60,238 bases of DNA, from contig NZ_LXFF01000024.1 in NCBI RefSeq assembly GCF_001655775.1, positions 1 to 60,238 on the forward strand, in the 5' to 3' direction. The notes below the pieces were generated by a model, which did no database searches, was not told the DNA's origin, and worked only from the letters and a program-made list of their open reading frames with translations. Position 1 is the first letter of the stretch, and each line of letters begins with the position of its first letter. The translations under genes were made by a program, and so were the position numbers. Positions 1 through 60,238 of this stretch are shown here, piece after piece. Source of the stretch: Candidatus Arthromitus sp. SFB-turkey (GTDB lineage: Bacteria; Bacillota; Clostridia; Clostridiales; Clostridiaceae).

Positions 1-525
1 CATTATAAAAATGAAATGGAATTTACCACTGATAAGATGCTTAATTCTTCAAAGGAAAATTATAAGGAAGGAATTCTAGAGTATCCAAAACTTGAAAAAA
101 TTATACCAGCAAAATTTCATGAAATAACAAATAATCTTTTAATTGATTTCAAAACACTTAGTGATGAAGATTTTTATGATAAATACGAACTTATTGATCG
201 AATAGATTATGATGATTATATTGAACAAAAGAAAAGATCTGAATTACTTGGGAGAGTTTTAATTTATTTGTTAATAGATAATTGGTATATTCTAGAATTT
301 GATGAATTAGACGCACTTGAAGAAGTTGATCATTATAAGGATTTTTGGGGTAGAAGAAAAGTAAAGCCAGTATGTTTTTGTTTAGATGAAAATTGTTGTT
401 ATATAGCGTATATACCAAAGTCTTCAAAAATCAAATCAATATTTAACATAGATATTGTAGATATTAAAGAAATTGAAGGATTTGATGAGTATGAAGAATA
501 CTTTGGACAATTTGATAATGAATAA
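1..525 (+). CDS. C-terminal part of a PoNi-like immunity paralogue (5' end outside window)
   Basis: The reading frame is open from base 1, so the first ATG at 16 is internal and the gene is cut by the window edge. The visible 174 residues align with the C-terminal extension of the 564-aa protein at 4777-6471: both have HYK near the start of the region, a YK.GI.EY..LEK.IP.(K/Q)FHE block, a TLSDE(D/E)FY.KY block, an N.YY.AYIP or similar block and a GF/REFD.YEEYF-like end. The two are therefore paralogues. The acidic extension itself is a family I do not recognise. The domain upstream is not visible; by analogy it would be DUF1910/DUF1911 (PoNi). A strong terminator follows directly. Function is inferred only from the paralogue. 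Confidence 0.7.
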   Translation, partial: HYKNEMEFTTDKMLNSSKENYKEGILEYPKLEKIIPAKFHEITNNLLIDFKTLSDEDFYDKYELIDRIDYDDYIEQKKRSELLGRVLIYLLIDNWYILEFDELDALEEVDHYKDFWGRRKVKPVCFCLDENCCYIAYIPKSSKIKSIFNIDIVDIKEIEGFDEYEEYFGQFDNE

Positions 526-560
526 AAAACAACTAGATTCTTCTAGTTGTTTTAAAAAAG
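526..560. terminator. Bidirectional Rho-independent terminator
   Basis: The sequence AACAACTAGA - TTCT - TCTAGTTGTT forms a perfect stem with A-tract on the left and T-tract on the right. It lies between the converging PoNi-like gene on the left (plus) and scrK (minus), and can serve both. Confidence 0.85.
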
Positions 561-566
561 ATTTTG

Positions 567-1544
567 TTAATTTTTACACGATTCAATGTAGTTATTTATT
601 TCATCTAATGTAGCATATGAAGAGATAGCACCTTTTTTTGTTGTGCTGTATGCTGCGTAGTAATTAGAAAATAATAAGTATTTTTCTAATGTAGCATCAC
701 TTATTTTATCGAGTTCTTCAATGTTTATATTGTCTTTGAGTAAATTAAATAAAAATGAACCAATAAATGAATCTCCTGCACCTGTTGTATCAATTGCGTT
801 TACAACATTTCCAGCTACTTTTATAGTTTTATTTGGAGTATGTGCTTCAGAACCATCTTTTCCTTTGGTAAAAATAATTAATTTAACATTTCCTTTAAAC
901 AAAACTTCTTTTGCTTTTTCGATATTATCAAATCCAGTTATAAATTCTAATTCTTCATCAGATATTTTTAAGATGTTAGCAAGTGGTAAAAATTCAAGTA
1001 TAGCATTTCTACAATCTTCCTCTTTGTTCCAAAGAGGAAGCCTTACGTTTGGATCAAAACTTATTATTGAATTATTTTCCATTGCATACTCTATAGCTTT
1101 TTTGTGAGCATATTTCATAGGACATTCAATTAAATCAACTGAACAAAAATGAAGACTATGACAATCATGAAACCATTCTTTTTTTATTTCAGATTCTTCT
1201 AAGAGCATATCTGCACTTGGGTTTCTATAAAATGAAAAATCTCTATTTCCATTTTCTTTTAGTGAAACAAAAGCAAGTCCTGTATTTGCTTTGTTAGTTC
1301 TTAAAATATAATTTGTATCTATATTTGCTTGATTTAGAATATCTATTATATAATCTCCAAAAGCATCATTTCCAAGTTTTGAAATAAAGCTAGATTTTCC
1401 ACCAAGTTTTGCAACTACAGCACTAACATTAGCAGGTGCTCCTCCAGCTACTCTTTCAAAATTTTGTACTTCTTTTAAGGAACAATTTTTTTCATTTGGA
1501 ATAAAATCGATTAATGCTTCACCAATACTTATAACTTTTTTCAT
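567..1544 (-). CDS. scrK: Fructokinase, PfkB family
   Basis: This 325-residue cytoplasmic kinase phosphorylates fructose using ATP. It has the ribokinase/PfkB pattern: an N-terminal GEALIDFIP motif, the GGAPANV glycine motif near residues 34-40, and the C-terminal anion-hole motif DTTGAGDSF at residues 252-260, whose Asp258 is the expected catalytic base. It is the last gene of the scrA-scrB-scrK unit, two bases after scrB. Context says it handles the fructose released when sucrose-6-phosphate is hydrolysed, giving fructose-6-phosphate. The start has an AAGGAGA Shine-Dalgarno. A general sugar kinase cannot be excluded from sequence alone, but the neighbours make fructokinase the best call. 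Confidence 0.92.
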   Translation of the reverse strand: MKKVISIGEALIDFIPNEKNCSLKEVQNFERVAGGAPANVSAVVAKLGGKSSFISKLGNDAFGDYIIDILNQANIDTNYILRTNKANTGLAFVSLKENGNRDFSFYRNPSADMLLEESEIKKEWFHDCHSLHFCSVDLIECPMKYAHKKAIEYAMENNSIISFDPNVRLPLWNKEEDCRNAILEFLPLANILKISDEELEFITGFDNIEKAKEVLFKGNVKLIIFTKGKDGSEAHTPNKTIKVAGNVVNAIDTTGAGDSFIGSFLFNLLKDNINIEELDKISDATLEKYLLFSNYYAAYSTTKKGAISSYATLDEINNYIESCKN

Positions 1545-1546
1545 AT

Positions 1547-2992
1547 TTAATCTCCTTTTATGTTAAAGCTTCCCATCTCGTAAATTTCAACCTTTAAATT
1601 TTCACCAGTTAAGTTTATTTCACGTACATTTTTATCTGGATAAAATCTAGATGTAAATACTTCTTCACCATTATTTAAAAATATTTCTATAGAAGATGTA
1701 TCAACAAATGCTCTTAGATTTTCTATTCTTTCAAGCTTACAACTTCTTTTAGTTCTTCCAAACCCTATTTCATTAAAGCTTAAACTAAATAATTTTTCCT
1801 CTGATGAATATTCGAGAATTGCACCTTTTTTTATAATTAATTTAAAATCATTAGATTTTTCAAAATCAATATTTATTTCAAAAGTATCAAAAGCTTCATC
1901 AACTAAAGTTTTTTCAACTTTAAAATCTTTTTTAGTTTTTCTAAGACTTTCTAGTTCACAAATAGGTATTTGAATTAATTTGTTATTATTTATTTTTAAT
2001 TCTCTTGGAATTGTTAAAGCGTGTTGCCAATGATATTCAGTTGTTGGATTAGTATATAAATCTTGTATGTCAGGAAGTCCCATCCAACCTATTAATATTG
2101 TTCTTTTCTTAGAATCAACAAATGTTTGAGATGCGTAAAAATCAAATCCTCTATCTATTTCATTAAAATCACTTAACTTATAATTTGAAGTTTTATAGTC
2201 TCCTTCTATGAAGTAATATCCTGTTTGATAAATGTTGTTATATTTTATATCATCAGGTTCGATACCTTGAGGTGACATAATCAATATATTTTTATTTTCT
2301 AATTTTATTAAATCTGGACATTCCCACATATATCCAAAAATTTCTTTGCTTTTTATAGTGTTTATGAATTTCCAGTTTTTCAAATCATGACTTTCAAATA
2401 AAAGAATTTGTCCCACGTTTTGTTTATCTCTTGCCCCTTGAACCATATAAAATTTATCGTTTTCAATAAATACTTTTGGATCTCTAACATGACAAGTTAA
2501 GTTATCTGGATAGTCAGAATTTCTCATTAATAAAGTTTTGTTTTCAAAATTCTCTCCATCTTCACTTACTATTAAAATTGTATTATGTTCTCTACCTGAA
2601 TTTATATAATCGTGATTTCCTATGTTTTTAACATTTCCAGTATAAAATATATACATTTTATCATTATGAACTAAAGTTGAACCAGAATAAGCACCATGGC
2701 AGTCATACGGTTGATCGGAAAAAATTTTTGCTCCTTCATCTTTCCAATTTATAAAATCTTTAGTTGTATATAGTCCCCAAAATTTAGTTCCACCATTTGA
2801 ATCGAATGGTGAATATTGGTAAAAAATATAATATTTTCCTTTAAATTCACAAAGACCATTTGGATCATTTAACCAACCAACAGGAGGCATTAAATGAAAT
2901 TTTAATCTATGGTAATCTTCATTAACTTTTTCTTTGAAAGTGTTTTTATATAGTTTTACTAATTTTTTAAAGTCTCTATTTAAAGCATTCAT
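1547..2992 (-). CDS. scrB: Sucrose-6-phosphate hydrolase, GH32
   Basis: This 481-residue enzyme hydrolyses sucrose-6-phosphate to glucose-6-phosphate and fructose. All three GH32 signature blocks are present: WLNDPNG at 40-46 (Asp43 nucleophile), RDP at 170-172 (transition-state stabiliser) and WECPD at 223-227 (Glu acid/base). The C-terminal third is the beta-sandwich module. There is no signal peptide, as expected for an enzyme acting on PTS-phosphorylated sugar in the cytoplasm. It is the second gene of the sucrose operon, between the transporter and the fructokinase, and starts behind AGGAGATAT. Length is normal for the family. Confidence 0.96.
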   Translation of the reverse strand: MNALNRDFKKLVKLYKNTFKEKVNEDYHRLKFHLMPPVGWLNDPNGLCEFKGKYYIFYQYSPFDSNGGTKFWGLYTTKDFINWKDEGAKIFSDQPYDCHGAYSGSTLVHNDKMYIFYTGNVKNIGNHDYINSGREHNTILIVSEDGENFENKTLLMRNSDYPDNLTCHVRDPKVFIENDKFYMVQGARDKQNVGQILLFESHDLKNWKFINTIKSKEIFGYMWECPDLIKLENKNILIMSPQGIEPDDIKYNNIYQTGYYFIEGDYKTSNYKLSDFNEIDRGFDFYASQTFVDSKKRTILIGWMGLPDIQDLYTNPTTEYHWQHALTIPRELKINNNKLIQIPICELESLRKTKKDFKVEKTLVDEAFDTFEINIDFEKSNDFKLIIKKGAILEYSSEEKLFSLSFNEIGFGRTKRSCKLERIENLRAFVDTSSIEIFLNNGEEVFTSRFYPDKNVREINLTGENLKVEIYEMGSFNIKGD

Positions 2993-3005
2993 AATATATC
3001 TCCTA

Positions 3006-3037
3006 TCTAAAAGGTGTCATTAAAGACACCTTTTAAG
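3006..3037 (-). terminator. Intercistronic hairpin between scrA and scrB
   Basis: An AAAAGGTGTC - ATTAAA - GACACCTTTT stem with a short T-run on the minus strand lies in the scrA-scrB gap. It could reduce downstream transcription or protect the scrA mRNA end. The T-tract is short, so read-through is likely. Confidence 0.6.
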
Positions 3038-3040
3038 TAT

Positions 3041-4426
3041 TTATTTAGATTCTTTCCAACCAAGAGCTAAAGCTGTGAAAAATGCAACTCCAACCGATAT
3101 AACCATCATTATTAAATAATGAACTGGTGCATGTAAATGAAGTAATAGACCAAATATTCCTGTTACTCCAGTTCCAGTTGCTCCAAGATTTACAATTGAT
3201 GCATATAAAGCTCCAGCAGCTCCTCCAATTGCACCAGCTATAAATGGTTTCATAAATCTTAAGTTAACACCAAATATTGCAGGTTCAGTTATACCAAGCA
3301 TGGCACTAATTGCTGCAGGAAATGCAAGAGATTTTATTTTTTTGTCTTTAGATCTTATAGCTACTGCAAGTGTTGCCCCACCTTGAGCTAAGTTTGCTGC
3401 TGATGCTATTGGTAACCAATAAGTTAAGCCGTACTGTGATAGTTGACCTAAATCAATAATTGAATACATGTGGTGAATTCCAGTTACAACAGTTGATGAG
3501 TAAATACCACCAATTATTGCAGAACCTATTCCAAAAGGAATTTGAACTATTTGTCGTACACCTGATAAAAGACCATTTTCTAAAAATACAAAAATTGGAC
3601 CGACTATAGTTAAAGTAAGATATCCTGTTGTAAATAGTGTAACTAATGGAGTTACAAATAAATCAAGAGTTGAAGGTACTATTTTGTGAAGTTTCTTTTC
3701 AATAATGCTCATTATAAAAACAGCTATAACGATTGGTATAACATGCCCTTGATATCCAACTAAAGGTATTTCATAGAGTCCAAACCAAACGCTTTGCATT
3801 GTTTGATATCCATCTGAAGCAACGGTCCAAGCGTTTTGAAGATCTGGATGTATCATAATCATTGCCATAACAGCACCTAAAAATTGATTTGCACCAAACA
3901 CTTTTGCACTACTGAATCCAATTAAAATTGGTAAAAAGATATATGCTGCATTACTAAATATTTTTAAGAATACAAACCAAGATGCACTAGTGTTAATTGA
4001 TAAGAAACCGTTATTAACACAAAACATTATAGCTTCGGTGAGTCCCATCATGAGACCACATGCAACTATGGCAGGAATTATTGGAACGAAAATATCTCCC
4101 AAAACTTTTATAATTTGTTTTAATTTGTTTTGATTTGAAGTTGCCACGTTTTTTAATTCTTCTTTTGAAATTTCTTGTTGACCTGTTAATTTTGCAAATT
4201 CAGAATAAACATGATTAACAATACCTGTTCCAAAAATTATTTGAAGTTGACCAGATGCAAAGAAAACCCCTTTTACACCTTCTATTTCTTCAATAGCTTC
4301 TTTGTTGACTATTTCATTATTTTTTATAACTAGTCTTAATCTAGTTGCGCAGTGGGCTGCTGAAATTACATTTTCAGAAGTACCTATTTCTTTTACGATA
4401 CTTTCTGCAATTTTTTTATAATCCAT
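3041..4426 (-). CDS. scrA: Sucrose-specific PTS EIIBC component
   Basis: This 461-residue membrane permease imports sucrose and phosphorylates it. Residues 1-85 form an EIIB domain with the phosphorylated cysteine in SAAHCATRLR (Cys26). From about residue 105 there is an EIIC domain with about ten hydrophobic segments and the sugar-site blocks GLTEAIMF and GITEPAIFGV. No EIIA domain is fused, so it needs an EIIA from another PTS; none dedicated is visible here. It is the first gene of the sucrose operon and starts behind AAGGAGGA. Trehalose-type EIIBC proteins are similar, but the GH32 and fructokinase neighbours support sucrose. Confidence 0.93.
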   Translation of the reverse strand: MDYKKIAESIVKEIGTSENVISAAHCATRLRLVIKNNEIVNKEAIEEIEGVKGVFFASGQLQIIFGTGIVNHVYSEFAKLTGQQEISKEELKNVATSNQNKLKQIIKVLGDIFVPIIPAIVACGLMMGLTEAIMFCVNNGFLSINTSASWFVFLKIFSNAAYIFLPILIGFSSAKVFGANQFLGAVMAMIMIHPDLQNAWTVASDGYQTMQSVWFGLYEIPLVGYQGHVIPIVIAVFIMSIIEKKLHKIVPSTLDLFVTPLVTLFTTGYLTLTIVGPIFVFLENGLLSGVRQIVQIPFGIGSAIIGGIYSSTVVTGIHHMYSIIDLGQLSQYGLTYWLPIASAANLAQGGATLAVAIRSKDKKIKSLAFPAAISAMLGITEPAIFGVNLRFMKPFIAGAIGGAAGALYASIVNLGATGTGVTGIFGLLLHLHAPVHYLIMMVISVGVAFFTALALGWKESK

Positions 4427-4478
4427 ATGGATGTTCCTCCTTATATATTTTTGTAACTATATATAAATCCAATTAGAT

Positions 4479-4516
4479 ATTTTATATAAAAAGAATTATG
4501 TTTGTAAACACTCTTA
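4479..4516 (-). promoter_or_regulatory. Predicted scrA promoter with overlapping cre-like operator
   Basis: On the minus strand TTTACA (4508-4503) and TATAAA (4486-4481) are separated by 16 bases; TAAAAT gives 18. The plus-strand 14-mer TGTAAACACTCTTA at 4503-4516 overlaps the -35 and matches 12 of 14 positions of the cre consensus TGWAANCGNTNWCA as I recall it, so CcpA or another LacI-family repressor may act here. No dedicated sucrose regulator gene is in the window. Confidence 0.5.
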
Positions 4517-4579
4517 CTTGTTAAAATAAAATTGTTTTTGTTTAAAAAGTTTTGAAGTTTAAATGAAAAATTAAATTTA

Positions 4580-4622
4580 AAAGGAAGTATAGAAATTAAT
4601 TTATACTTCCTTTTTTTTTTAG
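4580..4622 (+). terminator. Rho-independent terminator-like hairpin in a divergent intergenic region
   Basis: An AAGGAAGTATA - loop - TATACTTCCTT stem is followed by ten T residues on the plus strand. It sits between the divergent scrA and the 4777 gene, where no plus-strand gene ends. It could stop a short unannotated transcript, remain from a lost gene, or attenuate the downstream gene. Confidence 0.65.
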
Positions 4623-4776
4623 TAGTTAGTAATGGAAAATGTTTAAATATTGATTTTGGAAGGGAAAAATTGTAGAATATTGTAGTTTGTGGTTATTAAT
4701 TTAAAATTATTTTACAAAAGATTTAAGTAGAAGATAAATTTCAATTTTTAAAATTAAGGAGGTATTGTTTGATAAA

Positions 4777-6471
4777 ATGAAAAATCGAAAAAATAATAAT
4801 TTTTCTATTTCTAAGTTGTTTTTTGCTATTGCTTTTATAATTGTAGTTTTTACAGCATTTTTCTATTATGAGCAAGTTTTAAAATATACTTATGAAGATA
4901 GAGGGGTACATGAATTTGTAGCTACAAAAATATCAACAGGAGAAGATGTATACCGAATAGGTTGGGGAATTGGATTTAAAAGAACTTTTTATACAGTGCA
5001 TTATGAGTCGATTGATGGTGAAAATTATAGATGGTCAAGACGTTTAAGTGGAGAAAAAGAAGTAGAAAGATTAATTGAAAATGATGGTGAACAACTTAGT
5101 TTACGTGTTTTATATATTCCAGAGAAAAAAGAAGTGGTTGTAACTAAATTTGATACATTAGAAGGATATCTCAAAAATTTAAATATAAAATATCTCATAC
5201 CAATTGGTTTAGGAATTGGATATATGATTATATATTTTGTATTTTTAAGAAAACGATTTAGAAAAAAGATTGATTTGATGAGAGATAGTAGATGTGATAT
5301 GTATTTAGTGAAAAAATACAGGGATGATATGAAAAGTGATATAGAAGAATATAAAAAAGTTGCAGAACAGGCAGAGGGACATGCTTTTAATTCGGTTTAT
5401 GCGTCTATTATTAATATGAGATTTTACGCACTAAGATACGGTTATATACTTGGTAGTGATTTAAATCAATTACATAAGGAATACTTAGAAATTAGCAATG
5501 ATTTTCAAAAAATTGACTATTTAGTTCACAGCAATAACATTGTGGATATACTTGCACTTGGAATATTATTTGAAGATTCTATAGAAAATCTTAAAAAAAT
5601 AGTAGAGCTAGGTAACCTTTCTAAAGTAAACGATATTGTGTTTGATTATCTTGCTAATGGTTGTGGAATTAAAAGGACATTTAATTCAAAGTATTTCCAA
5701 GATGATGACAATAAGATTTTAACAGAAATTATTCAATTGGCTCAAATAGATAATAAACAAGCATCTGAAAAATTTATAGATTACATAGAAAATGAATTTC
5801 CTAAAAATTATTGGGGAGAAGATTGGACAGGAGATGTTGGAGAAAAATTTTTAGGGGTATGTCTTTATGCTTATGCTGCTATTGCAAAAATTTTAAATTT
5901 AGATGATAGTTCGTTAAAGGACAATCCTTATTACACTTATGATCTTGTTCATTATAAAAAAGGAATGAAATTTTTCCCAGAAGAAACAGGAGATATGTTT
6001 AAAAACTATAAAAAAGGTATTTCTGAATATAAAGAATTGGAAAAATTAATTCCTGTACAATTCCATGAAGAAGCAAATAGAGTTTTTCTTGATTACAAAA
6101 CTCTCAGTGATGAAGAGTTTTATAAAAAGTATAATCTTGAGCATGCAAGTCGTTATATGTGGAAAGTAGAAGATTACATTGAACGCAAAAATGAACCTTA
6201 TTTATTTGGATTTCTATTAGTTTGTGTATTAGCAGATTATGGATACTTACTTGAAATTAAAAAACCAGAAGAAATTGAAGAATATGCGTTGTATAATTTC
6301 TGGGAAGATATGGAAGACATTGAGGTAAAAGCTGTAAATTTCAATGTTGATAATGGAAATTATTATTTAGCGTACATTCCTAAAGATGTTCAAATTGATT
6401 CTATTTTAGATGTAAAAATTGAAAACGTTAAAGGTTTAAGAGAATTTGATAAATATAAAGAAGAATTTTAA
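4777..6471 (+). CDS. Membrane-anchored PoNi-like (DUF1910/DUF1911) protein with C-terminal extension
   Basis: The 564 residues contain an N-terminal membrane segment (about 14-36), an extracytoplasmic beta-rich stretch of about 90 residues resembling DUF3592-like regions, and a second membrane segment (about 138-156) followed by a basic RKRFRKK stop. Residues about 165-410 resemble the DUF1910/DUF1911 pair: RDDMKSDIEEY near the start, and the end block YAAIAKILNLDDSSL..NPYY. That pair defines PoNi, an immunity family against PoNe-type nuclease toxins. The last 150 residues are the extension shared with the partial gene at the left edge. AAGGAGG at 4756-4762 is 14 bases from this ATG and only 2 from an in-frame TTG at 4765, so the start is uncertain. 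No toxin gene is adjacent. Family assignment is from memory of the motif. Confidence 0.6.
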   Translation: MKNRKNNNFSISKLFFAIAFIIVVFTAFFYYEQVLKYTYEDRGVHEFVATKISTGEDVYRIGWGIGFKRTFYTVHYESIDGENYRWSRRLSGEKEVERLIENDGEQLSLRVLYIPEKKEVVVTKFDTLEGYLKNLNIKYLIPIGLGIGYMIIYFVFLRKRFRKKIDLMRDSRCDMYLVKKYRDDMKSDIEEYKKVAEQAEGHAFNSVYASIINMRFYALRYGYILGSDLNQLHKEYLEISNDFQKIDYLVHSNNIVDILALGILFEDSIENLKKIVELGNLSKVNDIVFDYLANGCGIKRTFNSKYFQDDDNKILTEIIQLAQIDNKQASEKFIDYIENEFPKNYWGEDWTGDVGEKFLGVCLYAYAAIAKILNLDDSSLKDNPYYTYDLVHYKKGMKFFPEETGDMFKNYKKGISEYKELEKLIPVQFHEEANRVFLDYKTLSDEEFYKKYNLEHASRYMWKVEDYIERKNEPYLFGFLLVCVLADYGYLLEIKKPEEIEEYALYNFWEDMEDIEVKAVNFNVDNGNYYLAYIPKDVQIDSILDVKIENVKGLREFDKYKEEF

Positions 6472-6493
6472 TAGATAAAAAGGAGTTTATATT

Positions 6494-7378
6494 ATGGCAT
6501 ATTTTTCTGTAACTATAAAAGCAAAGAAATCTTTATTTAGAAGGATACCTAAGTTAAATTTAGAAAAAATACTTAAAAATTGTAAATTGAGTTTTGGAAG
6601 CTATAATGATTTTTATATTTTAGAAGAGGATAACACGTATGATGATATGATGACTGTTTATAATCCTGAAAAAATTGGACGAGGTATATGTTTAGATTTT
6701 AAGGAAATTGGGAATGGTGAATTAACATTAGCTTGCATAGTACCAGCAACACCTACTGAAATAGATGATTTTTTTAATATAATTCGTGAAGTAAAGTCTC
6801 AATATAAAAATATGGAAATATATTTTGAAGATGAAAAAGTAGATGAAGATAAGTTTTTTGGTTTAACTAATACTATTTTAAATGTTTCTCTTGACTATTT
6901 AAAGAAAGATTGTTCTAAAGACTCAAAGATCGTTCATAAATTAGCGTGTTTTCCTTATACATTTTCAGATGAACAACGAAATTTATTTAAAAATGCAACT
7001 GATTTAAAAGAATATGAAGATTTATTACATAATGTACAAAGCAGAGATTCTTATTATGCAAAACCAACACTTAGAAAATTTCCAACAAATGATGGGATTT
7101 TAGCATGTTATGTTTTTACAAGTGATTGTGAAAGTATATTTCCTATAAAAGGAAATATATTTTTACACCGAAATAAATTTGAAATTAGTGATAGTTGTAT
7201 TAATTTTTTTATAGGAGAAGCGAGACTTATAGATGGAATATATAAGTATGATGAGTTTATTGAATACGTATTAGATAAAGGTGTTGAGTATTTTGATAAA
7301 GACCACATAATAGTAAATATGTCTGATGAAGAAGTGCTTGAAATGGTAGAATCTTTACAGAAAATAGATTTGATGTAA
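6494..7378 (+). CDS. Hypothetical protein, DUF4299-like
   Basis: This 294-residue protein starts behind AAAAGGAG, 22 bases after the PoNi-like gene, so the two are probably cotranscribed. I see no signal peptide or membrane segment. The N-terminal part (YFSVTIKAKK, LSFGSYNDFYIL, and GRGICLDF near residue 62) recalls the DUF4299 family of Firmicutes, which has similar length and no known function. A decayed partial copy follows at 7620-7790. Being next to an immunity-like gene, it may also be an accessory or immunity protein, but this is inference only. Confidence 0.55.
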   Translation: MAYFSVTIKAKKSLFRRIPKLNLEKILKNCKLSFGSYNDFYILEEDNTYDDMMTVYNPEKIGRGICLDFKEIGNGELTLACIVPATPTEIDDFFNIIREVKSQYKNMEIYFEDEKVDEDKFFGLTNTILNVSLDYLKKDCSKDSKIVHKLACFPYTFSDEQRNLFKNATDLKEYEDLLHNVQSRDSYYAKPTLRKFPTNDGILACYVFTSDCESIFPIKGNIFLHRNKFEISDSCINFFIGEARLIDGIYKYDEFIEYVLDKGVEYFDKDHIIVNMSDEEVLEMVESLQKIDLM

Positions 7379-7420
7379 AAGTTAAAAATATTTTTAGGTT
7401 TAATATTTGAATTTTTAATT

Positions 7421-7458
7421 TGAGAATACTCTTTCAAAAGGGTATTCTTTTTTATTTG
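7421..7458 (+). terminator. Rho-independent terminator
   Basis: AGAATACTC - loop - GGGTATTCT with a following T-rich run ends the PoNi-like/DUF4299-like unit. Confidence 0.85.
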
Positions 7459-7532
7459 TAAAAATATTGAAGAAAAAATTGAGTTTTAATATAATTTATT
7501 TATAGTATGTAGATTAAATGAGGGGATGATAT

Positions 7533-7619
7533 ATGTTTAAATATTTTATATATTTTATATATTTTATACTTGGAGTAGTAACTTATTTTTTAATATCGAT
7601 AATTTTAGAATTCATGTAA
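7533..7619 (+). CDS. Possible 28-residue hydrophobic peptide
   Basis: ATG at 7533 lies behind GAGGGGATGATAT and opens a 28-codon frame ending in TAA. The peptide begins MFKYFIYFIYF and continues as one hydrophobic helix (GVVTYFLISIILEFM). The start is built on a repeated TTTTATATA unit. It could be a small membrane peptide or the remnant of the gene whose debris follows directly. No antisense RNA or other toxin-antitoxin sign was found. Weak call. Confidence 0.35.
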   Translation: MFKYFIYFIYFILGVVTYFLISIILEFM

Positions 7620-7790
7620 ACGTTTCATTGATTATTTAAAGAAAGATTGTTCCAAAAACTCAAAACTTGTTTAAAATTTAGCATTATTTTCTTATATGTT
7701 TTCAAATCAATAATGAAATTTATTACATGATTTATAAAACAGTTATTATAGAAAGCTGAGATTTAAAAAATTTAAATTTTATGTATAATC
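7620..7790 (+). pseudogene. Decayed fragment of a second DUF4299-like gene
   Basis: From about 7620 the DNA aligns without gaps for about 105 bases with 6882-6988 inside the gene at 6494-7378. Shared blocks include ATTTAAAGAAAGATTGTT and ACTCAAA, with similarity falling off after the segment matching GAAATTTATT. Stop codons (for example TTTAA in ACTTGTTTAA) interrupt the frame. After a deletion of some tens of bases, weaker similarity continues to about 7790. It is the remains of a tandem paralogue, evidence of past gene duplication here. Confidence 0.75.
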
Positions 7791-7892
7791 TAGTAAAAAT
7801 ATGTAGAATAAGTAGTATAAATTATAATCAAATTATTTTACAATAATTTTACCAAAATATTATAGAAATAAGAATTCACATATATTAGAATA

Positions 7893-7934
7893 TAAGACGG
7901 AAATAAAATTAGATAATTTTCATCTTGCGTCTTA
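7893..7934 (+). other. Stem-loop of unknown function upstream of the phn cassette
   Basis: TAAGACG (7893-7899) pairs with CGTCTTA (7928-7934), and inside it AAAATT - AGAT - AATTTT forms a second 6-bp stem. There is no T-tract after it, so it is not a normal terminator. It matches no riboswitch class that I can recognise by eye. It lies about 115 bases before phnD, possibly upstream of the promoter. The rest of 7791-8047 holds only the weak promoter and the phnD ribosome binding site. Confidence 0.4.
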
Positions 7935-7938
7935 GAGT

Positions 7939-7969
7939 TTGAGTGTGACAGAATAATGTTTTTTATAAT
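7939..7969 (+). promoter_or_regulatory. Possible phnD promoter
   Basis: TTGAGT (7939-7944) and a perfect TATAAT (7964-7969) are spaced 19 bases, longer than ideal. A TTGACA at 8007-8012 is too close to the ATG and lacks a good -10. Confidence 0.35.
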
Positions 7970-8047
7970 TAAAAGTGTGTTTAAAGAGGCAATAATAATT
8001 GCTGATTTGACAATATATTTATTTTTATTAAAAAAAGGAGATAAATT

Positions 8048-9088
8048 ATGAAAAAGCGTGTTACACGTATGATGGCAGGTAGTTTATTAGCATTGTCACT
8101 TTTAACTGGATGTGTGGGTTCTTCAACAACTGAAGAAGATAGCTCAAAAATTGAAACACTAAATGTAGCTTTTGTACCTTCCAAAGATCCAGATCAAATT
8201 ATTACAGCAACAGAGCCGTTAAAGGAAATGTTGAAAACTGAGTTAGAAAAAGAAAGTTATACAGTTGATAATGTTAACATTACAGTTGGGACAAGCTATG
8301 AAGCTGTAGGTGAAGCTTTAGTTTCTGGAACTGTAGATGTTGGATTTATTCCAGGTGGTACATATGTTTTATACGATGATGGTGCGGAAGTACTGTTAAC
8401 ATCAACAAGAGATGGTTTAAGTAAAAATTCTGAAAATCCAAAGGATTGGAATGATGGAATGCCAACAGAGTATATAGATGAGCAAGCTGTTTTTTATAGA
8501 TCACTTATTATTGCTGGACCTTCTGAAAAAGGACAAGAACTTAGTCAAAAAATAAATAATGGTGAAGAATTAACTTGGGAAGATTTAGATAGTGCTAAAT
8601 GGAGTATACTTGGTCCAACTTCATCAGCTGGATATATTTATCCAACACTTTGGTTGAAAGATAATTATGGTAAAGGATTATCAGATTTAAGTAATAAGGT
8701 TCAATCTGATTCTTATGGAAGTTCTGTTGCTAGGTTAGCTTCTGGACAAGTTGATATTGCTGTTATTTATGCTGATGCTAGAATTGATTATGCTGATAAA
8801 TGGAATAGTGATTATGGAAGAGATTTATCGGTTTGGGAAGAAACTAATGTTATTGGTGTAACACCTCCTATTTATAATGATACGGTTAGTGTAAGTAAAA
8901 ATTCTAAGATTATGACAGATGAGTTTAAAAATGCTCTTTCAAGAGCTATGATAAATATTGCTAAAACAGAAGAAGGAAAAGAGGTTATTTCGATTTACAG
9001 TCATAAAGGTTATGAACCTGCAAAATCTTCTGATTATGACAATGAAAGAAAAGTTCAAGAATTAATTCGTGAACTAAATGCACAATAA
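8048..9088 (+). CDS. phnD: Phosphonate/phosphate-class ABC substrate-binding lipoprotein
   Basis: This 346-residue protein is a PhnD-family (type II periplasmic) binding protein. A signal peptide ends in the lipobox LLTGC with Cys22, so it is anchored outside the membrane. Family features include the N-terminal LNVAFVPSKDPDQI strand, TVGTSYEAVGEAL, a VDVGFIPGGTY motif and a SAGYIYPTLWL motif. Its true substrate is not evident: PhnD relatives bind phosphonates, phosphite, and in mycoplasmas thiamine pyrophosphate. It starts the transporter unit behind AAAAAGGAG and is followed by a hairpin before the ATPase gene. Confidence 0.88.
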   Translation: MKKRVTRMMAGSLLALSLLTGCVGSSTTEEDSSKIETLNVAFVPSKDPDQIITATEPLKEMLKTELEKESYTVDNVNITVGTSYEAVGEALVSGTVDVGFIPGGTYVLYDDGAEVLLTSTRDGLSKNSENPKDWNDGMPTEYIDEQAVFYRSLIIAGPSEKGQELSQKINNGEELTWEDLDSAKWSILGPTSSAGYIYPTLWLKDNYGKGLSDLSNKVQSDSYGSSVARLASGQVDIAVIYADARIDYADKWNSDYGRDLSVWEETNVIGVTPPIYNDTVSVSKNSKIMTDEFKNALSRAMINIAKTEEGKEVISIYSHKGYEPAKSSDYDNERKVQELIRELNAQ

Positions 9089-9098
9089 AATTAGGATT

Positions 9099-9127
9099 TG
9101 AGCAGGGTTTTTCCCTGCTTTTTTTAT
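9099..9127 (+). terminator. Intra-operon Rho-independent terminator after phnD
   Basis: GAGCAGGG - TTTTT - CCCTGC followed by TTTTTTT lies between the binding-protein gene and the ATPase gene. Such a site usually gives more binding protein than membrane components. Confidence 0.85.
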
Positions 9128-9151
9128 AAGTAAAAAGAAAGAAGGATTTTT

Positions 9152-9904
9152 ATGATTGAATTTAAGGACGTTTCTAAAATATATCCAAATGGTGTTAAAG
9201 GGCTAGATAATATAAATTTAAAAATTGATCAAGGTGAGTTTGTAGCAATTATTGGATTATCAGGAGCAGGAAAATCTACGCTTATTAGAACTATAAATAG
9301 GATGATTGATATAACTAGTGGAAAATTAACTGTAAATGGTAAAGAAGTAAATAATTTAAAAGGAAAAGAACTTAGAAAATTTCGTCGTAAAATAGGAATG
9401 ATTTTTCAATCTTTTAATCTTGTTACAAGAACAAGTGTAATTAAAAATGTTTTAACTGCAAAAGTTCCAGATATTCCATTTGTTCGTTCTGCATTTAGTA
9501 TTTTTACGAAAGATGAAAAACTTCAGGCTTTAGAAGCCCTTGATAAAGTTGGTATTGTTGAAAAGGCATTTATAAGAGCAGATCAACTTTCTGGAGGACA
9601 GCAACAACGTGTTGCACTTGCAAGAACTTTAGCACAAAATCCCGAAATTATTCTGGCAGATGAACCAGTTGCAGCCTTAGACCCAATTACTGCACGAAGA
9701 GTTATGGAGGATTTTAGAAAGATTAATAAAGAAATGAATATTTCTATTTTGATTAATATTCACCATGTTGAACTTGCGTTAAATTATGCTGATAGAATCA
9801 TAGGTATACGAGATGGAAAAATTGTTTATGATGGTAAAGCTGAAGACGTTACTGAAGAGATTTTAGATGATATTTATAAAGGAAAGGCGGATGGAGTGGC
9901 GTGA
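9152..9904 (+). CDS. phnC: Phosphonate-class ABC transporter ATP-binding protein
   Basis: This 250-residue ATPase powers the importer. It shows Walker A GLSGAGKST (35-43), the signature LSGGQQQRVALARTLAQ, Walker B IILADEPVAALDP and the switch histidine in INIHHVELAL. The start is ATG behind AAGAAGGA. Its stop overlaps the GTG of the next gene by 4 bases, showing translational coupling to the permease. The sequence fits the PhnC subfamily; the substrate is undetermined. Confidence 0.93.
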   Translation: MIEFKDVSKIYPNGVKGLDNINLKIDQGEFVAIIGLSGAGKSTLIRTINRMIDITSGKLTVNGKEVNNLKGKELRKFRRKIGMIFQSFNLVTRTSVIKNVLTAKVPDIPFVRSAFSIFTKDEKLQALEALDKVGIVEKAFIRADQLSGGQQQRVALARTLAQNPEIILADEPVAALDPITARRVMEDFRKINKEMNISILINIHHVELALNYADRIIGIRDGKIVYDGKAEDVTEEILDDIYKGKADGVA

Positions 9905-10725
9905 AGAAAAATTTTAGCAAATTATTTCTGCCTCGCAAATTAAAGTTAAGCAATGGAAAAGAAGTTTTAGAATACCCTTCAAAGACACCATTAATAATTT
10001 TATTGTTAGTTATCGCTATAGTTGTGTCAGTTAGAATTACAGGATTTAATTTAATGACATTAATAGAGAGAGGAAAACAGTTCTTTACAATTATTGGGCA
10101 AATGTTTCCTCCAAAATGGGATTACATAAATAAAATTTGGACGCCTTTGTTTGATACAATTAAAATGTCATTGTTAGGTTCTGTTATAGGTTCTTTAGCT
10201 GTTATACCTTTTTCCATTATAGCTTCTAGCAATATTGTAAAAAATAGGTTTATTTTGTCGATATCAAGATTATTCTTAAGTATTATTCGTACTCTTCCAA
10301 CTCTTGTTATTGCTTTAATAGCAACTTATGTATTTGGATTGGGTACTTTTGCTGGTACTGTTGCTATAGCGATTTTTACTTTTGCTTATGTTGGAAAAAA
10401 GCTTTATGAACAAATTGAAACAGTAGATATGGGAGCTTATGAAGCAGCTCAAGCACTTGGAGCAAGTAAGCCAAGAAGTTTCTTTAATGCTATTATTCCA
10501 CAGGTTTTACCAGCGTATTTGTCTACTTGTCTATTTTGTTTTGAAGGTAATGTTCGTCATGCTGCAATTTTAGGTTATGTTGGAGCAGGTGGATTAGGAT
10601 TAATTTTAAATGAGAAAATAGGGTGGAGAGAATATAGTAGTGTTGGTATGATATTAGTTGCGCTTTTTTCAGCTGTAGTTATTATTGAAATGTTAAGTCA
10701 TTATCTTAGAAATAAATTGACGTAG
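9901..10725 (+). CDS. phnE: Phosphonate-class ABC permease, first copy
   Basis: This 274-residue membrane protein starts at GTG 9901, overlapping phnC. It has about six hydrophobic segments and the ATPase-contact (EAA) loop YEAAQALGASKPRSFFNAIIPQ. It pairs with the next gene, a second permease of the same family, to form a heterodimeric channel. The ending GYVGAGGLGLILNEKIGWREY is typical of PhnE. Confidence 0.92.
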   Translation: MKKNFSKLFLPRKLKLSNGKEVLEYPSKTPLIILLLVIAIVVSVRITGFNLMTLIERGKQFFTIIGQMFPPKWDYINKIWTPLFDTIKMSLLGSVIGSLAVIPFSIIASSNIVKNRFILSISRLFLSIIRTLPTLVIALIATYVFGLGTFAGTVAIAIFTFAYVGKKLYEQIETVDMGAYEAAQALGASKPRSFFNAIIPQVLPAYLSTCLFCFEGNVRHAAILGYVGAGGLGLILNEKIGWREYSSVGMILVALFSAVVIIEMLSHYLRNKLT

Positions 10726-10735
10726 GAGGATTAGT

Positions 10736-11545
10736 ATGAATGAGAAAATTTTAAAACAATATGAAAAGGCTCCACGTAATTTTGGTATCAAAATAGTAAT
10801 AACACTAATTTGTGTTATGCTTATTGTTTGGTCAGGGACAGCTGTGGAATTTAATGAAGTTTCAAGTAATGGATTGAAAATTGCAAAAAATATTTTCTTG
10901 GGGATATTTAATCCAGATAAACAGTTGCTTTTTAATTTTACAACAGCAGGTGTTGCATATCTCTTACTTGAAACAATTTGTATTGCATTTTTAGGTACAC
11001 TTGTTGGGGCAATTCTTGCCATACCTTTTGCTTTTATTTCAGCAACAAATATTGTTCCAAAATTTTTAAGTGTTATTGGAAGATTTATAATAATGGCGAT
11101 TCGTACAGTTCCGTCTATTGTTTATGCTTTAATGTTTATTAGAGTAACTGGACCTGGACCTTTTGCAGGACTTTTAACAATGTCTCTTTCGTCAATAGGA
11201 ATGATTTCTAAAATGTACATAGAGTCGATTGAAGATTTAGATACAAAAATTTTAGAATCTTTAGATGCTTGTGGATGTAATTTTTTTCAAAAAATACGTT
11301 ATGGAATATTACCTCAACTTTTTCCAGATTTTATATCAACGGTAATATATCGTTTTGATATGAATTTAAGAGATGCTAGTGTTTTGGGGATTGTTGGTGC
11401 TGGTGGAATTGGTGCACCTCTAATTTTTGCAATGAATGCTTATAGGTGGAGTGAAGTTGGTTCTATTATAATTGGATTGATTGTTCTTGTTTTAATTATA
11501 GAATTCTTTTCTACAAAAATTAGGGTTAAATTGGCTAGGGGGTAA
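10736..11545 (+). CDS. phnE: Phosphonate-class ABC permease, second copy
   Basis: This 269-residue paralogue of the preceding permease starts behind TAGGAGGATTAGT. It has six hydrophobic segments and the coupling loop LESLDACGCNFFQKIRYGIL, which has lost the usual alanines of the EAA motif. The end GIVGAGGIGAPLIFAMNAYRW matches PhnE. Two permease genes in tandem are common in phnDCEE cassettes. Confidence 0.92.
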   Translation: MNEKILKQYEKAPRNFGIKIVITLICVMLIVWSGTAVEFNEVSSNGLKIAKNIFLGIFNPDKQLLFNFTTAGVAYLLLETICIAFLGTLVGAILAIPFAFISATNIVPKFLSVIGRFIIMAIRTVPSIVYALMFIRVTGPGPFAGLLTMSLSSIGMISKMYIESIEDLDTKILESLDACGCNFFQKIRYGILPQLFPDFISTVIYRFDMNLRDASVLGIVGAGGIGAPLIFAMNAYRWSEVGSIIIGLIVLVLIIEFFSTKIRVKLARG

Positions 11546-11547
11546 TA

Positions 11548-13026
11548 ATGAAACAGGTTTTAAGGATTATTTTTACATCAGATGTTCATGGGTATTTTTT
11601 TCCTACAGATTATAATGATAGAAATGAAAAACCTATGGGATTATTTCATATTGCTTCAAAATTTAATAAAGATGAAAATACTCTTATTATTGATGGAGGA
11701 GATACACTTCAAGGTTCACCTTTTACATATTATTGCAAACTTAAAGATAAGCCCGAAATAATTTCAAAAATTATGAATGAGGTTGGATATGATATTATAA
11801 CTATTGGAAATCATGATTTTAACTATGGATATTCATATTTTGAAAGATATTTAAATAGTTTGGATGCGGATTGTGTATGTCAAAATTGTTTTGATTCTCA
11901 AAATAAAGTTTTGTTTCCTTATAAAATATTCACTATGAAAAATGGGTTTAAAGTTGGAGTTGTTGGATGTATTACAGAATTTGTTAATTTTTGGGAGCGT
12001 AAAGAGAATTTAAACGGAATCTATATTAAAAATGTTTTTGATAGTGTAAAGCAAGCCTATATGGAAATTAAAGATAAAGTTGATGTAAGTATATGTGTTT
12101 ATCATGGTGGTTTTGAATGTGATCTCAATTCAGGAGAGACATTAGAAACGTCTGGAGAAAATATTGGTGGAAAAATCTGTCGTGAACTTGGATTCGATAT
12201 TTTATTAACGGGACATCAACATGTAGGTATTGAAGGAAAATATTTTTATGGTACTTATGTAGTGCAAAATTTATTTAATTCTTTAAGTTTTCAGGAAATA
12301 AATATTTTTAAAGAAGATGATGAAAAAATTATAAATTCTAAAATGATTTTATCAAAAGATATTGAAATTGAAGATAGAGAATTACCTTTTAGAGATGAGG
12401 AAGATAGTGTACAAAATTGGTTGGATAATGTAGTTGGATATTTAGATAAAGAACTTTTTCCTAAGAGTCATTTAGAAATGGCCGTTAATGGTTCAGAGCT
12501 TGCAGATTTTATAAATAAAATACAAATAGAATTTAGTAGAGCAGATATTTCTTGTACAAGCTTTGCGAATAAAGTAACTGGATTTCCTAAAGAAGTTCGT
12601 ATTAGAGATGTTCTTTTGACATATCCATTTCCAAATACTTTGGTGGTTTTAGAAATTACAGGAAAAAATTTAAAAGATGCTCTAGAGCGTATGGCAGAAT
12701 ATTTTGATATTAAAGATGGAAATATATGTATATCGGAAAGATTTTTGAAACCTAAGATTGAGCATTATAACTTTGATTATTTTCTTGGAGTTGAATATGA
12801 TATTTCCTATGAAAAAAATATTGGAGAACGTATTTCGAATATAAAAGTTAATGGAAATCCTATTGAAAATTCACAAATCTATAAAATATGTATGAATAGT
12901 TATAGAGCCAGTGGAGCATGTGGATATGATATGTATAAAAATTGTAAGGTTATAGAAAAATCTAAGGAAGAAATTTTTGAAATTATTGTATCTTATATAG
13001 AAAAATTGAAACATAAAAAATCTTGA
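11548..13026 (+). CDS. Cytosolic 5'-nucleotidase/metallophosphatase, UshA-like
   Basis: The 492-residue protein has the calcineurin-like metallophosphatase core: FTSDVHGY at residues 9-16, IDGGDTLQGSP near 49-59, GNHDFNYG near 88-95 and LTGHQHV near 226. It also has the C-terminal 5'-nucleotidase domain with YPFPNTLVVLEITG and a late NSYRASGACGYD motif. Secreted UshA-type enzymes normally carry a signal peptide; none is visible here. It starts only two bases after the second phnE and so shares the transporter operon, suggesting that it dephosphorylates what the transporter brings in. The substrate could be a nucleotide or another phosphoester. Confidence 0.85.
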   Translation: MKQVLRIIFTSDVHGYFFPTDYNDRNEKPMGLFHIASKFNKDENTLIIDGGDTLQGSPFTYYCKLKDKPEIISKIMNEVGYDIITIGNHDFNYGYSYFERYLNSLDADCVCQNCFDSQNKVLFPYKIFTMKNGFKVGVVGCITEFVNFWERKENLNGIYIKNVFDSVKQAYMEIKDKVDVSICVYHGGFECDLNSGETLETSGENIGGKICRELGFDILLTGHQHVGIEGKYFYGTYVVQNLFNSLSFQEINIFKEDDEKIINSKMILSKDIEIEDRELPFRDEEDSVQNWLDNVVGYLDKELFPKSHLEMAVNGSELADFINKIQIEFSRADISCTSFANKVTGFPKEVRIRDVLLTYPFPNTLVVLEITGKNLKDALERMAEYFDIKDGNICISERFLKPKIEHYNFDYFLGVEYDISYEKNIGERISNIKVNGNPIENSQIYKICMNSYRASGACGYDMYKNCKVIEKSKEEIFEIIVSYIEKLKHKKS

Positions 13027-13029
13027 TTT

Positions 13030-13070
13030 TGTAGTCGTATTATTGAAAAAATAGTACGACTATTTTGTTT
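13030..13070 (+). terminator. Rho-independent terminator
   Basis: TAGTCGTA (13032-13039) and TACGACTA (13055-13062) form the stem, followed by TTTTGTTTT. It ends the phn-nucleotidase operon. Confidence 0.85.
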
Positions 13071-13171
13071 TAAATTGATAGATTTTTATGTTATACTTGT
13101 ATGTGTTAAGGGGTTGTTTTAAAATTTATGTAAAGGATTACAAAAAATAATTATAAAGGATGTTTTAGAAA

Positions 13172-14266
13172 ATGAAAAGATTAGGAATTTCAATTTATCC
13201 TGAAAAATCTAGTAAGAAAGAAATTTTAGATTATATAGATTTGTCTTCGGAAATGGGTTTTTCACGTATTTTTTCATGTTTGTTATCGGTTAATAAGAGT
13301 AAAGATGAAATTAAAAAAGATTTTATTGAAATAAATAAATATGCTAAATCAAAAGGATTTGAGGTAATTGTTGATGTAGCACCAAATATATTTTCAAATT
13401 TAGGTATAAGTTATAATGAGCTTGAGTTTTTTGATGAAATTAATGCTGATGGTGTTCGTTTAGATATAGGATTTACTGGCAATGAAGAAGCTATTATGAC
13501 ATTTAATAAATATAATTTAAAAATTGAAATCAATATGAGTAATAATGTTCATACAATTGATACAATTATGGATTATATGCCAAATCGTTATAATTTGTAT
13601 GGATGTCATAATTTTTATCCACATATTTATAGTGGTTTAAATTTAGATTATTTTATTAAGTGCACTGAGCGTTTTTTAAAATATGGAATTAAAACAGCTG
13701 CATTTGTTACAAGTCAAAATAAAAATACATTTGGTCCATGGCCTGTTACTCAAGGGTTGCCAACTTTAGAGATGCATAGATTTCTTCCTTTAGATGTTCA
13801 GATTAAACATTTTTTAGCTATTGATTGTATTGATGATATTTTAATTTCAAATTGTTATCCAAGTTATGAAGAATTAAATTCTTTAAAAAATTTAGATATG
13901 CGATTAATAACTTTTGATGTTGAAATGAAGAAAGATGTACCAGAAGTTGAAAATGATATTGTATTTAAAGAATTACATTTTAATCGTGGAGATAAAAGTG
14001 AAAATATGATTCGTTCTACTCAAAGTAGATTGAAATATAAAGGATATGAATTTAAATTATTTAATGCACCTGAAATTATTAAACGAGGTGATATTGTAAT
14101 TGAAAGTAGTAAGTATGGTCATTATGCTGGAGAATTACAAATTGCATTAAAGGAAATGAAAAATACGGGAATGTCTAACGTTGTGGGAAAAGTTTGTGAT
14201 AATGAAATATTTTTATTAGACTATATAAAACCTTGGCAGAAATTTAAATTTAGAAAGAAAGATTAA
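13172..14266 (+). CDS. mupG: 6-phospho-N-acetylmuramidase family protein (DUF871/MupG)
   Basis: This 364-residue TIM-barrel protein belongs to the DUF871 family, characterised in Staphylococcus as MupG, which splits MurNAc-6-phosphate-GlcNAc during cell-wall recycling. Supporting motifs are the N-terminal LGISIYPEKSS, GFSRIFSCL, VDVAPNIF, a YGCHNFYPHIYSGL block, FVTSQNK and the barrel end ADGVRLDIGF. There is no signal peptide. It has its own leader, with an extended -10 (TGTTATACT) about 70 bases upstream and a weak Shine-Dalgarno. The partner PTS (MurP) and etherase (MurQ) are not in the window, so the substrate is inferred. Confidence 0.82.
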   Translation: MKRLGISIYPEKSSKKEILDYIDLSSEMGFSRIFSCLLSVNKSKDEIKKDFIEINKYAKSKGFEVIVDVAPNIFSNLGISYNELEFFDEINADGVRLDIGFTGNEEAIMTFNKYNLKIEINMSNNVHTIDTIMDYMPNRYNLYGCHNFYPHIYSGLNLDYFIKCTERFLKYGIKTAAFVTSQNKNTFGPWPVTQGLPTLEMHRFLPLDVQIKHFLAIDCIDDILISNCYPSYEELNSLKNLDMRLITFDVEMKKDVPEVENDIVFKELHFNRGDKSENMIRSTQSRLKYKGYEFKLFNAPEIIKRGDIVIESSKYGHYAGELQIALKEMKNTGMSNVVGKVCDNEIFLLDYIKPWQKFKFRKKD

Positions 14267-14307
14267 TTAAAAAAATAGATAAATATAATTTTTGACAAAT
14301 ATATAGC

Positions 14308-14347
14308 AAAACAAGTACAAATTAATATTTGTACTTGTTTTTTTGTT
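14308..14347 (+). terminator. Rho-independent terminator
   Basis: AACAAGTACAAAT - TAAT - ATTTGTACTTGTT (14310-14339) is followed by a T-run. It separates mupG from the agr locus. Confidence 0.9.
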
Positions 14348-14375
14348 TACAACTTTATTATTATTAGTGTATAAA
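14347..14375 (+). promoter_or_regulatory. Predicted promoter of the agr locus
   Basis: TTACAA (14347-14352), a 17-base spacer and TATAAA (14370-14375) precede the agrC-like start by about 25 bases. Confidence 0.5.
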
Positions 14376-14399
14376 GCGTTATAAAAAGGGGTGATTATT

Positions 14400-15566
14400 T
14401 TGGATTTATATATTCTTGTATATTTATTGAGTAATATTTTTTTAACATATATTATCAATAAATTCATGTATCTGTTTTATGAAAAATGTAGAGTAAATAA
14501 ATATATTGAATTTTGTATTTATAGTTTATATTTTGTTTTAATAACGCTTGTATTTTTGAATTTTGGTAATCCGGTTATAACTGTAAGTTTTAATATATTA
14601 TGTATTTTTTTATTTACTTTGACTTACGATTGTATAAATTTAAATAAAAGTATTGCCGTAGCTTTTATAATATATTTGATATTGTTTTCCGTAGAAGCAA
14701 GTGTAGTAATTTTGATTAATTTTAATAGATTTTATGATGTTAATTTAGATAATTATAGAAATATGATTTCATTAATTATTAATAGTGTTATATATGTAGT
14801 TGTATATAATTTTATGTATATAAAAAAAATAAATTTTAGAAAAATGGATATTATTTTTTTGAATAGATATTGTTCTTTTTTTATATTTTTTCCATTTATA
14901 TCAATATGCTTAATTATCATTGGTTCTATTTTTTTAAATAATATTTATTTGATAATTATATTAAATTTAGTATTACTTTTTTTAAATATATTTACTTTTA
15001 AGTATTGTAATTTTATTTATGGTATGTATAAAAGTTTTTTAGATAAGTTTTTAAATGATAAGCTTAAAAATTATAAAAGAGAAGTAGAAATTTTTGGAGA
15101 TGGAATTGATTTTAAAAAGTATATAAATTCTAATAATTATGTTATAAATTCTATGCTAAATTTTAAAATTAATAATATATATGAAGAGGTTAAATTGACT
15201 TTTGATGTTTCTATTGAAGAAAATTTGAGGATAAATTTAAATGACTTGATAATTATTATTGGAAATTTAATGGATAATGCAATTTCAGGAGTAAAGTCCA
15301 CTTTGAAAAATGAAGAAAAATACATAAATGTAAAAATTAAATATGTTAAAGGAACAATTATTTTGAATATAAAAAATTCATTTAATGAAACAAAATTGAT
15401 GAAAAAAGGAGCAAAAATATTTAATAAGAAAAGAAAATTTCATAATTATGGATTAGGACTTTTGAGTGTTAAAGAAATTGTTGATAAGTATAAAGGAGTT
15501 TTAGAAATAAAATTTAGTAAAAGTAATTTTGAAACGTATGTGTTACTTTATGATGTGAAAGTTTAG
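14400..15566 (+). CDS. AgrC-like membrane sensor with GHKL ATPase domain, lacking the histidine segment
   Basis: The start chosen is TTG at 14400, 6-7 bases after AAGGGGTGA; the upstream in-frame GTG overlaps that site. The 388-residue protein has about six hydrophobic segments (to about residue 205) and a C-terminal GHKL ATP-binding domain with the N box GNLMDNAISG and G box YGLGLLSVKEI. Normal AgrC proteins carry an RHDxxNH phosphoacceptor motif between these parts. Here the linker is short and the only histidine in the protein is next to the G box. The second AgrC at 38308-39648 has the motif intact. This protein may bind peptide and ATP without autophosphorylation, or work as a partner of another kinase. 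It begins the agrC-agrD-agrB unit. Confidence 0.8.
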   Translation: MDLYILVYLLSNIFLTYIINKFMYLFYEKCRVNKYIEFCIYSLYFVLITLVFLNFGNPVITVSFNILCIFLFTLTYDCINLNKSIAVAFIIYLILFSVEASVVILINFNRFYDVNLDNYRNMISLIINSVIYVVVYNFMYIKKINFRKMDIIFLNRYCSFFIFFPFISICLIIIGSIFLNNIYLIIILNLVLLFLNIFTFKYCNFIYGMYKSFLDKFLNDKLKNYKREVEIFGDGIDFKKYINSNNYVINSMLNFKINNIYEEVKLTFDVSIEENLRINLNDLIIIIGNLMDNAISGVKSTLKNEEKYINVKIKYVKGTIILNIKNSFNETKLMKKGAKIFNKKRKFHNYGLGLLSVKEIVDKYKGVLEIKFSKSNFETYVLLYDVKV

Positions 15567-15633
15567 TAATAAAAGTTAGATTAATCTAATAAATATAAAA
15601 TGATTTTTAAAATTTTATATTTAGGAGATTTTT

Positions 15634-15792
15634 ATGAAAAAATTATGTTTAAATTCATTATTTGTAAAATTAGGAACTATAGTTGCGAGTTTATCATTTG
15701 TAGTAACTGCTTTTAATGTTAATACAACTTGTGTTGGATTTATACATCAACCAGAATTACCTGAGGGAGCAAAGGATCTTCGTAGATTTTAA
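15634..15792 (+). CDS. agrD: AgrD-type autoinducing peptide precursor
   Basis: This 52-residue peptide starts behind TTAGGAGAT and ends 2 bases before agrB. It has the AgrD plan: an amphipathic N-terminal helix (MKKLCLNSLFVKLG), a hydrophobic stretch, a core NTTCVGFI and an acidic tail HQPELPEGAKDL. Processing by AgrB would cut after Ile37 and form a thiolactone ring from Cys33 to Ile37 (C-V-G-F-I). The exact N-terminal trimming of the peptide cannot be read from sequence. Confident call because of the adjacent agrB and the HQPELPE tail. Confidence 0.9.
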   Translation: MKKLCLNSLFVKLGTIVASLSFVVTAFNVNTTCVGFIHQPELPEGAKDLRRF

Positions 15793-15794
15793 TA

Positions 15795-16373
15795 ATGAAG
15801 GTTATTAATAATTTTACAGAGTTTCTTATTAAAAACAATATTATTGAAGAAAAACGTAGAGAAATTTATGCGTATGGATTAAATCAGTTAATTGTTTATT
15901 TATATAATTTTTTAACTGTAATAATTGTAGGCTGGATTTTTGGAATGGTTTGGCAAAGTATAGCATTTACTGTATTTTATATGATGATACGTCCGTATGC
16001 TGGAGGATATCATGCAAGAACTCCAAAAATGTGTTATGTATTTTCTTTAATGATGATTATAGCAGTCTTATTTTTAATTAAAATAATTCCTTTAAATGGA
16101 TTACTTTATTTGTTGATTTATGCTGTTTCAAGTATAGTAATTTTTAAATTATCTCCTGTAGAAGATGAAAATAAGCCTCTTGATAATATTGAAAGGGTTG
16201 TTTTCAGAAAAAGAGCCATTAAATCACATATTATATTGAGTTTATGTTGTTTGATTTTTTGGTTTGTAGGATTAAAGGAGTTGTCACCATGTGTAGTATT
16301 AGCATTATTTGTGTTATCAATTATGTTAGTATTAGGAGAAATTAAAAATAGGCGTTTGAAAAGAGAGGTTTAA
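15795..16373 (+). CDS. agrB: AgrB-type peptide-processing membrane protease
   Basis: This 192-residue integral membrane cysteine protease cleaves the C-terminal tail of AgrD and helps cyclise the peptide. The catalytic pair is visible in RPYAGGYHARTPKMC, His73 and Cys80, with the family's spacing of seven. About four to six hydrophobic segments follow. It begins two bases after the agrD stop and is probably translationally coupled. The unit lacks agrA; the only AgrA/AgrC pair in the window is 21 kb away. Confidence 0.92.
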   Translation: MKVINNFTEFLIKNNIIEEKRREIYAYGLNQLIVYLYNFLTVIIVGWIFGMVWQSIAFTVFYMMIRPYAGGYHARTPKMCYVFSLMMIIAVLFLIKIIPLNGLLYLLIYAVSSIVIFKLSPVEDENKPLDNIERVVFRKRAIKSHIILSLCCLIFWFVGLKELSPCVVLALFVLSIMLVLGEIKNRRLKREV

Positions 16374-16390
16374 ACCTCTCTTTTTTATTT
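16361..16390 (+). terminator. Rho-independent terminator overlapping the agrB stop
   Basis: A perfect palindrome AAGAGAGGTTTAAACCTCTCTT includes the agrB TAA and is followed by T residues. Confidence 0.9.
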
Positions 16391-16442
16391 GTATTAAAAT
16401 TTGGTTTATGTTACTATTTTGTCAAAAGAGAGGTGAATTTGT

Positions 16443-18029
16443 GTGAAAAATACTAAGTTTTCAGGTAAATTATTTGAAATAAATTTAAGGCACATTCGGC
16501 TTATAATTGGAATTTGTTTTACGATGATTCTATCAATTATAACAAGTGTGCTTTTAGGAAAATTTATAGATGTTTTGGGAAGTGGAAAATTTAGCGGAAG
16601 AGAAAACGTTTTTTATATTGTGGGGCTGTTTGTTTTAACAATTTTATCATTAATATGTACTTTGTTATTTGTAAAATGGTTTCCATTAAATATTCAATTA
16701 CAAAAATCTATTGATATTTCTCAAGAAATAATGGAAGGAGTTTTAAAATTACCACAAAAATTTTACCAAGCAAAGGATTCAGGACATTATATTAATTTGG
16801 TAACTTCATCATCATTCACCTTTGCAACTATTTTTTCAGAAATTAATACGAATTTAATAGGAAATATTTTTTGTGTAATAATTTTAATAGTTGTATCTGG
16901 ATTTATAAATCCAATTTTTGCAATTGTGTTTTTGATTTACATTCCATTGTTTTATGTTATGATTCATGCTCCGAGTAAACGTATATCGGAACTTCAAAAG
17001 AATGGATTACCAACGCAGGATAATTTTTTAAGTGGTACAAAACAAATTGTAACAGATAAAAAGTCTATTAATATTTCTAGAGCTGATGAATTTTATAATA
17101 AATCTTATCATGAAAAAAGTAATAAGTATCTTGATTTTGTAACAAAGTATAAGTTTTTTGAAACGGTGTCTCAAGAAATACCAATTATTTTATCTGGAGT
17201 TTTACAGATTTTAACTTTAGCTTTATCATCATATTTGTTTTACAAAAAACAAATTAGTTTAGGGACAATTATTTTAATGTTTCAATTTTCAAATCTTTTG
17301 CAATCGCCTCTTAATACATGTTTTCAAATTTTAATTTATAAGTCAGTTAACAAAGCTCATATTGAACGTATACGAGATTTTATAAAACTTTCTTCGGAGA
17401 AATCAGGATTTGAAAAATATTATAAAGATCAAGAAGAGTTGATATGTATTAAAAACGGAAAATTCTTTACAACAGGTGATAAGGACAAGTTGTTGTTCAC
17501 AGTTGATGATTTGAAAATTACAAAAAATAGTTTGGTTGTAGTTAAAGGAGAAAATGGTTCTGGAAAATCTATGTTTGTAAATTTCATTACAGGATTTTCA
17601 GATCCTGAATCTTTTGAGGGAGATATAAGTTTAGATTCATCTCTCCAGAAAAGTTCGTATTTAAGCTATCCAATTTTATTGGTTCATGGGTCTTTGGAAG
17701 AAAATTTATTCAATGAAAAATCTAAGGAGAATTTATTTGAAGTTTTAAATATTGATTTCAGAAACAAAATTATTGATGACAAAAGTCGTAATCTAAGTTT
17801 TGGGGAACAACAAAAATTAAATCTTCTTAGAGTTCTTTCAAGAGATAGTAGTGTAATTATTTTGGACGAACCTTTCACAAATCTTGATAAAGAAAGTATT
17901 GATAGTTTAACAAAATATATTTTGAGTTTGAAAGGAAAAGTTTCAATAATTGCTATAACTCATTCACCTGAATTTGATGAGAGTGCTGATTATATTTTAA
18001 ATATTGTTGACGGAAAAATAGTTTTATAA
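16443..18029 (+). CDS. ABC exporter, fused membrane and ATPase domains
   Basis: The GTG start at 16443 follows AGAGAGGTGA. The 528-residue half-transporter has about six membrane segments (residues 15-310) and a C-terminal ATPase with Walker A GENGSGKSM, a degenerate Q-loop, signature LSFGEQQKLNLLRVL and Walker B VIILDEPFTNLD. It fits small exporters of peptides, antibiotics or lipids. It is the next gene after agrB but has its own start signals behind a terminator. A role in exporting or resisting a peptide is possible, not shown. No peptidase C39 domain is present, so it does not process a leader itself. Confidence 0.8.
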   Translation: MKNTKFSGKLFEINLRHIRLIIGICFTMILSIITSVLLGKFIDVLGSGKFSGRENVFYIVGLFVLTILSLICTLLFVKWFPLNIQLQKSIDISQEIMEGVLKLPQKFYQAKDSGHYINLVTSSSFTFATIFSEINTNLIGNIFCVIILIVVSGFINPIFAIVFLIYIPLFYVMIHAPSKRISELQKNGLPTQDNFLSGTKQIVTDKKSINISRADEFYNKSYHEKSNKYLDFVTKYKFFETVSQEIPIILSGVLQILTLALSSYLFYKKQISLGTIILMFQFSNLLQSPLNTCFQILIYKSVNKAHIERIRDFIKLSSEKSGFEKYYKDQEELICIKNGKFFTTGDKDKLLFTVDDLKITKNSLVVVKGENGSGKSMFVNFITGFSDPESFEGDISLDSSLQKSSYLSYPILLVHGSLEENLFNEKSKENLFEVLNIDFRNKIIDDKSRNLSFGEQQKLNLLRVLSRDSSVIILDEPFTNLDKESIDSLTKYILSLKGKVSIIAITHSPEFDESADYILNIVDGKIVL

Positions 18030-18064
18030 AAAAAGACTACGTAAAATTACGTAGTCTTTTTGAT
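18030..18064. terminator. Bidirectional Rho-independent terminator
   Basis: AAAAGACTACGTAA - AAT - TTACGTAGTCTTTT lies between the convergent ABC exporter and fruA genes. Confidence 0.9.
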
Positions 18065-19945
18065 TTATTTCACAGGACGTTTTAAAAATCCTAAGATAAT
18101 AGCTCCAACTATAGCTCCAACAATTATAGAAACTAAATACATTGGCCAGTTACCTATGATTGGTAAAACAAAAATTCCTCCATGAGGAGCTCTAAGTGTA
18201 CAATCAAAAATCATTGTTAATGCTCCAGCAACTGCAGATCCAATTGCACAAGAAGGTATAACTTTTAATGGATCAGCTGCAGCGAAAGGAATTGCTCCTT
18301 CTGTAATGAATGATAGTCCCATTATATAGTTAACTTTTCCAGCGTCTTGTTGTTCTTTTGTGAAACGATTTTTAAAGAACGTTGTTGATAATGCAATTAC
18401 TAGAGGAGGAACCATTCCACCAGCCATTACAGCAGCCATTATTCCAAAATTCCCAGACTCAAGTGAAGCAATACCAAACACATAAGCTGCTTTGTTTATT
18501 GGACCACCCATATCAATTGCCATCATTCCAGCTACAACAATTCCAAGTAAAACTTTTGAACTTGTTCCAAGAGAATTTAAAAATCCAATTAACGCGTTAT
18601 TTGCAGCAGCAACAGGAGGGTTTATTGCAAATTTCATAATTACGCCGATTAATAATGTACCAAACAATGGGTAAAGTAAAACTGGTTTAATTCCTTCAAG
18701 AGATTGAGGAAGGGTGCTGAAAACTTTTTTAAGTAAAAGAACTAAATATCCAGCAATGAAACCAGCAAGTAATGCTCCTAAAAATCCAGCACCACCAGAA
18801 TTTGCAAGAAATCCACCAACAAAACCTACAACCATAGCAGGTCTATCAGCGATACTTACAGCGATGAAACCAGCAAGTACAGGTAATAAAAATCCAAAAG
18901 CTGCATCTCCAACAGATTTAAAGAAGGCAGCAAGTGGAGTGTTTGATCCAAAGTTGCTAGGATTGATTTCATAATTATCAAATAGGAATGCTAAAGCAAT
19001 TAAAATTCCTCCAGCTACAACAAATGGTAGCATATTAGAAACACCATTCATCAAATGTTTGTAAATTTGACGTCCAACCGTTTCGTTTGAATTTTCATTG
19101 GAAGAATTTTCTGACTCAGAAGAATGATAAACAGGAGCATCTCCATTTAATGCACGATTAATTAGCTCTTCTGTTTTATGAATTCCATCAGCGACTTTTG
19201 TTTGAATAACTTTTTTACCATTAAATCTTGCCATGTTGACTTTTTTGTCAGCAGCCACGATTATAGCATCACAATTTTCAATTTCTTCTTTTGTTAAAAC
19301 ATTTTTTGCTCCAGCAGAACCGTTAGTCTCAACTTTGATTGAGATTCCCATTTCTGAAGCTTTCTTGTTTAAAGCTTCTGCCGCCATAAATGTATGAGCG
19401 ATTCCAGTTGGGCAAGCGGTTACAGCTAAGATGCGAGGAAATTTTGAAACTTCTTTTGAATCATTTTGTTTAGCTTCTTCAGGAAATTTTTCAGATTCTG
19501 TTTTATCAATCAGTGATAAAAATTCATCAGCAGAGCTTGCATTTATTAATGAGCTACGAAAATTTTCGTCCATTAAAATTGTTGATAATCTAGAAAGAAC
19601 TTCTAAGTGAGTGTCGTTAGCTCCATCTGGTGCAGCAATCATGAAAAATAAATTTGATAGTGCTCCATCAAGAGAATCATAATCTATTCCAGTTTTACTA
19701 ACTCCAGATGCAAGACAAGTTTTCTTAACAGCTTTTGTTTTTGCGTGAGGTATTGCAATTCCTTCACCAATTCCTGTAGTGCTTTTTGATTCTCGAGCAA
19801 GAATTTCTTGTTTATATTCGTTTTTGTTATTAAGATTTCCACTTGCGTCTACTAAGTCAACTAGCTCATTAATAACAGATGTTTTATCAGTAGATTTCAG
19901 ATTAAGATTTATGGATTTTTTGTCTAATAAATCTATTATTCTCAT
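18065..19945 (-). CDS. fruA: Fructose-specific PTS EIIABC component
   Basis: This 626-residue protein imports fructose as fructose-1-phosphate. Residues 1-150 form EIIA with active His67 in GIAIPHAKT. Residues about 170-270 form EIIB with Cys178 in VTACPTGIAHTFMAAEAL. From about 290 comes an EIIC with about ten membrane segments, including GLSFITEGAIPFAAADP. Order A-B-C is usual for Firmicute FruA. It follows fruK by 9 bases and is cotranscribed with it. The start ATG sits behind AGGAGGTAAC. No DeoR-type fruR is present, unlike the common fruR-fruK-fruA order. Confidence 0.95.
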   Translation of the reverse strand: MRIIDLLDKKSINLNLKSTDKTSVINELVDLVDASGNLNNKNEYKQEILARESKSTTGIGEGIAIPHAKTKAVKKTCLASGVSKTGIDYDSLDGALSNLFFMIAAPDGANDTHLEVLSRLSTILMDENFRSSLINASSADEFLSLIDKTESEKFPEEAKQNDSKEVSKFPRILAVTACPTGIAHTFMAAEALNKKASEMGISIKVETNGSAGAKNVLTKEEIENCDAIIVAADKKVNMARFNGKKVIQTKVADGIHKTEELINRALNGDAPVYHSSESENSSNENSNETVGRQIYKHLMNGVSNMLPFVVAGGILIALAFLFDNYEINPSNFGSNTPLAAFFKSVGDAAFGFLLPVLAGFIAVSIADRPAMVVGFVGGFLANSGGAGFLGALLAGFIAGYLVLLLKKVFSTLPQSLEGIKPVLLYPLFGTLLIGVIMKFAINPPVAAANNALIGFLNSLGTSSKVLLGIVVAGMMAIDMGGPINKAAYVFGIASLESGNFGIMAAVMAGGMVPPLVIALSTTFFKNRFTKEQQDAGKVNYIMGLSFITEGAIPFAAADPLKVIPSCAIGSAVAGALTMIFDCTLRAPHGGIFVLPIIGNWPMYLVSIIVGAIVGAIILGFLKRPVK

Positions 19946-19954
19946 TGTTACCTC

Positions 19955-20875
19955 CTAAAGTTTTGTAATTTGAATTTGGCTAGACAATTCATTAATGAAA
20001 GAAATTTTGGCAAGATCGTCTGAGTATGCGGTAGCACTTCCACTTGCAGCTCCAAGCTTTAATGCTTCTTTATAATCATTTGTTTTTAAATATCCAGTTA
20101 TGAAACCACCAACCATAGAGTCACCTGATCCAACTGAATTTTTTAAAGTTCCTTTCGGAATATTGCTTCTGTAAATTTCATTTGACTCTGTAATCAAAAT
20201 TGCTCCATCTCCACCCATTGAAATTAAAACATTTTGAGCTCCCATTTCTTTAAGTTTGTTTCCGTGGAAAATTAATTCATCAATTGTTTTAATTTCTTTG
20301 TTAAAAATCTCGGAAATTTCATTGTGATTTGGTTTGATTAGAAATGGACGATACTTTAGAACATTTAATAAGAGATTGTTTCTTGCATCAACAATAATTT
20401 TGACGTTTTTAGTACTTAATTGCTTCATAATTTCTTCGTAAAAATTATCTGATAGTGATGGAGGAATACTTCCTGCTAAAACTAAAATATCATTTGAAGA
20501 AAGTTTTTCAAGTTGATTAAATAGATCTTTAATATTTGAAGATGAGATTGAAGGTCCTAATCCATTAATTTCTGTCTCATTTTCATTGGTTTTAATTTTC
20601 ATATTAATACGAGAATATCCATTCAAAACATTGATAAAATCATTTTTAATTCCGCATTGCTCTAAATTATTTTTAATGAATTCACCGGTGAAACCACTTA
20701 TAAATCCTAAAGCAATATTTTCAACTCCATGTTCCTTTAAAATTTTCGAAACATTAATTCCTTTTCCACCTGCATAAAAGTTTTCGATATTTACTTTATT
20801 AACTATTCCTTCTTGTAATTCATTCATTTCAATAACGTGATCTATAGAAGGATTTAATGTAACTGTATAAATCAT
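19955..20875 (-). CDS. fruK: 1-phosphofructokinase
   Basis: This 306-residue PfkB-family kinase converts fructose-1-phosphate to fructose-1,6-bisphosphate. It begins MIYTVTLNPSIDHVIE, typical of FruK/LacC, and has AGGKGINVSKIL near residue 37 and NSVGSGDSMVGGF near 247-259, with the catalytic Asp. Position directly before the fructose EIIABC argues for FruK and not LacC. The start has only a modest Shine-Dalgarno (AAAGTAGTGTG). Confidence 0.94.
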   Translation of the reverse strand: MIYTVTLNPSIDHVIEMNELQEGIVNKVNIENFYAGGKGINVSKILKEHGVENIALGFISGFTGEFIKNNLEQCGIKNDFINVLNGYSRINMKIKTNENETEINGLGPSISSSNIKDLFNQLEKLSSNDILVLAGSIPPSLSDNFYEEIMKQLSTKNVKIIVDARNNLLLNVLKYRPFLIKPNHNEISEIFNKEIKTIDELIFHGNKLKEMGAQNVLISMGGDGAILITESNEIYRSNIPKGTLKNSVGSGDSMVGGFITGYLKTNDYKEALKLGAASGSATAYSDDLAKISFINELSSQIQITKL

Positions 20876-20983
20876 TACATCACACTACTTTCAAGGTCTA
20901 AATTTTATTTTTAATAATATATATACCCAAATGTTTTTTATATATTTAAAATTTTTTAATATTTTTTCGATATTAACAGATTG

Positions 20984-21020
20984 ATTATATAAAAAAATAT
21001 GTAATCAATCAAATTGATTA
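20984..21020 (-). promoter_or_regulatory. fruKA promoter overlapped by an inverted repeat
   Basis: On the minus strand TTGATT (21012-21007), a 17-base spacer and TATAAT (20989-20984) form a near-consensus promoter. An inverted repeat TAATCAAT-caa-ATTGATTA (21002-21020) covers the -35. This is a likely repressor site; the repressor gene is not in the window. Confidence 0.65.
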
Positions 21021-21074
21021 ATTTAAAATGAATTTGTATAATAAATAATTATTTTTAAAAAACGGGGTGTTTAT

Positions 21075-21567
21075 TTGGATATTTTAAAAATTGCAAAGGC
21101 AACTAATGGAGATTTTTCATTATAATAGAGATAAAATTTTTGATGCAAGTGCTGTTGTTATTTTTTCACGAAGACTTGATGTTAATGAAGATTATCTTCT
21201 CCATTTAGTTGACGTGGAAGATAAAGATAAAAGATTTATTAAACCAGATTTTAAAACTCGTGCTCATGAAGTTAGAAGTATGTTTGTTAATTTACATAAA
21301 GAAGTATTAAAAGATTTTAATGTTTGGACGGATAAACAATTGTATTTAAATTTAGGACATTTTCTTTTAGGAGCAGCAGCGATGGGATTGGATACCCTTG
21401 CGATGGAAGGATTTAATAATAAGATAATTGATGAAGAATTTTTACTTCGTGAAAAAGGCTTTGCGTCTTCAATTATAGTTGCGGTTGGATATCATAGAGA
21501 AGATGATTTTAATAAATCTCTTTCAAAATCAAGATTGCCAAAGAATGAAATAATAGAGCGAGTTTGA
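21075..21567 (+). pseudogene. Nitroreductase (NfsB-like) with internal deletion and frame break
   Basis: Downstream of 21120 the frame encodes the C-terminal three quarters of an NfsB-type FMN nitroreductase: YNRDKIFDASAVVIF, YLNLGHFLLGAAAMGLDT, EKGFASSIIVAVGYH and the FMN-phosphate motif KSRLP. The expected start lies at TTG 21075 behind GGGGTG and reads MDILKIAKATNGDFSL before stopping, in another frame. Compared with NfsB the segment with the FMN-binding Arg-x-Ser-x-Lys near residue 10-14 and about 40 more residues are missing, and the two parts are out of frame. An intact product could start only at internal TTG 21091 and would lack FMN contacts. Probably dead. Confidence 0.8.
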
Positions 21568-21699
21568 TTTTTAAATAAAGTAATTAATTTTGATATATTT
21601 TTATTTTTTATGTAATATCTGGAAGGTGAATATTTATTTTTAAAAATTTTGTATAATGGTCGATAATAATAAATATAAATTCTTTGAGGAGGAATTTTT

Positions 21700-21957
21700 A
21701 TGAAATATGCATTAGGAATTATAAGCTTAATTATTGGTATTGTTTCAAACTTTTTAATGTTCACTCAAGTGGGAAACAAAATTGTACAAACTTATTCTAT
21801 AAACATGATGTATTTTGTAGTTTTGTCAGTTATAGGACTTATACTTGCTGTGTTCAATTTGATTAAAAATAAGGAAAAAGTATTAAATATCCTAGGAATT
21901 ATATCAAATGTAATTTTTGTAGGATATTCACTTATGTTAATTAGCTTTGTACTTTAA
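21700..21957 (+). CDS. Small membrane protein of unknown function
   Basis: This 85-residue protein starts behind GAGGAGGAATTTTT, a strong signal. It has three predicted membrane segments (about 3-22, 36-55, 63-84) separated by short charged loops. I recognise no family. It is a single-gene unit between the broken nitroreductase and nusB, with a terminator following. Confidence 0.75.
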   Translation: MKYALGIISLIIGIVSNFLMFTQVGNKIVQTYSINMMYFVVLSVIGLILAVFNLIKNKEKVLNILGIISNVIFVGYSLMLISFVL

Positions 21958-21958
21958 A

Positions 21959-21993
21959 AAAATGCGAAAGATTTTATCTTTCGCATTTTTTTG
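21959..21993 (+). terminator. Rho-independent terminator
   Basis: AAATGCGAAAG - ATTTTAT - CTTTCGCATTTTTTT gives a strong stem and T-tract. Confidence 0.92.
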
Positions 21994-22003
21994 TTTGCTG
22001 TTT

Positions 22004-22031
22004 TTGTAAATGATTATTTTTATGATATAAT
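22004..22031 (+). promoter_or_regulatory. Predicted nusB-operon promoter
   Basis: TTGTAA (22004-22009), 16 bases and TATAAT (22026-22031) with an extended TGA before it. This likely drives nusB through recN. Confidence 0.65.
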
Positions 22032-22101
22032 TTAAAACATAGTTTTTAAAAATTTAGGAGTAAAGTTAATGGTATTAAATTAACTTAGTTTTGGAATTAT
22101 T

Positions 22102-22545
22102 ATGAATGGTTATAGAAGTAAATCAAGAGAATTAGTTTTTCAAATTATTTTTGGGTTGAATTTTTATGAGAATAAAATGGATGATTACGAAGAAATTATA
22201 AATGAGTTTGAATCAGAACTTAAAGAAAATGATTATGAAATTGATGTTAAATTTTTAAACAAAGAATATTGTTTAGAAATTTTAAATGGTATAAAGTTTA
22301 ATCAACTTAAAATTGATGATTTAATTCAACAAAATTTAAAAAAATGGAAATTAGAAAGATTATCTAAAGTTGATTTATCAATTCTTAGATTGGCTACATA
22401 TGAAATGTGTTTTAAATCTTTAGACCCAAGAATTGCAATAAATGAAGCTGTGAATCTTAGCAAAAAATATAGCGGTGATAAATCTTCTTCATATATAAAT
22501 GGAGTTTTAAATTCTATAAAGGATGTTCAAGTAGAGGAAAATTAA
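22102..22545 (+). CDS. nusB: Transcription antitermination factor NusB
   Basis: The 147-residue protein has the NusB fold features: SRELVFQIIFG at the N terminus and the C-terminal LSILRLATYEM and RIAINEAVNLSKKYS blocks, followed by YINGVLNSI. NusB binds boxA RNA with S10 for rRNA antitermination. The ribosome binding site is weak (TTTGGAATT). It heads the conserved nusB-xseA-xseB-ispA-tlyA-nadK-argR-recN unit. Confidence 0.93.
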   Translation: MNGYRSKSRELVFQIIFGLNFYENKMDDYEEIINEFESELKENDYEIDVKFLNKEYCLEILNGIKFNQLKIDDLIQQNLKKWKLERLSKVDLSILRLATYEMCFKSLDPRIAINEAVNLSKKYSGDKSSSYINGVLNSIKDVQVEEN

Positions 22546-22549
22546 TTTT

Positions 22550-23752
22550 ATGAAATTAAAAAAGTTTAGTGTAACGTCTTTAACTAATTATATAAAGCTT
22601 AGTTTGGAAAGCGATATAATTCTTTCTAATGTGAATGTTGAAGGAGAAGTTTCAAATTTAAAATATCATAGCAATGGTAATATTTATTTTTCTTTAAAGG
22701 ATGATACGTGCAAAATAAATTGTATTATGTTTAGTAGGTATGTTGAGAATTTAGATTTTGAAATTAAAGATGGGGAAAATATAAATATTGTTGGTAAAAT
22801 TTCGGTTTATGATAGAGAAGGAACATATCAAATAGTTTGTTACATGATTGAGAAGCAAGGTATAGGTGAATTATATAAACAATTTGAAATTCTTAAAAAG
22901 AATCTTGAACAAAAAGGATATTTTAATGAATTACATAAAAAACCAATACCTAAAATTTGTTTTAATATCGGTGTGATTACCTCTGCGACAGGTGCAGTTA
23001 TACAAGATATCTTAAATGTATCTAAACGAAAAAATAGATTTGTAAATATAAAAGTTTTTAATTCTTTAGTTCAAGGGAATGAAGCTTATAAAGATATTGT
23101 ACAAGGTATCAGATATTTTAATATTGAAAATAATGTTGATGTTATAATTATTGCACGGGGTGGAGGTTCAATAGAAGATTTATGGGCATTTAATAATGAA
23201 ATTTTAGCTGAAGAAATTTATAAATCAAAAATTCCAATAGTAAGTGGAGTTGGACATGAAACAGATGTAACGATTTGTGATTTTGTTAGTGATTTAAGAG
23301 CATCTACACCAACAGCAGCAGCTGAAATTTGTATACCAGATTTTGATTCAATTATTTTTTTAATAGATGATTGTAGAAACAGATTAGATAAAAATTTTAA
23401 AAATTACATAGATGTTTTGAAAAATAAAATTTTTGAAAGTAAAGTTTGTATAAACAAGTATTCTCCTTTGAATATTTTAAGAGATAAAAAATTTTTAATT
23501 AGCAATTTGTTTGTTAGGTTAAATAGTATCGTTAAAAATAAAATTATGGAAAGTAAAAACAAATTAAATGATTTGAAAATAAATCTTGAAAAAAATGATT
23601 TTAATCAGATTTTAGAAAAGGGATTTGTATTGATTTGTGATGAAGAGTCAAATTTTATAAAGAAGGCTAAGCAAATTAAAAATTCTCAGGAAATTTCTTT
23701 AATTTTTAAAGATGGAAAAGTAAAAGGTAAATTTTTGAAAGAAAAGAGTTGA
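22550..23752 (+). CDS. xseA: Exodeoxyribonuclease VII large subunit
   Basis: This 400-residue subunit contains the N-terminal OB fold (VNVEGEVSNLKYHSNGNIYF) and the catalytic domain with GVITSATGAVIQDIL, DVIIIARGGGSIEDLW and GVGHETDVTICDFVSDLRA. It forms exonuclease VII with XseB for single-stranded DNA degradation. The stop overlaps the xseB TTG start by 4 bases, so translation is coupled. Confidence 0.95.
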   Translation: MKLKKFSVTSLTNYIKLSLESDIILSNVNVEGEVSNLKYHSNGNIYFSLKDDTCKINCIMFSRYVENLDFEIKDGENINIVGKISVYDREGTYQIVCYMIEKQGIGELYKQFEILKKNLEQKGYFNELHKKPIPKICFNIGVITSATGAVIQDILNVSKRKNRFVNIKVFNSLVQGNEAYKDIVQGIRYFNIENNVDVIIIARGGGSIEDLWAFNNEILAEEIYKSKIPIVSGVGHETDVTICDFVSDLRASTPTAAAEICIPDFDSIIFLIDDCRNRLDKNFKNYIDVLKNKIFESKVCINKYSPLNILRDKKFLISNLFVRLNSIVKNKIMESKNKLNDLKINLEKNDFNQILEKGFVLICDEESNFIKKAKQIKNSQEISLIFKDGKVKGKFLKEKS

Positions 23753-23955
23753 GAAAGATAGAAAATTTAACATTTGAACAAAAATTAAGTTTGTTAGACA
23801 AAATTGTAAAAGAACTTGATAAAGGTGATTTATCACTTGAGGCTGTATTTGAAAAGTATAAATGTGGCGTTGAACTTTGTAATGAATTAAGCGGATTTAT
23901 CAAAGAGTTAGAAGGTAAGGTTGAGTATATAGAGTCGTCTTTTAAGGGAGATTGA
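23749..23955 (+). CDS. xseB: Exodeoxyribonuclease VII small subunit
   Basis: The 68-residue subunit starts with TTG at 23749 inside the end of xseA. Family features are LTFEQKLSLLDKIVKELDKGDLSLE (cited in part: LDKIVKELDKGDLSLE) and YKCGVELC with a helical tail. Length is standard. Confidence 0.93.
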   Translation: MRKIENLTFEQKLSLLDKIVKELDKGDLSLEAVFEKYKCGVELCNELSGFIKELEGKVEYIESSFKGD

Positions 23956-23958
23956 AAT

Positions 23959-24828
23959 ATGAATTTTGATTATTTAAAACAAGAAGTTGATTATGAGATA
24001 AACAAAATTTTTTCTGAAAAACAAGGGTTAAATAAAATTATATATGAATCAATGAATTATAGTTTGAACATGGGTGGAAAAAGGATTAGACCAATTTTAT
24101 TTTTGTATACATATTCTCTATTTAAAGAAAATTATAGAGACGTAATTCCCTTTTCTTGTTATATTGAAATGATACATACCTATTCTCTTATACATGATGA
24201 TTTACCAAGTATGGACAATGATATGTTAAGAAGGGGAAATTTAACAAATCATATAAAATTTAGTGAAGCAATTGCATTGCTTGCAGGAGATGGACTTTTA
24301 ACAGAAGCATTTAAAAGTATGCTAGAGTATTCCATAAAAAATGGAATTAACGCTTTGTATGCAAGTTTTATAATTGCAAAAAGTGTTGATTGTGATGGTA
24401 TGATTGGTGGTCAAGTTGTAGATATTATAACAAAAGGAAGAGAACTTGATGAAGAAACATTAAATTATATAAATAAAAATAAAACTGCATCACTTATAAA
24501 AGCTTGTGTGTTGGCTGCAGCTTATATGGGAGATGCTAGTGATGATGAAATAAATAAACTTTCAAGGTACGGATATTACATAGGAATTGTTTTTCAAATA
24601 ATTGATGACATTTTAGATAAAACATCAGATACCTCAACACTAGGAAAGACTGCTAACAGTGATGAAAAAAATAACAAATTTACTTATGTTGATTTATATG
24701 GAATTGAAGAATGCAAGAAGATTTGTGAAGATTTAAATAATAAGGCATTAAATATACTTAATTCTTTAGATAGAGATGTAACTAACTTAGTTGAATTTAC
24801 GAAATTTATGTTAAATAGGAAATTTTGA
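23959..24828 (+). CDS. ispA: Polyprenyl (farnesyl) diphosphate synthase
   Basis: The 289-residue enzyme condenses isopentenyl diphosphate with allylic diphosphates. Both aspartate-rich motifs are visible: DDLPSMDND (first, followed by MLRRGNLTNH) and DDILD (second), and GGKRIRPIL near residue 37. Its start lies behind AAGGGAGATTG. The next gene, tlyA, begins 6 bases later; in many Clostridia dxs lies between them and is absent here. Confidence 0.94.
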   Translation: MNFDYLKQEVDYEINKIFSEKQGLNKIIYESMNYSLNMGGKRIRPILFLYTYSLFKENYRDVIPFSCYIEMIHTYSLIHDDLPSMDNDMLRRGNLTNHIKFSEAIALLAGDGLLTEAFKSMLEYSIKNGINALYASFIIAKSVDCDGMIGGQVVDIITKGRELDEETLNYINKNKTASLIKACVLAAAYMGDASDDEINKLSRYGYYIGIVFQIIDDILDKTSDTSTLGKTANSDEKNNKFTYVDLYGIEECKKICEDLNNKALNILNSLDRDVTNLVEFTKFMLNRKF

Positions 24829-24834
24829 TAATTT

Positions 24835-25650
24835 ATGGGTGAAAAGAAAAGATTAGATTTAATTTTAACCGATAGAGGTTTTTTTAATTCTAGACAAATT
24901 TCTAGAACAAATATTATGTGTGGAAATGTTTTAGTTGATGGGATTAAGGTTTTTAAACCGGGTGAAAAATTAGATGAAAATGTTAAGATAGAAATTATTG
25001 GTAAGAAAGAAAATTTATATGTTAGTCGTGCGGGTGTTAAGTTAAAAAAGGCCATTGATGAATTTGGTATAGATTTAAAAAATAAAATTTGTTTTGATAT
25101 TGGAGCATCTACAGGTGGATTTACTGACTGTATGCTAAAAGAAGGAGCCTCAAAAATATTTGCCATTGATGTTGGTTATGGACAACTTGATTATAGACTT
25201 CGTATTGATGAACGAGTTGTTGTTTTAGAGAGAACAAATGTTAGATATGTTGATGAGGATTTTTTTGATGTTAAAGGTGATTTCTCTTGTATTGACGTAT
25301 CATTTATTTCTTTGGAAAAAATACTCGGTAAAGTTAGAAGTTTTTTAAAATCAGATGGTGAAATTGTAGCTTTAATAAAACCACAATTTGAAGCTGGAAA
25401 AGGAAAAGTAAATAAAAAAGGAATTGTTAAAGATAAAGAAATTCATTTTGAGGTTATTGATAAGATTTTAAATTTTTTAAGATTAAATAAGTTTGGAATT
25501 TTAGGATTGTCATATTCTCCCATACGTGGTGGAAATGGCAATATAGAGTTTCTTGTGCATTTGAGTGTTGGATCTAAAAATGATTTTATTGATGAAAATT
25601 ATATTTGGAATATTGTAGAACTTTCACATGAAAATCAGAATTTTAGTTAA
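24835..25650 (+). CDS. tlyA: TlyA-family rRNA 2'-O-methyltransferase
   Basis: The 271-residue protein has an N-terminal S4 RNA-binding domain (RLDLILTDRGFFNSRQ, up to about 60) and a Rossmann methyltransferase domain with DIGASTGGFTDCML as the SAM motif, followed by AIDVGYGQLDYRLR and ALIKPQFEAGKG. TlyA/RrmJ-like enzymes methylate cytidine in 16S and/or 23S rRNA. It has little visible Shine-Dalgarno and probably depends on coupling from ispA. Some relatives were annotated as haemolysins; that is likely a misnomer. Confidence 0.92.
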   Translation: MGEKKRLDLILTDRGFFNSRQISRTNIMCGNVLVDGIKVFKPGEKLDENVKIEIIGKKENLYVSRAGVKLKKAIDEFGIDLKNKICFDIGASTGGFTDCMLKEGASKIFAIDVGYGQLDYRLRIDERVVVLERTNVRYVDEDFFDVKGDFSCIDVSFISLEKILGKVRSFLKSDGEIVALIKPQFEAGKGKVNKKGIVKDKEIHFEVIDKILNFLRLNKFGILGLSYSPIRGGNGNIEFLVHLSVGSKNDFIDENYIWNIVELSHENQNFS

Positions 25651-25661
25651 GGAGAAATTTT

Positions 25662-26486
25662 ATGATATTTGGCATATCTGTTAATACTTCAAAAGCTAAC
25701 TATGAAACAATTTTGAAGAAGATATGGGTAACATTAAAAAATAAAATTCCTGATTGTAAAGTAAAAATATTTTTGGATGGAATTGATCTTGAAAAGGAAA
25801 AGCATACATTATCATTTTTGTTTATTATTGGAGGAGATGGAACGATTTTAAGGAATGTTAGGATTCTTAAAGACCATCAAGTTCCAATAGTTGGAGTTAA
25901 TTATGGAACTTTAGGTTTTCTAGCTAGTATAGAGATAAATGATATAGGTGAAGCAGTAGAGTTTATAAAAAATAATAATTATTATATTGAAAAAAGGATT
26001 ATGCTTAGTGCATTTATGGATGCGGATGATTGTGTGAAAAAGTATGTTGCGCTAAATGATATTGTTGTAATGAAATTACCTATGTCTAGATTATTAAAAT
26101 TTAAAATTTTTATAGATGATAAATATTATAGTACTTTTTCAGGTGATGGTTTAATAATTGCAACTCCAACTGGTTCTACAGCGTATTCTTTGTCAGCAGG
26201 TGGTCCTATAGTATTACCGAGTATTGAATCTATAATTATAACACCGATTTGTCCACATTCTTTGAATGCCAAAAGTTTAGTTATTGGTTCAGAAAGTACA
26301 ATAAAATTAGAGATTGATGGCATTGATGATAATTGTTATGTTGTTGTAGATGGTCAAAGACAGGAAATGCTTTTAGGAAAACAACTTCTTAAAATTTGTA
26401 AATTTGAAAAAAGTTGTTCAATTGTTAGATTTGATTTTTATGATTATTATAGTGTTCTAAGAGAAAAATTAATTAACAGAATTTAA
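25662..26486 (+). CDS. nadK: NAD kinase
   Basis: This 274-residue enzyme makes NADP from NAD. It shows the GGDGTILR motif (about 57-64), GVNYGTLGFLA, the substrate block SGDGLIIATPTGSTAYSLSAGG and PICPHSLNAKSLV. Start ATG at 25662 follows AAGGAGAAA. Normal length, ordinary member of the operon. Confidence 0.95.
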   Translation: MIFGISVNTSKANYETILKKIWVTLKNKIPDCKVKIFLDGIDLEKEKHTLSFLFIIGGDGTILRNVRILKDHQVPIVGVNYGTLGFLASIEINDIGEAVEFIKNNNYYIEKRIMLSAFMDADDCVKKYVALNDIVVMKLPMSRLLKFKIFIDDKYYSTFSGDGLIIATPTGSTAYSLSAGGPIVLPSIESIIITPICPHSLNAKSLVIGSESTIKLEIDGIDDNCYVVVDGQRQEMLLGKQLLKICKFEKSCSIVRFDFYDYYSVLREKLINRI

Positions 26487-26508
26487 ATCTACAAGGAGAA
26501 ATACTGAT

Positions 26509-26973
26509 ATGTTGAAGAATAAACGGCATGAGAAAATAATAGATATCATAACTAATAAAGATATAGAAACTCAAGAAGAATTGGCTGATGAATTAAGAAT
26601 TGCAGGTTTTGATGTAACTCAAGCAACGGTTTCGAGAGATATAAAACTTTTAAAACTTATAAAGGTTTCAACAAGTTCGGGTACATATAAATATGGAATT
26701 TTGAGTAATAGAGAACTTGAAGAAGCTAAGAAGATAGAGAGATATAAAAACATAATTGCTAGTAGTATTTTATCTATGGAAACTATAGATAAAATTTTAG
26801 TTATAAGAACACTTCCAGGAGCAGCGTCTGTTGTTGGAGAAGTTATAGATTCATTAAATTTAGAAGATATTGCAGGAAATATTGCAGGAGATAATACTAT
26901 TTTTGTTCTTGTTAGAAATGAAAATTCACTTAACTATATACAAAATAAAATAAATAAACTTATAAAAAGTTAG
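26509..26973 (+). CDS. argR: Arginine repressor ArgR
   Basis: The 154-residue regulator has the winged-helix N terminus (RHEKIIDIITN and ATVSRDIKLLKLIKV) and the oligomerisation/arginine-binding C terminus (IRTLPGAASVVGEVIDS, IAGNIAGDNTIFVLVR). Start behind ACAAGGAGAAA. ArgR in this operon is standard for Clostridia. No arginine biosynthesis genes are in the window. Confidence 0.94.
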   Translation: MLKNKRHEKIIDIITNKDIETQEELADELRIAGFDVTQATVSRDIKLLKLIKVSTSSGTYKYGILSNRELEEAKKIERYKNIIASSILSMETIDKILVIRTLPGAASVVGEVIDSLNLEDIAGNIAGDNTIFVLVRNENSLNYIQNKINKLIKS

Positions 26974-26983
26974 GTGAATTTAA

Positions 26984-28654
26984 ATGTTAAAGGAAATGAA
27001 AATAGAAAATTTTGCTTTAATAGATAATCTTAATTTGGAATTTAAAAAAGGTTTTACTGTAATTTCAGGAGAAACAGGATCCGGAAAATCTATATTAATT
27101 GATGCTATTTGTTTTATATTAGGTTTTAAATTTAACAAAAATATTGTAAGAAATGGAGAAGAGAAAACCGTAGTTGAAGCAGTTTTTGATATAGATCATG
27201 AAAAAATAAATAAGATTCTTGAGGAAAATGGTATTAGCATAGATGATTATTTATTTATAAGACGTGAAGGATATTTAAATGGAAAAAGTATTGTAAGGAT
27301 AAATGGGAAAACTGTTACAAACAATATTTTAAAATTGATTTCAAAATATTTGATGGATATTCATACTCAACATCAAAATTATGAGTTGTTGAATAACAGT
27401 AAACACATTAATTATTTAGATAAGTATATAGGAAGTAATATAAATTTTGATAGTTATTTAAAAATTTATAAAGAATGGATTTTTGTTAAATCTAAAATAG
27501 ATGAAATAAAAAATAGTAAGTTAAATGAGAGTTATATAGATTATGTAAAATTTCAAATTAATGAATTGGATAAAGCAAATCTTATTGTGGAAGAAGATGA
27601 AGAATTAGAATCTAAAATTAAATTGTTAAATAATAGTGAGAAAATAAGTAAAATAATTAATCAATCGATGGACAATTTAAAGTATAAAGAAGAGAATTCA
27701 ATAAATACAAATTTGATGAATGTTATTAAATCTTTAAAGACCGTTGATTATATTTTAGATGATGTTAAAAATATAGTTGATAGGTTAGAAAGTATTTATT
27801 ATGATTTGGAAAGTATTTTTGATGATGTAAAGTCTATTGGAGATAATATTCATTTTGATTTAAATGAATTTGATAATATAAATTCTAGAATATATTTTAT
27901 AAATTCTTTGAAGAAAAAGTTTAATAAAGCCACGGTTAAAGATCTTATTGATTATAATGAAGAATTACATATTTACTTGGATGAAGTTTTAAATCAAGAA
28001 AGTATATTGAAAAATTTACAGAATCAAGAGAAAAATTTATATGATGAATTGTGTTTTGAAGCAAATAAAATAAGTGATATTCGTGAAAAATATTCTAAGC
28101 GTATTGAAGAAGAAATTATTTCTGAGCTTAATTATATGGGAATGGAAAATATTGTTTTTAAGATCGATATAACTAAAGATTCTGAATTTGGTTTACTTGG
28201 TAATGATAACGTTAATTTTTTTATATCGACTAATAAGGGAGAGCCTTTAAAAAATTTATCAAAGATTGTATCGGGCGGAGAATTATCTAGAATAATGCTT
28301 GCTCTTAAAATAGTATTTTTAGGAAATGAACCTATTTCAGGAATTATATTTGATGAAATTGATACGGGAGTTAGTGGTAAGATAGCACAAAAAGTTGGAG
28401 AAAAAATGTATTATTTATCATCACGATGTCAAGTTTTTTGTATAACACATTTACCGCAAATTGCTAGTCTTTCAGATAATCATTATGTAGCAACGAAAAA
28501 AATTGAAAACGAAAAAACTTATACAGAAGTTAAAATTATAAATTTTGATGAAAAAATAAATGAGATAGCAAAAATGATTGGTGGAGAGAATGTCACAGAA
28601 AGTGCTTTTATAAGTGCAAAGGAACTTATTGGTAATAAAAAATTGATAGAATAA
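26984..28654 (+). CDS. recN: DNA repair protein RecN
   Basis: This 556-residue SMC-like protein acts in double-strand break repair. It has Walker A GETGSGKSIL (29-38), the coiled-coil middle region rich in K/E/N, and the C-terminal signature LSKIVSGGELSRIMLALK and IIFDEIDTGVSGK with the switch ITHLPQIASL. Start behind TTAGGTGAATTTAA. Length is normal. Confidence 0.95.
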   Translation: MLKEMKIENFALIDNLNLEFKKGFTVISGETGSGKSILIDAICFILGFKFNKNIVRNGEEKTVVEAVFDIDHEKINKILEENGISIDDYLFIRREGYLNGKSIVRINGKTVTNNILKLISKYLMDIHTQHQNYELLNNSKHINYLDKYIGSNINFDSYLKIYKEWIFVKSKIDEIKNSKLNESYIDYVKFQINELDKANLIVEEDEELESKIKLLNNSEKISKIINQSMDNLKYKEENSINTNLMNVIKSLKTVDYILDDVKNIVDRLESIYYDLESIFDDVKSIGDNIHFDLNEFDNINSRIYFINSLKKKFNKATVKDLIDYNEELHIYLDEVLNQESILKNLQNQEKNLYDELCFEANKISDIREKYSKRIEEEIISELNYMGMENIVFKIDITKDSEFGLLGNDNVNFFISTNKGEPLKNLSKIVSGGELSRIMLALKIVFLGNEPISGIIFDEIDTGVSGKIAQKVGEKMYYLSSRCQVFCITHLPQIASLSDNHYVATKKIENEKTYTEVKIINFDEKINEIAKMIGGENVTESAFISAKELIGNKKLIE

Positions 28655-28675
28655 AATATATTTAAAATGAAACAA

Positions 28676-28711
28676 TAAATCATGAGTATATTTGCTCATG
28701 ATTTTTTTTGT
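28676..28711 (+). terminator. Rho-independent terminator
   Basis: AATCATGAG - TATATTTG - CTCATGATT followed by T8 ends the nusB-recN transcript. Confidence 0.9.
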
Positions 28712-28748
28712 TTGTTTTAATATGTTCTTGTGAAGAGGAGGAATTAAA

Positions 28749-29933
28749 ATGCGGATGAAAAATTTTATTAAAATTTTCGCAATATTTACTCCTATATTAG
28801 TATTGTTTTTGTATATTTCCTCTGTTTTTATTAGTATTCCAGAGGTTGTATTTTTAAGAGATGGAAATAATTTAGAATCAAATAAAGGAATAATAAATTA
28901 TACTTTAAAAAAAATATACGATAACATATCAGAGTATGATGCTGAATTCTTAGGATTTAAGATTAAAACTGTTGAGGTTATGGCAATTCCTAAAGAAATT
29001 CAATTGTATCCTGGAGGTAATGTTGTTGGAATAAAACTTCAAACTAATGGACCACTTGTTGTTGGATTTTCTGATATAGAAAATGAAGAACAAAAACCAT
29101 ACAGTCCTTCCAAAGAAAGTGGTATAAATTTAGGCGATGTTATACTAGCTATAAATGAAATAGAAATAAATTCATCTGAATTTTTAGCTGAAACTTTAAA
29201 TTCTCTAAAGTTAGATGAATTAGATGTAAAAATAGAAAGAGATGGAAAAATTTTATATAAAAAAGTAAAGCCTGTAAAAACATCTGATGGAAAAAATAAA
29301 ATTGGTTTGTGGGTTAGAGATTCGACAGCTGGTATTGGAACTGTAACTTTTATTGATCCAGAAACAGGACTTTATGGAGCGTTGGGTCATCCTATAACTG
29401 ATGTTGATACTGGAGACATAATAAAAATAAGTAAGGGGAACATTGTTAATTCATCTATAGTAAATGTTAAACGAGGAGAAAAAGGAAATCCAGGTGAATT
29501 AAAAGGTGTTTTTATAAACGATGATATAAAATTAGGTAGTGTTAAACACAATACTAAATACGGTATATTTGGAGAATATAGTTTAGAAAATTTTTATGGT
29601 GAAAAATTGAGTATAGCATTGAAAAATGAAATACAGGAAGGTCCAGCTAAAATAATTTCTACAATTGATAACGATGAACCTAAAATGTATGATGTAGTAA
29701 TAGAAAAATTACTACAACAAGACAATCCTAGTTCTAAAAGTATGATTATAAAAGTTGTAGATGAGGAGCTTTTAGAAAAGACTGGAGGTATTGTTCAAGG
29801 TATGAGTGGTAGTCCTATAATACAAAATAATAAACTAGTTGGAGCTGTTACACATGTGTTAGTTAATAAACCAGACACAGGATATGGTATATATATAGAA
29901 TGGATGCTTAAAGAAAGTAAAATTTTCGATTAA
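28749..29933 (+). CDS. spoIVB: Sporulation protease SpoIVB
   Basis: This 394-residue S55-family serine protease is made in the forespore, crosses into the intermembrane space and triggers pro-sigma-K processing. It has an N-terminal membrane anchor (about 6-30), a PDZ domain (about 85-175, with INLGDVILAINEIEI) and the catalytic domain with His214 in ALGHPITD and Ser353 in GMSGSPI. The start lies behind AGAGGAGGAATT. It directly precedes spo0A, the standard clostridial and bacillary order. Confidence 0.94.
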   Translation: MRMKNFIKIFAIFTPILVLFLYISSVFISIPEVVFLRDGNNLESNKGIINYTLKKIYDNISEYDAEFLGFKIKTVEVMAIPKEIQLYPGGNVVGIKLQTNGPLVVGFSDIENEEQKPYSPSKESGINLGDVILAINEIEINSSEFLAETLNSLKLDELDVKIERDGKILYKKVKPVKTSDGKNKIGLWVRDSTAGIGTVTFIDPETGLYGALGHPITDVDTGDIIKISKGNIVNSSIVNVKRGEKGNPGELKGVFINDDIKLGSVKHNTKYGIFGEYSLENFYGEKLSIALKNEIQEGPAKIISTIDNDEPKMYDVVIEKLLQQDNPSSKSMIIKVVDEELLEKTGGIVQGMSGSPIIQNNKLVGAVTHVLVNKPDTGYGIYIEWMLKESKIFD

Positions 29934-29972
29934 TAAAACTACATTAACTAAGTTAATGTAGTTTTATTTTTA
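29933..29972 (+). terminator. Rho-independent terminator
   Basis: AAAACTACATTAAC - TAA - GTTAATGTAGTTTT with a T-rich tail, so spoIVB and spo0A are separate units. Confidence 0.9.
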
Positions 29973-29989
29973 GAAAAAAATATTAAATA

Positions 29990-30018
29990 AAAGGATATTT
30001 TTATCTTTTGTCGAACAA
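29990..30018 (+). promoter_or_regulatory. Sigma-H-type promoter and 0A box of spo0A
   Basis: AAAGGATAT (29990-29998), 11 bases and GTCGAACAA (30010-30018) match the sigma-H consensus (RNAGGAWWW, 11-12, RNNGAATWW) at all but one position. TTTGTCGAA at 30007-30015 is a perfect 0A box overlapping the -10. Positive or negative self-control of spo0A is expected. Confidence 0.75.
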
Positions 30019-30065
30019 TTTAAAGTAGATTAAAAGAGGCGAATTTTTTAAAGGAGCGAAAAACA

Positions 30066-30896
30066 TTGGAAGATAAGAATATAAAAATTTTAATTGCTGA
30101 TGATAATGATGAATTTTGTATAATTTTAAAAGATTATCTAAATAATCAAGAGGGTTTTAATGTTGTTGGTATTGCTAAAAATGGTATTGAGGCATTAAAG
30201 TTTATAGACGAAAATAAACCTGATTTAGTTATACTAGATATAATAATGCCGCATCTAGATGGCTTAGGTGTTTTGGAAAAATTAAATTTAAATAAAGACT
30301 CAGAATTAGCTCCTAAAGTTATTGTATTATCAGCTGTTGGACAAGATAAAATTACACAGAATGCTATTAAATTAGGTGTTGATTACTATGTCCTTAAACC
30401 TTTTGATATGGATGTTTTTATTAAAAGAATAAGACAAATGTTTAATATTGCATCTGATCAAAAATATTTTGTTCATAAAGAAGAGTGTGTTGTTAAATCT
30501 TCAAATCAAGATTTAGAAAATTCTCCTAAAGAGATAGAGTCTATGGATTTGGAAAGTGAAATTACAAGTATTATACATGAGATTGGAGTTCCAGCTCATA
30601 TAAAGGGATATTTTTATTTAAGAGAAGCGATTTCGATGGTTGTTAATGATATAGAATTGTTGTCTGCGGTTACTAAAGAATTGTATCCGTCAATTGCGAG
30701 AAGATATAATACAACTTCTAGTAGAGTTGAGAGAGCTATTAGACATGCTATAGAAGTTGCTTGGAGTAGAGGGCAGATTGAAAGTATAAATAAAATCTTC
30801 GGATATACAATACATAATGAAAAAGGAAAACCAACAAATTCTGAGTTCATTGCAATGGTTGCAGATAGATTACGATTGAAAAATAAAGTTGGATAA
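30066..30896 (+). CDS. spo0A: Sporulation master regulator Spo0A
   Basis: The TTG at 30066 follows AAAGGAGCG. The 276-residue response regulator has a receiver domain with acidic Asp12-Asp13, phosphoacceptor Asp58 in VILDIIMP and the Lys of YYVLKPFD, then a variable linker, and the C-terminal Spo0A DNA-binding domain with [19 protein letters not shown] and the recognition helix [18 protein letters not shown]. It commits the cell to sporulation. Its promoter carries sigma-H and 0A-box signals. Confidence 0.97.
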
Positions 30897-30906
30897 GTTT
30901 TAAAAA

Positions 30907-30952
30907 CAAAAAGCAAGAGTTTGATTTTTAAAATCTTCTCTTGCTTTTTAAA
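30907..30952. terminator. Bidirectional Rho-independent terminator
   Basis: AAAAAGCAAGAG - loop - CTCTTGCTTTTT lies between the convergent spo0A and the minus-strand gene at 30954. Confidence 0.85.
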
Positions 30953-30953
30953 A

Positions 30954-31355
30954 TTATTTACGAACTCTTTGAACTTTAGTTAAACTTTTAGGTTGTGGTT
31001 GGTCAACGGGAATTAAATCTTGTCTGTTAGATAAATTTCTTATATTTAATATTTTTAAATTTTCTCTCACTTTTTTATCTTTTAGGGCTTGAACTATAAC
31101 AAGGTGTCCTTGATTAATATTTATGAAGAAGGGTTTTTTAAACCATCGTTTTTTCTTATAAGTACATTTTATTATATTTTTGCTACGTTCTGGTTTAATC
31201 AAAACAACAGCTGTAAGTACATAAAAAATCCACAAATATCTTTTTACATCAATTTTAACTGATAGTACATTTCCTTGAGCTTGAGTTAATCTATCTCCGT
31301 ATTTTTTGAGATAAGATTTCGTGTAATAATCTGTTATTTTATCTTTAAAACCCAT
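30954..31355 (-). CDS. Hypothetical protein with one hydrophobic segment
   Basis: The 133-residue protein starts behind GAGGAGTTTATAA. It has a charged N terminus, one hydrophobic segment (YLWIFYVLTAVVLI, about 40-53), and a strongly basic rest including KCTYKKKRWFKKPF and a proline-rich end. I recognise no family. It is a single-gene unit converging on spo0A. The basic nature suggests a nucleic-acid or membrane-surface role, but this is a guess. Confidence 0.7.
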   Translation of the reverse strand: MGFKDKITDYYTKSYLKKYGDRLTQAQGNVLSVKIDVKRYLWIFYVLTAVVLIKPERSKNIIKCTYKKKRWFKKPFFININQGHLVIVQALKDKKVRENLKILNIRNLSNRQDLIPVDQPQPKSLTKVQRVRK

Positions 31356-31455
31356 TTATAAACTCCTCTTTCTAAAAATTATATACTTATATAGTATTAT
31401 TTTATTTTTTGTAATTCAATATTTTTTTTATTAATAACGCTTAACTTTTATTATA

Positions 31456-31464
31456 TGTTATAAT
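31456..31464 (+). promoter_or_regulatory. Extended -10 promoter of deoC
   Basis: TGTTATAAT has the TGn extension and a perfect TATAAT, 38 bases before the deoC start. No good -35 is visible, which is usual for extended -10 sites. Confidence 0.5.
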
Positions 31465-31502
31465 TACAAAAATAAAAAATATCAAATTAAAGGGAGATAA
31501 TA

Positions 31503-32159
31503 ATGTTTAGTAAATATTTTGATCATACAATTTTAAAAGCAGATGCAACTGAAAAAGAAATTATAAATTTATGTGAGGAAGCTAAAAAATATAATTTTGC
31601 TTCAGTTTGTGTTAATCCATGTTATGTAAAAAAATGTGTAGAAATTTTAAAAGAAACTGATGTAGATGTTTGTACTGTTGTTGGATTTCCTTTAGGTAGT
31701 ATGAGTACAGAATCAAAATTATTTGAAACAGAGCAAGCTTTAAAAGATAATGCTGATGAAATAGATATGGTTATAAACATAGGAAAACTTAAAGATAAAG
31801 ATTATGATTATGTGAAAAATGAAATTAATCTTTTGAAAAAAGCTTGTGGAAATAAAATTTTAAAAGTGATAATAGAGACTTGTCTTTTAACTGACGAAGA
31901 AAAGATTAAAGCATGTGAGTTATCCAAAGAAGCCGGAGCAGATTTTGTTAAGACTTCAACTGGAATGTCAAAAGCAGGAGCTAAGAAAGAAGATATAATT
32001 TTAATGAAGAAAGTTGTTGGAAATGATTTGGGTGTTAAAGCATCTGGAGGAATAAAAGATTTAAATTCTGCAAAAATTATGATTGATGCTGGAGCAACAA
32101 GAATTGGTTGTTCTTCAACGGTTAATATTATGGAAGATTATGCACAAAATACAAAATAA
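31503..32159 (+). CDS. deoC: Deoxyribose-phosphate aldolase
   Basis: The 218-residue class I aldolase cleaves 2-deoxyribose-5-phosphate to glyceraldehyde-3-phosphate and acetaldehyde, in deoxynucleoside salvage. It has [29 protein letters not shown] and the Schiff-base lysine Lys150 in [14 protein letters not shown]. Start ATG after AAAGGGAGATAAT. It is a single-gene unit; no deoD or pdp neighbours are seen. Confidence 0.95.
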
Positions 32160-32186
32160 TATAATATTTTAAAATATTTTAGAATA

Positions 32187-32230
32187 TAAAATTCTGGTGC
32201 GATAAAATTAATTTGCCACCAGAATTTATT
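32187..32230 (+). terminator. Rho-independent terminator
   Basis: AAATTCTGGTG - loop - CACCAGAATTT with a T-containing tail follows deoC. Confidence 0.8.
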
Positions 32231-32316
32231 TATATATTTAAAAATAATATAAAATCTACGAAAATGAAAATAAGATTTTTGGATATGTGATTATTAGATG
32301 AAAGGGGGAGCAATTT

Positions 32317-32409
32317 ATGGAGAAAAATATTTGTTTTGGTGAAATAAAATTGAACGAACAAGATTATAAAGATATAATTAAAGAATCCTTAAAGGAAACT
32401 TTTGAATAA
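32317..32409 (+). CDS. Possible 30-residue acidic peptide
   Basis: ATG at 32317 lies behind an unusually strong GAAAGGGGGAG. The 30-residue product starts MEKNICFGEIKL and ends KESLKETFE; it is acidic and probably helical. It resembles no family known to me. Being short it may be overlooked by gene finders, but the ribosome binding site argues that it is translated. It may be cotranscribed with the following GDSL hydrolase gene. Confidence 0.5.
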   Translation: MEKNICFGEIKLNEQDYKDIIKESLKETFE

Positions 32410-32493
32410 ATATATTTTTAAAAATATTTATTTTGTAAAAAAATAGTGAATAATATATATGTAAATAATTTTAAATATTTGTGAGGAATTTAA

Positions 32494-33171
32494 GTGGCAA
32501 AGAATTATTTATATGAAAAATTTCAAATAGAAGAATATATGGTAAATTTTTTAAATAGTGTACTTTCTACACAATGGGACGGAGAAACTAAGGAAATTGT
32601 TTTTTTAGGTGATTCGTTAATTAGAGATTATGATTTAAATAGATTTTTTCCAGATATTAAAAGTAAGTTGTTTAATTGTGGGGTATCTGGAATAACTACA
32701 GAAGGATTGTTTTATATCATTAAACAAGGAGTTATACGTCATAATCCTAAAACAGTTGTTATGTTAGTTGGTACGAATGATATGAGTGAGTATTATAATA
32801 AGCGGGATGAAGAAATAATTTTTAATATTGCTAGAGTGATAACTGAGTTAAAAATTATTCTTAAAAAGGTTAATATAGTATTGATATCAATATTGCCATG
32901 TGATGAGGCAAGATATGGAAAAGATGCAATAGGTGGAGGCGGAAGAGAAAATTCTCGTATAATAGAGATAAATAAAACTCTTAAAGAATTTGAAAATCAT
33001 TTTAAAGATCTAACTTATGTTGATGTATTTAAAGATTTATCTGATAAGTCAGGAAATTTAATTAATTCTTATACTCATGATGGAATACATCTTACTTTAA
33101 AAGGTTACGAGAAGTTGACTTCTGCATTGAAACCAATTATTCAAAAATTACTTAAAAAAGATGAAGATTAA
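32494..33171 (+). CDS. SGNH/GDSL-family hydrolase
   Basis: The GTG at 32494 follows GTGAGGAATT. The 225-residue protein has the SGNH blocks: FLGDSLIRDY (Ser), NCGVSG (Gly), VMLVGTNDMS (Asn), and YTHDGIHLTLKGY (Asp-x-x-His). No signal peptide is present, so it acts in the cytoplasm on an unknown ester, perhaps a lysophospholipid or acylated sugar. A terminator follows. Confidence 0.85.
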   Translation: MAKNYLYEKFQIEEYMVNFLNSVLSTQWDGETKEIVFLGDSLIRDYDLNRFFPDIKSKLFNCGVSGITTEGLFYIIKQGVIRHNPKTVVMLVGTNDMSEYYNKRDEEIIFNIARVITELKIILKKVNIVLISILPCDEARYGKDAIGGGGRENSRIIEINKTLKEFENHFKDLTYVDVFKDLSDKSGNLINSYTHDGIHLTLKGYEKLTSALKPIIQKLLKKDED

Positions 33172-33179
33172 TATATAAA

Positions 33180-33228
33180 CTAATTTAAGTTTACATACTA
33201 AGTATGTAAACTTAAATTTTTTTTTGGC
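33180..33228. terminator. Bidirectional Rho-independent terminator
   Basis: AATTTAAGTTTACATAC - TAA - GTATGTAAACTTAAATT is a 17-bp stem with T-tract, serving the GDSL gene and the converging pseudogene. Confidence 0.9.
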
Positions 33229-33475
33229 ACAATAGATTTTTATGGTTTTTATTGTTAATTATGATGTCACTTATGTGATTGTAAGCAGATACATATAGTT
33301 TGATTAATACGTCCATATCTTCTTGATTAAATTCATTAAATTTATAATCATTTTTGTTTGAAGATTTAGATTTTAAATAGAGTCTAAAATTGTTTTCTGC
33401 GTATGTACGCGACAAATTTCATATTGATCTGTCATTGGAAAAAGCGTGTTTAAATTCACGAAAAGTTATACTCAT
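33212..33475 (-). pseudogene. Small gene interrupted by an in-frame TGA
   Basis: On the minus strand ATG at 33475 sits behind AAGGAGTTTTAAAA and opens MSITFREFKHAFSNDRSI, then TGA at codon 19, and the same frame goes on as NLSRTYAENNFRLYLK to a normal stop at 33212. The product would be 87 residues without the TGA. The second part has no good ribosome binding site (TTG 33415). It is most likely a nonsense-mutated small gene. I do not recognise the family; the C-terminal part is hydrophilic (YVSAYNHISDIII). Confidence 0.65.
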
Positions 33476-33642
33476 TTTTAAAACTCCTTATCCTTTAATT
33501 TATTTAATTATAATTTATATAGGGATTATGTGAGTTTAATTAAAGTAACAAATAGTTAATATTTAAAATATAGAATTTGGTTTAAGAAAATTTTATAATA
33601 TATAAGTTGTTTATAATATTTTTAAATTGTGTGAGGTTGCAA

Positions 33643-34227
33643 ATGAAAAAATTCTTATTGAAAACATTGATAGCTGTTACTTTATTCTCTTTTACAGGTG
33701 TTGGAGGTTTTTCTGGTTTTGAACATAAAACAATAATTGTACAAGCTCAACAATCAATAGTTAATGCGTTAGGTAATCCAACTGTTTATTATACTCCTAG
33801 TGGAAAATCATTTCATTTAAGTAGAAATTGTTCTGCATTATCTAGGAGTAAAACTGTTTATAGCGGACAACTTAAAGATGTAATATCAAGTAAATCTGAT
33901 CCTTGTAATATTTGTGTAAAGTATACATCTTCAACAACATCATCTAGTTCAAGTAGTAATGTATCTAATTCTAATACAAGTACTCAAAAAAATAATGTTG
34001 TACAGTTAAATGTTAATAAAGAAGAATTGAAAAAATATTTAGAAAATGCATATAAAAAAGCGTTTGAAAGAGAGATAGATGATGAGGGATTAAATTATTG
34101 GATGAATCAATATAATAAGAATTTGAAAAATAATAATTCTAAGAATGCTATTGTATTAACTGTAAAAGAAATGATGAAGTCTGATGAGTTAAAACAAATA
34201 GCACAAAAAATAGGAATTTTGTATTAA
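33643..34227 (+). CDS. Secreted protein with a Cys-x-x-Cys module and DUF4214 domain
   Basis: The start chosen is ATG 33643, behind GTGAGGTTG. The 194-residue protein has a signal peptide (MKKFLLKTLIAVTLFSFTG, cleaved near IIVQA-QQ), a short module with YYTPSGKSFHLSRNCSALSR and PCNIC (two cysteine sites, found in small secreted repeats), a serine/asparagine-rich linker (about 100-130) and a C-terminal DUF4214 (YKKAFEREIDDEGLNYW, SDELKQIA). DUF4214 occurs in surface and S-layer-like proteins. There is no sortase motif or anchor. Its role outside the cell is unknown. Confidence 0.8.
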   Translation: MKKFLLKTLIAVTLFSFTGVGGFSGFEHKTIIVQAQQSIVNALGNPTVYYTPSGKSFHLSRNCSALSRSKTVYSGQLKDVISSKSDPCNICVKYTSSTTSSSSSSNVSNSNTSTQKNNVVQLNVNKEELKKYLENAYKKAFEREIDDEGLNYWMNQYNKNLKNNNSKNAIVLTVKEMMKSDELKQIAQKIGILY

Positions 34228-34270
34228 AATTAGAAACCATTTAAAAATAAAGTTGTGAAATATAAATATT

Positions 34271-34310
34271 TTAAAAAACCTTTAGTATTTTTACTAGAGG
34301 TTTTTTTATT
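34271..34310 (+). terminator. Rho-independent terminator
   Basis: AAAACCTTTAGTA - TTTT - TACTAGAGGTTTT followed by T residues. Confidence 0.85.
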
Positions 34311-34408
34311 TTACTAAAAATTGAAAAAAATTTTTTGTTTATTCTTTTAGTAATTATTTAAATAAAAAGAAAATATATATTTACTAAATAATTATGATGG
34401 AGGAAAAA

Positions 34409-36964
34409 TTGGTGAAAGATATAGGATTAAATGGTTTAACTCAGGAACAAGTTGAAAAAAATATTAAAGATTATGGTAAAAATAAAATAAAAGAAAAGAA
34501 GAAAAACTCTGCATTATCTATTTTGTTGTCTCAATTCAATGACATAATGATTTGGATTTTAATATTTGCAACGATTATTTCTGGAATTCTTGGAGATGTT
34601 GCAGATTCTATAGTTATAGTTGTAATTATTGTAATAAATGCTATCCTTGGTTTTGTTCAAGAATTTAGAACTGAAAAATCATTAGAATCATTAAAAAAAC
34701 TTTCATCTCCCACAACAAAAGTTATAAGAGATGGAAATTTAAAAATAATTGATGCTTCAGAATTAACAATTGATGATTTAATACTTCTTGAGTCTGGAGA
34801 CAGAATACCTGCAGATGCAAAAATTATAAATGGAAACTTGAGTGTTGATGAGTCTTTATTAACAGGAGAATCGGTTGGTGTTAATAAAAGTATTAAAGAT
34901 AAAGAAAATAATATTTTCATGGGAACAACAGTTTTAAAAGGAAAAGCGTATGCCAAAATTTCAAATATCGGAATGGATACTGAAATGGGTAAAATAGCCA
35001 ATATGCTTCAAAATATTGATCAAGATAAATCACCTTTAAAAGAAAGATTGGAAGGTTTAGGAAAAGTTTTAGTTATTATTTGTTTAGCAATTTGTGCAGT
35101 TGTTACTGTTATAGGAATAGCAAGAGGACAATCTATAACTGATATGTTTTTAATTGGTGTAAGTTTAGCTGTTGCAGCTATACCTGAAGGATTACCAGCA
35201 ATAGTTACTGTTGCTTTAGCACTTGGAGTTTCAAAAATGTTAAAGAGAAGAGCTTTAGTTAGAAAACTTCCATCAGTTGAAACATTAGGTTGCACTTCTG
35301 TTATATGTAGTGATAAGACAGGAACTTTAACAGAAAATAAAATGGCAGTTAGAGGAATTTATTTTGATGGAAAAGTTTATGAAAATTATAATGAAGAAGT
35401 AAATAAAAATGAAATTTTAAAGAAGATTTTTGTAATATGTAATGACTTTAATATAAACAAAAGTGAGCAAAATTTTAAAGACCAAATTGTAGCAGACCCA
35501 ACGGAAAAAGCACTTATTGAGTATTATTTTAACGATGTTGAAATGCTTGAAAAATATTATAACTCATATAAGAGAATAAATGAGATACCATTTGATTCAG
35601 ATAGAAAGATGGCTACGGTAATTGTTCGCGATCCAATTAATAAGGAAAATATTTTACTTTCTAAAGGAGCGCCAGAAAAAATTCTTTCAAAGAGTAAATA
35701 TTACTTACATAGGGGAAATGTTGTTTCTCTTACTCAAGCTAAAAAGAGAGAAATTTTAAAAGAAATTGAAATGCTATCTTTAAGGGGTTTAAGATGTCTT
35801 GGGGCAGCATATAAACAAGAAAATTTAACAAATATAAATGATGTTGAAAAAGATTTTATCTTTGTTGGATTTTGTGCAATAATAGATCCTCCGAGAAAAG
35901 ATTCTAAAGAGGCGGTTGTTAAATGTAAAGAGGCTGGAATTACAACTGTTATGATAACTGGTGACCATAAAAATACAGCTTTTGCAATAGCTAAGGAGCT
36001 TAATATTTGTAATTCAGTTAGTGAAGTTTTAACAGGGAATGAAATAGAAGATATGTCCGATAAAGCTTTAGAGCATGCGACTAATACGGTAAAAGTTTTT
36101 GCGAGGGTAACACCTAAACATAAATTAAGAATTGTACAAGCTTTTAAAAATAAAAATCATATAGTTGCTATGACTGGTGATGGAGTTAATGATGCTCCAG
36201 CAATAAAAGAAGCTGATATTGGAATTTCTATGGGGATATCAGGAACTGATGTAACAAAAGAAGCTTCTTCAATGATTTTATTAGATGATAATTTTAGTAC
36301 CATTGTATCTGCAGTTGAAGAAGGAAGAAAAATTTATTTGAATATCAGAAAGTTCATAAGATATCTTCTTTCATGTAATATTGGAGAAGTTTTAACAATG
36401 TTCTTAGCGTCAATGTTTAGTTTACCTAATCCACTTACGCCAATTCAAATTTTATTTGTAAATTTAGCAACTGATGGTCTTCCAGCATTGGCTCTTGGTG
36501 TTGATAATTCTCATGATAGTATAATGAGTCAGCCACCTCGACCTAAAAATGAAAGTATTTTCTCAAGGGGGCTTTGGGAAAAAATATTATTTAGAGGTAC
36601 ATTAATTGGTATAAGTACAATTTTTACGTTTATTATTGGGCTTTATATGGGATTTAGTATTCGTACTTGTAGAACTATGACTCTTGTAACCCTTGTTTTA
36701 TCTCAGTTAATTCATGTTTTTGAATGTAAATCTGAAAGTAGAACTTTGTTTGAGATAAATTTATTGTCAAATAAATATTTGTTATTATCTGTGATTATAT
36801 CAGTTGTAATGATTTTAGGCATAATATATGTTCCTTTTTTACAACAGATTTTTAAGACTACTTCTATGAATTTAATACAATGGGGAATTGTTCTTTTATT
36901 TTCAGGATTTATCGCAGTTGCTAGTAGTGTTTATGCACTTTTTAAAAGAAGTAAGTCAAAGTAA
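34409..36964 (+). CDS. Calcium-type P-type ATPase (PMCA/SERCA group)
   Basis: An in-frame ATG exists at 34394, but GGAGG at 34399-34403 lies inside that region and fits TTG 34409 (5 bases) or GTG 34412 (8 bases). The product is then about 851 residues. It has an actuator domain with LTGES, the phosphorylation motif CSDKTGTLTENKMAV, MITGDHKNTA, and TGDGVNDAPAIKEADIGISMG. Ion-site residues match SERCA: PEGLPAIV in M4, NIGEVLTMFL in M5 and NLATDGLPALALGVD in M6. It exports Ca2+ using ATP. It stands alone with terminator upstream. Confidence 0.93.
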   Translation: MVKDIGLNGLTQEQVEKNIKDYGKNKIKEKKKNSALSILLSQFNDIMIWILIFATIISGILGDVADSIVIVVIIVINAILGFVQEFRTEKSLESLKKLSSPTTKVIRDGNLKIIDASELTIDDLILLESGDRIPADAKIINGNLSVDESLLTGESVGVNKSIKDKENNIFMGTTVLKGKAYAKISNIGMDTEMGKIANMLQNIDQDKSPLKERLEGLGKVLVIICLAICAVVTVIGIARGQSITDMFLIGVSLAVAAIPEGLPAIVTVALALGVSKMLKRRALVRKLPSVETLGCTSVICSDKTGTLTENKMAVRGIYFDGKVYENYNEEVNKNEILKKIFVICNDFNINKSEQNFKDQIVADPTEKALIEYYFNDVEMLEKYYNSYKRINEIPFDSDRKMATVIVRDPINKENILLSKGAPEKILSKSKYYLHRGNVVSLTQAKKREILKEIEMLSLRGLRCLGAAYKQENLTNINDVEKDFIFVGFCAIIDPPRKDSKEAVVKCKEAGITTVMITGDHKNTAFAIAKELNICNSVSEVLTGNEIEDMSDKALEHATNTVKVFARVTPKHKLRIVQAFKNKNHIVAMTGDGVNDAPAIKEADIGISMGISGTDVTKEASSMILLDDNFSTIVSAVEEGRKIYLNIRKFIRYLLSCNIGEVLTMFLASMFSLPNPLTPIQILFVNLATDGLPALALGVDNSHDSIMSQPPRPKNESIFSRGLWEKILFRGTLIGISTIFTFIIGLYMGFSIRTCRTMTLVTLVLSQLIHVFECKSESRTLFEINLLSNKYLLLSVIISVVMILGIIYVPFLQQIFKTTSMNLIQWGIVLLFSGFIAVASSVYALFKRSKSK

Positions 36965-37040
36965 AAAAACATTGAGTATTTATTTAAAAAGTATATTATA
37001 ATTAATTATAAAAATTTAAATAAATAGGTGATAAGGGTTT

Positions 37041-37364
37041 ATGGAAAAAATAGATTATAGTTCATTGAAGAAGGAAGATTTTTTAAAAGAACAAAAAGAT
37101 AGACATGAAATTTTTGAAAAGATTGCAAATAGCATTTCAAGTAAAAGCTTTGATGATGAAGATGTACAAGCTCAAATTTTAAATCTTTTTAATTGGATGA
37201 ATAAATTTTATGATTGTTCAATTGAAATGTTTAAAGGTTTAGCTGAAGTGTATGAATTTAATTCTGATTTTTCACAAACATTAATTAAAAATTATGGTGA
37301 AGATATGCCAAGTTATTTATCAAAAGCCATTGTATATTTTTGTGATGAAAAATCCAAACATTAA
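37041..37364 (+). CDS. Stand-alone TipAS-like antibiotic-recognition domain
   Basis: The 107-residue protein resembles the TipAS C-terminal effector domain: WMNKFYDCSIEMFKGLAEVY, followed by FSQTLIKNYGEDMPSYLSKAI. TipAS binds thiopeptides and other drugs, usually fused to a MerR-type DNA-binding domain. None is fused here, and the N-terminal part of TipAS is shortened. It could sequester an antimicrobial peptide or be a remnant of a regulator. It starts behind ATAGGTGATAAGGG and ends at a terminator. Confidence 0.72.
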   Translation: MEKIDYSSLKKEDFLKEQKDRHEIFEKIANSISSKSFDDEDVQAQILNLFNWMNKFYDCSIEMFKGLAEVYEFNSDFSQTLIKNYGEDMPSYLSKAIVYFCDEKSKH

Positions 37365-37397
37365 GATGGGATAATTCCCATCTTTTTAATTTTTTTG
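37361..37397 (+). terminator. Rho-independent terminator
   Basis: AAGATGGGA - TAAT - TCCCATCTT followed by TTTAATTTTTTT. Confidence 0.88.
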
Positions 37398-37601
37398 TAT
37401 AATATTAAAACTTTTCTGAAAAAATGAAATTTATAGTTTTGAATTTATATTCTAAATATTTGTTTTAAAAATTTTTATAATAAATATTTTAATTTGATTA
37501 ATAAATTATTATAAAAAATATTGAGAAAAAATTTTGTTTACTATAGAATGATTGTAATAAAGAGTGTGTTTATAAAAATTCTTAAATCTATGGAGATTAT
37601 A

Positions 37602-38327
37602 ATGCTAAAAATAGCTATTTGTGATGACGATTATGTATTTGCAAACAAGATAAAAGAGTACATAAATGAGATAAAGAATAATAATGATGATATTGATTTA
37701 AAAGTTAATGTATTTTCATCAGGGATAGACTTTTTAAAATGTATAAATAATAATGAAAAATTTGATATTATTTTTATGGATATTCAAATGCCAGGTATAA
37801 ATGGAATTGAATTGGGAAGAAAAATACGCTCTATGTTTGATACGATAATTGTTTATATATCTGTTAGTGATCAGTATTTTGTGGATATATTCAATATAAA
37901 ACCGTTTGGTTTTTTAATAAAGCCTTTGAAGTTTTCAGATTTTGAACATGTTTTTTTTGTAATATATAGATATATTTTTGATTCAAATAATTTTTATGAA
38001 TTTAAATCTAGGAAATCAAATTTGAGAATTAAGTTTAAAGATATAATTTATTTTAAAAGTTTTAGAAGAATGGTAATTGTGTATGCTGTTGATGGTCAGC
38101 ATGAATTTTATGGAAAGTTAAGTGAAATATATAAGATAGTTAAAAATTTTGATTTTATGTTTATTCATAAATCTTATATAATTAATTACCATCATATTTA
38201 TCAAATAAGATATGACTACGTTATAATGAGTGATGGACAAAAATTAGATATAAGTGAGAGAAAAAAGAAGGATACTAGGAAATTGTATATGCAGATAAGT
38301 GAAAGAAATGATTTCAAATTTAAATAG
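37602..38327 (+). CDS. AgrA-type LytTR response regulator
   Basis: ATG 37602 follows TATGGAGATT; longer in-frame extension upstream has no ribosome binding site. The 241-residue protein has a receiver domain (IAICDDDY, phosphoacceptor Asp in IIFMDIQMPGINGIELG, and Lys in FLIKPLKF) and a C-terminal LytTR DNA-binding domain (FMFIHKSYIINYHHIYQI). It overlaps the following agrC gene by 20 bases and forms the only AgrA/AgrC pair in the window. It may respond to the AgrD peptide made 22 kb upstream. Confidence 0.9.
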   Translation: MLKIAICDDDYVFANKIKEYINEIKNNNDDIDLKVNVFSSGIDFLKCINNNEKFDIIFMDIQMPGINGIELGRKIRSMFDTIIVYISVSDQYFVDIFNIKPFGFLIKPLKFSDFEHVFFVIYRYIFDSNNFYEFKSRKSNLRIKFKDIIYFKSFRRMVIVYAVDGQHEFYGKLSEIYKIVKNFDFMFIHKSYIINYHHIYQIRYDYVIMSDGQKLDISERKKKDTRKLYMQISERNDFKFK

Positions 38328-39648
38328 TGTTATTTTTGAAACACTTATATTGATGTTTGTTAATATTTTTTATATTTACGTAGTTTTTTTGTTTTTGGAT
38401 AATTATTTTGAAAAAAATATCTTAATTGGAAACGATTATAAAAGTTATATATATACATGGTTTTCAAGTGTTATTTCAATTATACATATGGTTCAAATGA
38501 AATATTTTCTTGTTTATTTGTTATCTTTTTCAATAATACTAGTTATTTGTTTGAAAAATAAGATTGGGTTGAAAGATACATTTAAAATTTTAGGATTGTT
38601 TTGTTTTATAACGTTAATATTTAATTTTTTACTTAGATTTTTATATGTGTTTTATAATGTTACTCAGGTGATTTTTATAGAAAAATGGATAGTACATATA
38701 ATCATAATTATATTTTTGAAAATATTTATAGGTCTTATATTAAAATTAATAAAGCCTTATTTTGATTTTTTAAGGTACAATAAAAATTTGAAAAATATTT
38801 ATTTAATTACTTTAACTTTGATACCATTATTCATAGGTTTTATAGTTGGAGTAGCTTATAATATAGAGCGTAATCAGAATGTTATAGGAAATATAATATT
38901 TTTTATATTTATAATGAATACAGCTTTTATAATTAATTTTATAATTGTTGTTTTATATCTTAATTATAACCAAGAGATAGTAACTAATGCTAAATTTAAA
39001 ATAAATTATTATGACGAATTGATGATTCAGTTTAAAAAACATATTGATGAAGTGAAAAAACTTAGACATGATTTTAAGAATCATATTTTGGTTATGTCTG
39101 TTTTGATTAAAGATAAGCGATATGAAGAATTATCAAATTATATTAAAAAAATGTTTTATGAAGAGCAGATTGTTATTAGTAGATTAATTATTACAGGCAA
39201 TCCAGCGATGGACGTTATTATTAATAACAAATTAAACAAATCCATTATGTTAAATATTAAAGTGCATACAAATATTTATGTATCGCAAGGATTAAAAATT
39301 GATGAATTTGAATTAGTAGTTGTTCTAGGAAATATTCTTGATAACGCAATAGAAGCCACATGTAAACTTGAAGAGAGTATGAGATACATAAAAATATTTA
39401 TAAGGTATTATGATAAGAAAACCTTAACTATTTCTGTATCAAATACTTATGATGGTAAAAATCGATTTTTAGAATCTAAAACAAGTAAAGAAGACAAAGA
39501 AAATCATGGAATTGGACTTAGAAATGTTAAAGAAGTTATGAAGAGAAATAATGGATTTTTTGAAATTTACTGTGATGATAAATTTTTTAAAGTTAAAGTT
39601 ATGTTTTATGATGTTGATCAAATAGATGATAAAGATAAAAAAGTGTAA
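38308..39648 (+). CDS. AgrC-type sensor histidine kinase
   Basis: GTG 38299 or ATG 38308 may be the start, with little Shine-Dalgarno because translation is coupled to the overlapping response regulator. The roughly 447-residue protein has about six to seven hydrophobic segments, the dimerisation motif LRHDFKNHIL with the phosphoacceptor His, N box VLGNILDNAIEA and G box HGIGLRNVKEVMK. It matches AgrC/ComD peptide-sensing kinases of the HPK10 class. In contrast to the gene at 14400, all catalytic motifs are intact. A terminator follows. Confidence 0.9.
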   Translation: MISNLNSVIFETLILMFVNIFYIYVVFLFLDNYFEKNILIGNDYKSYIYTWFSSVISIIHMVQMKYFLVYLLSFSIILVICLKNKIGLKDTFKILGLFCFITLIFNFLLRFLYVFYNVTQVIFIEKWIVHIIIIIFLKIFIGLILKLIKPYFDFLRYNKNLKNIYLITLTLIPLFIGFIVGVAYNIERNQNVIGNIIFFIFIMNTAFIINFIIVVLYLNYNQEIVTNAKFKINYYDELMIQFKKHIDEVKKLRHDFKNHILVMSVLIKDKRYEELSNYIKKMFYEEQIVISRLIITGNPAMDVIINNKLNKSIMLNIKVHTNIYVSQGLKIDEFELVVVLGNILDNAIEATCKLEESMRYIKIFIRYYDKKTLTISVSNTYDGKNRFLESKTSKEDKENHGIGLRNVKEVMKRNNGFFEIYCDDKFFKVKVMFYDVDQIDDKDKKV

Positions 39649-39682
39649 TTAAATTTTTAAATTTAGTTACACTTTTTTGTTT
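39640..39682. terminator. Bidirectional Rho-independent terminator
   Basis: AAAAAAGTGTAA and TTACACTTTTTT flank a small loop between the convergent agrC and rpmB genes. Confidence 0.85.
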
Positions 39683-39872
39683 AAACAGATCTTTGAACTT
39701 TTCCAGAACGTAAACATCTAGTACAAACTTTTATAGTTTTTGGAGAATTATTCACTATAGCCTTAACCTTTTTTAAATTAGGAAGCCATTTTCTATTAGA
39801 TTTTCTATGTGAGTGACTGTATTGGCAACCAAAAACTACACCTTTATCACAAACTTCACATTTCTTAGACAT
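39681..39872 (-). CDS. rpmB: 50S ribosomal protein L28
   Basis: The 63-residue protein has the L28 motifs MSKKCEVCDKG, SHSHRKSNRKW and VCTRCLRSGKV, including two Cys-x-x-Cys pairs that bind zinc. It starts behind GATGGAGGTG. It is minus strand, next to the Asp23 gene, the usual order in Firmicutes. Confidence 0.97.
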   Translation of the reverse strand: MSKKCEVCDKGVVFGCQYSHSHRKSNRKWLPNLKKVKAIVNNSPKTIKVCTRCLRSGKVQRSV

Positions 39873-39920
39873 TTTATATACACCTCCATCTTTTGACGTT
39901 ATGATATATAAACAACCTCA

Positions 39921-39949
39921 ATCGTAACACGAAATAATAAAAAAATCAA
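39921..39949 (-). promoter_or_regulatory. Predicted rpmB promoter
   Basis: On the minus strand TTGATT (39949-39944), 17 bases and TACGAT (39926-39921) precede rpmB by about 50 bases. Confidence 0.5.
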
Positions 39950-40016
39950 TAACTATATTATTGAATTAATATTATCAATAATATAAAATAAAAAAAAGAG
40001 AAAAAGGAGACCGTTT

Positions 40017-40370
40017 ATGTTACAAATTGAGACATCAAGAGGAAATATTTATTATAGTGAGGAATTGATAAAAAATATAGTGGCTATATCTGCAATGGAG
40101 TGCAGCGGTGTTGTTGGAATGGCTAATCGTAATGTTAAAGAAGGTATTGGAGAAATTTTAAAAAATAATAACATAAACAACGGAGTTAAGATTAGTTTTG
40201 CTGATAAAAAAATAAATATTAATGTGTTTGTAATTGTAAAATATGGAATTAAAGTATCTGTTATTGCGAATGATGTGATTCAAAAAATTAAATACAGTAT
40301 TGAAAATTATGCAGGAATTGTTGTTGATTCAATAACTGTTAATATACAAGGGATTAGAGTTGAAAGTTAA
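40017..40370 (+). CDS. Asp23/Gls24 family envelope stress protein
   Basis: This 117-residue protein has the DUF322/Asp23 features: GNIYYSEELIKNIVAISAMECSGVVGMA (for example the part AISAMECSGVVGMA), FVIVKYGIKVSVIANDV and VDSITVNIQGI. It corresponds to YloU of Bacillus. Start behind AAAAGGAGACC. In most Firmicutes the next gene is the fatty-acid kinase fakA (yloV), but here recG follows after 39 bases. Its exact role in the envelope is unknown. Confidence 0.9.
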   Translation: MLQIETSRGNIYYSEELIKNIVAISAMECSGVVGMANRNVKEGIGEILKNNNINNGVKISFADKKININVFVIVKYGIKVSVIANDVIQKIKYSIENYAGIVVDSITVNIQGIRVES

Positions 40371-40409
40371 TTTTTATAATTATGTAGTTTGAATTTGTAG
40401 AAGGTGAGC

Positions 40410-42422
40410 ATGCTTAATAAAAATATTACAAGTGTAAAAGGGGTAGGGAAGAAATATTCTGAATTATTTTTTCAAAATGGAATTAATACAATTGAAGATT
40501 TGATTATGTATTTTCCAAGGGGATATGATTATATTAATTTAAATTCTGGGAAATGTGTTTTTGAGGGAATTGTAAGTGAAGTTTTAAAAGATGTTATTGT
40601 AAGAAAAAATTTAATAATAACCACAATAAAAATGAGAAATGAAAATCAAAAATTTGCAAAACTAGTTTATTTTAATAAACCTTATATGAAACATAGTTTT
40701 ATAGTTGGAAATGAATATAAAGTTTATGGTACTTTTAAGGAAAGTAAAAATTACATAGAGATATTTAATGCTGAGAAAGTTAAAGATTTTACAAGTGATG
40801 TTGTACCAAAGTATAAAACTATAAAAGGTATGTCAAATACATATTTAATAAATATTGTTAGAACGGTTTTAGATAGTGTAAATCTTAAAGAGAATTTGCC
40901 TAAAGAAATTATTAGTAAGAGAAAATTAATTTCATTAAATGATGCGATAAAAAATATTCATTTACCTAAGAATAAGGAATCTTTGGAAGAATCTATAAAG
41001 AGATTTAAATATCAAGAGTTATTATATTTTTTCATAAAAACGAAATTTTTAAGGGATAAACTGAATCGTAAATCGGAAGGAATTAAATTTAAAATTTTCA
41101 CAGATGAGCTGATAAAATTAAAAGAGTCGTTAGATTTTCAATTAACAAGTGATCAAAATAAAGTTATAAAACAAATTTTATTAGAACAAAAAAGTGATTT
41201 TTCAATAAATAGGCTTTTGCAGGGAGATGTTGGTTCAGGAAAAACCATTGTTGCATTTATAACTATATTTAATGTTATTTTAAATGGTTATAAAGTTTGT
41301 ATGATAGTTCCTACTGAAGTTTTGGCAATGCAACATTATAACGAAGCAATGCATTTGTTTGAAAAATTTAATATAAACATAAGACTTTTAGTTGGAAGCG
41401 TAAAAGAAAAGGATAAAAAAATTATAAAGGAAGAACTCAAAGGAGATAGTCCAATTTTTTTGATAGGCACTCATGCAATTTTAGAAGATGATGTTGAAAT
41501 AAATAAGCTTGGATATATTGTTTTTGATGAACAACATAGATTTGGCGTAAGTCAAAGGTCTAAATTAATACATAAGAGTAAAGAAAAGAATTGTGATGTT
41601 TTGGTTATGACAGCAACACCCATACCAAGAACATTATTTTTGTACATATATAATGGCATGGATATATCCACTATAAAAGAGCTTCCATCAAATAGAAAAA
41701 AAGTTGAAACTATACATATGAAACAGGAAAACAGAGATGCGATTTATACAATTTTAAAAACTGAAATTAATAAAGGGGGACAATGTTATATTGTTTGCCC
41801 TTTGATTGAAGATAGTGAAAAAATGGATTTAGTTTCAGTTGAATCAATCTATAACGAATTAAAATCCTCGGAACTTTCTTCATATAGCATAGGTTTTTTA
41901 CATGGTAAAATGGATAATAAAACAAAAAATGAGGTTATGAAGAATTTTAAAGATGGAAATTTAGATATTCTTATTTCAACTACGGTTATAGAAGTTGGTA
42001 TTAGTGTTTCAAATGCTACTGTCATTGTTATTGAAAATGCAGAGAGATTTGGTCTTTCACAAATTCATCAATTAAGAGGACGAGTTGGAAGAGGATCAAA
42101 AGAAGGAATGTGTTTGCTTGTAACAAATTCGATGAATAACGTAACAAAGAAAAGAATTTCAACTCTTGTTGAAAGTAATGATGGTTTTTATTTATCCGAA
42201 CAGGATTTAAAAATAAGAGGTAGTGGAGATGTATTTGGATATAAACAACATGGAGATACAGGGTTTGTATTTGCAAATGTAATGAATGATATAGATGTTT
42301 TAAGAAACGTTAAAGAAGATATTGAGTATATGGATAATTTGAATAAAGAAGAAATAAATGAGTTTTATGTTAATGTACAGAAAAAGTTAGATGCAATTGA
42401 TAAAACTATTTGTTTTAATTAA
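40410..42422 (+). CDS. recG: ATP-dependent DNA helicase RecG
   Basis: The ATG at 40410 follows AAGGTGA closely; an earlier GTG lies in the ribosome binding site. The 670-residue helicase has an N-terminal wedge/OB domain (to about 230), Walker A GDVGSGKT, Walker B in DEQHRFG, TATPIPRTL and the C-terminal motifs LISTTVIEVGISV and QIHQLRGRVGRG. It reverses stalled forks. Length is normal. Confidence 0.95.
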   Translation: MLNKNITSVKGVGKKYSELFFQNGINTIEDLIMYFPRGYDYINLNSGKCVFEGIVSEVLKDVIVRKNLIITTIKMRNENQKFAKLVYFNKPYMKHSFIVGNEYKVYGTFKESKNYIEIFNAEKVKDFTSDVVPKYKTIKGMSNTYLINIVRTVLDSVNLKENLPKEIISKRKLISLNDAIKNIHLPKNKESLEESIKRFKYQELLYFFIKTKFLRDKLNRKSEGIKFKIFTDELIKLKESLDFQLTSDQNKVIKQILLEQKSDFSINRLLQGDVGSGKTIVAFITIFNVILNGYKVCMIVPTEVLAMQHYNEAMHLFEKFNINIRLLVGSVKEKDKKIIKEELKGDSPIFLIGTHAILEDDVEINKLGYIVFDEQHRFGVSQRSKLIHKSKEKNCDVLVMTATPIPRTLFLYIYNGMDISTIKELPSNRKKVETIHMKQENRDAIYTILKTEINKGGQCYIVCPLIEDSEKMDLVSVESIYNELKSSELSSYSIGFLHGKMDNKTKNEVMKNFKDGNLDILISTTVIEVGISVSNATVIVIENAERFGLSQIHQLRGRVGRGSKEGMCLLVTNSMNNVTKKRISTLVESNDGFYLSEQDLKIRGSGDVFGYKQHGDTGFVFANVMNDIDVLRNVKEDIEYMDNLNKEEINEFYVNVQKKLDAIDKTICFN

Positions 42423-42432
42423 GGAGATAAAA

Positions 42433-43002
42433 ATGAGAATAATTACGGGAAAAGCTAAAGGAAAAAAACTTATTTCTCCAGATGGTTATGATGTTACAAG
42501 ACCTACATTAGATAGAGTTAAGCAATCTATTTTTAATATACTTCAAAATAATTTGAATAATGATACTGTTGTGCTTGATTTATTTGCAGGTACGGGTAGT
42601 TTAGGTCTTGAGGCTTGCAGTAGGGGAGCTAAGATTACATATTTATGTGATAGAAATGATGTTATATTTTCATATTTAAAAAAGAATATTGAAAATTTAG
42701 GTTTTGAAAATAGTGCATTTGCAATAAAAGGTGAGTTTGATGCAAATCTTGGACGATTTAAAGGGAAACAAAAATTTGATTTAATTTTTGTAGATCCACC
42801 TTACAACACTGATTATGTTGAGAAAAGTATAAATCTTATTGATGAATTAGAGATTTTAGATAAAAATGGTATTATTGTTACAAAAATCTCAACTTCAGAA
42901 AGAAAATTTATTGAATCAAAAAATATAAATTTGGTTGATTATAGAAAATATGGAAATACAACAGTTTGTTTTTATAGATATAAGGAGAATTTAAATGAAT
43001 AG
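42433..43002 (+). CDS. rsmD: 16S rRNA (guanine966-N2)-methyltransferase
   Basis: ATG 42433 lies behind AAGGAGATAAA. The 189-residue enzyme has MRIITGKAKGKKL, TRPTLDRVKQSIFNIL, the SAM motif DLFAGTGSLGLEA and the catalytic FVDPPYN. It modifies G966 of 16S rRNA. It overlaps coaD by 8 bases, which is the standard order. Confidence 0.94.
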   Translation: MRIITGKAKGKKLISPDGYDVTRPTLDRVKQSIFNILQNNLNNDTVVLDLFAGTGSLGLEACSRGAKITYLCDRNDVIFSYLKKNIENLGFENSAFAIKGEFDANLGRFKGKQKFDLIFVDPPYNTDYVEKSINLIDELEILDKNGIIVTKISTSERKFIESKNINLVDYRKYGNTTVCFYRYKENLNE

Positions 43003-43483
43003 AGCAATAATACCAGGTAGTTTTGATCCTATAACTTTAGGTCATCTTGATATAATAGAACGTTCTTCAAGAATTTTTGATGAGATAACTGTTTGTGTAC
43101 TTGTAAATCCAGATAAAAAAACATTATTTTCTATAAAAGAGAGAGAGAAACTTATTATAAAATCAATATCTACTATTGAAAATTGTGGTAAAATAGTTGT
43201 TGATAGCCACACTGGTTTATTGATAGACTATATGAATCAAAAAAATATTAACATAATAATAAAGGGTCTTAGAGCTTTTTCAGATTTTGAATATGAAATT
43301 CAAATGGCGTTTTTGAATAATAAAATGGCACCAAATATAGAAACGTTTTTTCTTATGACTACAGAGAATTTGTCATATATAAGTTCATCTTCTATAAAAC
43401 AAATTGTAAAATTTGGTGGCAAAATTTCAGGATTGGTTCCATCTAATATTGAGCAAGATATAATACGTAAAATTTTGGAGTGA
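42995..43483 (+). CDS. coaD: Phosphopantetheine adenylyltransferase
   Basis: The 162-residue enzyme makes dephospho-CoA. It shows the nucleotidyltransferase motif PGSFDPITLGHLDIIERS and the C-terminal ISSSSIKQIVKFGGKISGLVP. It starts in the end of rsmD. Standard length. Confidence 0.95.
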   Translation: MNRAIIPGSFDPITLGHLDIIERSSRIFDEITVCVLVNPDKKTLFSIKEREKLIIKSISTIENCGKIVVDSHTGLLIDYMNQKNINIIIKGLRAFSDFEYEIQMAFLNNKMAPNIETFFLMTTENLSYISSSSIKQIVKFGGKISGLVPSNIEQDIIRKILE

Positions 43484-43489
43484 TTTATT

Positions 43490-44005
43490 ATGGATGTTTT
43501 ACAGTGGTTAGATTATTTGAATGAAGTTGTTGAAAATGCTACAGAAATTCCTATAACAGGGAAAATTGTTTTACATAAAAAAGATATGTTAGAATTGATA
43601 AAGAAAATTTTACATGCTTTACCTGATGAATTGAAAAGATCTAAATGGATAATAAGTGAAAGAGATAGAATAATTGGAGAAGCCAAAAAATTTAGTGAAG
43701 AAGCTATTAAAGATGCAAAACTTAGAATAGAGAAAGAAGTAGAGGAACATGATATAGTTATCGAGGCAAGAAATAAAGCGAAAAGTATAATTGATATAGC
43801 TAAAGGGGAGGCTAAGGCTATAAGGTGTGGTGCTAATGACTACGTAAAGGAAGTTTTAAAGTCATTAGTTGAAGATATGGAAAATAATAGGAAGAGTTTT
43901 GTAGAAACTTTGGAAAAAATTAATTCTAAAAATGTTTATGATATGTCTGAATTATATAAAGATATATCTGAGAGAGTTAAGGCGGATTTAGACAAAATAA
44001 AATAA
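43490..44005 (+). CDS. Coiled-coil protein, clostridial family after coaD
   Basis: This 171-residue protein is hydrophilic with a long heptad-like stretch (about 60-165) and the family start MDVLQWLDYLNEVVENATEIP. Similar genes follow coaD in many Clostridia and are often labelled 'ATPase' or V-type ATPase E-like by coiled-coil similarity alone; no nucleotide-binding motif is seen. It could be a DivIVA-like or stalk-like structural protein. Function unknown. Confidence 0.75.
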   Translation: MDVLQWLDYLNEVVENATEIPITGKIVLHKKDMLELIKKILHALPDELKRSKWIISERDRIIGEAKKFSEEAIKDAKLRIEKEVEEHDIVIEARNKAKSIIDIAKGEAKAIRCGANDYVKEVLKSLVEDMENNRKSFVETLEKINSKNVYDMSELYKDISERVKADLDKIK

Positions 44006-44033
44006 TTTCATTTTAATTAATGGAGGTTTGAAT

Positions 44034-44846
44034 TTGTATAAGTTAATATCTATTGATATGGATGGTACTCTTTTAAATAGTCAAGGAAAACTTTCTAATG
44101 AAAATATTTCTGCTATAAAAAATGCAATTAATAAAGGGGTAAAAATTGTTTTTACAACTGGAAGAGGAATCAGAGCTATAGTTGAATTTATAAATGAAGT
44201 TGGACTCGGCGATAGAGAGGAATATGCTATAACAAATAATGGTGTATCTTTGTACAATACTAAAACTCTAAAATGTTTAAAAGCGAATTTAGTTAGTGGA
44301 AATGATTTAAAAACTTTGTGTAATACTGGTATTGAGCTTGGAGCAAAACTTCATATTTATGATTTTAATACTGAAGGATGTATTGTACTAGAAGATAATG
44401 AATTTACTCAGTTTGAGAGAAAGCATATAGGTATGCCGGTTTTTATTGAGCCAAATTTTTATAAAAATATTGATGATAGTAAAAAAGCGTTTAAAGTTTT
44501 ATATTTAGGAAAAGAAGATAAAATAAATGAAATTCAAAAAAATGTACCGAACTTTATATATGAAAAATTTGCTGTTGTTCGTAGTCTTCCTATAGTACTT
44601 GAGTTGTTTCATAAAGATTGTAATAAGGGAAATGCTGTTAGAGATTTAGCTAATATGTTTAATATTTCAAGAGAGGAAATTATTTCGATTGGTGACCAGC
44701 AAAATGATTTTGAAATGATAAAATTTGCAGGTTTAGGTGTCGCAATGGGGAATGCAATTGATGAAATTAAGAATGTTGCAGATTATATAACAGATACTAA
44801 TGATAATAATGGAGTAGCAAAAGTTATAAATGAATTTGTGTTATAA
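44034..44846 (+). CDS. HAD phosphatase, Cof family
   Basis: GGAGG at 44022-44026 fits TTG 44034 (7 bases) and not TTG 44028. The 270-residue enzyme has the HAD motifs ISIDMDGTLL (nucleophile Asp), a Thr in FTTGRG, a Lys region in HKDCNKGNAV and SIGDQQNDFEMIKFAG. The cap is of the Cof type (C2). Substrates are likely small sugar phosphates or cofactors such as FMN. It is not usual between coaD and ylbJ; it might be a recent insertion in this order. Confidence 0.88.
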   Translation: MYKLISIDMDGTLLNSQGKLSNENISAIKNAINKGVKIVFTTGRGIRAIVEFINEVGLGDREEYAITNNGVSLYNTKTLKCLKANLVSGNDLKTLCNTGIELGAKLHIYDFNTEGCIVLEDNEFTQFERKHIGMPVFIEPNFYKNIDDSKKAFKVLYLGKEDKINEIQKNVPNFIYEKFAVVRSLPIVLELFHKDCNKGNAVRDLANMFNISREEIISIGDQQNDFEMIKFAGLGVAMGNAIDEIKNVADYITDTNDNNGVAKVINEFVL

Positions 44847-44849
44847 ATA

Positions 44850-44886
44850 ATTTTAAGTATAGATTAAGCATCTATACTTTTTTGTT
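44850..44886 (+). terminator. Rho-independent terminator
   Basis: AAGTATAGA - TTAAGCA - TCTATACTT followed by T6 ends the coaD-HAD transcript. Confidence 0.88.
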
Positions 44887-44922
44887 GCTGTAAAAAATAA
44901 TTATAAAATTTTAAAATTGTAC

Positions 44923-44978
44923 TTGCATTATTTTTGAAAATTTGTTATATTATATTTATGATAATGATAATCACTATT
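44923..44978 (+). promoter_or_regulatory. Promoter with Fur box, no gene downstream
   Basis: TTGCAT (44923-44928), 17 bases and TATATT (44946-44951) make a near-consensus promoter. GATAATGATAATCACTATT at 44960-44978 matches 17 of 19 bases of the classical Fur box. It would cover the start site and block transcription when iron is present. No protein-coding frame follows before the terminator at 45100. Confidence 0.75.
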
Positions 44979-45140
44979 AAATAAATTTTAAAAGTCATTT
45001 TAATTTATCCATACGAGATTTGTTAGTTTTGAAATATTATGTTAAATTTTTATACCTCCAAAATATAAAGATTTGCAAATTATTAATTTGAAACTAACAT
45101 GAAAAAACCTCTGCAAATTGTTTTGTAGAGGTTTTTTCAT
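44958..45140 (+). ncRNA. Candidate Fur-regulated small RNA
   Basis: From the predicted start near 44958 to the terminator there are about 180 bases with no ORF. GTTAGTTTTGAA (45022-45033) can pair with TTTGAAACTAAC (45087-45098), giving a 12-bp stem (two G-U pairs). The enclosed loop holds CCTCC (45055-45059), the complement of the Shine-Dalgarno core. The 3' end is a strong Rho-independent terminator. The plan (Fur promoter, C-rich loop, terminator) resembles iron-sparing RNAs such as RyhB and FsrA in logic; sequence similarity to them was not tested. Transcription is predicted, not shown. Confidence 0.5.
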
Positions 45141-45141
45141 G
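45097..45141. terminator. Bidirectional Rho-independent terminator
   Basis: GAAAAAACCTCTGCAAA - TTGT - TTTGTAGAGGTTTTTTC forms a long stem. It serves the small RNA on the left and ylbJ on the minus strand. Confidence 0.9.
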
Positions 45142-46144
45142 TAAAAATTATACAACTTATGTAAGTGATAATAAATGAGATTATAGATTGAATTAATTTG
45201 TAAAATATATATTTGTTTAATTTGAAAGATTGATTTTTATAAACAAACGAGTAACATTGAAGAATTATACAAATTCCACTAAATGCACAAAGAGCACTTA
45301 TAATAGAAAGTTTTAATGGAATAGAAATATTTGTTTGACTTAATAAATTTATCCCATTGGTTATTTCAAAAAAGCCAATTACTAAAGATTTTAGTATTGG
45401 AAAATTATTAAATAAAATTTGAGAGTAAATGTTATTTATAAGAATTTCTTTTATTAGAGAAAACAGTATGATAAATCCTCCAACAATTGAACAAGTTTTT
45501 ATAGCATTTTCTAATGAAGCTTTTAATATTTCCCCAAAATTATTTTTTGTGTTTGTACTTTTGGGAAGTTCATTTATTAAAATGTCTTTTTTATATGGAA
45601 TTAAAAAAGATATTAGTATACATGATAAATAATTTGCAATTAGAAGTATGTATCCTAGGGTTTTGTTATTAAGCATTGATACTCCAACTGTTCCTATTAA
45701 AAATAAAGGACTTGCATTCGATGCGATGTTTATCATGCGTTGAAATTCATTGTTTGAAATTAAATTTTTATTATGTAAATCATTTAGATATTTTGTTCCA
45801 AGAGGATATCCACAAATAAAACTTACCATTAAAGGGAAAATTGAATTTTTAGAAATTTTTAGAGGTTTAATTAATAACTTTCCAAATAGTTTTCCAAATA
45901 TGTTTATCCCACCGTAGTTTATTAAAATATTTGTTAAAATCAAAAATGGAAATAATGTTGGAAATACGGATTTTATAAAAAGATTTGTTCCTGATGATAC
46001 AGATTCAATTGATGATTTTGGAAATATTACTAAGTATGTGATTATGATTGTTATTAAAAATGTAACTAATACGTTTATTTTTGATTTTTCACATATATAG
46101 AAAAATATTAGAATTACTATAGAAAAAATAAAAAAAATTAACAA
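45137..46144 (-). CDS. ylbJ: Sporulation integral membrane protein YlbJ
   Basis: The 335-residue protein has about eight hydrophobic segments and the YlbJ motifs: VFPTLFPFLILTNILI, GGINIFGKLFGKLL, VSFICGYPLGTKYLNDL and NASPLFLIGTVG. YlbJ is needed for a normal spore in Bacillus. It is shorter than the Bacillus protein (about 400), mainly at the N terminus. It stands next to tmcAL on the minus strand, the usual order. Confidence 0.88.
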   Translation of the reverse strand: MLIFFIFSIVILIFFYICEKSKINVLVTFLITIIITYLVIFPKSSIESVSSGTNLFIKSVFPTLFPFLILTNILINYGGINIFGKLFGKLLIKPLKISKNSIFPLMVSFICGYPLGTKYLNDLHNKNLISNNEFQRMINIASNASPLFLIGTVGVSMLNNKTLGYILLIANYLSCILISFLIPYKKDILINELPKSTNTKNNFGEILKASLENAIKTCSIVGGFIILFSLIKEILINNIYSQILFNNFPILKSLVIGFFEITNGINLLSQTNISIPLKLSIISALCAFSGICIILQCYSFVYKNQSFKLNKYIFYKLIQSIISFIITYISCIIFT

Positions 46145-46228
46145 TTAAATATACTCCCTTTCTTTTGTTTGTATAATTAATTGTTATGAAAGAAAAAAAA
46201 TATTATGATATTATAAATTTCAAATGAA

Positions 46229-47422
46229 TTATAATTTTATTATTGGAGGTTTTTCAAAATCTTGAAGAGGAGAAATGCTTTTATTTAAAATTGAATAGGA
46301 TTTTGTGGCTAGAATGTCTAGTGGAGCAAGTGTAGAATTTTTTTTATTAAATTTTGAAATTAAGTTTAGTTTTGATTTCTTTTTTAACTTGTTTAAAAGT
46401 TCCAATCCTTTTTTGTCAAATCCAAGAATTCTTACGTAGTTGTCTAAAGTTTTTATGTAATCTCTATCAAAATTTTCAAATCCAATAAAATATTTTGACA
46501 AAATTCTGCTGATTCTTGAATATGTATAACGTTTTGATTTTACATTTAATATTAAATCATTTAAAGAATTTGATTTTAAAATTTCACTGTAGAATTTATT
46601 TTCTAAACCTTCATTCACATCTTCTATTTTATGTATGTTTTTGTTTGTCATAAGTTTGTATTTTATATATTTGAACATGAATTCTTTGTTGATGAAATTT
46701 TTATTTGAATATTCTTCGTTTAATATTTTATACGTTTCTTCAGGGATATGATTTTTTAAAATTGAAATATCATTTTTAGAGTCTAAGAGAACATTTCTTA
46801 TAGCGCTTGCAGAAGAAAATTGATTGTGTAAAAATGTATCGTTATAATTTCCACCTATTCTTTGTATTGGAATTATTTTAATTGGACTATTTAAAATTTT
46901 TATAGATTTCAAATATTCGATTCCTAAAATATTGTTTGGTGATTTTATGAAATTCGTTAAATTAATATCATTAAATTTCTCAGATATCATTAATTCTTGA
47001 GATTTTGGAAATGAAAATCCTAGATCTAAATATTTTTTTAAATCATTTTTATTAACTGAGATTAATGTATCTGCAATAATATTTAATTTATTTTCATCAG
47101 GAATTTCACACCCAAAACAAATAAAATCTATAAGTTTAAATTCATGAAGAATTTTTATAGCTCCATATGCAAATCCTTCAGCAGACGAAAGAGAAACTTG
47201 AACAGGTATTTCAAAACATAAATTTATTCCATTATTAAGAGCTGTTTCACATCTTTTGAACTTATCAATAATACTTGGTTCCCCACGTTGTATAAAATTT
47301 CCACTCATTATTGAAATTATTATTATATTTTCATTTTTAAATATTTTTTTTATTTCATTTATTTGGTGTAAATGTCCAAGATGAAACGGATTATATTCGG
47401 AGATTATAGCAATAATTTTCAT
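46229..47422 (-). CDS. tmcAL: tRNA(Met) cytidine acetate ligase
   Basis: This 397-residue enzyme (formerly YlbM, DUF795) makes N4-acetylcytidine at C34 of elongator tRNA-Met from acetate and ATP. It has an N-terminal nucleotidyltransferase domain with EYNPFHLGHLHQI (HxGH) and SGNFIQRGEPSI, RSSAEGFAYGA-like region (LSSAEGFAYG) and the C-terminal helical tail. Start ATG at 47422. The adjacent acetate pathway (pta-ackA) is divergent. Confidence 0.92.
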   Translation of the reverse strand: MKIIAIISEYNPFHLGHLHQINEIKKIFKNENIIIISIMSGNFIQRGEPSIIDKFKRCETALNNGINLCFEIPVQVSLSSAEGFAYGAIKILHEFKLIDFICFGCEIPDENKLNIIADTLISVNKNDLKKYLDLGFSFPKSQELMISEKFNDINLTNFIKSPNNILGIEYLKSIKILNSPIKIIPIQRIGGNYNDTFLHNQFSSASAIRNVLLDSKNDISILKNHIPEETYKILNEEYSNKNFINKEFMFKYIKYKLMTNKNIHKIEDVNEGLENKFYSEILKSNSLNDLILNVKSKRYTYSRISRILSKYFIGFENFDRDYIKTLDNYVRILGFDKKGLELLNKLKKKSKLNLISKFNKKNSTLAPLDILATKSYSILNKSISPLQDFEKPPIIKL

Positions 47423-47539
47423 AATATTTTTACCCCTTAAAAATTCAAATAAAAATTTGTTTTATAACAATAATAAGAGTATAGTACATTTTTAATTATA
47501 AATATATAATTTACTTTTGTGTTATATTGGTAACAAATA

Positions 47540-47568
47540 TTGAACACGTTAATTAACTGGTTTATAAT
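47540..47568 (+). promoter_or_regulatory. Predicted pta-ackA promoter
   Basis: TTGAAC (47540-47545), a 17-base spacer and TATAAT (47563-47568) are near consensus. It lies 41 bases before pta. Confidence 0.75.
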
Positions 47569-47609
47569 TGAAATTAAGTTTATTGTGCTGTAGTTGAAGG
47601 GAGTTTATT

Positions 47610-48611
47610 ATGAGATTATTAGATAAAATATGGGAATTGGCTAGGAATAACGTACAAAGGGTAGTTTTACCAGAAGGAAATGAAGAAAGAACAATTAAAG
47701 CCACTGAGATTATATTGAAAGAAAAAATAGCAGATGTTTTATTAGTTGGAAACGAAAATGATATAAGAAAACATGCTAAAGATTTAAATGTTAATATAGA
47801 TGGTGCAACAATAGTTGATCCTAAAACTTCTGAAAAATATGATGAATATGTGAATTTATTTTTTGAGCTTAGAAAGAATAAAGGAATGACCCTTGAAAAA
47901 GCTAAAGAGATTATAAAAGATGAAATGTATTTTGGAACTATGATGCTTAAATGTGGTGATGCAGATGGACTTGTGTCAGGTGCAGTACATACTACGGCTG
48001 ATCTTTTAAGACCAGGTATGCAAATAATTAAAACTTCTCCAGGAACTAAAATTGTTTCAAGTTTTTTCATAATGGATGTTCCTAATAGAGAATACGGAGA
48101 AAATGGAATAATGTTTTTTGCAGATTCTGCTGTAAATCCAAATCCAACTTCAGAAGAACTTGCATGTATTGCAATATCAACTGCAGATAATGCTAGAGCA
48201 TTAGCAGGAATATTGCCTAAAGTTGCTTTGTTATCTTTTTCATCTATGGGAAGTGCAAAACATGAGTTGGTTGATAAAGTTGTTGAGGCTAGTAGGATAG
48301 CAAATGAATTGAGACCTGATTTATTAATAGAAGGTGAGCTTCAATTAGATACTGCTATAGTTCCTGAAGTTTGTAAATCAAAAGCTCCGAACAGTAAGTT
48401 AGAAGGTAAAGCAAATATTTTGATATTCCCAGATTTGCAATCAGGAAATATAGGTTATAAACTTGTTCAAAGATTGGCTAATGCTGAAGCTATTGGACCT
48501 ATATGTCAAGGGTTTGCAAAACCTCTTAATGATTTATCAAGAGGTTGTAGTGTAAGTGATATAGTAAATATGGTTGCAGTTACAAGTGTTCAATCACAAA
48601 GTAAAAATTAG
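47610..48611 (+). CDS. pta: Phosphate acetyltransferase
   Basis: The 333-residue enzyme converts acetyl-CoA and phosphate to acetyl phosphate. Conserved blocks are RVVLPEGNEERTIKA, MMLKCGDADGLVSGAVHTTADLLR (in part DADGLVSGAVHTTADLLRP), MFFADSAVNPNP and LLSFSSMGSAKHE. Single-domain short form, as in Clostridia. AAGGGAG precedes ATG. Forms a unit with ackA 40 bases downstream. Confidence 0.96.
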   Translation: MRLLDKIWELARNNVQRVVLPEGNEERTIKATEIILKEKIADVLLVGNENDIRKHAKDLNVNIDGATIVDPKTSEKYDEYVNLFFELRKNKGMTLEKAKEIIKDEMYFGTMMLKCGDADGLVSGAVHTTADLLRPGMQIIKTSPGTKIVSSFFIMDVPNREYGENGIMFFADSAVNPNPTSEELACIAISTADNARALAGILPKVALLSFSSMGSAKHELVDKVVEASRIANELRPDLLIEGELQLDTAIVPEVCKSKAPNSKLEGKANILIFPDLQSGNIGYKLVQRLANAEAIGPICQGFAKPLNDLSRGCSVSDIVNMVAVTSVQSQSKN

Positions 48612-48651
48612 GGATAAAAATAAAATTTGTTTATAAGGAGATGGTTTTAAA

Positions 48652-49848
48652 ATGAAAATTTTGGTTATAAATTGCGGAAGTTCTTCTTTAAAATATCAAT
48701 TAATTGATATGAAAACAGAAATTGCTATGGCAAAAGGATTAGTGGAGAGAATAGGGATAAGTGGATCAAACTTAGAACAAAAAATTGAAGGATCAAGTGA
48801 AAAGTATAAAGTAGAGAAAGATTTAAAAGATCATAAGGAAGCAATATCATTAGTTTTAGAGACTTTATGTAATGATAAGTTTGGAATTATAAAGAGTTTA
48901 GATGAAATTAATGCTATAGGACACAGAGTAGTTCATGGTGGTGAAAAATATTCAAAATCAGTAATCGTAGATGATGAAGTTATTAAAAATATAGAGGAAT
49001 GTTCAAAACTCGCACCTCTACATAATCCTGCTAACCTTGTTGGAATAAAAGCGTGTCGAGAATTAATGAAAAATACTCCTATGGTTGTTGTATTTGATAC
49101 TGCATTCCATCAAACTATGCCTGAGAAAGCGTATATGTATGGATTACCATATGAAATGTATGAAAAGCATTCTATAAGAAAATATGGTTTTCACGGAACA
49201 AGTCATTTTTATGTAGCCAATGAATGTGCTAAAGCAATGGGAAAAAATATAGAAGAATTAAAAATTATAACATGTCATTTAGGGAACGGCGCAAGTGTGA
49301 GTGCTATTAATAAAGGAAAATGTGTTGATACTTCTATGGGGTTCACTCCTCTTCAAGGTTTAATAATGGGTACTAGATGTGGTGATATAGATCCTGCTGT
49401 TGTTACTTACTTAGTAGGTGATTTGAAGATGAGTCCTGATGAAGTAAATGATATTATGAATAAAAAATCTGGATTCTTAGGAATTTCTGGAAAAAGTAGC
49501 GACTCTAGAGATATAGAAGATTTAGAAGAAAAGGGCGATAAGAGAGCTGTTTTAACATTAGAAATGTATTATTATAGAATTAAATCTTATATAGGTTCTT
49601 ATATTGCTACAATGAATGGGGTAGATGCTATAGTATTTACTGCAGGTATTGGTGAAAATTCATCAAAAACTAGATTTGGTGTTTGTAAAGATATGGAGAA
49701 TCTTGGAATAATAGTTGATGAAAATAAAAACAATGTTAGAGGTAAATTAACAGAAATTTCTGCTGATAATTCTAAGGTTAAAGTATATTTGATTCCAACT
49801 AATGAAGAGCTTGTAATAGCAAGAGATACATGTGAACTTTTAAAATAA
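48652..49848 (+). CDS. ackA: Acetate kinase
   Basis: The 398-residue ASKHA enzyme makes ATP and acetate from acetyl phosphate. It shows [13 protein letters not shown] at the N terminus, [19 protein letters not shown], the HGTSH motif and [11 protein letters not shown]. Start behind AAGGAGATGG. With Pta it forms the main ATP-yielding fermentative route visible in this window. Confidence 0.97.
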
Positions 49849-49938
49849 TTTTAAATATTGACAATTAATGTTATTAAATTATATAATCTATATGTTAATT
49901 TACTTCAAATCAAAAGAAGTGAGGTTAAATGAAATCTT

Positions 49939-50448
49939 ATGCAAATAAATTTGAAAGAATGTAGTAAGAATAAAGTTATTGAATTTTTAAATAAAGAGTC
50001 TGTAATAAAAAATGATGAATTTGATATTCTTCATGGAGAAGATTTAAAAATTATTGACGATGTTGCAGTTAATGGCGATATTTTTGTTTTAGATAATTTG
50101 TTGAAAGTTAAGTTTAATTTGTCTACAAAGTTTGAGTTTGTTTGTTCAAGATGTTTAGGAAATTTTACTTATGATTTGAATTTAAATTGTAGTGATGAAA
50201 TTTTATTGGATGATTTAGATGAGGATATTATTTTAGATTCAGATGGAAATTTGGATTTTACGGATTATATAAAAAATTACATAATTGTTAATATTCCTCA
50301 GAAGAAATTGTGTAAAGTTGATTGTTTAGGTTTATGTCAATATTGTGGTGTAAATTTAAATAATGGCACATGTAGTTGTCAAGGAAATGAGTTTGAAAAT
50401 GCGTTTTCGCGGTTGAGAGAAGTTTTTGTTGATTCTAAGGAGGTGTAA
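49939..50448 (+). CDS. yceD: DUF177 protein YceD
   Basis: The 169-residue protein has the YceD pattern: CSRCLGNF in the middle and a C-terminal zinc-ribbon-like CLGLCQYCGVNL with a C-x-C end (CSCQ). It is almost always next to rpmF, as here, and is required for 23S rRNA/L32-linked functions in some species. The Shine-Dalgarno GTGAGG (49919-49924) is 14 bases before this ATG but 4 before another ATG at 49929 that opens an 11-residue frame overlapping this start, so the true start is somewhat uncertain. Confidence 0.88.
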   Translation: MQINLKECSKNKVIEFLNKESVIKNDEFDILHGEDLKIIDDVAVNGDIFVLDNLLKVKFNLSTKFEFVCSRCLGNFTYDLNLNCSDEILLDDLDEDIILDSDGNLDFTDYIKNYIIVNIPQKKLCKVDCLGLCQYCGVNLNNGTCSCQGNEFENAFSRLREVFVDSKEV

Positions 50449-50450
50449 TA

Positions 50451-50633
50451 GTGGGAAATCCAGCGCGTAAGTTTTCTAAAGGAAGAAGAGATAGAAGAAG
50501 GGCTCAAACTTTTAAGTTGTCAGCACCTAGTATAGTTGAATGTCCACAATGTCATGAGGTTAAGTTATCTCATAGAGCTTGTAGGAAATGTGGTTTTTAT
50601 AACGGTAAACAAGTTATATCTGTAGAAGATTAA
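50451..50633 (+). CDS. rpmF: 50S ribosomal protein L32
   Basis: The 60-residue protein starts at GTG behind AAGGAGGTG. It begins MGNPARKFSKGRRDRRRAQT and has zinc-binding cysteines in CPQCHEVKLSHRACRKCGFY. It is two bases after yceD, a conserved pairing, and ends at a terminator. Confidence 0.97.
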   Translation: MGNPARKFSKGRRDRRRAQTFKLSAPSIVECPQCHEVKLSHRACRKCGFYNGKQVISVED

Positions 50634-50682
50634 ATAAACTACCTAAATTAGTTTTTCTAGTTTAGGTAGTTTATTTTTAGAG
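50634..50682 (+). terminator. Rho-independent terminator
   Basis: AAACTACCTAAA (50636-50647) pairs with TTTAGGTAGTTT (50661-50672) and is followed by ATTTTT. Confidence 0.9.
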
Positions 50683-50690
50683 GGAGAAAA

Positions 50691-51680
50691 ATGGTAAATA
50701 TAGTACTTGATTGTATGGGAGGAGAAAATTCTCCTAAAGATTTGGTTAAGGGTGCTGTATTGGCGTTAAATGAAAATGAAAATATAAATGTAATTCTTGT
50801 TGGTAAAGATGAAAAAATTGTTTATGAATTGAAAAAATATAAATTTGATAAAAATAGAGTTGATATTATTAATGCAAATGATGTTATAGAAGGTAATGAT
50901 GAACCAGTTAAAGCGATGCGGATGAAAAAAAATTCAAGTTTAATTGTTGCTCTTAATGAGATAGTAAATAAAAATTATGATGCTATAGTTTCTGCAGGAA
51001 ATAGTGGCGCTTTTTTGGCAGGATGTTTGTTTTTAGTAGGTAGAATTAAGGGAGTTAATAGAGCAGCTTTAGCACCTATTATTAATAGTGAAAATAATAA
51101 ATTTATTCTTTTAGATGCTGGTGCAAATGTTGATTGCAAAGTAATTGACTTTGTACAATTTGCTAAAATTGGAAGCGTGTATTATAAAATATTATTTGGT
51201 GAACAGAATCCCATAGTAAAACTTTTAAATATTGGAGTAGAAAGTAATAAAGGAAATTTTATTGTAAAAAAAGTTTATGATGAACTTTTAAATGATAAGA
51301 GTATAAATTTTAAGGGAAATATTGAAGCTAGGTACATAATGAATGATGATGTTAATGTAGTTGTTTGTGATGGATTTGTTGGGAATATAGTGCTTAAAAC
51401 AATTGAGGGCACAAGCAAATATATAATATCTAAATTAAAAGATGATATTAATAAATCATTTATCTATAAAATTGGGAAAAAAATATTTTTTAACAGTGTT
51501 AAAAATAAATATGATTATCAAAAATATGGTGGTGCTATATTTCTTGGTGTAAAAAAAATTTGTATAAAATCTCATGGTAATTCTAATGAAATAGCTATTA
51601 AAAATTCAATAGATATGGCTTATAAATTAAATTCTAGAGATTTTATAGGAGTTTTGGAAAAAAATTTATTTATAAAATAA
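50691..51680 (+). CDS. plsX: Phosphate acyltransferase PlsX
   Basis: The 329-residue enzyme makes acyl phosphate from acyl-ACP for membrane lipid synthesis. It has VLDCMGGENSPKDLVKGAV, VDIINANDVIEGNDEPVKAM, VSAGNSGAFLAG and the end block FVGNIVLKTIEGTSK. Starts behind GAGGGAG, directly after the rpmF terminator. The acpP gene follows; fabD/fabG are not in this neighbourhood. Confidence 0.94.
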   Translation: MVNIVLDCMGGENSPKDLVKGAVLALNENENINVILVGKDEKIVYELKKYKFDKNRVDIINANDVIEGNDEPVKAMRMKKNSSLIVALNEIVNKNYDAIVSAGNSGAFLAGCLFLVGRIKGVNRAALAPIINSENNKFILLDAGANVDCKVIDFVQFAKIGSVYYKILFGEQNPIVKLLNIGVESNKGNFIVKKVYDELLNDKSINFKGNIEARYIMNDDVNVVVCDGFVGNIVLKTIEGTSKYIISKLKDDINKSFIYKIGKKIFFNSVKNKYDYQKYGGAIFLGVKKICIKSHGNSNEIAIKNSIDMAYKLNSRDFIGVLEKNLFIK

Positions 51681-51685
51681 AAATA

Positions 51686-51714
51686 TTGACTATGAAAGTT
51701 TTATATTTTATTAT
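51686..51714 (+). promoter_or_regulatory. Predicted acpP promoter
   Basis: TTGACT (51686-51691), 17 bases and TATTAT (51709-51714) give a good promoter directly after the plsX stop. Confidence 0.7.
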
Positions 51715-51743
51715 GTTTATGAGGTAACAGGAGGTGATTTTTA

Positions 51744-51974
51744 ATGTTTGAAAAAGTTAAAGCGATTATAGCAGAAAAATTAAATGTTGATCAAGATGAA
51801 ATAAAATTAGAGTCATCAATTGTTGATGATTTAGGTGCTGATTCTATAGATTTAATAGAATTGATTATGAATCTTGAAGAAGAATATGGTATAAGCATAT
51901 CAGATGAAGAAGCAGTTAAGCTTAAAACTGTTGGAGATGTTGTTGATTTTATAAATTCTCAAATAGAAAATTAA
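51744..51974 (+). CDS. acpP: Acyl carrier protein
   Basis: The 76-residue protein carries the phosphopantetheine on Ser34 in DDLGADSIDLIEL. It is acidic, of standard length, and starts behind CAGGAGGTGAT. It supplies acyl-ACP to PlsX encoded upstream. Confidence 0.97.
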   Translation: MFEKVKAIIAEKLNVDQDEIKLESSIVDDLGADSIDLIELIMNLEEEYGISISDEEAVKLKTVGDVVDFINSQIEN

Positions 51975-51989
51975 TTAAAGTTTAATATA

Positions 51990-52036
51990 TAGTCGTCTTG
52001 TAAACTCACTATGTTTGTGTTTTATAGGCGACTTTT
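51990..52036 (+). terminator. Possible terminator after acpP
   Basis: AGTCGTC and GGCGACT pair imperfectly around a long A/T-rich loop, followed by TTTT. A weak terminator at most. Confidence 0.5.
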
Positions 52037-52056
52037 AAGTTTTAGGAGAAACATGT

Positions 52057-52740
52057 ATGAAGGAAGGGTTTATTGATAAATTTCAACATAAAATTGGAAT
52101 TAAATTTGATAATTTAAAAATTTTGGAATTAGCATTAACTCATAGTTCGTATGCAAATGAACATAATCTAAGTGAATATAATGAGAGATTAGAGTTTTTA
52201 GGAGATTCTGTGTTGCAATTATGTATAACAGAATATTTGTATGAAAATTGTAAAGATAATAATGAAGGTGATTTGACTAGAAAAAGAGCTACTATAGTTT
52301 GTGAATCATCACTTTATAAAGTTGGTAAACAATGGGATTTAGGAGAATTTATAAAATTAAGTAAAGGTGAAAGTTTAAGTGGAGGGAAAACACGTATTTC
52401 CACAATAGCTGACACAGTTGAAGCTGTTATAGCTGCTGTTTATTTAGATAAAGGATATAAATTTGCGTGTAAATTTATATTAAAGTTTTTTAAAGATATT
52501 ATTAAAAGTAGTGAAGTTATAAATTATTTAGATCATAAAACAAGACTTCAAGAATTTATACAGGCTAAAACAAGTGATAAGATAAAGTATAATCTTATTA
52601 AAGAAGAAGGACCTTCTCATAAAAAAATTTTTCATGTTCAAGTTGTTATAGGTGAAAAAGAATATGGTATGGGAATCGGTAATTTTAAAAAGGAAGCTGA
52701 ACAAAGTGCAGCTGAAAAAACTTTAAAAATGTTAGAATAA
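52057..52740 (+). CDS. rnc: Ribonuclease III
   Basis: The 227-residue enzyme cuts double-stranded RNA. It has THSSYANEH, the signature ERLEFLGDSVLQL with catalytic acidic residues, ADTVEAVIAAVYLD, and a C-terminal dsRNA-binding domain (from about 160, with GPSHKKIFHVQV and AEQSAAEKTLKML). ATG at 52057 behind TTAGGAGAAA. In many Clostridia smc and ftsY follow; here spoVS does. Confidence 0.95.
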   Translation: MKEGFIDKFQHKIGIKFDNLKILELALTHSSYANEHNLSEYNERLEFLGDSVLQLCITEYLYENCKDNNEGDLTRKRATIVCESSLYKVGKQWDLGEFIKLSKGESLSGGKTRISTIADTVEAVIAAVYLDKGYKFACKFILKFFKDIIKSSEVINYLDHKTRLQEFIQAKTSDKIKYNLIKEEGPSHKKIFHVQVVIGEKEYGMGIGNFKKEAEQSAAEKTLKMLE

Positions 52741-52952
52741 TGACGACATTGAATTAGGTGTTTAATTAATTAAAAGTCTAGTTGAATGTATACGTTATAT
52801 AAGTATTTTTGGTACTTTAAAGAGGAGTGTATTTTCGAAATTTTAAGTGCGTAATTTGTAGAAATTAAAATAAAGGAAAAAAAAGGAAATTATAGAAATC
52901 ATATAAGGGAAAATATTTAATAAAACTTAAGATAATTTTGGGAGGTACACTT

Positions 52953-53213
52953 ATGGAAATTTTAAAAGTATCAGCGCAATCTCAACCTAAAGCAGTTGCA
53001 GGAGCTTTAGCAGCAGTATTAAGAGATAAAGCAGTAGCAGAGGTGCAAGCAGTTGGGGCTGGTGCGGTTAACCAAGCTATAAAAGCTATAGTTATAACAA
53101 GAGGCTTTGTAGCGCCAAATGGAATTGATTTGGTTGTTATACCAGCATTTTCTGAAATTTCAATTGATGGAGAAGAAAGAACAGCAATTAAATTTATTGT
53201 TGAACCTAAATAA
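52953..53213 (+). CDS. spoVS: Stage V sporulation protein S
   Basis: ATG 52953 follows GGGAGGTACAC, giving 86 residues, the length of the Bacillus protein; a longer in-frame TTG is within the ribosome binding site region. The sequence (MEILKVSAQSQPKAVAGALA, IKAIVITRGFVAPNG, ISIDGEERTAIKFIVEP) is the typical SpoVS/Alba-like fold. It affects septation and spore coat stages. The 200-base leader upstream has no clear recognised promoter. Confidence 0.95.
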   Translation: MEILKVSAQSQPKAVAGALAAVLRDKAVAEVQAVGAGAVNQAIKAIVITRGFVAPNGIDLVVIPAFSEISIDGEERTAIKFIVEPK

Positions 53214-53222
53214 ATTTATATA

Positions 53223-53262
53223 TAAAAAAGGAGTAAAATATTTTTTACTCCTTTTCGTTTTT
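53223..53262. terminator. Bidirectional Rho-independent terminator
   Basis: AAAAAGGAGTAAAA and TTTTTTACTCCTTTT form the stem between the convergent spoVS and the endonuclease-like gene. Confidence 0.88.
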
Positions 53263-53267
53263 GTAAT

Positions 53268-54089
53268 TTATAAACTTTCGTATATGTTTTTCATTAAAAG
53301 TGCATCTTTTTCAAGAATTGGACTTTCGCAAATTATACATCCTTTAACATCATAATTTAAAAAAGCTTTTAAACAATCTTTTATATTAAAATCACTTTCT
53401 TCAAAAGGAAGGTGATTTTTTTCACCTTTTGCTGTGTATTCAATTCCAGATAAATGTACGTGTATATCTTTTAATGCTTCTTCTCCTAAATTTTCACCGA
53501 TATAATCAAAAATTTTTGCGAAATCATCGTATTGTTTTAATATTCCAACATATCTTGCGTGAATGTGTGAGAAATCAACACAAAGTTTTACATGTTTATG
53601 ATTTTTAACAAGTTCACATAATTCTTTTAAATTTCCAAACTGAGTTTCTTTTCCAGTAGTTTCAAGTCTATAAAAATTGTTTTCAAGCACTGGTAGTTTT
53701 CCAAGTTCTTCATTTATTGATTCAAATGCTTCTTCTTTTGTTGAGTCTAAATAAAATCCAGGATGAAAAATTATATCAGTTCCACCAACAGATGCAAGAG
53801 CATTAATTCCTTTTGTAAGTCTTTCGATTGACTTTTCTTTCTTTTCTTCTTCTTTTGCATTCATATTTACAAAATAAGATCCATGGGCTGTTAAATGAAA
53901 ATTTAATTTTTCACGAATGTTTTTGACAGCATCACGGTTTTTATCAGTGATATTTACAGAACGTACAAATGGTAATTCCATCGCTTCAAGTCCCAAAGAA
54001 TTTAAATATTCAATTCCAGTCACATATGTAAATTTTTCTGAACCATTTCCTAATGGTAATCCAGAAATTCCAAAAATTAGCTTATCCAT
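53268..54089 (-). CDS. Endonuclease IV-like TIM-barrel protein
   Basis: The 273-residue protein follows the AP endonuclease IV plan with metal ligands visible as LTAHGSYFVN (His), IIFHPGF (His), NFYRLETTGK (Glu), CVDFSHIHARY (Asp, His), HVHLSG (His) and IICESPIL (Glu). The usual C-terminal D-x-H is replaced by GEKNHLP, as in archaeal-type relatives. It is a likely AP endonuclease or a sugar isomerase-like enzyme. Start ATG at 54089 on the minus strand, with an AAGGAG close upstream. Confidence 0.82.
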   Translation of the reverse strand: MDKLIFGISGLPLGNGSEKFTYVTGIEYLNSLGLEAMELPFVRSVNITDKNRDAVKNIREKLNFHLTAHGSYFVNMNAKEEEKKEKSIERLTKGINALASVGGTDIIFHPGFYLDSTKEEAFESINEELGKLPVLENNFYRLETTGKETQFGNLKELCELVKNHKHVKLCVDFSHIHARYVGILKQYDDFAKIFDYIGENLGEEALKDIHVHLSGIEYTAKGEKNHLPFEESDFNIKDCLKAFLNYDVKGCIICESPILEKDALLMKNIYESL

Positions 54090-54240
54090 TTTAAAAAGTT
54101 TGCTCCTTTAAATAATAATAATTATTATTTATTATATCACGTAAAAGATATAAATTAATGAAAATACAAAAATTTATTTTTCTTGAATAATTTTTTACCC
54201 TAATCTATAATTAAAATGGTTTAGAAATGGAATTAAATGT

Positions 54241-54777
54241 ATGATAAATTTTTATAAATTAACTGATTTTGTTAAGCAAATTTTAATTGAAAATGTCAAT
54301 AATAAAGACGTTTCTGTTGATTTTACATTAGGTAGAGGAAATGATACAGTTTTTCTTAGTGAAAATTTTAATTTTGTATATTCTTTTGATATACAAAAAG
54401 AATGTATTGATGATTTTGAACGTAGAAAAATTGAAAATGTAAAATTAATTTTAGATACTCATTCTAATGTAGATAAATATTTAAATTGTTTTGATTGTGG
54501 TATGTATAATTTGGGATATTTGCCACGAGGAGATAAAACAATAACAACTTTAAAAGAATCAACTATAATAAGTTTAATTAAAGCTACCAATATGTTGAAT
54601 GTTGGTGGTTTTATATCTATTGTGCTTTATGTCGGACATGAGCAAGGTAAAGATGAAAGCTTAGAAGTTTTAAATTTTTGTAGTAAACTAGATAATAGAA
54701 AATTTAATGTTGCTTATTTAAATTTTATAAATAAAAATTCTCCACCATCTCTTGTATTGATTAACAAAGTGAGGTAG
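54241..54777 (+). CDS. mnmM: tRNA 5-aminomethyl-2-thiouridine methyltransferase-like (MnmM)
   Basis: The 178-residue protein belongs to the small rRNA-methylase-like family (YtqB/PF06962) shown in Bacillus and Staphylococcus to methylate nm5s2U in tRNA. It has the SAM motif DFTLGRGNDTVFLSE and the family signature YNLGYLPRGDKTITT, plus GGFISIVLYVGH. The start is ATG at 54241 without an evident strong ribosome binding site. It precedes the flavoprotein gene by 7 bases. Confidence 0.85.
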   Translation: MINFYKLTDFVKQILIENVNNKDVSVDFTLGRGNDTVFLSENFNFVYSFDIQKECIDDFERRKIENVKLILDTHSNVDKYLNCFDCGMYNLGYLPRGDKTITTLKESTIISLIKATNMLNVGGFISIVLYVGHEQGKDESLEVLNFCSKLDNRKFNVAYLNFINKNSPPSLVLINKVR

Positions 54778-54784
54778 ATGATAA

Positions 54785-56025
54785 ATGAAAAATGTAATAG
54801 TTGTTGGTTCTGGTCCAGCTGGAATGATGTCTGCTATATCTGCTGCAAAGTGTGGGCATAAAGTTACATTAATTGAAAGAAATAATAAAATAGCTAAAAA
54901 ATTGTATATTACAGGTAAGGGAAGATGTAATGTAACGAACAAGAAAACTATAGAGAATTTTTTTGAGAATGTACTTACAAATAAGGAGTTTTTATATAGT
55001 GCGTTATATACTTTTACAAATGAAGATACTATAAAGTTCATAGAAGATGGTGGAACTCAACTAAAAGTTGAGCAAGGTGATAGGGTTTTTCCTATATCAG
55101 ATAAATCTGTAGATATAATTAAAAGTTTTGAAAAGCATTTACATAAAAATAAGGTTAAAATTAAATTGGATTCAAAAGTTTCAAAAATTAATGTTGAAAA
55201 TAGTTTGATAAAATCTCTAGTGTTATCAAATGGAGAAGAAGTTTCAGGAGATAATTTTATTTTTGCAACTGGAGGAGCATCTTACCCGTTAACAGGATCT
55301 GATGGAAAATTATTTGATGAATTTAAAAAAATGGGACATAGCATAGTAAAGTTAAAGCCATCATTAGTTCCCATTGAATTGGTTGAAAAATGGCCAATAA
55401 ATTTACAAGGTTTAACTATAAAAAATGCTTTGTTAACTTTATATAAAAACAATAAAAAGGAAATTTCATTTCAAGGAGATTTTATATTTACACATTTTGG
55501 AATTTCTGGTCCAATAGTTTTGAAAATGAGCAGGTATATATTTGAGAACAATATTATTCTATAAAAATAGATTTAAAACCTGCGTTAGATGAAAAAGCTT
55601 TTGATTTGAGAATTCAAAAAGATTTTATGAAATACAAAAATAAAGATTTTATGAAATACAAAAATAAAGATTTTAAGAATTCTTTAGATGATTTATTGCC
55701 ACAAAAATTTATACCAGTTATGATTGAACTTACAGGTATTAATGCTGAGAAAAAAGTAAATTTCATAACACGTGAAGAAAGGAAAAAACTTGTTGAGTGT
55801 TTTAAGAATCTAATGGTTAATGTTAAAAATTTGAGACCTATTAGTGAAGCGATAGTTACTAGTGGTGGAGTAAGTGTTGATGAAATAGATCCAAGTACTA
55901 TGAAGTCAAGAATTATAAAAAATCTTTCCTTTGCTGGAGAGGTTATGGATGTTGATGCTTTTACTGGTGGCTATAATGTACAAATAGCAATATCTACTGG
56001 TTTTTTGGCTGGTAGTAATATTTAG
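54785..56025 (+). pseudogene. HI0933-family flavoprotein gene broken by a frameshift
   Basis: The gene encodes a NAD(P)/FAD-dependent oxidoreductase (HI0933/YhiN family): N-terminal VVGSGPAGMMSAISAAKCG, RCNVTNKK and GGASYPLTGSDG. At 55559-55564 the frame reaches TAA, while the continuation (KIDLKPALDEKAFDLRIQ, FITREERKKLVECF, AIVTSGGVSVDEI, AGEVMDVDAFTGGYNVQIA) runs in another frame with no gap. One base is missing or two are extra there. The second part also contains a tandem duplication (55618-55677). If not a sequence error, the gene gives a truncated 259-residue product and has no C-terminal FAD contacts. Confidence 0.8.
55618..55674 (+). repeat. 24-bp tandem duplication within the broken flavoprotein gene
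   Basis: The 24-base unit starting AAAGATTTTATGAAATAC occurs at 55618-55641 and 55642-55665, then a partial third copy AAAGATTTTAAGAAT. It encodes KDFMKYKN twice. It adds eight codons without changing the frame. Confidence 0.9.
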
Positions 56026-56043
56026 GAGAGGGATGATGAGTTT

Positions 56044-58596
56044 ATGAAAATATCTATAGCAATTGATGGTCCTGCTAGTTCTGGTAAAAGTTCTATTGCT
56101 AATTGTATATCTGAAAGATTTAATTTTGAATATATAAATACCGGATTACTTTATAGATTAGTTACTTACGTGTCATTAAATGAGAATATAGATTTTGATA
56201 AAGATGAAGATCTTTTAATAGAGAAATTGAAAAAATCAAAAATAGAAATACATAGTGATTATGTTATTTTTAATGGTAAAATTTTAAATTTAGAGTTGAG
56301 AAGTCAAGAAATTGATTCCAATGTTTCATTTGCTGCAAAAAAGATTAAAGTAAGAAGTTTAGTCAATGAAATATTAAGAAATATTGTTTTCAAAAAAAGT
56401 GTAATAATGGATGGGCGTGACATTGGAACAGAAGTTTTAAAAGATGCGGATTTAAAATTTTTTATAACAGCAGATAATGAAGTAAGGGCTAAAAGAAGAT
56501 ACGATGAATTAGTAAGAAATGGTTTAGATGTAGAATATGATAAAATATTAAATGAAATTGAAAAAAGAGATAATATAGATTATAATAGAAGTGAAAGTCC
56601 TTTAAAAAAAGCAAATGATGCAAAGATTATCGATACTTCTAATATGAGTTTTAGTGAATCAGTGGATGAAGTTTCAAAAGTTATAGTTGAATATATGATT
56701 CCTAAAATGAAACTTAAAAGAGTTAGAGTTGCAGAAAATAATGGATTTTGTCACGGAGTTTTAAGAGCCGTTAATGAATTAGATAAAGTTGTTGAAAGTG
56801 AAAAATGTAAAAATGTTAGCACTTTAGGAGAAATAATTCACAACAAAGAGGTTATAAGATATTTTTCTAAAAAAAATGTAAATATAGTTCAGAAAGATGA
56901 TTTAGATAAATTAAAATTTGATAAAGATATTTTGGTAGTAAGAGCACATGGAATTCCCAGAGATATTGAAAATGTTTTAATAGATAAAAATGTAGAGTAT
57001 GTGGATGCTACTTGTGGTAAAGTTAAGTTAATACATAAAAAAGTTAAAGATTATTATGAAAAAGGTTATGACATTGTAATAGTTGGAAATAAGAATCATC
57101 CAGAAATAATGGGTGCAAATAGTTATTGTGATTATAATGCTAAATTTTTCTTTGGGGACAAGTTGGAAGGAGAAATTTCATCGGATAAAGTTTGTGTTTT
57201 ATCTCAAACAACCGAAAAATATGAAAATTTTGAAAAAGCAATAGATTTAGTGAGTCAAAAATGTAAAGATGTTGTTTCTTTAAATACTATTTGTGATGCT
57301 ACATATCTTAGACAACGTGACGCGGCAGAATTGGCAAAGAATGTGGATTATATGATTATTGTTGGAGATAAATTAAGTTCCAACTCTAATAAGTTGTATG
57401 AAGTTTCTAAAAAATATTGTGAAAAGTCTATAATAATTGAAAGGGCTTCAGATTTAGATAAAGAAATTTTGAAAGATATAAGTATAAATGGCTATGATGT
57501 AGGAATAACATCTGGTGCATCGACGCCAGATTGGATTATGAAGGAGGTAATTTTAATGATAGAAAATAGAACTGAAAATGATATGAAAATAGGGAAATTG
57601 TTGTCAGGAAAAATTGTATCTGTTAATGATAAAGAAATTGTTTTAAATGTGCATGAGAATGTAGAAGCTGTTTTACCGATTACAGAAATTAGTAATGATG
57701 AAAAAAATAATTTTAATGAAACATTTAATGTTGGAAGTGAAATAGAAGGTAAAATTATTTCTTTGAGTAATTCAGAAGGAAAAATTGTATTATCAAGACT
57801 GGAAATTTTTAGAGAAAAGTCTTTGAGCTTGTTAGAGGAAAAATTTAACAATAATGAAAGAGTTGTTGTTTTAATTAAAGAAGATGTAAAAGGTGGAGTT
57901 ATAGCTGAGTTTAAAGGAATTAAATTATTTATACCAGCATCTCATCTTGACTTTGTACATATTGAAAATTTAAATGAGTTTGTTGGAAGAGAATTAGAAA
58001 TTAAAATTTTAGAAATGAAAGAGGAAAAAAATCAATTTAAGATTATTGGATCAAGAAGAGCTGTTCTTGAAGAGGAAAAAAAGATTAAAGAAGCTCAAGT
58101 TTGGAATAGTTTGATTTTAGGTGATGTAATAGAAGGTGAAGTTAAGAGAATAAATACATTTGGAGCGTTTATTGATGTAAATGGTGTTGATGGTTTATTA
58201 CATATATCTGAAATATCATGGGGAAGAATTGATAAAGTAAGTGATGTTATAAATATAGGGGACAAGATTAAAGCTAAAATAATCGGAATTGATGTAGAAA
58301 ATCAAAAATTATCTTTAAGTATGAAAGTTTTACAACATGATCCTTGGTCTGATGTTGAAGAAAAATATCCAGTTGGAGCTGTTGTTCTTGGAAAAGTTGT
58401 GCGTTTTGCAGAATTTGGTGCTTTTATAGAGTTAGAACCAAGTGTTGATGCTTTAGTACACATATCTCAAATAAGTCATAAGAGAGTTAATGACATTAGA
58501 GATTTCCTAGAAATAGGACAAGAAGTAAAAGCAAAGATTGTTGAAATAAATAAAGACAATAAGAGAATTGAATTAAGTATAAAAGTAATAGAGTAG
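56044..58596 (+). CDS. cmk-ispH-rpsA: Triple fusion: cytidylate kinase, IspH reductase, ribosomal protein S1
   Basis: One open frame of 850 residues holds three proteins. Residues 1-220 are cytidylate kinase (IDGPASSGKSS, NTGLLYR, MDGRDIGTEVL). Residues 223-503 are 4-hydroxy-3-methylbut-2-enyl diphosphate reductase with all three iron-sulphur cysteines (Cys236 in NNGFCHGV, Cys324 in VDATCGK, Cys417 in NTICDAT). Residues 516-850 hold four S1 domains, the last with FVRFAEFGAFIE-like (VRFAEFGAFIELEP) and VHISQISHKRV. Two-part IspH-S1 fusions are known in Clostridium; I am less sure how often Cmk is joined. An internal ribosome binding site suggests that S1 is also made alone. Confidence 0.95.
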   Translation: MKISIAIDGPASSGKSSIANCISERFNFEYINTGLLYRLVTYVSLNENIDFDKDEDLLIEKLKKSKIEIHSDYVIFNGKILNLELRSQEIDSNVSFAAKKIKVRSLVNEILRNIVFKKSVIMDGRDIGTEVLKDADLKFFITADNEVRAKRRYDELVRNGLDVEYDKILNEIEKRDNIDYNRSESPLKKANDAKIIDTSNMSFSESVDEVSKVIVEYMIPKMKLKRVRVAENNGFCHGVLRAVNELDKVVESEKCKNVSTLGEIIHNKEVIRYFSKKNVNIVQKDDLDKLKFDKDILVVRAHGIPRDIENVLIDKNVEYVDATCGKVKLIHKKVKDYYEKGYDIVIVGNKNHPEIMGANSYCDYNAKFFFGDKLEGEISSDKVCVLSQTTEKYENFEKAIDLVSQKCKDVVSLNTICDATYLRQRDAAELAKNVDYMIIVGDKLSSNSNKLYEVSKKYCEKSIIIERASDLDKEILKDISINGYDVGITSGASTPDWIMKEVILMIENRTENDMKIGKLLSGKIVSVNDKEIVLNVHENVEAVLPITEISNDEKNNFNETFNVGSEIEGKIISLSNSEGKIVLSRLEIFREKSLSLLEEKFNNNERVVVLIKEDVKGGVIAEFKGIKLFIPASHLDFVHIENLNEFVGRELEIKILEMKEEKNQFKIIGSRRAVLEEEKKIKEAQVWNSLILGDVIEGEVKRINTFGAFIDVNGVDGLLHISEISWGRIDKVSDVINIGDKIKAKIIGIDVENQKLSLSMKVLQHDPWSDVEEKYPVGAVVLGKVVRFAEFGAFIELEPSVDALVHISQISHKRVNDIRDFLEIGQEVKAKIVEINKDNKRIELSIKVIE
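57541..57558 (+). promoter_or_regulatory. Internal Shine-Dalgarno and ATG for separate ribosomal protein S1
   Basis: AAGGAGG (57541-57547), 8 bases and ATG (57556-57558) are in frame with the fusion at codon 505, exactly at the start of the S1 part. Translation here would give a 346-residue S1. Confidence 0.75.
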
Positions 58597-58608
58597 AAAT
58601 TTAAAATT

Positions 58609-58647
58609 TGAAAGCTTAAGGGCATTTTTGTTCTTAAGCTTTTTGTT
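58609..58647 (+). terminator. Rho-independent terminator
   Basis: AAAGCTTAAG (58611-58620) pairs with CTTAAGCTTT (58633-58642), followed by TTG-T runs. Confidence 0.88.
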
Positions 58648-58674
58648 TATAAAAAAATGTAAAGGAGAAAAATT

Positions 58675-59265
58675 GTGGCAAAAAAATTTTATGTTGTGAA
58701 GAAGGGATATAATTGTGGTATTTATGAAAGTTGGGATGAATGTAAAAAACAAGTAGAAGGTTACTCAGGAGCTGTATATAAAAGTTTTAAAAATATTGAT
58801 GACGCAAAAAAATTTTTTCAATCTGATAATAATGTTAAAGAGAATTCAGAATTTGATATAGTTGCATATGTTGATGGAAGTTATAATATTGAAACAAAAG
58901 AATTTTCGTATGGAATGGTAATTTTATTGGGAAAGTATGAGAAACTTTTTTCTGAAAAATTTGATGATAAGGAATTATCAGAAATGAGAAATGTTGCTGG
59001 AGAGATTATGGGTGCGATGAAAGCAATGGAATATTGTTTAGAGTTTGGATTTAAAAGTATTCTGATTCATTTTGATTATGAGGGAATTGAAAAGTGGTGT
59101 AACGGAGATTGGAAAGCAAATAAAGTAGGAACTCAAAATTATAAAAAGTTTTATGATTCCATTAAAGATAAAATAAATATAACTTTTAAAAAAGTAAAAG
59201 CTCATTCAGGAAATAAGTATAACGATCTTGCAGATAAATTAGCAAAACAAGCATTAAATATATAA
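58675..59265 (+). CDS. rnhA: Ribonuclease HI with N-terminal viroplasmin domain
   Basis: GTG 58675 lies behind AAAGGAGAAAA. The 196-residue protein has an N-terminal hybrid-binding viroplasmin domain (FYVVKKGYNCGIYESWDECK, to about 45) and an RNase H core with the catalytic acidic residues: AYVDGSYN (Asp), AGEIMGAMKAM (Glu), IHFDYEGIEKW (Asp), and KAHSGNKYNDLADKLA (His, Asp). It removes RNA from RNA-DNA hybrids. Confidence 0.94.
   Translation: MAKKFYVVKKGYNCGIYESWDECKKQVEGYSGAVYKSFKNIDDAKKFFQSDNNVKENSEFDIVAYVDGSYNIETKEFSYGMVILLGKYEKLFSEKFDDKELSEMRNVAGEIMGAMKAMEYCLEFGFKSILIHFDYEGIEKWCNGDWKANKVGTQNYKKFYDSIKDKINITFKKVKAHSGNKYNDLADKLAKQALNI

Positions 59266-60238
<973 letters not shown>

Follow-up and report, generated by a model that had tools for sequence, protein, structure and literature searches.

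A putative Fur-controlled small RNA with an anti-Shine-Dalgarno loop in SFB

Described systems and the SFB locus

FsrA of Bacillus subtilis is repressed by Fur, and its C-rich motif binds Shine-Dalgarno sequences, lowering iron proteins; it acts with the helper proteins FbpABC (PMC9410917). IsrR of Staphylococcus is conserved genus-wide; it carries two Fur boxes, and its three C-rich regions are located in hairpin loops. Its targets are iron proteins, and catalase is repressed by direct binding (PMC9410917, PMC12607789). RyhB of enteric bacteria is Hfq-dependent (PMC9410917).

The window analysed here is the whole 60,238-base stretch that forms contig 24 of the genome of the turkey segmented filamentous bacterium (SFB) 'Candidatus Arthromitus' UMNCA01 (G000; GCA_001655775.1; 1,631,326 bases in 41 contigs). 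Two further genomes of the same genus were compared, G001 (one contig, 1,515,556 bases) and G002 (approximately 1.7 Mb). As the genus is common to both and to the source, we take them to be SFB. We suggest, with a probability of about 0.72, that one locus in the window is the gene of a Fur-repressed, trans-acting, probably iron-sparing small RNA of SFB. Its anatomy, conservation and complementarity are seen in the sequence, and from these we infer transcription, Fur binding, repression and targets.

Like FsrA, the SFB RNA is predicted to be repressed by Fur and carries a C-rich anti-Shine-Dalgarno motif; unlike FsrA, which is described with FbpABC, it lies in a window where no Rfam family reaches its gathering score. 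With IsrR it shares a Fur box, a C-rich hairpin loop and genus-wide conservation, and its candidate targets include iron proteins, with catalase as a weak one, but it has one Fur box, one CCUCC loop and other gene neighbours than those described for IsrR. These two RNAs were compared by description, and no similarity was seen. The weak Rfam matches in 44900-45160 fall mostly on the terminator; one of them bears the name IsrR but denotes the isiA antisense RNA of cyanobacteria, and it scores 12.3 bits where 52 would be needed. Fur repression and iron sparing, both predicted here, are also traits of RyhB; unlike the RyhB of the cited description, the SFB RNA has no Rfam match at gathering score and comes from genomes in which we found no Hfq (PF17209; 0/3 SFB genomes, with the control positive in 5 of 14 named genomes). 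The SFB RNA probably works without Hfq. The Rfam search of the window gave no match at gathering score that would indicate descent from RyhB, FsrA or IsrR. It appears to follow the FsrA/IsrR plan, with no detected descent from a described family.

The first-pass annotation of this DNA held that such an RNA was not described for this kind of organism. This agrees with the open-access literature on Arthromitus or SFB, small RNAs and Fur, where we found no SFB small RNA and, among the titles, none naming a Fur-controlled small RNA of clostridia or C. difficile.

Organization of the locus

The locus is the gap between a gene encoding a Cof-type HAD hydrolase, ending at 44846, and the convergent ylbJ, ending at 45137. 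Promoter, Fur box, stem-loop and terminator follow one another in this gap and form a stand-alone unit of approximately 180 nt with the following features:

44923..44951, + strand: predicted promoter TTGCAT-17-TATATT, with the -35 element TTGCAT at 44923-44928 and the -10 element TATATT at 44946-44951; the spacing is kept in G001 and G002
44960..44978, + strand: Fur box over the predicted start site, 17/19 to consensus; 15/17 columns (44962-44978) invariant in three species
44959..45138, + strand: predicted small RNA of approximately 180 nt, its ends placed from promoter and terminator; relatives align over the full length
45021..45099, + strand: long stem, 45021-45036 with 45081-45099, around an inner hairpin; seen in the fold and in two-sided changes
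45044..45074, + strand: inner hairpin, 45044-45054 with 45064-45074, bearing the anti-Shine-Dalgarno loop CCUCCAAAA at 45055-45063; 17/18 columns of the core (45050-45067) invariant
45100..45139, + strand: terminator hairpin with T run; 25/36 columns (45103-45138) invariant, and 15/15 modelled pairs kept in 100% of cells

With an A run on one side of its hairpin and a T run on the other, the terminator at 45100-45139 is symmetric; it extends to the ylbJ stop codon, so both converging units may share it.

The earlier statement that no gene follows the promoter holds: frames of at least 50 aa do not start in the gap, and no conserved ORF accounts for the unit. Evidence against a small RNA would have been, as named earlier, a minus-strand gene whose ribosome binding site is the GGAGG complement. 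Behind this complement we found no start of a frame of at least 40 aa in any of the three genomes.

Promoter, Fur box and Fur-family regulators

TTGCAT-17-TATATT is present, but taken alone it does not rise above chance: a consensus scan gave 8 promoter-like sites where 8.5 are expected, and this one was not among them. The call is supported by G001 and G002, which share TTGNNN-17-TATNNT directly before their Fur box, the spacing between -35 and -10 being 17 in three of three genomes.

The near-perfect Fur box reported on the start site was recovered, 44960-44978 matching the consensus GATAATGATAATCATTATC at 17/19 positions. Only 3 places in the 1.63-Mb G000 have two mismatches or fewer, and the other two lie within open frames. 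With up to three mismatches, G000 gives 10 matches (both strands counted) versus 5 for the reversed control; among its 3-mismatch places one (G000:C12) is intergenic, upstream of a transporter-like gene. The same threshold yields three places in G001, namely the box of the small RNA and two in open frames.

A Fur-like regulator is encoded. There are 4 Fur-family genes in G000, 3 in G001 and 3 in G002. One of the G000 proteins is closest to Bacillus-type Fur at 167 bits (below the cut-off of 220), two are closest to PerR, and the fourth is closest to Fur at 66 bits, its gene adjoining, by eye, a zinc-type ABC transporter. Upstream of fecCD-type iron transporter genes, all three genomes have Fur-like sites that differ from the 19-mer at 3 to 5 positions:

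L072 (G002:C94), 1501-1519: Fur-like site before a fecCD-type gene
L086 (G000:C16), 2510-2534: Fur-like site before a fecCD-type gene
L236 (G001), 1202-1226: Fur-like site before a fecCD-type gene

A PerR-like gene directly adjoins a catalase gene at L087 (G000:C16, 1781-3501) and L089 (G001, 1-1947). In G002 we saw three Fur-family genes only and no such pair.

Predicted structure

The 12-pair stem proposed earlier (45022-45033 with 45087-45098) is present, two of its pairs being G-U, and the full fold goes beyond it, with 45021-45036 pairing with 45081-45099 and an inner hairpin within. CCTCC does lie in the enclosed loop, and its position can be refined: the inner hairpin has a 9-nt apical loop that begins with these five bases. 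The fold energy of 44961-45140 is -43.7 kcal/mol, compared with -21.1 (sd 3.25) for shuffled sequences (z -6.95), and the 3' parts fold alike in three species (z -8.0, -7.5 and -5.9). In the window CCUCC is predicted to be unpaired with a probability of 0.95-1.0; the corresponding ranges are 0.93-1.0 for G002 and 0.81-1.0 for G001. The terminator described as strong is plain as a hairpin in the fold (45100-45139), but a strict terminator scan listed none, perhaps because the long stem contains an A run with which the T run pairs.

An exposed C-rich region complementary to the Shine-Dalgarno sequence, as expected of an RNA of the FsrA/IsrR type, is found in the predicted fold of three species. 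A mark of Fur-repressed iron-sparing small RNAs in general, namely a non-coding gene that stands alone, ends in a terminator and has a Fur box on its promoter, is likewise present by sequence.

Conservation and covariation

A DNA search covered 38 genomes: the own genome, 2 of the same genus, 20 of the same family and 15 of the same order. Full-length matches were obtained in the own and the two same-genus genomes only (for the latter two, E 4e-29 over 228 bases and 1e-19 over 232). At E up to 0.1 some match appears in 37/38 genomes; these are short and AT-rich. The HAD and YlbJ genes flank the unit in G001 and G002 too, making it syntenic in 3/3.

In the three-way alignment, the invariant columns amount to 15/17 in the Fur box, 17/18 in the anti-Shine-Dalgarno core and 25/36 in the terminator. 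The promoter has 15/29 (it is gapped by the alignment), the 5' stem arm 8/13, and the stretches between together with the 3' arm 15/42, 6/16, 4/18 and 4/13. Near-invariance is limited to the Fur box, the anti-Shine-Dalgarno hairpin and the terminator, and the drifting arms (4/18, 4/13) still pair.

Covariation of the stem, proposed earlier as a check, was observed in three sequences, where two-sided changes affect 7 pairs (mean of 3.3 in shuffles, with 0/500 as high). The test used alignment A5 and the 39 pairs of an RNAalifold structure derived from the same three sequences. This structure has 92.2% of cells paired (helix 2 only 66.7%), and slid structures give 0 to 2 two-sided changes. Given so few sequences, which also supplied the structure, we regard the covariation as support and not as proof. 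Syntenic full-length matches, two-sided changes in the arms and the confinement of near-invariance to a few elements all argue for a Fur-controlled anti-Shine-Dalgarno small RNA.

Distribution

A covariance model searched against 206 Clostridiaceae genomes gave three strong matches (101.6-105.8 bits), and these are the three SFB. Nothing comparable was found in the 203 non-SFB Clostridiaceae genomes, where the best match scored 40.5 bits; some match at E up to 1 occurs in 84/206 genomes. It should be noted that the search was run with stricter filters and 17 candidates scored per genome, settings under which weak relatives could be lost.

The best 17 non-SFB loci were rejected as homologs. They are mostly plain terminators, and none combines CCTCC with a good Fur box. 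L167 resembles coding DNA. L165 (G053:C1:424240-427291), from another Clostridiaceae genome, has a 3-mismatch Fur box around 1394, but the box faces a flavodoxin-like gene, which is adjoined by a second flavodoxin-like gene. A further match in the own genome (C13), whose stretch has neither a Fur box nor a CCUCC loop, was judged by eye to be AT-rich noise. A YlbJ scan of public genome contigs returned one locus, the contig of G002 itself (JAGHEJ010000024.1, MAG.106).

Proposed mechanism and predicted targets

We suggest that, when iron is present, Fur sits on 44960-44978 and blocks the promoter. When iron is lacking, a terminated RNA of approximately 180 nt would be made, displaying CCUCCAAAA on a stiff hairpin. 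The loop and, after opening of the hairpin, the neighbouring bases would pair with the Shine-Dalgarno region of selected mRNAs. Pairing would stop their translation and iron would be spared.

Targets were evaluated by the duplex energy of the 31-nt loop region with ribosome-site regions. A 400-kb part of G001 (359 genes) and the window (57 genes) served as background, with starts set by a simple script. Rubrerythrin of G001 (Pfam Rubrerythrin plus a rubredoxin-like domain) forms a 19-bp duplex of -24.2 kcal/mol, and 1/359 background genes is as good, a HAD-type gene that heads the G001 list with -24.8 kcal/mol. For G000 rubrerythrin the value is -21.4 kcal/mol (0/57 background genes as good), a selected case found by pattern search. 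The G001 ortholog is absent from the pattern hits that picked the G000 copy, and is the fairer test. The 14-mer TTRYATTTTGGAGG occurs in G001 at exactly two places, in the RNA gene and before rubrerythrin, with 0.04 to 0.27 expected. No close ortholog of this target was seen in G002.

In G000 the exact 14-mer is confined to the RNA gene and to a gene of the MntP family (Pfam Mntp). The duplex with the MntP-like gene has -28.0 kcal/mol in G000, -22.0 in G001 and -12.3 in G002, where it is unsupported. Among the complements of the RNA loop in the turkey genome, the ribosome site of the MntP-family gene is the longest. The gene stands just before the Fur-family gene beside the zinc-type ABC transporter (L084, G000:C33:21000-25000, 1404-2454). 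We considered, and rejected, that the RNA controls a fur gene by way of the MntP-like gene: the Fur-family gene behind it adjoins, by eye, the zinc-type transporter, and the best Fur is another copy. The 13-mer TTTGGAGGTATAA is also found upstream of non-iron genes, encoding a secreted-type protein (G000) and a CoA-binding-type protein (G002).

The 9-mer TGGAGGTAT stands before an ATG at 12, 8 and 11 places in the three genomes, versus 4, 2 and 1 for the control, and at 1/359 background sites. A frame of at least 25 aa follows in 29/31 cases, and a few places are apparently inside genes. Five of the 31 belong to iron proteins, namely ferredoxin in three genomes and rubrerythrin and catalase in G000; the G001 catalase is without the 9-mer. 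By eye, ferredoxin is the only gene with TGGAGGTAT in all three genomes. The 9-mer is also the ribosome site of two orthologs, one in G000 and one in G002, that encode membrane-anchored proteins of unknown function (L234, L215, site 1501).

As a control, ACCUCC was kept and its flanks were shuffled 500 times, counting how often the observed energy was reached. The counts were 2/500 (G001) and 21/500 (G000) for rubrerythrin, and 0/500 (G000), 11/500 (G001) and 212/500 (G002) for the MntP-like gene. Ferredoxin, with 127 (G001), 219 (G000) and 99 (G002) of 500, and the G000 catalase, with 160/500, did no better than controls. By this control, pairing extends past the Shine-Dalgarno core for rubrerythrin and, in two species, for the MntP-like gene, but not for ferredoxin or catalase. 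A joint test of iron genes had no power in the G001 sample, where 1/359 genes has the cysteine motif used, at rank 262. In order of falling evidence, the likely targets predicted from sequence are rubrerythrin, the MntP-like manganese exporter, an FdxA-like ferredoxin and catalase, of which ferredoxin and catalase are weak candidates after the shuffle control.

Alternative explanations

An AT-rich gap, a terminator and a stray Fur-like match could in principle coincide by chance, as the promoter scan at chance level and the short AT-rich matches given by a lax E-value in 37/38 genomes might suggest. Full-length matches in two same-genus genomes (E 4e-29, 1e-19), conservation in patches and two-sided changes speak so strongly against this that we give it almost no credence. 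Hardly more credible is the mRNA of a very short peptide. Two frames do cross the core in the window, one of 9 codons starting with ATG and one of 23 codons starting with TTG, but in the relatives start, frame and peptide of both are lost, no Shine-Dalgarno sequence is seen by eye before them, and the changes preserve pairing, not codons.

PerR or a zinc-type Fur relative might bind the box, and the signal would then be peroxide or zinc. Fur-family box consensus motifs resemble one another, and the three genomes encode 4, 3 and 3 proteins of this family, two of those in G000 being closest to PerR. We nevertheless find this improbable, as the site fits the classical Fur consensus at 17/19 and Fur-like sites (3 to 5 mismatches) precede fecCD-type genes in three genomes. 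Somewhat easier to accept, though still unlikely, is a Fur-controlled RNA whose loop serves chiefly a single special mRNA (e.g. the MntP-like one), RNA titration or protein binding, and not iron sparing. The strongest complement in G000 is indeed the MntP-like gene (-28.0 kcal/mol, 0/500 shuffled flanks as good), and ferredoxin and catalase are unspecific by energy; yet the sole exact non-self 14-mer match in G001 is rubrerythrin, an iron protein, and the MntP-like pairing is missing in G002. Our preferred reading is a Fur-repressed and probably iron-sparing small RNA.

Implications for SFB

The epithelium of the ileum is colonised by SFB, which activate the immunity of the host (PMC13153320) and encode several iron importers and no siderophore synthesis (PMC9482736). 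Loss of lipocalin-2, a siderophore binder, alters SFB persistence in mice (PMC8658549).

We speculate, as a possibility to be held lightly, that the small RNA is a genus-specific combined metal switch. It would turn off rubrerythrin, and perhaps ferredoxin and catalase, to save iron, and turn off the MntP-like exporter, keeping manganese as a substitute. Such a switch would tie the redox state of this immune-active commensal to the withholding of iron by the host at the surface of the ileum. An iron-sparing small RNA under Fur would be one more apparently independent case of this kind, in genomes without detected Hfq. For an organism that is hard to grow and study, the locus offers a concrete and testable path by which iron shortage could act on gene control.
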